Positions 1-34,276 of a stretch of DNA of 34,276 bases are shown piece after piece. The notes beneath the pieces are model-generated. The model worked only from the letters and a program-made list of their open reading frames with translations, ran no database searches and was not told where the DNA came from. Each line of letters opens with the position of its first letter. The stretch's first letter is position 1. The translations under genes and the position numbers were made by a program. The stretch spans positions 1 through 34,276 of the forward strand of contig JAAWEO010000003.1 in NCBI GenBank assembly GCA_022794295.1. The letters run 5' to 3'. This DNA is from Angelakisella sp. GTDB lineage: Bacteria > Bacillota > Clostridia > Oscillospirales > Ruminococcaceae.

Positions 1-443
1 GCCTGCTTCATCTCCTTGGAGCGCAGGTTGGCCTGGGTGAGCATCTCGGTGGCCTTGGCGGTGGACTGGGCCGAGAGCTCGTTGGAGCGGGCGGTGGCCT
101 GGGCCACCATGTCCGCCGCCTTCTGGCTGGCCTCGCTGAGCATCGCCATCCCCTTGGCGTTTGCCTGGCGGACGATGGCGTCGTTGTCCACCAGGGCCTT
201 GGCCCGTTCCTCCGCCTTGCGGATCAGGTCCTCCGCCTCCTGCTTAGCCATGGAGAGGATCTCGTTGCGGTCCGCCACCACTGCCCGGGCCTGCTTGATC
301 TCCGAGGGGATGTTGAGGCGGATATCGTCGATCAGGTCCCGGATGCGCTCGGCATCTACCATACATTTGCTGGTAAGGGGCAGGGTCACAGCGCCTTCCA
401 GCACCTCGTCCAGCTCGTTGAGGATGGATTCCAAATTTGCCAT
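1..443 (-). CDS. ATP synthase subunit B/H-like coiled-coil protein (partial, runs off window start)
   Basis: Manual minus-strand translation from ATG at 443: MANLESILNELDEVLEGAVTLPLTSKCMVDAERIRDLIDDIRLNIPSEIKQARAVVADRNEIL..., Ala/Glu/Lys-rich coiled coil, directly upstream of coaD/rsmD as in many Clostridia. Plus-strand 16-1008 ORF is antisense. Confidence 0.75.
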   Translation of the reverse strand, partial: MANLESILNELDEVLEGAVTLPLTSKCMVDAERIRDLIDDIRLNIPSEIKQARAVVADRNEILSMAKQEAEDLIRKAEERAKALVDNDAIVRQANAKGMAMLSEASQKAADMVAQATARSNELSAQSTAKATEMLTQANLRSKEMKQ

Positions 444-462
444 TATGCTGCCTCCTTATGTT

Positions 463-957
463 TCAACTCTGTCCTTGGGTAAGCTTTCTGTGGATCTGCT
501 CGTAGACGCAGGGGGGCACAAACCCGGTGATATCCCCACCCAGCCCGCCCACCTGGCGGACGATGCTGGAGGAGAGGTACAGGTTCCGGGAGCTGGTGGT
601 GAGGAAGATGGTCTCGCACTCCGGCAGAAGCTGGCGGTTGGTAAGGGACATCTGAAACTCGTACTCAAAGTCAGAGACTGCCCGCAGGCCCTTGACAATG
701 GCCGCCGCCCCCACCTGCTGGATGTAATTGACCAAAAGGCCGCTGTGGGAATCCACCTCCACGTTGGGAAGGCCCTCTGCCTCCACCACCCTGCGGATCA
801 TCTCCACCCGCTCGCCGGTGGTAAAAAAATTGTGCTTTTCCTGGTTGGCAGCCACCAGCACGATCACCCTGTCAAAGATGCCGCTGGCCCGCTTCACAAT
901 ATCCATGTGTCCGTTGGTAATGGGGTCGAAGCTCCCCGGACATACCACTGTTTTCAT
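463..957 (-). CDS. coaD: Pantetheine-phosphate adenylyltransferase
   Basis: MKTVVCPGSFDPITNGHMDIVKRAS... with (T/H)xGH nucleotidyltransferase motif, 164 aa. Confidence 0.97.
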   Translation of the reverse strand: MKTVVCPGSFDPITNGHMDIVKRASGIFDRVIVLVAANQEKHNFFTTGERVEMIRRVVEAEGLPNVEVDSHSGLLVNYIQQVGAAAIVKGLRAVSDFEYEFQMSLTNRQLLPECETIFLTTSSRNLYLSSSIVRQVGGLGGDITGFVPPCVYEQIHRKLTQGQS

Positions 958-1004
958 TTCTTTTTCCGTCCCGTCTGCCGCTCTTTTTCCCTGCGGCGTT
1001 TTTG

Positions 1005-1102
1005 CTAGGGCGCGTCCCTAAAATCGGGGTGCCTGGACTTTTCGCAAGCACTTTCTCCTTGTAGAAAAAGACAAGTGCCAAGACTTTTGGGACATGCCCT
1101 AG
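1005..1102. repeat. MITE/REP-like imperfect palindrome (CTAGGGCGCGTCCC ... GGGACATGCCCTAG)
   Basis: Terminal inverted repeats TAGGGCGCGTCCCTAAAA / TTTTGGGACATGCCCTA in the coaD-rsmD gap; one end recurs at 13116-13139. Confidence 0.65.
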
Positions 1103-1109
1103 GGCCGTC

Positions 1110-1679
1110 CTACAGCCCCTCCTCCTCTGTCGGGCGGCGGTACAAGGTGAGCAGGATCTTGCCGTAGCGGTAGCTTTTTTTCACCCGGAACTCCCCCACC
1201 TGCTCCGGAAGGGGCTCCTTTACCCGGGTCTCGCAGAGGATGGCCCCCCCGGGGCTCATCTTCCCCACCAAAAGGGGAAGGGCCTCCTGGACCAGGCCCT
1301 TGTCATAGGGGGGGTCCAAAAGGGCGATGTCGAAAACCTCGTTGGTGGAGCGCAGAAAGGCGGCAAAGTCCATGGCCGCCACCCGGGAGGCCTTGGCAAG
1401 GCCGGTGTGCTGGAGGTTCTGCCGGGTGATGTTCTGGGATTCCCGGGAGCTGTCCACAAAGACGCAGCCCCTGGCCCCCCGGCTGAGGGCCTCGATCCCC
1501 AGCTGCCCCGAACCGGCGAACAGGTCCAGGACATTGGCCCCCTCGATCTCGAACTGAAGGATGCTGAACATAGCCTCCTTCACCATGTCGGTGGTGGGCC
1601 GCACGTCCAGCCCCTCCAAAGCTGCCAGCTTCCGCCCCCTGGCGGTCCCGGTGATCACTCTCAAATTGTTTTCCTCCAA
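1110..1679 (-). CDS. rsmD: 16S rRNA (guanine(966)-N(2))-methyltransferase RsmD
   Basis: RVITGTARGRKL, DLFAGSGQLGIEALSRGA, LLDPPYDKG methyltransferase motifs. Confidence 0.95.
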   Translation of the reverse strand: MEENNLRVITGTARGRKLAALEGLDVRPTTDMVKEAMFSILQFEIEGANVLDLFAGSGQLGIEALSRGARGCVFVDSSRESQNITRQNLQHTGLAKASRVAAMDFAAFLRSTNEVFDIALLDPPYDKGLVQEALPLLVGKMSPGGAILCETRVKEPLPEQVGEFRVKKSYRYGKILLTLYRRPTEEEGL

Positions 1680-1727
1680 AAAATACGGTATCGTTACCCT
1701 TTATTATTGATGATTTTCCCGTTTCTG

Positions 1728-3638
1728 TCAATCTTTTTCTTCCGGATTTCCAGAAATTTCCCCATCTGGGGCGGGGTCCTCTCCCCTCTCCTCCCCGTGG
1801 AGGGCCTCATAAAGCCTTCGGGCTGCGGGCAGGGTCATCCCCTTCACCTTTGCCAGCTCCTCCGGGGAGGCTGCGGCAATGGCCTTCCAGGTTTTAAAGT
1901 GGCGGTACAGGGCGGCGGCCCTGGTCTGGCCGATCCCCTCCACCTCCAGCAGGCGGGTGTTCACCGAGCCCTTCTGGTGGCTCTTTCTGGAAAACTCGAT
2001 GCTGTACCGGTGGACCTCGTCCTGGATACCGGTGACAAAGGCAAAGACCCCCCGGTTGGCGCTGATGGCGATCTCCCCGTTCTGGGAGGTGATGGCCCGG
2101 GTGCGGTGGCGGCTGTCCTTGACCATGCCGAACACCGGGATCTTCATCCCGCACCGTGCCAGGACCGCCTCCGCCACCGCCACATGGTTCGCCCCTCCGT
2201 CAATGAGCCACAGGTCAGGGAGGCGCTCAAAGCCATCGGGCTTCCCCTCTCCGGGGTTCTGCCGGTGCTCCAGGTAGTGGGCCATCCGCCGGGAGAGCAT
2301 CTGGTCCATGGCGGCGTAGTCGTCGGGCTGGGCCTGGTCCCGGATGGTAAAACGCTTGTAATTCTTCCGCAGGGGGCGGCCGTTTTCATAGACCACCATC
2401 CCCCCCACAATGGTCTGCCCGCCAAAGTTGGAAATATCATAGGCCTCGATGTAGGCCGGGGGCTTTTCCATCCCCAGCAGGAGGCCCAGCTCCCCCACCG
2501 CTGTCATCTCCCGGCCGGTGCGCCGGGTGCGGGTTGCCAGGGCCTGGGCGGCGTTGTTCTGGGCCATTTCGATCAGGCGCAGGGGCTGCCCCCGGGCGGG
2601 CACCGTAATGGTCAGCTTCTTCCCCCGGTCCTCGGTGATCAGCTGGGCCAGCAGCTCCTGGTCGGGGACGGGGCGGTCCAGAAACAGCTCCGAGGGGCCA
2701 TCCCGGCGGCCCATATAGTAGCTGAGGATAAACTCCCCCTGAACGTTCTCGATGCTTTCGAAGCAGTCAAAGGTGAAATCCAGCTTGTCCCGCAGGCGGC
2801 CCTCCCGAAAGACCAGCACCGAAAGATAGATGGTATCGGTCCCCTGGACCGCCGCCACCACATCCAGGCTTTTGTGGTTATAGGCCATCACCTTCTGCTG
2901 CTGGACGATGCGCTCCATGGCCCGGATGCGGTCCCGGTACCGGGCGGCCCGCTCGAAGTCCAGCTCCTCCGCCGCCTGCTCCATCTTTTTGGTGAGGGCC
3001 TCCACCGTCTGGCCGCCCCCTCCCTTAACAAAGGCCAGGGCCTCCTCAAAGACCTCGGCGTACTGCTCCGGGGTGATCTTCCCGGTACAGACCCCCATAC
3101 ACTGCTTGATATGGTAGCTGAGGCAGGGCCGGGCCTTACCGCAGTCCTCCGGGAACCGCCTGGTACAGGTGGGCAGAAGAAAGGCCTTGTTGGCCTCCTC
3201 CACCGTCTGCTTTACCACCATGGACGAGGTATAGGGTCCCAGGTAGGTGTAGTCCTTTTCCGTCTTTTGCATCTCGAAGGTGATACGGGGGTAGGCCCCC
3301 GGGGAGATGCCCACATAAAAATACCCCTTGGCGTCCTTCAAAAGGATATTATACTTTGGGGTGTGAAGCTTGATCAGGCTGGCCTCCAGCACCAGGGCCT
3401 CGAATTCGCTGTCGGTGACGATGTAGTCGAAATCCCGGACATTTTCCACCATACGGTAGACCTTGGCCTGGTGCCGGTCCACCGACCGGAAGTAGGAGGA
3501 CACCCGGTTTTTCAGGGACTTGGCCTTGCCGATATAAATAATCTGGCTCTTGGCGTCCTTCATAATATAGACCCCGGGCTCCTGGGGAAGGAGCTTCGTC
3601 CGCTGGTGGAGGGTCTCCACGATCTCCATATTCATCAT
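1728..3638 (-). CDS. uvrC: Excinuclease ABC subunit C
   Basis: GIY-YIG (PGVYIMKDAKSQIIYIGKAKSLKNRVSSYF), UVR domain, C-terminal HhH. Start set at MMNMEIVETLHQRTK (3638), preceded by AAGGAGG, rather than ORF-track start 3728. Confidence 0.95.
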   Translation of the reverse strand: MMNMEIVETLHQRTKLLPQEPGVYIMKDAKSQIIYIGKAKSLKNRVSSYFRSVDRHQAKVYRMVENVRDFDYIVTDSEFEALVLEASLIKLHTPKYNILLKDAKGYFYVGISPGAYPRITFEMQKTEKDYTYLGPYTSSMVVKQTVEEANKAFLLPTCTRRFPEDCGKARPCLSYHIKQCMGVCTGKITPEQYAEVFEEALAFVKGGGGQTVEALTKKMEQAAEELDFERAARYRDRIRAMERIVQQQKVMAYNHKSLDVVAAVQGTDTIYLSVLVFREGRLRDKLDFTFDCFESIENVQGEFILSYYMGRRDGPSELFLDRPVPDQELLAQLITEDRGKKLTITVPARGQPLRLIEMAQNNAAQALATRTRRTGREMTAVGELGLLLGMEKPPAYIEAYDISNFGGQTIVGGMVVYENGRPLRKNYKRFTIRDQAQPDDYAAMDQMLSRRMAHYLEHRQNPGEGKPDGFERLPDLWLIDGGANHVAVAEAVLARCGMKIPVFGMVKDSRHRTRAITSQNGEIAISANRGVFAFVTGIQDEVHRYSIEFSRKSHQKGSVNTRLLEVEGIGQTRAAALYRHFKTWKAIAAASPEELAKVKGMTLPAARRLYEALHGEERGEDPAPDGEISGNPEEKD

Positions 3639-3726
3639 CCGGGGTACCTCCTTATGGGACACAGAAAAGCCCGGAGCGCCTTCTCTGCGCTCCAGGCCCT
3701 TTTCTTTGACATTGGGCTCTGGTTTC

Positions 3727-3755
3727 ATTATACCGGTTTTGGGTGCTTTTTACAA
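3727..3755 (-). promoter_or_regulatory. Putative sigma-A promoter of uvrC
   Basis: Minus strand TTGTAA (3755-3750) - 17 nt - TATAAT (3732-3727). Confidence 0.6.
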
Positions 3756-4290
3756 GACCCCTCTTTTTTTGGGGGGCTGTGCTTGGGGGCCGCCTGGGGG
3801 CGGCCTGTAGAGGGTCGAATGGACCGGCCTTATGGGCCGGTCCATTCGAGGGGGGGCGGTTGTTGCAAAACACCCCACTGGGGTGTATTTGCAGGTTGGT
3901 TGGGTGCGGGGCGAGCAGGCTTCTCCTTTCTTTTTTTCTTTCAAAAAGAAAGGAGCAAAGAAAAATGCGCCCTCCGGTAAGATGCGGGGGAATTTCGCCT
4001 GTTGCGACGGGCGACCAGGGCGCCGCCCTGGACCTGCCACCCTTTGAAAAGGGTGGACCTAAACTTTAGACCCTACGGGAGGTTGTGCGAGGCGAAAGGC
4101 GGTACCTGGAGTCTTGGGCTGACAGGAGTCACCTCCATCCAGCCTGTCAACGGTAGGGGAATCGTTTCGCCCTGTGCTCGTCAGGACTCCAGGCACCCAC
4201 TATCCCTTTCGCACACCGTTAAGGCGCGTTAGCGCCGGGTAAGGTCTGAGGGTCTGTCAGCGGCCATCAGGCCGCCGGGGAGGGTGGAAA
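3743..4290. repeat. Hairpin-rich intergenic element (composite of at least five hairpins plus a large imperfect palindrome)
   Basis: Hairpins 3815-3849, 3870-3886, 3923-3955, 4015-4031, 4037-4056; large imperfect palindrome about 4073-4249; right end recurs inverted at 31461-31600. Overlapping ORFs lack recognisable domains. Confidence 0.7.
3815..3849. repeat. Perfect 15-bp inverted repeat, 5-nt loop
   Basis: TCGAATGGACCGGCC ttatg GGCCGGTCCATTCGA. Confidence 0.9.
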
Positions 4291-4292
4291 AA

Positions 4293-4631
4293 TTAGCAGA
4301 TGTCGTAGAGGCGGCGGTTGCAGTACATTTGGCTCTCGGGGACGCCTTCCGGGTAGGCGGTCAGCAGCTTCAGGGAGTAAAGGTCACAGGTGGTCTCTGC
4401 GTTGGTGCAGGGGTCCAGCAGCACAAAAAAGCTGTTCCCTACGCTTTTCAGAAGCCCCGATACGGTAATGGTCTCCCCGGTGCCGATCAGAAAGCGGCAG
4501 ACCACAAACCGCCCGATGGCCTTGCAGATCCGCTCCTGAAGGGTCTTGGGGTCGATCTCCCGGGGCTCCATACCCTCCACCGCTGCAATGGGCAGGGTCA
4601 CCTCCGGCATATTAGATGGCTGTGCAGACAT
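4293..4631 (-). CDS. Hypothetical protein, 112 aa
   Basis: MSAQPSNMPEVTLPIAAVEGMEPREIDPKTLQERICKAIGRF...; plausible start upstream in minus direction, no family recognised with confidence. Confidence 0.75.
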   Translation of the reverse strand: MSAQPSNMPEVTLPIAAVEGMEPREIDPKTLQERICKAIGRFVVCRFLIGTGETITVSGLLKSVGNSFFVLLDPCTNAETTCDLYSLKLLTAYPEGVPESQMYCNRRLYDIC

Positions 4632-4715
4632 TGCACATCAACTCCTTTTTGGATGGACTACGACCCCACGGGGAGCCGTATGCCCTATCCTATGCCGCAG
4701 ACAGGGGGAAGGTGT

Positions 4716-5771
4716 TCAGGCCAGGTCTATGGTCAGCAGAAACGCCAGGTCCTCGCTCTCCTCCCCATTGAAGATGACCCTCGCCTCCTCCTCCCCAAAC
4801 TGGACGGTGAACCAGCTGCCAATGTAGGTGACGCAGAAAAGCTGCTGCCCTTCCCCGCCGTAGGCGAGGATGGTGACACCGCCGCCGGTGACCGGGTCCT
4901 CCTTGGTCTCCGGGGGGTACAGGGTCACCTGGGCGCTTTGCAGCAGGGTCCGGATCTGTCCCTCGATGGGCACCGGCAGCTCCCCCGGTCCGGCGCCGGT
5001 GCGGCAGACCGCCAGGCGGTTGATCTCCGCGGTTTGGATCAGGCTGTACCAGCGGTCCAGGTCAGCCTGGGTGCCGTAGCTCCCCTTCAGCAGGGGACCC
5101 GCCAGCCGTTCATCCTCCATGGAGATCACTTCCCCGGGGTCCAGGCCAAAGAAGGGGGAATCGCTGCGGTACTTTTCCAGGGAGGGCAGGTCCAGGTTCA
5201 TCCTTTCCCCGTTAAAAATATAGTTGGAGCTTTTTTCCTCGGTAAAAAAGCTCACCATAAACCAGAAGCCATCGTAACCGACCTCCAGCAGCTCCTTCCC
5301 CTCCCGGTCATAAATCCCTATCCCATAGGTCCCCCCGGTAGCGGGGTTTTCCATCCTCTCGAAAAACTCCGGCTGGGCAGCTTCCAGGGCCCGGAGAATC
5401 TCCAGCTCCGTCTCCACCGGAAGCTCCGCTTCCACATCGGTCCAATCGCAGGCTGTCAGGTAGGAGATATCTGCTGTCCCCAGCAGGGCCTTGAACTCCG
5501 CCAGCTCCTTTTCGGTGCCCAGCTCCCAGGAATAGGGCCTTTCCTCGCTCCTTTCCGGCCGGTCATAGGGCAGCACCTTCCCCGGCTGTAAATCCCACTC
5601 CCGTTCCGGCTGGGAGGCCGGCTCCTGGGAAGATGCCTCCGGGGCAGGCTCCGCACCGGAGGACGGGCTTTCGGGCTGTGTCTCCGGGGCGGAGGGGGTC
5701 TCCCCTCCCCCGCAGGCGGTCAGGGAGAGGACCAGGACGGCGGCCAGCAGGAAAACCATCAGCTTTTTCAT
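4716..5771 (-). CDS. Secreted lipoprotein with internally duplicated domain
   Basis: MKKLMVFLLAAVLVLSLTACGGG lipobox signal peptide; start at 5771 with upstream AGGAG; two related halves ending in (Y/V)IFNGE. Confidence 0.85.
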   Translation of the reverse strand: MKKLMVFLLAAVLVLSLTACGGGETPSAPETQPESPSSGAEPAPEASSQEPASQPEREWDLQPGKVLPYDRPERSEERPYSWELGTEKELAEFKALLGTADISYLTACDWTDVEAELPVETELEILRALEAAQPEFFERMENPATGGTYGIGIYDREGKELLEVGYDGFWFMVSFFTEEKSSNYIFNGERMNLDLPSLEKYRSDSPFFGLDPGEVISMEDERLAGPLLKGSYGTQADLDRWYSLIQTAEINRLAVCRTGAGPGELPVPIEGQIRTLLQSAQVTLYPPETKEDPVTGGGVTILAYGGEGQQLFCVTYIGSWFTVQFGEEEARVIFNGEESEDLAFLLTIDLA

Positions 5772-5866
5772 AGGGACAGCTCCTTTCTGTTCTGCGTAAG
5801 GTACAATTTTCATATATCCCTTTAAAGGATAGTGGCGAAAAACGCCGCTTTTATTGCAGAGAACAG

Positions 5867-5905
5867 AAAAAACCTTCCCGCCCGAAAACGGGAGGGAAGG
5901 CTTTT
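5867..5905 (-). terminator. Rho-independent terminator of serine hydrolase gene
   Basis: Minus strand CCTTCCCTCCCG-TTTT-CGGGCGGGAAGG followed by TTTTTT. Confidence 0.85.
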
Positions 5906-5908
5906 GGA

Positions 5909-7120
5909 TCAAGCTTCTTCCGGAATGCAGGCTGCCAGCACATAGTCGGTAAAGTAGGGGCGGGCGGCGTAGCTGTCATGGGGGCCAACGCAGGTGATCA
6001 CCGTCACCAGCTCCAGCTCCGGCACCACAAAGATATACTGGCCCCAGGCCCCGAAGGCGTGGTAGGCGTCATACTGGGCCGCCCCGTGGGGGGCCTGATA
6101 GGTGCCGAAGGCGTTGACCCCATAGGGGCGGATCCACCACTGGTAGCCGTACTGCCCGGTGCTGCCCCCGGGGCCGGGGTTCTGGACCAAGGTGGACTCT
6201 GCCACCCAGTCCGCCGGGACCAGCTGCTCCCCCTTCCAGACGCCCCCCTGAAGGTAGAGCTGGCCGAACCGGGCGGCGTCCCGGGCGCTGATCACCACCC
6301 CGTTGCCCCCATCGGCAATGCCCTGGGGGTCGGTGCCCCAGGTGATGGTCTCCATACCCAGGGGGTCAAAAAGGTTCTCCTTGCCGTATTCCAACAGGGG
6401 CTTCCCGGTGGCCGCCTCCAGGGCCGCCGCCAAAAGGTGGGTGTTGCCGGTGCTGTAGTTGAAAAGCTGCCCCGGCTGCGCCGCCTGGTCCCGGCCCAGG
6501 ATGTACTCCACCCAGTTCCCGGCGGAACGAAACTCCTGCCAGTTGCTGTACCCGCCCCCCCACTCGTACCACTCCAGGCCGGAGGTCTGGGTGAGAAGGT
6601 GCCGGAGGGTCAGCTCCCTTTTGGTCCCCGGGAGCTCCTCCACCTGGGGGAGATAGCGGGACAGAGGGTCCTCCACCCCGCCCAGATACCCCTGGTCTAT
6701 GGCGATGCCCACAAGGGCGCCGGTAAAGGATTTGGAGCAGGAATGGATCTCGAATACCGTGTTTTCGTCATAGTCCCCGGCGTAGTATTCGTCCACAAGG
6801 ACCCCGTCCCTGACGATCACCATGGCGGAGATGGGGGAGGCAGGCAGCACCCTGTGGAGGTCCTCCAGCACCGCCGGGTCCATCCGGTGGTTTTCCGGGG
6901 CGTCAACGGTCCAGCTGTTGTCCGGCTCCGGCTCCGGCAGGGGTTCCGGCTCCGGGGCGGGGGATCCGGCAGAGGGGGCGGGCGGCTCCGGGGCGGAGGC
7001 ACCGGAAACCGGCGCCTTTGGGGAGCAGGCGGCAAGGGTCAGCAGCACCGCCAGAAGCAGGGCAAGGATACGGCAATTCACGGAACAACATCCTTTCGTT
7101 TTGGTCTGTCTGGTCATCAC
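5909..7120 (-). CDS. Serine hydrolase, beta-lactamase class C family, lipoprotein
   Basis: Signal peptide LLAVLLTLAACS; SCSKSFTGALVG (SxxK), YSTGNTHLL (YxN-type), typical class C/PBP4*-like layout. Confidence 0.88.
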   Translation of the reverse strand: MMTRQTKTKGCCSVNCRILALLLAVLLTLAACSPKAPVSGASAPEPPAPSAGSPAPEPEPLPEPEPDNSWTVDAPENHRMDPAVLEDLHRVLPASPISAMVIVRDGVLVDEYYAGDYDENTVFEIHSCSKSFTGALVGIAIDQGYLGGVEDPLSRYLPQVEELPGTKRELTLRHLLTQTSGLEWYEWGGGYSNWQEFRSAGNWVEYILGRDQAAQPGQLFNYSTGNTHLLAAALEAATGKPLLEYGKENLFDPLGMETITWGTDPQGIADGGNGVVISARDAARFGQLYLQGGVWKGEQLVPADWVAESTLVQNPGPGGSTGQYGYQWWIRPYGVNAFGTYQAPHGAAQYDAYHAFGAWGQYIFVVPELELVTVITCVGPHDSYAARPYFTDYVLAACIPEEA

Positions 7121-7142
7121 CTGGGGATCCCTCGTTCCCCTT

Positions 7143-8096
7143 TTACCCCTCGTCGGCGGGGCCGTAGCCCCCCAGGCCGAACACCGGGGGCACCGTGTTG
7201 AGGGTCATGGGGGGAAGGGGGCCGTTTTTGGCCTCCCAGGCGGCCAGCTCCTCCGCGGCCTCCCCCTTCAGGAGGGAAAGGTTGGGGAAGGTCTCCGGGA
7301 ACACCGTCTCCTGGGGGGGAGGGAGATCCCGGGGGCAGACGGGGGTGAGCCAGTCCCTTTGGAGCTTCTCCTGCTGCTCCGGGGGAAGGAGGCCGGAATC
7401 CACCAGATTCTGCCCCCACCGGTGGGTGGCCAAAAGGCTATTGTCCCCCCGGAGGAAATACTTGTACCGCACCCTCCCCCGGCGGGAGATGTTGTCCTCC
7501 AGCTGGCTGTCCAGGTGGTACCAGGTCCCGTCGATCTCCACCACAGTCCAGGCATGGTCCACCAGGTTCCCCTCCACTGAGAAGGTGAGGCCGGGGACAT
7601 ACTGGGCCCGGAGACCCATCTCCCGGAGAAGCAGGGTGAGGGCGGCGGCGTAGTCCTCGCAGGTCCCAATCCCGAACCGCAGGGGGCTGAGGGCCCGCTG
7701 CTCCAGGTAGGGGATGGGCTCCTCCCCTCCCCCGTGGATCCGCCAAAGCTCCAGGCCGATGGGCTCCTCGAAGGAGGTGCTCCGGATCATGTAGTCAAAG
7801 GCGGCCTTGGCCCGGTCGTACTGGCTCATGCCCGGGGAAACAAGACCGGCGGCGGTCTCCTCCACCAGCTGGCGGAGATAGGGGTGCAGGGCCTCCTCCC
7901 GGGGCCCTGCCGGCTCCGTTGGCTTCTCCGGTTCCTCCGGTGAGGGCGGCGGGTCCTCCGGAGCCGGGGCCGAAAGCCCTTCCCCCGGGAGCTCCCCCGG
8001 GGCCTGCCCCTCCCCTTCCCCGGCGGCAAGGCCGCAGCCTGCCAGCAGCAATGCCAGCACCAGGGCGGCTGCCTGTTTCTGTTTCATCTGCTTCAC
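7143..8096 (-). CDS. Transglutaminase-like domain lipoprotein
   Basis: LALLLAGCG lipobox; FGIGTCEDYAAALTLLLREMGLRAQYVPG ... DHAWTVVEIDGTWYHLDSQLED (Cys/His/Asp transglutaminase triad). Confidence 0.88.
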   Translation of the reverse strand: MKQMKQKQAAALVLALLLAGCGLAAGEGEGQAPGELPGEGLSAPAPEDPPPSPEEPEKPTEPAGPREEALHPYLRQLVEETAAGLVSPGMSQYDRAKAAFDYMIRSTSFEEPIGLELWRIHGGGEEPIPYLEQRALSPLRFGIGTCEDYAAALTLLLREMGLRAQYVPGLTFSVEGNLVDHAWTVVEIDGTWYHLDSQLEDNISRRGRVRYKYFLRGDNSLLATHRWGQNLVDSGLLPPEQQEKLQRDWLTPVCPRDLPPPQETVFPETFPNLSLLKGEAAEELAAWEAKNGPLPPMTLNTVPPVFGLGGYGPADEG

Positions 8097-8190
8097 TCTC
8101 CCTTCCCATCCGCTATTTTATATGCTGGAGTGGGCTCCATGGCAAGAAGGAGCCTGTAAAAATTTTGTGAATTTCTTTCACCGGGGACAG

Positions 8191-8224
8191 AAAAGCCCTC
8201 CGGAGGGAACCCCCTTCCGGAGAG
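8191..8224 (-). terminator. Probable rho-independent terminator
   Basis: Minus strand CTCCGGAAGGGGGTTCCCTCCGGAGGGCTTTTCT downstream of the 8237 stop. Confidence 0.65.
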
Positions 8225-8236
8225 CAGGATGCAGCA

Positions 8237-9424
8237 TCATTCCAGCCACCGCTCCAGGCCAAAGACGGAGAACAGGGCGGTGGCCTGCCAGGCCTCCCAG
8301 GCCGCGTCACAGGGGGCGGTGAGGCGCCAGCCCCCGCCGGGAAGGCGGCGAAGCCTTGCGGCCAGGGCGCTTCCCTGCCCCTGCCAGGCTCCGGCCAGGG
8401 CGCCCCGGGCCAGGGGGGTCCCGGCTGCGTCCTCCACCGTCAGCTCCACGGCGGCCAGCTGCCCCAGGTGGTGGCCCCGGCTGTCCCCCTCGTACACCGA
8501 AAGGAGAAGGGCCACCTCCCCCCAGGGCTCCCCAAGGGCGGGCAGGTCCACCTGGCAGCGTTCCTCCCCCGGCCTCCCCAAGCGGTCGTCCCCCAGGTGG
8601 GTGACAGCGCCGCTCCGGTCGGTCTTCTGGTTGTAAAAGGCCAGGTCATACCGGCGCCGCAGCCTGCCCTCCCCGTCCAGGACCAGGGCAAGGACATCGC
8701 AGTCCAGCTCCGGCGGTCCCTGCCAGCGGAAGGTGAGGGTGAGCGGGGCATCGGGCAGAAGGACCTCCCCCAGGGGCTCCAACGGAGCCAGGGGGACGGG
8801 GGGCTCCCGGTTTCCCGGCCCTTCCCCGACCTTCCGGTTAAAAAACCAGCTGTAATCAAAGGGCCCCTGGGGGCCGGTCCTGATCTGCTCCGGGGTGGGA
8901 AAGGGGACCTGGGCGGCGTCTGTAAAGGGGATCTCCGCCTTGGCGGTGACCCGGTCCCAGGGGCACTCCACCAGGTACAGGTCCAGAAAGGCGTAGTGGG
9001 GGACGCTGAACTGGGTGGGCCTTCTGCCGTTGTGCCGCAGAATGGCCTGGATCCCCCTGCCGTGGCAGCTGTCCCGCCCCTGGCGGGAGACCCGGCGGAT
9101 GATGCCGTTTGCCATAACAGAGCGGTAGTCGTGGATCTCCCCCAGATAGGGGTCGTTGGGGCGGTTCTGGAAGGCGCTGAAGGTGAGGGACACCCAGGGC
9201 TCCCCCTGCCAGAGCTCCGCCTTGCGGCCCTCCCGGGCGCAGTGGAGAAAGACCCGGAGAGCGTCCTCTGTCACCTCGTAGCCATAGGAGAGGGGGACCA
9301 CATAGGGACACTCCCCGTCGTTGCAGCCCACGTGGACAATGGGGATCATATCCAGCATGGCGGCGATCAGGGCCCTGTCGTGGATCTGGTGCTCGAACTT
9401 GCGCATAGGGATGCTGCCGATCAT
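8237..9424 (-). CDS. Fusion protein: pyridoxamine 5'-phosphate oxidase/NimA-like FMN-binding domain + C-terminal TerD-like domain
   Basis: N-term MRKFEHQIHDRALIAAMLDMIPIVHVGCNDGECPYVVPLSYGYE...HCAREGRKAEL...YRSVMANG (PNPOx/NimA-like); C-term FRWQGPPELDCDVLALVLDGEGRLRRRYDLAFYNQKTDRSGAVTHLGDDRLGRPGEERCQVDL (TerD-like). ATG at 9424 overlaps the mnmA TGA (ATGA). Confidence 0.8.
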   Translation of the reverse strand: MIGSIPMRKFEHQIHDRALIAAMLDMIPIVHVGCNDGECPYVVPLSYGYEVTEDALRVFLHCAREGRKAELWQGEPWVSLTFSAFQNRPNDPYLGEIHDYRSVMANGIIRRVSRQGRDSCHGRGIQAILRHNGRRPTQFSVPHYAFLDLYLVECPWDRVTAKAEIPFTDAAQVPFPTPEQIRTGPQGPFDYSWFFNRKVGEGPGNREPPVPLAPLEPLGEVLLPDAPLTLTFRWQGPPELDCDVLALVLDGEGRLRRRYDLAFYNQKTDRSGAVTHLGDDRLGRPGEERCQVDLPALGEPWGEVALLLSVYEGDSRGHHLGQLAAVELTVEDAAGTPLARGALAGAWQGQGSALAARLRRLPGGGWRLTAPCDAAWEAWQATALFSVFGLERWLE

Positions 9425-10512
9425 TCCGCTTCCTCCTCTGTTCCGGTGATGACGCCGCCGCAGGCCACCAGATCCCCAATGTACAGGACCAGGGTCTGGC
9501 CGGGGGTGACTGCCCGCTGGGGCTCCCGGAACCACAGGCGGAGCTTCCCGTCGGAGGTGAAAAGGGCCTCCCCGGGGGCCATGGCCTGGGAGTGGCGGAT
9601 CCGGGCCATGACCGGGGTGAGCTTCTCAAATTCCTCCTGGGGGAAGGAGACGAAGTTCACCGCCTCTGCAATGACCTTGCGGCTGTAAAGGCGGGATTCC
9701 CCGGCGGACAGGGTGACGGTGTTTTCCTTTGGGTCGATAGCCAGGACGAACATGGGCCGGCCCAGGGCGATGCCCAGGCCCTTCCGCTGGCCGATGGTGT
9801 AGCAACCGATGCCCCGGTGCTCCCCCAGGGGGTTCCCCGCCTCGTCCACAAACTGCCCCCGGGGCTGGGGGCAGCCGGTATGGCGCTCCAGAAAGGCGGT
9901 GTAGTCCCCGTCGGGGATAAAGCAGACATCCTGACTGTCCTTCTTTTTCGCCACCGGCAGGCCGCTTTGGGCGGCGAAGGCCCGGATCTCCTCCTTGGTG
10001 TAGTCCCCGCAGGGGAGAAGCAGGCGGGAGAGCTGGTCCCGGGTCACCGAGCTGAGAAAATAGCTCTGGTCCTTTTTGGGGTCCTTCCCCTGGGCCAGGA
10101 GGTGCCGCCCTGTTTTCAGCTCCCGGAGGGCCCGGGCGTAGTGGCCGGTGGCGATGTACTCCGCCCCCAGCTCCTCCGCGGCCCGGCAGAGGGCGGCGAA
10201 CTTCATCCGGCGGTTGCAGAGGATGCAGGGGTTTGGGGTGCGCCCCCGGAGGTATTCCGCCGCAAAGGGCTCCACTACCTCCCGGGCAAACCTCTCCCGG
10301 CAGTCGAGCACGTAGTGGGGGATGCCCAGAACACGGCAGACCTCCCGGGCGTCTTGGATGCCATCGGGGCCGCAGGACCGGGGGACGCTTTCTGCTTCCT
10401 CCCACAGCCGCAGGGTGACACCCACTGCCTCGTACCCCTCCCGCTGGAGGAGCCAGGCGGCAGCGGAGCTGTCCACCCCGCCGCTCATTCCTACCAGGAC
10501 CTTTTTCTTCAT
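9421..10512 (-). CDS. mnmA: tRNA-specific 2-thiouridylase MnmA
   Basis: VLVGMSGGVDSSAAAWLL PP-loop; NPCILCNRRMKF; SQDVCFIPDGDY; GQRKGLGIALG. Start assigned at MKKKVLVG (10512). Confidence 0.96.
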   Translation of the reverse strand: MKKKVLVGMSGGVDSSAAAWLLQREGYEAVGVTLRLWEEAESVPRSCGPDGIQDAREVCRVLGIPHYVLDCRERFAREVVEPFAAEYLRGRTPNPCILCNRRMKFAALCRAAEELGAEYIATGHYARALRELKTGRHLLAQGKDPKKDQSYFLSSVTRDQLSRLLLPCGDYTKEEIRAFAAQSGLPVAKKKDSQDVCFIPDGDYTAFLERHTGCPQPRGQFVDEAGNPLGEHRGIGCYTIGQRKGLGIALGRPMFVLAIDPKENTVTLSAGESRLYSRKVIAEAVNFVSFPQEEFEKLTPVMARIRHSQAMAPGEALFTSDGKLRLWFREPQRAVTPGQTLVLYIGDLVACGGVITGTEEEAE

Positions 10513-10517
10513 GACTT

Positions 10518-10658
10518 TTATTCCTTCCATAGAAGGCCGGCGGCGGCAAGGCAGAGCCCTGCCCCGCCGCCGATCCAGCCAAAAAAGCTGCTGCTGCCGG
10601 CGGCGATCCCTGCCAGGATCACCGCCATGCCAAAGAGCTCCAGACGGATCCCCTTCAC
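10518..10658 (-). CDS. Small membrane protein, 46 aa
   Basis: Not in ORF track: GTG start at 10658 overlaps ltaE TGA (GTGA); translation (V/M)[45 protein letters not shown]. Confidence 0.6.
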
Positions 10659-11683
10659 TTCAGGAGCTCCTCCAGGCAGTCCGCCACATAGGCCAGGTCC
10701 TCCCGGGTGACGTCATGGTTGGTGACAAAGCGCAGCTCCCCGGCGGAGATGCCGTTGATCTTAATGCCCTTTTCCAGCAGCTTGGCGGGAAGGGCCTCGA
10801 TGACCTCCATGGGGTGGTCCAGGGTGAAGAACACCATGTTGATCTGGATGCCATCCTCCTTGACATGGAGGCCGGGGATCTTAGCCAGGCGCTGGCGGAG
10901 CCAGGCGGCATTCTCGTGGTCGGCCACCAGCTGGGCGGGCATCTCGGTAAGGGCCAGGATACCGGCGGCGGCCAGGATGCCGCACTGGCGCATCCCGCCC
11001 CCCAGGATCTTCCGGTTCTTCCGGGCCCGGGCGATGAACTCCCTGCTGCCTGCCAGAATGGAGCCCACCGGGGCGCAGAGGCCCTTGGAGAGGCAGAACA
11101 TCACCGAATCGGTGTACCTTGTGACCTGGGCGGCGGGGACCCCCAGGGCGGCGGCGGCGTTAAAGAGCCGGGCGCCATCCATATGGACGTTCAGGCCGCG
11201 GGCCTTGGCGGTGCTGTAGACCTTTTCCATCACGTCCAGGGGGACCACCTTGCCGGTAGCCAGGGCGTTTTCGATGCAAAGGAGGGTGGTGGGAGGACAG
11301 TGGATATCCTCCTCCCGGATGGCCTTTTCCAGCAGGCCGGGATAGATGACGTCGTCCTGGCTGTCCACCACGTTGAGAATGACCCCGGAGAGGACCGCGG
11401 CGGCCCCCACCTCGTGGACAAAGATATGGGAGTTGCGTCCGCAGATGACATCGTCCCCCCGCTTTGTGTGGGTCATAATAGCCAGCTGGTTGCCCATGGT
11501 GCCGGAGGGCACAAAGAGGGCGGCCTCCTTGCCGGCCATTTCCGCCGCCAGGGCCTCCAGGCGGTTGACAGTGGGGTCGTCGCCGTAAACATCATCCCCC
11601 ACGGGGGCCTCGGCCATAGCCCGGCGCATTTCAGGGGTGGGCTGGGTGACGGTGTCGCTGCGAATGTCGATGATCTTGTTCAT
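10655..11683 (-). CDS. ltaE: Low-specificity L-threonine aldolase
   Basis: [42 protein letters not shown]-type PLP site region [14 protein letters not shown]. Confidence 0.95.
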
Positions 11684-11743
11684 AGTAGGGATACCTCCTG
11701 TTTTTTATGGGCAGCTGCCGGTATTGGCAGCTGTTTGGCATGT

Positions 11744-12379
11744 TCATCGGGACCTGCTGTCCCATTGCCGCTGCATCCTGGAAAGCAGCTTCACTATCCC
11801 GGCCCGGTTTTTTGCTGACTTCATATAGGCCGGGAGCCGGTCGGACTGGGTGCGCATCCCGCTCCCCTCCAGGTGTCCGGCAGGGGCGGCGCGAAGGTCC
11901 GCCGACAGGTAATCGATAAGGTATTGCAGGTGCTCCCGGTTAAGGGCCCACACCAGCTTCCCCCGGAATTCCCCCCGGAAGTAGAGGGGATAGCCGAAAT
12001 ACGGGTCCCTCCCCTGGCGGACCTCCCCCAGGACCAGGGGCGGGGGCTCCTTGGGGGCGGAGACCTCCCCCAGGACGAAGCCGCCGCACCAGGGGCATTT
12101 CACCCGCACCCTTGGGCCGCGGACCTTCTTTGCCGGCACATAGACCCGGAAGTACCTGCCGCTGGCGGCACACTGCCCGGTCACCGCCAGGGTGTGGTCT
12201 CCATCCGCCGGGGCCTGGCTCTTAAAATGGCAGGAGCCGCAGCAGAACACCGCCCGGTGCTGCTCCCTTTCCAGGCAGACGGTGCCTGCTCCGCCGCACC
12301 GGGGGCAGACCACGGTGACCCCGGTAAAGGGCGGAAAGGCATGGTAGGGCAGGTCACAGTATCGCTTCATATCCGCCAC
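11744..12379 (-). CDS. Zinc-ribbon hypothetical protein
   Basis: CPRCGG, CCGSC and CPWCGG motifs; C-terminal SDRLPAYMKSAKNRAGIVKLLSRMQRQW. Confidence 0.8.
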   Translation of the reverse strand: MADMKRYCDLPYHAFPPFTGVTVVCPRCGGAGTVCLEREQHRAVFCCGSCHFKSQAPADGDHTLAVTGQCAASGRYFRVYVPAKKVRGPRVRVKCPWCGGFVLGEVSAPKEPPPLVLGEVRQGRDPYFGYPLYFRGEFRGKLVWALNREHLQYLIDYLSADLRAAPAGHLEGSGMRTQSDRLPAYMKSAKNRAGIVKLLSRMQRQWDSRSR

Positions 12380-12403
12380 CCCGTTTTTTCAGATTTGCCG
12401 TGT

Positions 12404-13039
12404 TCATCCGGCGCCAGCTTCATTAAAGGATGATATTTTTTCTTGCAGCAGCTCCGCAAACCTTCCCACATGGTACCCATCGCAAACCGCGTGGTGCACC
12501 TGGATCGCAAGGGGCAGCGTCCTTACGCCGCCGGTATCGGAGAACCTTCCCATGGTAAATATGGGGAGAAGATAGTTCCCCTGGCTGGCGATATTGATAT
12601 CAAAGGCGGTGAAAGAGAGCCATGGCACCATTGAAACATCGAAGCTATTGGGGGGCCTATTGGGCTTCGGCGCGAATTTCAGGGAGGAAGAATATTCCGC
12701 GGCATCCGCTTCGTAGGCCCTCCGGAATTCACCGTAATCGGAACCGGCCTCTGTCCATATCCCGGAAAAGGTCTTGCTCTCCCGGTTGAAAACGGTGTAG
12801 GCCGGGTGCATCCGGTCATAAATGCCAAGGCCCTCCGCCGTGAGAGCGGTGCGGAACTCCGGCATCTGATTGACGGTCCGGGTCAGCAGCCAAAGCATTG
12901 CGGGATAGAGCCGCTCCCCCTTCAGCCTTGTGATATCCAGGGAAACGGTGGCCGAGTAGGTGCACCGGACCTCGTTGATAAAGTGCAGGTAAAGCTCCTT
13001 GCGTTCCCAGGTCTCCAGATCGATCCGGGTAAATGTCAT
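12404..13039 (-). CDS. Chloramphenicol acetyltransferase (classical CatA-like)
   Basis: TFTRIDLETWERKELYLHF; PWLSFTAFDIN; active-site HHAVCDGYHVGRFAELLQ. Confidence 0.92.
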   Translation of the reverse strand: MTFTRIDLETWERKELYLHFINEVRCTYSATVSLDITRLKGERLYPAMLWLLTRTVNQMPEFRTALTAEGLGIYDRMHPAYTVFNRESKTFSGIWTEAGSDYGEFRRAYEADAAEYSSSLKFAPKPNRPPNSFDVSMVPWLSFTAFDINIASQGNYLLPIFTMGRFSDTGGVRTLPLAIQVHHAVCDGYHVGRFAELLQEKISSFNEAGAG

Positions 13040-13115
13040 AGCTTCTCCGCTCCTTTTGCAGTCTCCATATGACCTCCTGTTTTCATCATCTTAATCTCTG
13101 CCGGTAAAGTCCTTG

Positions 13116-13139
13116 GGCGTGTCCCAAAAGTCTTGGCCC
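13116..13139. repeat. Solo end of the 1005-1102 repeat
   Basis: GGGCGTGTCCCAAAAGTCTTGGC here versus GGGCATGTCCCAAAAGTCTTGGC on the minus strand of about 1078-1100. Confidence 0.7.
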
Positions 13140-13152
13140 CGCCTGGTCCGAT

Positions 13153-13181
13153 TTGAAAACCCCTTCCGTTTGTGATATACT
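13153..13181 (+). promoter_or_regulatory. Putative sigma-A promoter of LUD-domain gene
   Basis: TTGAAA - 17 nt - TATACT, about 30 nt upstream of ATG 13212. Confidence 0.7.
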
Positions 13182-13211
13182 GGAGCAAAACACCGAAGGG
13201 AGCGTTGTGAC

Positions 13212-13850
13212 ATGGATAAAAATGTAAGAACCGCCCGGATGGCCACATTGGAGCGGGTGGCAAAGGCCCTGGGGGAAAACCGCATGGAGGCCCGGGTGGT
13301 GGAAAGCCGGGAGGAGCTCCTGGAGATCCTCCGGGGGATGCTGGGCAAGGGGGATTCCATTGCCAGCGGAGGCTCGGTGACCCTGGAGGAAACCGGGGTC
13401 AAGGACCTTCTCTCCTGCGGGGACTACGACTTCTACGCCCGGGGACGGGTGGATGAAGCGGGGGAGCCGGTGGACGTTTTCCGGGCCGCCTTCTCCTGTG
13501 ACTGGTACTTCTCCAGCTCCAACGCCATCACCGAGGACGGGCAGCTGTACAACGTGGACGGCAACGCCAACCGGGTGGCGGCCCTTTGCTTTGGGCCGAG
13601 GAAGGTCATTATCATCGCCGGGTACAACAAGGTGGTCAGAAACCTCCACGCCGCGGCAGAGCGGGTGAAGGCCATCGCCGCCCCCATTAACTGCATCCGC
13701 CTGGAGCGGAAAACCCCCTGCGCCATCACCGGCCGCTGCGGGGACTGCAAGAGCCCCGACCACATCTGCTGCGACCGGGTGATCCACGGCTACCAGCGGG
13801 ACCCGGAGCGGATCAAGGTGTTCCTGCTGCCGGAGGACCTGGGCTACTGA
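13212..13850 (+). CDS. LUD domain (LutC/YkgG-like) protein
   Basis: SIASGGSVTLEETGVKDLL; SSNAITEDGQLYNVDGNANRVAALCFGPRKVIIIAGYNKVV; C-terminal Cys cluster GRCGDCKSPDHICC. Confidence 0.9.
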   Translation: MDKNVRTARMATLERVAKALGENRMEARVVESREELLEILRGMLGKGDSIASGGSVTLEETGVKDLLSCGDYDFYARGRVDEAGEPVDVFRAAFSCDWYFSSSNAITEDGQLYNVDGNANRVAALCFGPRKVIIIAGYNKVVRNLHAAAERVKAIAAPINCIRLERKTPCAITGRCGDCKSPDHICCDRVIHGYQRDPERIKVFLLPEDLGY

Positions 13851-13871
13851 TCAAGGCCGGAAAACCCGCTG

Positions 13872-13902
13872 TCCCCCTCCCCTTGGGGAGGGGGATTTTT
13901 TT
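13872..13902 (+). terminator. Rho-independent terminator
   Basis: TCCCCCTCCCC-TT-GGGGAGGGGGA followed by TTTTTTT. Confidence 0.92.
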
Positions 13903-13991
13903 GCGGGTATGGGGATGGCGGGGGGCGGACCCGCATCCGACCGGGAGGTCTCTCCCGGCCGCGCTGCCATTTCGCCGCATCCCCGCGAGCT

Positions 13992-15065
13992 TTATGTTAC
14001 AGGGAACGGTCCCGCTGCCGCCTCCAGGAGGGGGCTGGACCAATCGGTCTCATAGTCCCCCCGGCACTGTTCCGAGCAGAGAAAAAGGCGGTCTCCCCTT
14101 TTGCAGGTCAGGGGGGCCAGGTCAAGGACCGCCTCCCCGTCCGGACATTCCGGCGCGGCCAGGGTCCGGCAGTGGCGCACGGTCCCCTTTTCACTGGCGA
14201 TAATGGCGGTAATCCTCTCCCCCGGGCCGGTCCGGGCGTTCCGGTAGGGGATGGTGAGAAGGCTGCCGGTTTGGGTCACCGGACCCACGGCAAAGTCCTT
14301 CCGGCTGTGGTCCAGGAGGGTCAGCTTCCAGCCGCCGGTGACCGGAGTGGTAAAGAGCACCCGGCCGGGGTCCAGGTTCACCGCCGGGCGGGCATACTGG
14401 CGGCTGTCGCTGGCGGCCAGCTGAAGCCCGCCCCCCATGGTGATGCCCGCGGCGATCTCCGCCTGGCCCCTGTAGTTCCGGGTCCCGCGATAGGAGCGGG
14501 TCCACCAATGCTTTTCCACATACTTCTGCTTGTTCTTGAAGCCGTAGCCCTCGTTTTCCGCCTCCTGGGCGGAAAGGAAAAACACCCGGTCCCCCTCCAG
14601 GATGCCGGGGGCGGCCGGGATGGGGCAGGAGGACCAGCCCACCGGGGGATATTCCCTGTCGCTTTTGCTGGTGTAAAGGAGAGCGTCCCGCTCCGGGGGG
14701 GAAAGGCAGTCCTCCAGAAAGCGGCCGCACCACCGGCGGGCGGCGCTCTGCCGCCAAAGGGCGGCGGGGTCCTCGGTTTCCGGCTCGGTGTCCTCCTCGT
14801 AGAAGCGAAGGTCAAAGTTCTTTTCGATGCCCCCCTGGAAACGGGTCCCCAAAAGGACCTGGGTCACAAGGAGCAGGGCGGAGCCGGTGTGAGGCTCCCC
14901 GGCGGCGGTTTGGTATTCCCCGCCGTTTCCCTCCCGGGAGAGGACCCGCCAGGGGATGGGGTCTCCGTTGGCGGTGCCCATCCACAGGTCATCCCGGGGG
15001 CGTTTTCCCGGGACGGCAAGGGCGGCGGCGCCCAGGGTCATGGCAGGCGGTCTTTGAAACAGCAT
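13992..15065 (-). CDS. DUF6273-like domain protein
   Basis: IPWRVLSREG ... ALLLVTQVLLGTRFQ ... GDRVFFLSAQEAENEGYGF ... WWTRSYRGT ... YARPAVNLDPGRVLFTT; resembles DUF6273 proteins from memory. Confidence 0.65.
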   Translation of the reverse strand: MLFQRPPAMTLGAAALAVPGKRPRDDLWMGTANGDPIPWRVLSREGNGGEYQTAAGEPHTGSALLLVTQVLLGTRFQGGIEKNFDLRFYEEDTEPETEDPAALWRQSAARRWCGRFLEDCLSPPERDALLYTSKSDREYPPVGWSSCPIPAAPGILEGDRVFFLSAQEAENEGYGFKNKQKYVEKHWWTRSYRGTRNYRGQAEIAAGITMGGGLQLAASDSRQYARPAVNLDPGRVLFTTPVTGGWKLTLLDHSRKDFAVGPVTQTGSLLTIPYRNARTGPGERITAIIASEKGTVRHCRTLAAPECPDGEAVLDLAPLTCKRGDRLFLCSEQCRGDYETDWSSPLLEAAAGPFPVT

Positions 15066-15090
15066 GGCGTTCTCCTTCCTTGATAGATCG

Positions 15091-15555
15091 CTAAAACAGG
15101 CAGACCTGCCTTTCGGTCGGGGAAAAAGATGACGGGGTGAGTTCCGGCAGCTCCTCCCAGATCATCGGGGGGATCCCGTCGGGGAACTGGATGAGGCTGT
15201 TTTCGTGGTGGCCGCGCATGGCGCTGGGGGAGGGCTGGATGCGAAAGGCGGTAAAAAAGCACAGAACCTTGGAGCGGCAGGCCTGCACCGAATCCAGCAG
15301 GAGCCGGGATTGCTCCATCAAGGCGATGTGGTGGTATTCCTGCCCCATGGGGATCTCGCTTTCCGCGTAGGAATGGTGAAAATACAGGCTGTTTTCCGCC
15401 GACCGGCAATTCCGGAAAACCTCACAGGCGGCGGGAAAGAAGACGCCGTATCGGGCGATGTTTTCCTCCATATCCGGGAGCAGCGTATCCTGGACAAACT
15501 GCTGCGGGTACCGGCCCAACAGGATTAAGCGGTTTTCTTCCTTCATCGTCATCAC
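15091..15555 (-). CDS. Hypothetical protein, 154 aa
   Basis: MMTMKEENRLILLGRYPQQFVQDTLLPDMEENIARYGVFFPAACEV...; collinear with flanking minus-strand genes. Confidence 0.7.
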   Translation of the reverse strand: MMTMKEENRLILLGRYPQQFVQDTLLPDMEENIARYGVFFPAACEVFRNCRSAENSLYFHHSYAESEIPMGQEYHHIALMEQSRLLLDSVQACRSKVLCFFTAFRIQPSPSAMRGHHENSLIQFPDGIPPMIWEELPELTPSSFSPTERQVCLF

Positions 15556-15561
15556 CCCGGT

Positions 15562-17106
15562 TCAGGACGGCATGAACCGTTCCAGGAGGCCCACCACCAG
15601 CACCCCCATCTCCCGGGTGCGCAGAAGGACGTTGAGCAGGGCATACACCAGGGCGCCGGTGAAGGCGGCCAGGAAGAAGGAAACGGCCACCGACTCCAGC
15701 TGCCGGTACAAAAGCCCGTAAAGGGGGTAGGCGGTCAGGCACATCCCCGCCGTAGCCAGGGACATCTTCACCAGGCTGGCAAAGATGCGCCCCAGGCCCA
15801 GGGGGCCAATGCGCTGGCGGAGAATGAGAAGGAGCATCACCAGGGTGATCCCCCCGGAGATGGTGGTAGCCAGGGCCAGGCCCTTGTGAGCCATGGGCTC
15901 AATAAGCAGCAGGTTCAGGCCGATGTTGATGAAGATGGCAAGGATGGAATTGACGGTGGGGGTGACGGTGTCCTCGATGGCGTAAAAGAGGTTGAGGGTC
16001 ACCTCCTTGATGCTGAAAAAGATCAGGCCGATGGAGTAGAAGGCCACCACCTCGGCGGTGCGCTGGGTGTCGTAGGCGGTAAAGGCCCCCCGCTGGAACA
16101 GCATCTCCACGATCTGCCTGGAAAAGAGGATGACCCCGGCGGAGATGGGCAGCACCATCAGGGACATAAGGCCCACACTGCGGGCAAAGGTACGCTTGAG
16201 CTTTCGGGTGCTTTTCATGGCGGAAAGGCGGCTCATTTGGGGGAAAACGGCGGTGGTCACCGAAATGACGAACACCGCTGTGACAAAGCCCACCACCCGG
16301 TTGCCGTAGCTGAGGGCGGAGACGCTCCCCTCCGGCAGAAGGGAGGCGATGGTCCTGTCGATCATGGTGTTCAGCTCGGTGATGGCCTTGCCCAGAAAGA
16401 TGGGGATAACGGTGAGCACCAGGCGGCGGATCTCCGGGGTGCCGAAGTCGAAGGAGGGGCGATAGGAAAAGTGGTGCCGTTTGGAGGCCAGGTAGAGCAT
16501 CAGGAAGGAGGCGAAGTACCCGGCCACCACCCCCCAGCCCAGAACAGACTGGCCGTGCTCCACCGAAAGGAACATAGAGGCGATCACGCAGATATTCAGG
16601 GGAACGCTTACCATGCCCACGGCAAAGTAGCTGCCGTGGAGCTGGAGGAACCCCTGAAGGATAAAGTAGACCCCAATAAAGACCAGGGAGAGGATGATCA
16701 CCTGGGCCAGGGCAACGGCGATCTCCAGGGCCTCCCCCTCGAAGCCCATGGCGAACAGCTTGACAATGGGCCTTTTCAGCAGCTGGAACACCCCGGTGAT
16801 CACCAGGGAGATCAGGATCACCATGGTGATCACCGTGTCGGTAAAGCCCCGCAGGCGCCTGGGGTTTTCCTGGCGGATACGGGAATAGCTGGAGATGTAG
16901 CTGGTGAGCATGGCCGAGCCGATCCCTGCAAAGATGATGGTGGGGATAGAGAAGGCCACGAAGTAGGCGTCGCTTACCGGGCTGGCCCCGTAGACATAGG
17001 CCAGGGACATCTCCCGGCCGAAGCCCAGGGCCTTGGCAAAGGCGGTGGTAAAGATCAGGATAACTGTATAGGAGGCGGTGCTGCCTCTTTTTTTTGCCAC
17101 CGGCAA
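15562..17106 (-). CDS. murJ: Lipid II flippase MurJ (MviN family)
   Basis: Polytopic; SYTVILIFTTAFAKALGFGREMSLAYVYGAS; LSYGNRVVGFVTAVFVISVTTAVFPQMS. Confidence 0.95.
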   Translation of the reverse strand: MPVAKKRGSTASYTVILIFTTAFAKALGFGREMSLAYVYGASPVSDAYFVAFSIPTIIFAGIGSAMLTSYISSYSRIRQENPRRLRGFTDTVITMVILISLVITGVFQLLKRPIVKLFAMGFEGEALEIAVALAQVIILSLVFIGVYFILQGFLQLHGSYFAVGMVSVPLNICVIASMFLSVEHGQSVLGWGVVAGYFASFLMLYLASKRHHFSYRPSFDFGTPEIRRLVLTVIPIFLGKAITELNTMIDRTIASLLPEGSVSALSYGNRVVGFVTAVFVISVTTAVFPQMSRLSAMKSTRKLKRTFARSVGLMSLMVLPISAGVILFSRQIVEMLFQRGAFTAYDTQRTAEVVAFYSIGLIFFSIKEVTLNLFYAIEDTVTPTVNSILAIFINIGLNLLLIEPMAHKGLALATTISGGITLVMLLLILRQRIGPLGLGRIFASLVKMSLATAGMCLTAYPLYGLLYRQLESVAVSFFLAAFTGALVYALLNVLLRTREMGVLVVGLLERFMPS

Positions 17107-17146
17107 CCCGCCTCCTTGCTCTTACGTTATCGTGAAAGGCCCTGGG

Positions 17147-17743
17147 CTAATGGAGCACCCCGAAATTCTTCACCGGCCAGAGGGTGAACCGGGCCTTGCC
17201 GGTGATCTTTTCCCCGGGGATATAGGGCTGCTCCCACATCCGGGCGTCATTGGAGCCTGCGCGGTTGTCCCCCAGGAACAGGTAGTGGCCCTCCGGGACC
17301 TGGAACTCGGCGGAGCGGGCGGAGGGGTAAAAGACATAGTCCTCCTCCACGGGCTCCCCGTTCAGGGTCATCCTGCCCCGGGAATCCAGCACGATGTGGT
17401 CCCCCGGAAGACCCACCAGGCGCTTGACCAGGGTCAGGTCCAGCTCGTCCGATTCAAAGACCACAATGTCCCCCCGCTGGAGGTTTTCCGGCTGGTGGAC
17501 CCGGGTGGCAAACAGAACGCTGGCCTTGTCGATGGTGGGGAGCATGGAGCCGCTGGGCACAATGACAAAAAAGAAAAGAAACCGGATGACAAAAAGAAGG
17601 ACCAGGATCTCCAGCCCGAAGGGGACGACCCACTCCCGCACAAATTTGCGGAGCCTTTTTCTGCGCAGCTCCCCGGTGGTCTCCCACACCAGTTCCTCCG
17701 AGGGGTTCTTCGGCTGTTGGTTTTCCATTCGTTCCTGTTCCAT
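17147..17743 (-). CDS. lepB: Signal peptidase I
   Basis: VPSGSMLPTI (Ser), GDIVVFESDELDLTLVKRLVGLPGDHI (Lys), FLGDNRAGSNDAR. Start at MEQERMENQ with upstream GGGAGG. Confidence 0.95.
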   Translation of the reverse strand: MEQERMENQQPKNPSEELVWETTGELRRKRLRKFVREWVVPFGLEILVLLFVIRFLFFFVIVPSGSMLPTIDKASVLFATRVHQPENLQRGDIVVFESDELDLTLVKRLVGLPGDHIVLDSRGRMTLNGEPVEEDYVFYPSARSAEFQVPEGHYLFLGDNRAGSNDARMWEQPYIPGEKITGKARFTLWPVKNFGVLH

Positions 17744-17843
17744 TGGCGGCTGCCTCCCTGTTGATATTCCGGGAAATATTTCCCGGGGAATCTTTCCCAT
17801 GGTTCTTTATTATACCCGATTCCGGCCCCGGGTACAAGTAAAA

Positions 17844-17876
17844 GTTCCGCCCGGGATCAAAAAGTCCGGGCGGAAC
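17844..17876 (-). terminator. Terminator of deoB
   Basis: Perfect 11-bp stem GTTCCGCCCGG / CCGGGCGGAAC, followed on minus strand by TTTTACTT. Confidence 0.75.
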
Positions 17877-17891
17877 CAGCTGGCGGGCAGA

Positions 17892-19070
17892 TTATTTCAT
17901 GATCTCGGAAAGGAAGCTCGTCCCCATCCCCTCTGTCCTGACACCCAGGTAATCGGCAACGGTGGCGGCAATGTGGGCGTAGGTATCCCGGGTGCCCAGG
18001 TTGGCCCCGGCCCGGATCCCCCGTCCCCAGGCCACCATGGGCACATGCTCCCGGGAGTGGTCGGTGCTGGGGGTGGAGGGGTCACAGCCGTGGTCGGCGG
18101 TGATGATCAGCAGGTCCTCCTCCCGGAGAAGGGGCATCAGCTCCCCCAGCTGGCGGTCAAACTCGGTGAGGGCGTTGGCGTAGCCGTCCACGTTGTTCCG
18201 GTGGCCGAAGACCATGTCAAAATCCACCAGGTTTACAAAGCAGAGGCCGTTAAAATCCCGCTGGGCATAGGCGAAGGTCTTTTCCATCCCGTCGGCGTTG
18301 GACTTGGTGCGGACATACTCGGTGATGCCCCTTCCGGCAAAGATGTCGTTGATCTTCCCCACCCCGATGCAGTCCAGGCCCGCGGCCGAAACGGCGTCCA
18401 GCAGGGTGGGGGCCGGGGGCTGGAGGGAGTAGTCATGGCGGTTGGCGGTGCGGGTAAAATCGGGAAAGGTCCCCACAAAGGGCCGGGCGATGACCCGCCC
18501 CACCCCGTGCTCCCCGGTGAGCAGCTCCCGGGCGATCTCGCAGCAGCGGTACAGCTCCGGGACCGGGACCACCTCCTCGTGGGCGGCGATCTGAAAGACG
18601 CTGTCGGCGGAGGTATAGACGATCAGCTTCCCTGTCTCCATATGCTCCCGGCCGTAGTCCACCAGCAGCTGGGTGCCGGAGTAGGGCCTGTTGCAAAGGT
18701 ACCCCCGGCCGGTGCGTCGGCAGAGCTCCTCCAGGAGCTCCTGGGGAAAGCCCTCCGGGTAGGTGGGAAGGGGCTTTGGGGAAATGACCCCGGAGATCTC
18801 CCAGTGGCCGATGGTGGTGTCCTTCCCCTTGGAGGCCTCCGCCAGGCGGGCCACCGCCCCAGCGGGGCGCTCCACCGGGGTGCCGCAGCCCACCCCCTCT
18901 ATGTTGAAGATCCCCAGCTCCCGCAGGTTGGGGATGTCCAGCTTCTCCGACCGGGTGCAGGCAGCCAGGGTGTTGCTTCCGGCGTCCCCGTATTCGGCGG
19001 AGTCGGGCATCTCCCCGATCCCCACACTGTCCAGAACAATAAGAAACACTCGGCGGTCCTTAACGCCCAT
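17892..19070 (-). CDS. deoB: Phosphopentomutase
   Basis: RVFLIVLDSVGIGEMPDSAEYGDAGSNTL ... LIITADHGCDPSTPSTDHSREHVPM. Confidence 0.97.
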   Translation of the reverse strand: MGVKDRRVFLIVLDSVGIGEMPDSAEYGDAGSNTLAACTRSEKLDIPNLRELGIFNIEGVGCGTPVERPAGAVARLAEASKGKDTTIGHWEISGVISPKPLPTYPEGFPQELLEELCRRTGRGYLCNRPYSGTQLLVDYGREHMETGKLIVYTSADSVFQIAAHEEVVPVPELYRCCEIARELLTGEHGVGRVIARPFVGTFPDFTRTANRHDYSLQPPAPTLLDAVSAAGLDCIGVGKINDIFAGRGITEYVRTKSNADGMEKTFAYAQRDFNGLCFVNLVDFDMVFGHRNNVDGYANALTEFDRQLGELMPLLREEDLLIITADHGCDPSTPSTDHSREHVPMVAWGRGIRAGANLGTRDTYAHIAATVADYLGVRTEGMGTSFLSEIMK

Positions 19071-19250
19071 TCACGTTCCCTTCCTTTCATGATCAAATAG
19101 ACCTGACGTACAAAACGGCTTTGCCGGCCGCCTTCCCCGGGGGACGGGGGGCGGGACCCTTTTGTGCAGCCGCTTATTCAGAAGCATTTTACCACACCGG
19201 GCGGGATTTTTCCAGGCCGGAGGCAAATTTTTGTACAAGCTATACATTTG

Positions 19251-19271
19251 TCCCACTATAGTATTGTGGGA
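19251..19271. promoter_or_regulatory. Candidate operator, imperfect palindrome
   Basis: TCCCAC-TATAGTATT-GTGGGA in the deoB/BMP divergent region. Confidence 0.3.
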
Positions 19272-19417
19272 AGTGCCAAAATTACCTTCTGATCTTCCGG
19301 CGGGCCAACGGGAAAAGGCGGCAAAAATCCCCTGGTTTCCGGCCAGACATCTAATAAATAGCAACAGTTTTCTTCTTCCCTTTCTGTAAAAAACAGGCTT
19401 TTTGACGAAAGTGGTGA

Positions 19418-19446
19418 TTGACAGACGGGAGAAAGAAGGGTAAAAT
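19418..19446 (+). promoter_or_regulatory. Strong sigma-A promoter of nucleoside transporter operon
   Basis: TTGACA - exactly 17 nt - TAAAAT, upstream of the BMP lipoprotein gene. Confidence 0.85.
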
Positions 19447-19568
19447 AATAGTGTTCCCAGAAGGGGAGATTTTATTCCATTCCCTTCCCCCCTTTTGTAC
19501 GGACAAAATGAGCGGGCCCGGCCCCCTTTGAGGGAGAACGGTCCGCGAAGCTGAAAGGGAGAAAAAAC

Positions 19569-20681
19569 ATGAAGAAAAAGTATCTTTCTATCCTTCTCGC
19601 CGCCCTGATGGTCCTTACCCTGATGGCGGGCTGCGGCGGCGGCAATGGCGCCAACAGTGGCAGCAATGGCGGCGAAGGCGGCCCCCTGAAGGTCGCCAAC
19701 ATCGTCAACGGCAACCTGGGGGACAAGTCCTTCTTCGATTCCTGCGAGGCCGGCCTGAAGAAGCTCCAGGACGAAGGTCTTATCACCTACAAAACCTTTG
19801 AGCTGGGGGCCACCGACGCCGACCAGCCCAAGTGGGTCTCCACCCTGGACGAGCTTTCCGCCGACGGCGAGTATGACCTCATCGTCTGCGGCACCTACCA
19901 GATGGACGCCTACCTGAACGATTGCGCCGCAAAATACCCCGATCAGAAGTATTTCATCTACGACGCCGAGGTGGCCCAGCCCAACGTAGCCAGCATCACC
20001 TTTAAGCAGAACGACCTGGGCTACCTGGTGGGCACCGCCGCCGCTCTCATGACCTCCTCCGATATGGAGAAGATCAACCCCGAGAAGGTCATCGGCTTTG
20101 TGGGCGGCGAGGACGGTCCCGTTATCAACGACTTCCTGGTCGGCTTCATCCAGGGTGCCCAGGCGGCCGACCCCGAGGTAAAGATCGACAGCCAGTACGT
20201 GGGTAACTTCTACGACACCGGCAGGGGCAAGGAGATCGCCAATGTTATGGTGAATAACAAGTGTGATGTGATCTGGGGCGTTGCCGGCGGCGCCGGCAAC
20301 GGGGCGGCTGAAGCCGCCGCCGAGCACGGCATTTGGTTCATCGGCGTCGACTCCGACCAGGAGGCCACCTTCTCCGCTTCCCAGCCCCAGATGGCCGCTG
20401 CCACCATCTTCTCCGGCCTGAAGAACTGCGGCGACGGCATCATCTACATGGTGGACCAGCTTAACGCCGGTACCATCCAGTGGGGCAAGACCACCCAGCT
20501 GGGTATTGCCGAGGGCGGCGTTGGCCTGACCAGCGGCGGCAACTTCCAGAAGCTCCCCGACAACATCAAAAAGGCCCTGGACGAGGTCGCCCCCAAGGTC
20601 ACCTCCGGCGAGATCAAGGTGGACACCGCCTTTGACGAGTCCTTTGACGTTAAGGGTCTGCGCGATTCCGTCCGTCCCTGA
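19569..20681 (+). CDS. BMP-family nucleoside-binding lipoprotein (ABC transporter)
   Basis: MKKKYLSILLAALMVLTLMAGCGGG; GDKSFFDSCEAGLKKL; VDSDQEATF; Bmp/Med family layout. Confidence 0.93.
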   Translation: MKKKYLSILLAALMVLTLMAGCGGGNGANSGSNGGEGGPLKVANIVNGNLGDKSFFDSCEAGLKKLQDEGLITYKTFELGATDADQPKWVSTLDELSADGEYDLIVCGTYQMDAYLNDCAAKYPDQKYFIYDAEVAQPNVASITFKQNDLGYLVGTAAALMTSSDMEKINPEKVIGFVGGEDGPVINDFLVGFIQGAQAADPEVKIDSQYVGNFYDTGRGKEIANVMVNNKCDVIWGVAGGAGNGAAEAAAEHGIWFIGVDSDQEATFSASQPQMAAATIFSGLKNCGDGIIYMVDQLNAGTIQWGKTTQLGIAEGGVGLTSGGNFQKLPDNIKKALDEVAPKVTSGEIKVDTAFDESFDVKGLRDSVRP

Positions 20682-20714
20682 CCGTCCAGCAGGCACTGAC
20701 ACAGGCTGAAAAAA

Positions 20715-20753
20715 CGCGGGGGGAGCCGTCGCTGTGCGGCTCTCCCCTTTTTC
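20715..20753 (+). terminator. Intra-operonic hairpin/attenuating terminator
   Basis: GGGGAGCCG ... CGGCTCTCCCC TTTTT between BMP gene and ABC ATPase. Confidence 0.65.
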
Positions 20754-20808
20754 AAAAACCCCCGCCTGCGGGCGGGCAAAACCGGGTTTGAGAGGAGGAA
20801 GCGATTCT

Positions 20809-22368
20809 ATGGAGGATACCATCCTTGCCGTTCAGATGAAGGGGATCACCAAGGTCTACCCCAACGGCATCGCGGCAAACCAAGGCGTCGACTTCAACGT
20901 TCGCAGGGGCGAGATCCACGCCCTGATGGGGGAAAACGGCGCGGGCAAATCCACACTGATGAAAATGCTGTTCGGGCTGGAGCAGCCCACCGAGGGGGAG
21001 ATCGTCATCAACGGGGAGACGGTGAGCCTCACCTCCCCCACCGTGGCCATCTCCAAGGGGATCGGGATGGTCCACCAGCACTTTATGCTGGTGCCCTCCC
21101 TGACGGTGGCGGAAAACATCGTCCTGGGCATGGAGCCCACCAGGGGGATGTTCATCGACTACGCCGAGGCGGTGCGCATCACCGAGGAATTTTCCCAGCG
21201 GTACAACCTCCATGTGGAGCCCCACGCCAAGGTGATGGATATCCCCGTGGGGATGAAGCAGAAGGTGGAGATCCTCAAGGCCCTGGTCCGGGGGGCCAAG
21301 ATCCTGATCCTGGACGAGCCCACCGCCGTGCTCACCAGCCAGGAGACCGCCGAGCTCTTTAAGGAGCTGATCCACTTTAAGGAGCAGGGGCACACTATTA
21401 TCTTCATCTCCCACAAGCTAAAGGAGATCAAGCAGATCACCGACCGCATGACCATTATGCGGGGCGGCAAATCCATGGGGGTTTTTAACACCGCCGATGT
21501 TTCGGAGCAGGATATCTCCCGCCTGATGGTGGGCCGTGACGTGGTGCTGAAGGTGGAAAAGGAAAAGGCCCAGCCCACGGACACCGTCCTGCGGGTGGAG
21601 GACATCCACTACGAAAACGAGTACGGCAAGAAGATGCTCAACGGGGTCTCCTTCACCGTCCGCCGTGGGGAGATCCTGGGCATTGCCGGGGTGGAGGGCA
21701 ACGGCCAGCGGGAGCTGGTGAGCATGCTCTTTGACATGGTCCCCCCGGACGCCGGGACCATCACTGTGGAGGGCCAGACCGTCACCGGGGCGGGCCAGCG
21801 GAGGATCCGGGACATGGGGGTCTCCCACATCCCCGAGGACCGGATGACCTACGGCGCGGCGGGCACCGCCTCCATTGAGGAGAACCTGATCTCTGACCGG
21901 TTTGAAAAGCCCGCCTTCCACAAGGGGGTCCTCTTTGACATGGAGGCCATCCACCGGGAGAGCGACCAGCTGATCCGGGACTACCTGATCCTTTGCCGCA
22001 GCGGCAAGCAGCAGGTGAAGATGCTCTCCGGCGGCAACATCCAGAAGGTGGTGGTGGCCCGGGAGTTCTCCTGCGGGCCCAAGCTGATCATCGCTGACCA
22101 GCCCACCCGGGGCATCGACGTGGGCGCCACCGAGTTCATCCGCCGGAAGCTGGTGGAGCTGAGCCGGGAGGGGGCCGCCGTGCTGCTGGTCTCCGCCGAC
22201 CTGAACGAGGTAATGGAGCTTTCCGACAGCCTGATGGTGTTCTGCGGCGGCGAGATCGCGGCCTACTTTGAAGACACCTCTGCCCTGACTGACGAGGAGA
22301 TGGGCGAGTATATGCTCGGCCTGAAGCGCCAGTCCCCGGAGGAGATAAGGAGGGCTTTCCATGAATAA
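20809..22368 (+). CDS. Nucleoside ABC transporter ATP-binding protein (two ABC domains)
   Basis: Walker A GENGAGKSTLMKML; ILDEPTAVLT; second domain LSGGNIQKVVVAREF, ADQPTRGIDVGA. Start MEDTILAVQ at 20809. Confidence 0.95.
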   Translation: MEDTILAVQMKGITKVYPNGIAANQGVDFNVRRGEIHALMGENGAGKSTLMKMLFGLEQPTEGEIVINGETVSLTSPTVAISKGIGMVHQHFMLVPSLTVAENIVLGMEPTRGMFIDYAEAVRITEEFSQRYNLHVEPHAKVMDIPVGMKQKVEILKALVRGAKILILDEPTAVLTSQETAELFKELIHFKEQGHTIIFISHKLKEIKQITDRMTIMRGGKSMGVFNTADVSEQDISRLMVGRDVVLKVEKEKAQPTDTVLRVEDIHYENEYGKKMLNGVSFTVRRGEILGIAGVEGNGQRELVSMLFDMVPPDAGTITVEGQTVTGAGQRRIRDMGVSHIPEDRMTYGAAGTASIEENLISDRFEKPAFHKGVLFDMEAIHRESDQLIRDYLILCRSGKQQVKMLSGGNIQKVVVAREFSCGPKLIIADQPTRGIDVGATEFIRRKLVELSREGAAVLLVSADLNEVMELSDSLMVFCGGEIAAYFEDTSALTDEEMGEYMLGLKRQSPEEIRRAFHE

Positions 22369-23452
22369 AAACATGAAGTTCGAGATCGTCCGGGGGGCAG
22401 CCTCTGTTCTGCTGGCCCTGGCGGTGGCAATGATCTTTATCTTCATCATCAGCGACACCCCCTTCGAGGCCCTGTATTACCTGATCATCGGGCCCTTTAC
22501 CAAGGTCCGGTACCTGTGGCTGATCCTGGAGCGGATGATCCCCATTATCTTCACCGGCCTGGGGGTCTGCGTCATGTTCCAGGCCAACCAGTTCAACCTG
22601 GCGGGAGAGGGCACCCTTTTCTTCGGCGGTCTGGTGGCGGCGGCCGTTGCCATCTACCTCCCCATGCCCCCGGTGCTGCACATCATTGCCGCCATTGTCA
22701 TCGCCTCGGTGGTGGCGGCGGCGGCCATGCTGATCCCGGCCCTGCTGAAAACCAGGCTGGGGGCCAGCGAAATGGTCTCCTCCCTGATGCTCAACTACAT
22801 CCTGCTGCAGCTGGGGGTCTACATCCTGAACTGGCACATGGCGGACCGCACCCAGGGCGCCACCATGTCCCACCAGTTCCTGGACACCGCCCGCATCCCC
22901 GCCCTGGTCCAGCGGACCAACCTCAGCTGGGGCATTGTCGTCGCCCTGGTGATGACGGTGCTGGTCTACCTGTTTATGTACCGCACCAAGTGGGGCTACG
23001 CCATCCGCATGGTGGGCCAGAACCAGAGCTTCGCCAAGTACTCCGGCATCAAGGTGGCCGCCACTGTCGTTCTCTGCCAGGTGATCGGCGGGCTGCTCTC
23101 CGGCATGGGGGGCGCCGTGGAGATCCTGGGGTACTTTGACCGCTTTAAGTGGCGGCAGCTGCCCGGGTATGGCTGGGACGGTGTCACCATTGCCATCCTT
23201 GCCAAAAACAACCCCCTCTTTATCCCCCTGGCAGCCTTCTTCATGTCCTACCTGAAGCAGGGCTGCAACCTGATGCAGCTGAACACCGACGTCCCCGCCG
23301 AGATGCTCAGCATTATCCAGGCGGTGATCTTCCTGTTCTTTGCCGCCGAGCAGTTCCTGAGCAAGTACCGCCAGAGGCTGGTGGTCAAGGGCGCCAAGGA
23401 GGAGCTGGCGGAGCAGAAAGCCGCCGGTGCGCAGAAAGGAGCTGAGGCGTAA
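22361..23452 (+). CDS. Nucleoside ABC transporter permease
   Basis: Hydrophobic; FQANQFNLAGEGTLFFGGL; GASEMVSSLMLNYI; overlaps upstream ATPase. Confidence 0.93.
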   Translation: MNKNMKFEIVRGAASVLLALAVAMIFIFIISDTPFEALYYLIIGPFTKVRYLWLILERMIPIIFTGLGVCVMFQANQFNLAGEGTLFFGGLVAAAVAIYLPMPPVLHIIAAIVIASVVAAAAMLIPALLKTRLGASEMVSSLMLNYILLQLGVYILNWHMADRTQGATMSHQFLDTARIPALVQRTNLSWGIVVALVMTVLVYLFMYRTKWGYAIRMVGQNQSFAKYSGIKVAATVVLCQVIGGLLSGMGGAVEILGYFDRFKWRQLPGYGWDGVTIAILAKNNPLFIPLAAFFMSYLKQGCNLMQLNTDVPAEMLSIIQAVIFLFFAAEQFLSKYRQRLVVKGAKEELAEQKAAGAQKGAEA

Positions 23453-24384
23453 TGAAAATGCTGACCGATATTTTTGGCATTATTTTTACCGAAGCCTTTG
23501 CCTTTTCCATCTTCCGCATCACCACCCCCATCCTCTTTGCCGCCCTGGCGGCGGTGGTGGCCGACCGGGCCGGTGTCACCAACATCGGTCTGGAGGGAAT
23601 CATGATGATCTCCGCCCTGACAGGGGTCATCTTCTCCGCCTGGACCCAAAGCGCCTGGATCGGCCTTTTGTGCGCCATCCTCCTTGGAATGGCTACCGCC
23701 CTGATGATCGGCTTCTTTGCCCTGAAGCTTAAGACCGACATCATCCTGGCCGGTATCGCGGTGAACATGCTGGGCAGCGGCGGCACGGTGTTCTTTATGT
23801 ACCTGGCCTCCGGCGACCGGGGATATTCCGCCAACCTGGCCAGCAAGGTGATGCCCACCGTCAACATCCCCGGCCTGCAAAGCATCCCCGTGCTGGGGGG
23901 AATCCTCTCCGGCCACAACATCCTCACCTACCTGGCCTTTGCCGCGGTGCTGCTGGTGTGGGTGCTGCTGTACAAGACCCCCATGGGCCTCCAGATCCGG
24001 GCGGTGGGCGAAAGCCCCAACGCCGCCGACTCTGTGGGCGTCAGCGTCAACCGCATCAAGTACATCGCCCTGGGCATCTCCGGTGCTCTGGCGGGTCTGG
24101 GCGGCGCCTTTATGTCCATGGGCTACATGTCCAGCTTTAACACCGGCATGACCGCCGGACGGGGCTTTATCGCCCTGGCTGCCGAGGCCATGGGCCGCGG
24201 GGAGCCCATCGGGACCATGCTCACCTCCCTGCTCTTTGGCTTTGCCGATGCCCTGGCAAACAACATGCAGAGCCTGGGCCTGCCCCAGGAGCTGGTGGCA
24301 ATGACCCCCTATGTCTTTACCATTGTGGGCCTGGCTGCCTACGCCGCCAGCACCCTGAAGAAGAACCGGAAGAAGCTGGAGTGA
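23452..24384 (+). CDS. Nucleoside ABC transporter permease
   Basis: LAAVVADRAGVTNIGLEGIMMISAL; AGRGFIALAAEAMGRGEPIGTMLTSLLFG. Confidence 0.93.
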   Translation: MKMLTDIFGIIFTEAFAFSIFRITTPILFAALAAVVADRAGVTNIGLEGIMMISALTGVIFSAWTQSAWIGLLCAILLGMATALMIGFFALKLKTDIILAGIAVNMLGSGGTVFFMYLASGDRGYSANLASKVMPTVNIPGLQSIPVLGGILSGHNILTYLAFAAVLLVWVLLYKTPMGLQIRAVGESPNAADSVGVSVNRIKYIALGISGALAGLGGAFMSMGYMSSFNTGMTAGRGFIALAAEAMGRGEPIGTMLTSLLFGFADALANNMQSLGLPQELVAMTPYVFTIVGLAAYAASTLKKNRKKLE

Positions 24385-24415
24385 TCCCTCTCCCCTGCCC
24401 TTCCCCTGCAATTCC

Positions 24416-24445
24416 GGGCCCGTCCTCCCTGTGCTGGGCGGGCCC
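24416..24445 (+). terminator. Possible terminator/hairpin
   Basis: GGGCCCG ... CGGGCCC followed by TTGCCTTTG. Confidence 0.45.
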
Positions 24446-24468
24446 TTGCCTTTGAAAGGAGAACCCCC

Positions 24469-24810
24469 ATGGACTTTGAAAAGAAGATCGCCCCCTTTTT
24501 CTGGGTGGAGCATGACTCCAGCGTCTCGGTCTGCCTCACAGTGGGAGAATACCTCCAGGAGGTATTTGACACCCGGGCCGGGGAGGGCTTTGAGGGCAGC
24601 GGCTACGACTGGGAAAGTCTGGCCCGGGTCTTTCTTGCCCAACAGTGTCCCCATCTGGAGTCGGAGATCGGCTTTGACCCGGAAGGAAGTATGTTCTGCG
24701 CCTACTCCAAAAACCGGGAGGCCCTGAAGGAGTTCATCCTCCTTTTTAAGGCCGCCTGCGAGGACCGGGCGCTGATCCTGGACCTGTTCCGGCAGGCCGA
24801 GCTGGACTGA
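24469..24810 (+). CDS. Imm51-family-like immunity protein
   Basis: APFFWVEHDSSVSVCLTVGEYLQEVFDTRAGEGFEGSGYDWESLARVFL...IGFDPEGSMFCAYSKNREALKEFILLFKAACED. Confidence 0.75.
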   Translation: MDFEKKIAPFFWVEHDSSVSVCLTVGEYLQEVFDTRAGEGFEGSGYDWESLARVFLAQQCPHLESEIGFDPEGSMFCAYSKNREALKEFILLFKAACEDRALILDLFRQAELD

Positions 24811-24832
24811 CCGAAAGAAAGGAAGTGCCCCT

Positions 24833-25774
24833 ATGACAAAGCCCATTCCCGTCATCCTGGACGGCGACCCCGGCCACGATGACGCCATCGCCTGGGTGCT
24901 GGCTAAGGCGAGCCCCTGCCTGGATATCCGGGCGGTGACCTCGGTGTGCGGCAACCAGACCATCGAAAAGACCACCTACAACGCCCGGCGGATCATGGCC
25001 CTGATCGGGCTGGATGTGCCGGTAGCTAAGGGGGACCCCCGTCCCCTTCTGGCCGAGCCCATTATCGCCCCGGTGGTCCACGGCCAGTCCGGCCTGGACG
25101 GTCCTCCCCTGCCGGAGCCTGCCGGGGAGCTGAGCCCCCTTTCCGCCGTGGAGCTGATGGCCCAGATCATCGCTGACAGCGAGGAGCCTGTGACCATTGT
25201 CCCCACCGGTCCCCTGACCAACGTGGCAAAGCTGCTGCTGGCCCACCCGGACCTGAAGCCCAAGATCGCCCATATCTCCCTGATGGGGGGCGGCGTTAAA
25301 ATGGGCAACTGGACCCCTGCCGCCGAATTCAACATACTGGTGGACCCCCACGCCGCCCGGCTGGTGTTCCGCTCCGGCATCCCCATTACCATGGCGGGGC
25401 TGGATGTCACCGAAAAGGCGCTGGTCTGCCCCGATGACTTCCGGCGTATCCGGGAGGTGGGCAACCCGGTGGCGGTGACGGTGGCAGACTGGCTGGAGTT
25501 CTTCTACCAGTTCCACAAGACCATGGATTACCCCGGCGCCCCCATCCACGATGCGGTGGCGGTGGCAGCCCTGGTGAAGCCGGAGATCCTCACCAAGCGG
25601 GAGATGTACGTGGACGTGGAGACCGGCGGCGACTACTGCGCAGGCTGCACCGTGGGGGACTGGTACGGCACCGGCGGCCACAAGCCCAACGCCACCGTCC
25701 TTTTGGACATTGACCGGGAGGCCTTTGTGGACCTTTTGGTGGAGGCGGTAAAGACCTATGGGGAGGTACGATAA
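24833..25774 (+). CDS. Nucleoside hydrolase (IunH family)
   Basis: PVILDGDPGHDDAIAWVLA; VPTGPLTNVAKLL; MGGGVKMGNWTPAAEFNILVDPHAA. Confidence 0.95.
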   Translation: MTKPIPVILDGDPGHDDAIAWVLAKASPCLDIRAVTSVCGNQTIEKTTYNARRIMALIGLDVPVAKGDPRPLLAEPIIAPVVHGQSGLDGPPLPEPAGELSPLSAVELMAQIIADSEEPVTIVPTGPLTNVAKLLLAHPDLKPKIAHISLMGGGVKMGNWTPAAEFNILVDPHAARLVFRSGIPITMAGLDVTEKALVCPDDFRRIREVGNPVAVTVADWLEFFYQFHKTMDYPGAPIHDAVAVAALVKPEILTKREMYVDVETGGDYCAGCTVGDWYGTGGHKPNATVLLDIDREAFVDLLVEAVKTYGEVR

Positions 25775-25775
25775 C

Positions 25776-26702
25776 ATGAGCGAAAAAAGGATCCCGGTGA
25801 TCATCGACTGTGACCCTGGCTGCGACGACACCGCCGCCCTGCTGCTGGCCTTCCGGTGCCCGGAGCTGGACGTCCGGGGGATCACCACCGTATCCGGCAA
25901 TGTGCCCCTGGATAAGACCACCTACAATGCCCTGCGGGTGGCGGAGGCCATTGGCACCGATGTCCGTGTCTGCCCCGGGGCGGACCGTCCCATGTTCCGG
26001 GAGGCGGTCTACGCCCCCCATGTCCACGGGGAGGACGGACTGCTGGGCATCCCCCTCCCTGCCCCCAAAAGGAAGGCCTCCTTCTACAAGGCCTGGGACT
26101 TTATCTACGAGGAAGCGGCGGCCCAGGAGGGAGAGCTGGAGATCATCGCCGTGGGGCCCCTGACCAACCTGGCCATCGCCCTGGCGGCCCACAACGACCT
26201 GGCGGGGATGATCAAGCGCATTGTCATCATGGGGGGCGCCGCCCAGGGGGGAAACGTCACCCCCTGCGCCGAGTTTAACATCTATGTGGACCCGGAGGCC
26301 GCCGGCATGGTGATGAAGTCGGGCATCCCCCTTTGCGTCTGCGGTCTGGATGTGACATTAAAGGCCTATTTGACAGCGGCGGAGATCGGGGAGATCAAGG
26401 CCCTGGGCACCCCCCAGGCGGAGCTCTTTGCGGCGGTGACCGAGCAGAACTGCGAAAAGGTCTTTTGTCCCCAGGGCGCTCCCCTTCACGACCCGGCGGC
26501 GGTGCTTTTTGCCGCGGACAGCAGCTATTTCACCGTTCAGCGGTGCTGGATGGGGGTGGAGACCACCGGCACCATCACCCGGGGAAAGACGGTGACCGAC
26601 TGCTGGTCCGACGCCCAGAAGGACCCCAATGTGGAGCTGGTGCTGGATGTGGACCGGGAACGGTTTGCCAAGACGGTGAAGCGGCTCATGGAACGGTACT
26701 GA
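25776..26702 (+). CDS. Nucleoside hydrolase (IunH family), second copy
   Basis: IPVIIDCDPGCDDTAALLLAF; AVGPLTNLAIAL; MGGAAQGGNVTPCAEFNIYVDPEAA. Start MSEKR at 25776. Confidence 0.95.
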   Translation: MSEKRIPVIIDCDPGCDDTAALLLAFRCPELDVRGITTVSGNVPLDKTTYNALRVAEAIGTDVRVCPGADRPMFREAVYAPHVHGEDGLLGIPLPAPKRKASFYKAWDFIYEEAAAQEGELEIIAVGPLTNLAIALAAHNDLAGMIKRIVIMGGAAQGGNVTPCAEFNIYVDPEAAGMVMKSGIPLCVCGLDVTLKAYLTAAEIGEIKALGTPQAELFAAVTEQNCEKVFCPQGAPLHDPAAVLFAADSSYFTVQRCWMGVETTGTITRGKTVTDCWSDAQKDPNVELVLDVDRERFAKTVKRLMERY

Positions 26703-26775
26703 TCCCCCTCCCCGGGGGACTGGGGGGGCATTTGTAAACATTTCGGGAATATCTTCTGTTTTCTCCCCCGGGCTC

Positions 26776-26804
26776 TTGTTTTCTTCCCCGAAATGGGTTA
26801 CAAT
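26776..26804 (+). promoter_or_regulatory. Putative sigma-A promoter of ireB
   Basis: TTGTTT - 17 nt - TACAAT. Confidence 0.6.
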
Positions 26805-26866
26805 AAAGGCACCGGCGGCGGGGGCTGTCCCTCCCCCCGGAAAAACGAGGAAACGGGGGTCAGACA

Positions 26867-27121
26867 ATGGCTTCGCATGAACCGACCATCTCCTTCTCCA
26901 TCGCAGAGGATCGGGAAAAGGAAGTAAAGAAAATCCTCACCACGGTGTATGAAGCCCTGCGTCAGAAGGGTTATAACCCCATCAACCAGATCGTAGGGTA
27001 TATCCTCTCTGAGGACCCCACCTACATCACCACCTACAACAACGCCCGCAGCCTGATCCGGCACATCGACCGGGACGAGCTGCTGCAAATGCTCCTGAAG
27101 TCCTATCTCCACGTTCAATAA
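26867..27121 (+). CDS. ireB: IreB family regulatory phosphoprotein (DUF965)
   Basis: [56 protein letters not shown]. Confidence 0.95.
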
Positions 27122-27139
27122 GAAGCGCCTGAAAAGGCC

Positions 27140-27171
27140 CGCGCCGCTCTTTTCGGGCGGCGCTTTTCTTA
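27140..27171 (+). terminator. Rho-independent terminator
   Basis: GCGCCGC-tcttttcgg-GCGGCGC followed by TTTTCTT. Confidence 0.85.
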
Positions 27172-27196
27172 CAACACGGGTCAGGAGGTTTTATTT

Positions 27197-27376
27197 ATGG
27201 GACTGTTTGACCGCTTTGGAAAAGGGTGGCCGGGAAAGGAGCCGAAGCTGCCGCCCCCGCCGCCGGTGGAGGAAAACACCGCCGCCAAGCTCCTTTTTAC
27301 CCGGCGGGAAATCCCCCCGGAGGAGGAGGCTGTCTTCAAGCAGTCGGACCAGCGGCTGATGATCATTGGAGGATGA
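27197..27376 (+). CDS. Small hypothetical protein, 59 aa
   Basis: Not in ORF track: AGGAGG then ATG; MGLFDRFGKGWPGKEPKLPPPPPVEENTAAKLLFTRREIPPEEEAVFKQSDQRLMIIGG*, abutting tag. Confidence 0.7.
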   Translation: MGLFDRFGKGWPGKEPKLPPPPPVEENTAAKLLFTRREIPPEEEAVFKQSDQRLMIIGG

Positions 27377-27379
27377 CAC

Positions 27380-27934
27380 ATGACAGAACCAAACCGATGC
27401 ACCTGGTGCAACCTGGAAAATCCCCTTTCTGTACACTACCACGACCAGGAGTGGGGCGTCCCCTGCCACGACGACCGTCGGCTCTTTGAGCTGCTGGTGC
27501 TGGAAAGCTTTCAGGCGGGGCTCTCCTGGGAGACCATCCTCAACAAGCGGGAGGCCTTCCGCAGGGCCTTTGACGGGTTCGACCCGGAGAAGGTACAGGG
27601 GTATGGCCCGGAGAAAACAGCGGCCCTGATGGCCGACCCCGGCATTGTCCGGAACCGGAAAAAGATCGAGGCCGCTATTGGGAATGCCGGGCGGTTTCTC
27701 GCCATTGCCGGGGAGTGGGGGTCCTTTGACCAATATCTGTGGCATTTTACCCGGGGAGAAACCATTTATGACACCAGCATCCCTCCCCTTCCCCTTTCCC
27801 GGGAGATCGCCCGGGACCTGAAGGGCCGCGGGATGAAATTCCTGGGGGAGACCACCGTCCACGCCTTTTTACAGGCAGCGGGGGTCATCTGCGCCCACGG
27901 GGAGGAATGCTATCTGGGGAGGGCTGCAAGGTGA
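27380..27934 (+). CDS. tag: DNA-3-methyladenine glycosylase I
   Basis: RCTWCN...YHDQEWGVPCHDDRRLFELLVLESFQAGLSWETILNKREAFRRAF; C-terminal GFxxVGxT-like Cys/His region. Confidence 0.95.
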   Translation: MTEPNRCTWCNLENPLSVHYHDQEWGVPCHDDRRLFELLVLESFQAGLSWETILNKREAFRRAFDGFDPEKVQGYGPEKTAALMADPGIVRNRKKIEAAIGNAGRFLAIAGEWGSFDQYLWHFTRGETIYDTSIPPLPLSREIARDLKGRGMKFLGETTVHAFLQAAGVICAHGEECYLGRAAR

Positions 27935-28185
27935 AAAATGCGTGCAGCCCCTCTCCTTCTACCTTCTCCGCCTGGGGGTGATCCTCTGCTGCGGGGCCAG
28001 GGCGGGCTCTCCTTCCGGTAGCTGGCCCGGGGGAACGAAAGGGGCGGGAGGCGGGGGCTTTTCCCCCGCCCCGGAAAAAAAACTGGTCTTTTCCGCCCCG
28101 GTGTGCTATAATAAGCCCAGACAAACAAAAGCCCCGGCCCGCCGGGGGTAAATTGCCGGGCTACCGGCAGAGGGAGGACTTTACC

Positions 28186-28509
28186 ATGAAAATGATCCTG
28201 GCCATTGTGTCCAATGACGATAGCTCCAACGTGTCCCGGCAGCTGACCCGGGAGCGGTATTCGGTGACCCGCCTGGCTACCACCGGCGGCTTCCTGATGT
28301 CGGGGAACACCACCCTGCTTATCGGCGTGGAGGACGAGAAGGTGGACAACGTGATCGAGATCATCTCCAGCAATTCCCGCAAGCGCACCAAGATGGTCCC
28401 CTCCACCGCCTCCTTCAGCGCAGGGATGTACGCCGGTATGCCGGTGCAGGTCACCGTGGGGGGCGCCACCATCTTTGTGATGAATGTAGAGCGGTTCGAG
28501 AAGGTTTGA
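28186..28509 (+). CDS. Cyclic-di-AMP receptor (DarA/PstA-like)
   Basis: MKMILAIVSNDDSSNVSRQLTRERYSVTRLATTGGFLMSGNTTLLIGVEDEKVDNVIEII; PII-like family, upstream of holB. Confidence 0.93.
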   Translation: MKMILAIVSNDDSSNVSRQLTRERYSVTRLATTGGFLMSGNTTLLIGVEDEKVDNVIEIISSNSRKRTKMVPSTASFSAGMYAGMPVQVTVGGATIFVMNVERFEKV

Positions 28510-29429
28510 TGAACAGGGAAAAACGCCTGCCCCCCCTGCCCCGCCCCCTGGACGAAATGGCCCGGGAGGGCCGCCTGCCCCACAGCATCTGCCTGGAGGG
28601 CGAGCCGGGAAGCGGCCGCACCGCCCTGGCTATGGCCCTGGCGGGGGCGGTCCTCTGCGAGCGCTCCCAGGGGGAGATGTGCGGGGAGTGCCTCTCCTGC
28701 CGCAAGGTGCTGGCGGGGGCCCACAGCGACGTGATCCTGGTCAACGGCCGCGAGGAGCCGGAGCGCTTTAAGGTGGAGCCCCTGCGGGAGCTGCGGGCCA
28801 GCGCCTACGTGGGCCCCAGCGAGGGCCGGGCCAAGGTGTTTATCCTGGCGGAGGCCCAGCTCCTTTTGCGGGACGCCCAAAGCATCCTGCTGAAGGTGAT
28901 CGAGGAACCCCCGGAGGACACCTGCTTTATTCTGACCTGTGACAACAAGTTCCGCCTGCTGCCCACCATCCTGTCCCGGGTGACCACCGTCCCCCTGCGC
29001 CCCCTGACGGTGGCGGACTGCGCCGCCCTCCTGGGGGAGCGGTACCCCAAAAAGGGGGCGGAGGAATGCCGTGAGGCCGCCCTGCTGGCGGCGGGAGCCC
29101 CCGGGGAGGGGGAGCGGATCCTGACCCACCCCCAAACGGCGAAGCGGGCCAGGGACGCCCGGTGCCTGATCGAGGCCCTGACCGCCAGGGACGCCTACAG
29201 GGCCATAGCGGCGGCGGTCCCCCATGAAAAGACCCGGCAGGAGTACACCCTGTTCCTGGAGGCCGCCCTGCGCCTGTCCATGCTGCCGGAGCTGCGGCAG
29301 GAGCTGGGGCTTTCCCCGGGGAGGGCCGCCCTGCTCCACCGGCGCTTCCAGGAGGCGGCGGAGCAGAACCGCATGTACGGCTACCTGCCCCTGCTGACCT
29401 CCCTGCTGTGCCGGATGACCAGGGAATAA
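28506..29429 (+). CDS. holB: DNA polymerase III delta' subunit
   Basis: LEGEPGSGRTALAMALAGAVLC, Cys cluster CGECLSCRKV, VFILAEAQLLLRDAQSILLKVIEEPPEDTCFIL. Confidence 0.88.
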   Translation: MMNREKRLPPLPRPLDEMAREGRLPHSICLEGEPGSGRTALAMALAGAVLCERSQGEMCGECLSCRKVLAGAHSDVILVNGREEPERFKVEPLRELRASAYVGPSEGRAKVFILAEAQLLLRDAQSILLKVIEEPPEDTCFILTCDNKFRLLPTILSRVTTVPLRPLTVADCAALLGERYPKKGAEECREAALLAAGAPGEGERILTHPQTAKRARDARCLIEALTARDAYRAIAAAVPHEKTRQEYTLFLEAALRLSMLPELRQELGLSPGRAALLHRRFQEAAEQNRMYGYLPLLTSLLCRMTRE

Positions 29430-29475
29430 TCCGGGGACAAACGGGGAAATTTGATCAATAAAAACGGAGGTTTCC

Positions 29476-30351
29476 ATGGCGGAAATAGTCGGTGTAAGAT
29501 TTAAGGAAGTCGGAAAGATTTATTACTTTGACCCCTGCGGCAGGGAGTACGGCCTTGGCTGCCAGGTGATCGTGGAGACTGCCCGGGGGGTGGAATCGGG
29601 CATTGTTGCCATCCCCAACCGGGAGGTGGAGGACGAGACCATTGTAAAGCCCCTGAAAAAGGTGGTGCGCACCGCCAACAAGGACGACCTGCGGCGGATG
29701 GAGGAAAACCGCCAGAAGGAGAAGCGGGCCTACCGCATCTGTCAGGAGAAGATCGCCGCCAACAAGCTGGAGATGAAGCTGGTGGGGGTGGAATACGCCT
29801 TTGACAACACCAAGATCCTCTTTTACTTTACCGCCGATGGCCGTGTGGACTTCCGGGAGCTGGTGAAGGACCTGGCCTCGGTATTCCGCACCCGCATCGA
29901 GCTGCGGCAGATCGGGGTCCGGGACGAGGCCAAGATGCTAGGGGGCCTGGGCATCTGCGGGCGGCCCTTCTGCTGTTCCTCCTTTTTGGGGGAGTTCCAG
30001 CCGGTATCCATCAAGATGGCAAAGGAGCAGGGGCTCTCCCTGAACCCCACCAAGATCTCCGGCACCTGCGGCCGCCTGATGTGCTGCCTGAAGTACGAGC
30101 AGCCCGCCTATGAGGAGCTGCTGCGCACCACCCCCCGGGCGGGCGCTGTGGTGAACACCCCCGAGGGCCGGGGGGTGGTGCGGGAGGTCACCCTTCTCAC
30201 CGGCCAGCTGAAGGTGGACCTCCAGGCCAGCGGCGAGGGGGTGCTGACCCCCTTCCACAAATCGGAGGTCCGGGTGATCCGGGACGGGAGCCGCCAGGGG
30301 GGCCGCCGGGAGGACCCGGAGGAGGAAAAGCAGAAAAATACCCCGGACTGA
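29476..30351 (+). CDS. ricT: PSP1 domain protein / RicT (YaaT)
   Basis: VGVRFKEVGKIYYFDP; RIELRQIGVRDEAKMLGGLGICGRPFCCSSFL; NPTKISGTCGRLMCCLKYE. Confidence 0.95.
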   Translation: MAEIVGVRFKEVGKIYYFDPCGREYGLGCQVIVETARGVESGIVAIPNREVEDETIVKPLKKVVRTANKDDLRRMEENRQKEKRAYRICQEKIAANKLEMKLVGVEYAFDNTKILFYFTADGRVDFRELVKDLASVFRTRIELRQIGVRDEAKMLGGLGICGRPFCCSSFLGEFQPVSIKMAKEQGLSLNPTKISGTCGRLMCCLKYEQPAYEELLRTTPRAGAVVNTPEGRGVVREVTLLTGQLKVDLQASGEGVLTPFHKSEVRVIRDGSRQGGRREDPEEEKQKNTPD

Positions 30352-30361
30352 AAAAAACCAG

Positions 30362-30389
30362 TTGCATTTTTTCTGGTTTATGCTACAAT
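30362..30389 (+). promoter_or_regulatory. Putative promoter of ferredoxin
   Basis: TTGCAT - 16 nt - TACAAT with TGC extended -10. Confidence 0.6.
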
Positions 30390-30392
30390 TAG

Positions 30393-30611
<219 letters not shown>

Positions 30612-30632
30612 GGATTCCCAAAAGCCTGCTCA

Positions 30633-30668
30633 AAGCGCCGCCTTCTTCCCGGGAGGCGGCGCTTTTCT
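30633..30668 (+). terminator. Rho-independent terminator
   Basis: AAGCGCCGCCT...AGGCGGCGCTTTTCTC. Confidence 0.88.
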
Positions 30669-30669
30669 C

Positions 30670-30698
30670 TTGACATTTGCGCCCCAAGAATTTATACT
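30670..30698 (+). promoter_or_regulatory. Sigma-A promoter of bactofilin
   Basis: TTGACA - 17 nt - TATACT directly after the ferredoxin terminator. Confidence 0.8.
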
Positions 30699-30871
30699 TA
30701 AAGGGTATCAGGAAAAAAACGGCCTGTACCAGAGCCTTCCGGGAACGGGCCCCTCATACCGCGCCTTTGGGCGGCGGGAATGAGACGGGGCGGCAGAGGG
30801 CAGCCCCGATATGCGCAACGGGCGTTTTGCCGGTGTTCTGCCGGCATTAGTATCAGAAAGGAGAACGCAAA

Positions 30872-31459
30872 ATGGCTATGTTCAAGAAGAACCGGAATCT
30901 GGGCGGCATCATCCAGGTGGGGGATAATGACGAGGATATCCTGGAAACCGGGGCTCCCCAGGACGATATGGTCACGCCGGAGGCTGTGCCTGTAAAAGAG
31001 GATGTATGGGATACCGACGACGACAAGGCCGCCAAGCGGGAGGTGCAGGAGCAGTCCACCGTCATTGGCAAGGCAGCCCTGATCACCGGGGACCTGACCG
31101 CCAAGGGGCCCATCACCGTGGCCGGGACCATCCAGGGGAACATCGAGTGTGAAAGCAAGGTGTGCATCCAGGGGGAGGTCATCGGCAACATCACCGCCAA
31201 GGGGCTGCTGGTCACCGGCGGCGGAAAGGTGCGGGGAAACATCGTCTCCACCACCGACCTGGTGCTCCAGGCGGGCTCCGCCGTGGAGGGGGACATGCAG
31301 GCCGCCGAGATGACCCTGGAGGGCTCCATCACCGGCAACCTCAGCTGCGCCGGGAACCTCAGTCTGGGGGCCAAGAGCGTGGTCACCGGGGATATCTCCA
31401 CCAAGGACATCACCACCACCCTGGGCGCCCACATCAACGGCCGCGTAGAAATGAAATAA
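30872..31459 (+). CDS. Bactofilin (polymer-forming cytoskeletal protein)
   Basis: Repetitive beta-helix: LITGDLTAKGPITVAGTIQGNIECESKVCIQGEVIGNITAKGLLVTGGGKVRGNI. Confidence 0.93.
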   Translation: MAMFKKNRNLGGIIQVGDNDEDILETGAPQDDMVTPEAVPVKEDVWDTDDDKAAKREVQEQSTVIGKAALITGDLTAKGPITVAGTIQGNIECESKVCIQGEVIGNITAKGLLVTGGGKVRGNIVSTTDLVLQAGSAVEGDMQAAEMTLEGSITGNLSCAGNLSLGAKSVVTGDISTKDITTTLGAHINGRVEMK

Positions 31460-31460
31460 C

Positions 31461-31600
31461 AGACCCTAAGACCCTACCCGCCGGCGGCCCGGTGGCCGCT
31501 GACGGACCCTACCCGCCGCTTCGCGGCTTAACGCTGTGCGGGGCTTGGCTTCTGCCTGGAGTCTTGGGCGGCAGAGGGCACGGCGATATAGCCTCCCTTT
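31461..31600. repeat. Second copy of the 4150-4276 repeat, opposite orientation
   Basis: GGCGGCCCGGTGGCCGCTGACGGACCCTACCCGCCGCTTCGCGGCTTAACGCTGTGCG...TGCCTGGAGTCTTG aligns with the reverse complement of 4276 to about 4150. Confidence 0.7.
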
Positions 31601-31668
31601 TTCGGGCTGGGGAGCGGGACGGGGTAATTTTTCCGGGGGACCGGATCACAACAAAGAAACCTTAGGTA

Positions 31669-31709
31669 GCGGCAGGATCGCCTTTGCTGGCGTCCGCCGC
31701 TTCTTTTTG
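31669..31709 (+). terminator. Terminator/attenuator-like hairpin just upstream of tex
   Basis: GCGGCAGGATCGCC-TTTGCT-GGCGTCCGCCGC followed by TTCTTTTTG. Confidence 0.55.
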
Positions 31710-31724
31710 AAAGGAGAGACAGAC

Positions 31725-33899
31725 ATGGAGCTTGTCAAGCGCCTAGCCGCGGAGCTTTCCCTGGGGGAAAAGCAGGTGGAGGCGGTGGTGGCCCTCATCG
31801 ACCAGGGGAACACCATCCCCTTTATTGCCCGGTACCGCAAGGAGGCCACCGGCAGCATGGAGGACACCGTCCTGCGGGAGCTGGACGACAGGCTGCGGTA
31901 CCTGCGCAGCCTGGAGAAGCGCAAGGAGGAGGTGCTCTCCTCCATAGAGGAGCAGGGAAAGCTGACGCCGGAGCTTGGCGAGGCCATTGCCGCCGCCCAG
32001 ACCCTGGCGGTGGTGGAGGACCTCTACCGCCCCTACAAGCAGAAGCGCCGCACCCGTGCCAGCATCGCCCGGGAGCGGGGGCTGGAGCCCCTGGCAGCGG
32101 CGATCCGGGCCCAGGACACCCTGGCAGACCCCCTGGTCATGGCCAGGGCCTATGTGGACGGGGAGAAGGGTGTGGACACCCCCGAGGCCGCTTTACAGGG
32201 GGCCCAGGATATTATTGCCGAGGACCTTTCTGACGACGCGGACCTGCGGGGGGAGCTGCGGCGGCTGATCCAGCGGGAGGGGCTGATCGTGGCTGCCGCC
32301 GCCGGTCCCAACAAGGAGGATTCCGGCACCTACGCCATGTACGCCGATTTTTCCGAGGCGGTGAGCCGCATCGCCCCCCACCGGGTGCTGGCCATCAACC
32401 GCGGGGTAAAGGAGGGGGCCCTCCGGGCCGGTCTGGAGCTGGACGAGGAGAAGGCCGCCGGGCTGATCTGCCGCAGGGTGGTCACCGCCAAAAACCCCTG
32501 CGCCAGGGCGGTGGAGGCCGCTGCCCGGGACAGCTGGAAGCGCCTCATTGCCCCCTCCATGGAAAACGAGACCTTTTCCTCCCTGTTCGAAACCGCCAGC
32601 GAGCAGGCCATCAAGGTGTTCGGGGAGAACCTGCACCACCTGCTGATGCAGCCCCCGGTGAAGGACCGGGTGGTGCTGGGGCTGGACCCCGGCTACCGCA
32701 ACGGCTGCAAGCTGGCGGTGGTAGATGGCAGCGGCAAGGTGCTGGACACCGCCGTGATCTACCCCACCCAGCCCTACAACCGGGTTGCGGAGGCCAAAAG
32801 GAAGCTCACTGACCTGATCAGGAGCCACCAGGTGACGGTGATCTCCATCGGCAACGGCACCGCCAGCCGTGAATCAGAGCAGCTGGTGGCGGAGCTGATC
32901 CGGGAGCTGGGGCCGGACTGGCAGCCCGCTGTCTCCTACCTGGTGGTCAGCGAGGCCGGGGCCTCGGTATACTCCGCCAGCAAGCTGGCAAGCGAGGAAT
33001 TCCCCCAGTTTGACGTAAACCTGCGCAGCGCCGTTTCCATTGCCCGGCGGCTCCAGGACCCCCTGGCGGAGCTGGTCAAGATCGACCCCAAGGCCATCGG
33101 CATTGGGCAGTACCAGCACGACATGCCTCCGGCCCGGCTGGAAAGCGCCCTGGGGGGCGTGGTGGAAAACTGCGTCAACTGGGTGGGGGTAGACCTGAAC
33201 ACCGCCAGCAGCAGCCTGCTGGGGTACGTGGCGGGGATCAACGGGACCATCGCCAAAAACATCGTGGCCTACCGGGAGGAAAACGGCGCCTTTACCGCCC
33301 GCAGCCAGCTGCTGAAGGTGCCCAAGCTGGGCAAGAAAACCTATGAGCAGTGTGCCGGATTTCTGCGCATCCCCGGGGCGAAGAACCCCTTGGACGCTAC
33401 CGCGGTCCACCCGGAAAGCTACGCCGCCGCCAAGGCCCTGCTGGAGGAATGCGGCCGCAGCCTAAGCGACGTGGGGACCCCCGCCCTCCGGGAGCTGGCC
33501 GCCCAGGCAGAGGCCAAGGGCCTGCCGGAGCTGGCCGCCCGCCTGGGGGTAGGAGAGCCCACCATCCGGGATATGATCGAGGAGCTGCTGAAGCCCGGCC
33601 GCGACCCCCGGGACCAGCTCCCCCCTCCCCTCCTGCGCACCGACGTCATGAGCCTTTCCGACCTGAAGCCGGAAATGGTCCTCACCGGCACCGTCCGGAA
33701 CGTCCTGGACTTCGGCGCCTTCGTGGATATCGGCGTCCACGAGGATGGCCTGGTGCACATCAGCCAGCTTGCCGACAAATTTGTCAAGCACCCCAGCCAG
33801 GTGGTAAAGGTAGGCGACATCGTAACCGTAAAAGTCCTAGAAATAGACCCCCGCCGCAAACGCATCTCCCTGACCATGAAAGGCCTGAACCAAAAATAA
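31725..33899 (+). CDS. tex: Tex-family transcription accessory RNA-binding protein
   Basis: IPFIARYRKEATGSMED; LGLDPGYRNGCKLAVVD; C-terminal S1 domain VLDFGAFVDIGVHEDGLVHISQL. Start MELVKRLA at 31725 with AAGGAGA RBS. Confidence 0.96.
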   Translation: MELVKRLAAELSLGEKQVEAVVALIDQGNTIPFIARYRKEATGSMEDTVLRELDDRLRYLRSLEKRKEEVLSSIEEQGKLTPELGEAIAAAQTLAVVEDLYRPYKQKRRTRASIARERGLEPLAAAIRAQDTLADPLVMARAYVDGEKGVDTPEAALQGAQDIIAEDLSDDADLRGELRRLIQREGLIVAAAAGPNKEDSGTYAMYADFSEAVSRIAPHRVLAINRGVKEGALRAGLELDEEKAAGLICRRVVTAKNPCARAVEAAARDSWKRLIAPSMENETFSSLFETASEQAIKVFGENLHHLLMQPPVKDRVVLGLDPGYRNGCKLAVVDGSGKVLDTAVIYPTQPYNRVAEAKRKLTDLIRSHQVTVISIGNGTASRESEQLVAELIRELGPDWQPAVSYLVVSEAGASVYSASKLASEEFPQFDVNLRSAVSIARRLQDPLAELVKIDPKAIGIGQYQHDMPPARLESALGGVVENCVNWVGVDLNTASSSLLGYVAGINGTIAKNIVAYREENGAFTARSQLLKVPKLGKKTYEQCAGFLRIPGAKNPLDATAVHPESYAAAKALLEECGRSLSDVGTPALRELAAQAEAKGLPELAARLGVGEPTIRDMIEELLKPGRDPRDQLPPPLLRTDVMSLSDLKPEMVLTGTVRNVLDFGAFVDIGVHEDGLVHISQLADKFVKHPSQVVKVGDIVTVKVLEIDPRRKRISLTMKGLNQK

Positions 33900-33931
33900 C
33901 CCCCCACCGCCGCCTACCACCCCCCTCACTC

Positions 33932-34000
33932 CCCCGGCCCGCAGGCCCTTAGCCGCGAAGCGGCTCCGATTTTCGCCGCAGCGAAAATCACCTTATCCGG
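33932..34000. repeat. Structured direct repeat, copy 1
   Basis: CCCCGGCCCGCAGGCCCTT AGCCGC-GAA-GCGGCT CC GATTTTCGC-CGCA-GCGAAAATC ACCTTATCCGG. Confidence 0.85.
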
Positions 34001-34210
34001 CCAACGAGCCTCCGGCCGCCAAAGCCCGGACGCTAGTAATCGGCAGCACATTTTTATGGCGCCACCTAGCCCAGCCGCCTGGCGCTATCAGTAGGAAAAT
34101 ACAGGTAATAGATCAAGGTACTGCCCACAACGGACCTCCAAACCGTGTGTGAGATCAGGCGGCCCCGTGGGTCAACTGCCCAAGGCCGGAGCCTTTGGCC
34201 GCCACCCAAA

Positions 34211-34276
34211 CCCCGGCCCGCAGGCCACTTGCCCGAAGGGCTCCGCTTTTTTCCGCAGAAAAAAGCACCTTATCCG
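34211..34276. repeat. Structured direct repeat, copy 2 (reaches window end)
   Basis: CCCCGGCCCGCAGGCCACTT GCCC-GAA-GGGC TCC GCTTTTTTC-CGCA-GAAAAAAGC ACCTTATCCG. Confidence 0.85.

Follow-up and report, generated by a model that had tools for sequence, protein, structure and literature searches.

A candidate family of BIME/BOX-like intergenic mosaic repeats with covarying hairpins in an Angelakisella genome

BIME/REP repeats are high-copy, intergenic, palindromic and mosaic, with stems of 5-13 bp, short loops and alternative stems distinguished by complementary changes (PMC3733652), and the text of the same survey makes no mention of Firmicutes or Clostridia (PMC3733652). BOX elements of Streptococcus pneumoniae are modular intergenic repeats that form stem-loops if transcribed and vary in the copy number of an internal module; furthermore, they possess IS-like terminal inverted repeats and are enriched between convergent genes (PMC3049150). 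The element described here, which lies downstream of tex in an Angelakisella draft genome and at many other sites, resembles BIME/REP in being high-copy, intergenic, palindromic and mosaic with complementary stem changes, but differs from them as it carries no GTAG/CGTC tag beside its stem-2 hairpin, no RAYT was found in the genomes bearing it, and it forms an ordered composite of ~1 kb instead of units of 20-40 bp. With BOX it shares ordered modules and an internal unit whose number varies, a likeness of description and not of boxA, boxB or boxC sequence, whereas the number and size of the modules differ and no terminal inverted repeats were found in the element. Likewise, it is reminiscent of MITEs as a non-autonomous, dispersed intergenic repeat, yet a repeat search revealed no terminal inverted repeats between the two ends of a full copy. 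Its covarying hairpins also recall the structured RNAs of Rfam, although no gathering score was reached and its copy number and orientation are unlike those of a regulator. Our searches of the open-access literature, outside which most subscription papers lie, returned no description of this element or of such repeats in this bacterial group.

The analysed window is a whole contig of 34,276 bases (G000:C124), whose end coincides with the window end, from the draft genome (G000) of an uncultured gut-type Clostridia bacterium, of 2.39 Mb in 307 contigs and 85.5% completeness. The tex product displays the Tex domains (Pfam), and its closest relatives, to judge by the two best protein matches (85 and 82% identical), are Angelakisella-type Oscillospiraceae. 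Copy 1 starts at 33932, 33 bp 3' of the tex stop codon, and copy 2 at 34211, a spacing of 279 bp; CCCCGGCCCGCAGGCC opens both copies and ACCTTATCCG is found after the second hairpin in both, so that the letters match exactly the initial annotation, which had reported two copies 279 bp apart with common flanks and two hairpins. Head module A of copy 1 (33932-34020, + strand) comprises the hairpins GGCC-CGCA-GGCC, AGCCGC-GAA-GCGGCT (stem 1) and GATTTTCGC-CGCA-GCGAAAATC (stem 2), followed by ACCTTATCCGGCCAACGAGCCTCCGGCCGCC. Module B (CAGTAGG..., ...CCAAGGCCGGAGCCTTTGGCCG; 34021-34205, + strand), of which the genome holds at least 40 copies, connects it with head module A of copy 2 (34211-34276, + strand), which breaks off with the contig after CACCTTATCCG. 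Stem 2 occurs as variant v1 in copy 1 (33968-33989, + strand) and as variant v2, GCTTTTTTC-CGCA-GAAAAAAGC, in copy 2 (34245-34266, + strand), both of 9 bp with a CGCA loop. As had been claimed, the two differ on both sides at three pairs, namely 2 (A-T/C-G), 7 (C-G/T-A) and 8 (G-C/T-A), and stem 1 is likewise changed on both arms, being shorter in copy 2 (GCCC-GAA-GGGC). Automated repeat finding recovered both direct repeats (38 nt at 84% and 23 nt at 87%), and DNA as well as RNA folding recovered the head hairpins, with z of -2.8 to -3.4. Perfect 9-bp stems with a 4-nt loop occur three times in the whole window, two of them with the CGCA loop and belonging to copies 1 and 2; first-order simulated sequence yielded 0.33 such stems and none with CGCA. 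In the five relatives read (Tex 67-85% identical), tex is followed by other sequence, in which no copy of the repeat was seen.

The feature had been delimited as a two-hairpin repeat beside tex. While the hairpins are indeed there, the element to which they belong extends over ~1 kb, comprises many modules and is not specific to tex. A full copy of ~980 bp (reference G000:C28, locus L216, positions 356-1335) consists, in this order, of the head hairpins, module B, a module with a long 13-bp hairpin (CTTTGGTTACTTTCTGTCGCAACAGAAAGTGACC...), further hairpins and a tail, and ordered ~1-kb copies are present at several loci. The element is probably non-coding, although the longest open stretches in the reference copy reach 122 codons. 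The head and module B form a unit of ~278 bp (277-279 bp apart) that is found in tandem at the tex locus and several others, in v1-v2, v2-v1 and v2-v2 combinations; thus, the spacing of 279 bp is intrinsic to the element. The mosaic character is further seen in alternative middle segments following the same head, and in stem-1 and stem-2 variants that occur in all four combinations, albeit with association. The tail module also exists on its own, twice within the window: at 4139-4276 (+ strand), corresponding to reference positions 847-975, and, on the opposite strand, at 31480-31612 (- strand) in the intergenic space before tex.

Other repeats share this genome. The intergenic space 3729-4292 harbors a second hairpin-rich family (window positions 3780-4080) followed by the solitary tail module; its letters include GGCCGCC...GGCGGCC, TCGAATGGACCGGCC/GGCCGGTCCATTCGA, a GCTTCTCCTTTCTTTTT-type hairpin and CCACCCTTTGAAAAGGGTGG, it also ends contigs C4, C9, C207, C244 and C254, and its CCTTTGAAAAGG hairpin displays matched arm changes in the congeners G007 and G004. 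A third family (GATTGCAAGGAGAAAAGCGCAAGGAATCC...GGGCGCGGCGACTTTAGGG) likewise breaks contigs of G000 (C7, C8, C15, C222 and C224).

Further copies had been expected genome-wide. An exact pattern matched 58 heads in G000, and covariance model R1 located at least 150, a lower bound set by the scoring cap. Placement and contig ends were assessed in 72 contig sequences or stretches (799 kb). In the contigs read, 98.7% of the repeat bases lie outside predicted genes (1.3% overlap; genes, called with a simple codon-score script, occupy 81% of the sequence), and the heads point in the same direction as the upstream gene in 37 cases and in the opposite direction in 52 (n=89). Two thirds of the scorable contig ends (84/126) have the element within 300 bp, and for this reason the end of the window is repeat-induced, as the initial annotation had supposed. 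If this fraction applies to all 614 ends, ~200 copies would have been broken by assembly.

Among the 96 heads read, seven of which come from the congener G007, stem 2 is exactly v2 in 52 and exactly v1 in 25. No intermediates between v1 and v2 were detected in G000, where only single uncompensated mutants exist besides them, and both variants sit on otherwise near-identical flanks. The stems of G007, GATTTCCTC/GAGGAAATC and ATCCCCGCC/GGCGGGGAT, are again of 9 bp with CGCA, giving four variants in two species that all retain stem length and loop. Over 20 distinct sequences, eight of the nine pairs exhibit two-sided changes and 99.4% of the cells are paired (controls: 0/500 shuffles, and 50-63% paired when slid), a covariation that, with four variants, amounts to few independent events. 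The covariation claimed from the two copies downstream of tex therefore holds in one respect, as two-sided changes keep the pairing across species, but v1 and v2 are two fixed variants and not independent compensatory evolution, and the two copies alone prove little.

Stronger evidence of covariation comes from the long hairpin. Across several genera, 12 of its 17 pairs display two-sided changes and 98.7% are paired, in an alignment that was fitted to the model, includes certain palindromes a second time as read from the other strand and hence leans towards structure; within the genus, 5 to 6 pairs are changed on both sides. The inner pairs (CTTTC/GAAAG) are nearly invariant and the outer pairs vary. 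Two matched forms, GGTTACTTTCTGT/ACAGAAAGTGACC and GCCTTCTTTCTGT/ACAGAAAGAAGGT, coexist in G000. At G000:C8:6-38 and G000:C44:41-73, the long hairpin has an outer stem otherwise typical of G007, as might be expected either from transfer or if the two forms had a common ancestry.

Each species read has its own letters on the same architecture. Among the ten genomes of the genus the head was found only in G000 and G007, with one marginal match in G001; the head covariance model gave 19 matches in one congener. A family-wide head search scored 34 candidates per genome, and the exact head sequence had no match in genome_contigs. By covariance model, the long hairpin occurs in eight of the ten genus genomes (one marginal). 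Lower-scoring matches extend to a further genus of the family and to four other families of the order, with as many as 54 in one genome. A strict class-wide pattern had matched G000 alone, as it fixed the outer stem, which varies, and the covariance model then found the other genera. G003 contains 15 copies of the long hairpin and one full-length Y1_Tnp. In G005, of the same genus, 75 weaker matches are found, many at contig ends, which suggests a high-copy version of the element particular to this genome.

The strongest indication that the element was inserted or expanded as a unit is an orthologous site 3' of a gene that we take, from reading its sequence, to be argS; it is a single site, compared between different species. 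The gene order there is kept in four congeners. The space 3' of argS measures ~1.1 kb and holds the element in G000; in G004, G001 and G008 it is short, at about 50-130 bp, while that of G003 accommodates a different hairpin-rich insert including a homologous long hairpin.

How perfect stems with differing letters are maintained admits more than one explanation. One is template switching at quasipalindromes, in which replication copies one arm onto the other. This mechanism is documented as a source of perfect stems and as a means of keeping them perfect (PMC8794818), and would act without selection on folding; multi-pair differences between v1 and v2 on near-identical flanks, with no intermediates, are what such copying would leave behind. 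As a full account we consider it a serious possibility that nevertheless falls short of even odds, since the CGCA loop and the exact 9-bp length are kept in all four stem-2 variants, and the near-invariance of the inner pairs of the long hairpin next to its variable outer pairs suggests an additional constraint. Template switching and selection on the fold are not exclusive, and we give selection on the fold, possibly aided by template switching, a slight edge over template switching on its own, given that the loop and the length of the stem are conserved as well. The initial annotation had proposed selection on an RNA or cruciform structure. Selection on RNA is not supported as stated, given that heads occur in both orientations and that template switching gives the same pattern (PMC8794818). 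A structured non-coding RNA or mRNA-end element, whose transcribed hairpins would stabilise or terminate transcripts, would accord with the stable folds (z -4.3 for the full copy, -2.8 for the head) and with the start of copy 1 so close behind tex, but is unlikely: of 89 heads, 52 are turned towards the 5' end of the adjacent gene, unlike the orientation of a 3' UTR, and the use of both orientations rules out an mRNA-end element with a set direction. A copy number of at least 150 per genome also argues against this role, as do the Rfam searches, in which nothing rose above the cut-off for the window, nor at a relaxed threshold for the full copy and a congener copy (best: queA, 22.7 bits versus a cut-off of 52.6).

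The repeats could also be REP/BIME elements mobilised by a RAYT (REP-associated tyrosine transposase), since BIMEs likewise consist of palindromes that are abundant between genes and grouped in mosaic fashion (PMC2817692, PMC3733652). We regard this origin as highly improbable here. The stem-2 hairpin is flanked by TCC and by ACCT or TCC, and neither GTAG nor CGTC was present in the stem-2 flanks of 82 distinct heads. Furthermore, the Y1 transposase (Y1_Tnp, PF01797) is absent from the element-bearing G000, G004 and G007, incomplete MAGs in which loss in assembly gaps is possible, whereas G001 and G009 possess full-length Y1_Tnp yet no or marginal element matches. In G001 (same genus, 4.0 Mb, 6 contigs) the situation of the element-rich genomes is reversed: the Y1 transposase family is matched 15 times, in many cases with nearly the same score, and the long-hairpin model not at all. 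Chimeric assembly or misassembly of repeats near contig ends was considered too, as most copies lie within 300 bp of such ends. Complete copies inside contigs C28, C197, C210 and C283, with unique sequence on both sides, refute an assembly artefact, and related versions exist in independent genomes including G003 (about 50 contigs), which leaves it a negligible probability.

We therefore favor, with a probability of roughly 0.68, a new family of intergenic mosaic repeats akin to BIME and BOX, non-autonomous and dispersed, in which the shape of the hairpins persists. The two copies downstream of tex would represent two 5' units in tandem (head hairpins and module B, ~278 bp) of such a dispersed mosaic repeat. 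The element may insert or spread between genes in either orientation, whereby stem length, loop and flanks would persist while the letters of the stem undergo matched changes on both arms or entire hairpins are swapped. Copies presumably spread as DNA by means of a trans-acting enzyme or recombination, and spread by recombination only could suffice; no reverse transcriptase was found in G000 and G007, both incomplete MAGs. Likely, it is a folded single strand, DNA at replication and possibly RNA, that is recognised or kept, and the importance of the fold is supported by the cross-species covariation of the aligned hairpins. More speculatively, and with considerable doubt on our part, these repeats might belong to a lineage-specific class of large intergenic elements in Oscillospirales, in which hairpins act as interchangeable cassettes, swapped or re-perfected as units into species "dialects" with stem length and loop fixed and letters free, and which would depend on a mobiliser unlike RAYT.

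By rough extrapolation, the element contributes several percent of the genome of a gut-type bacterium and accounts for much of the break-up of the draft assembly into 307 contigs. It extends the BIME/BOX kind of repeat to a group for which our literature searches had found no description. With at least 150 copies per genome and sister species bearing different, structurally equal hairpins, it constitutes a natural set that could serve to separate selection on folding from palindrome repair by template switching.
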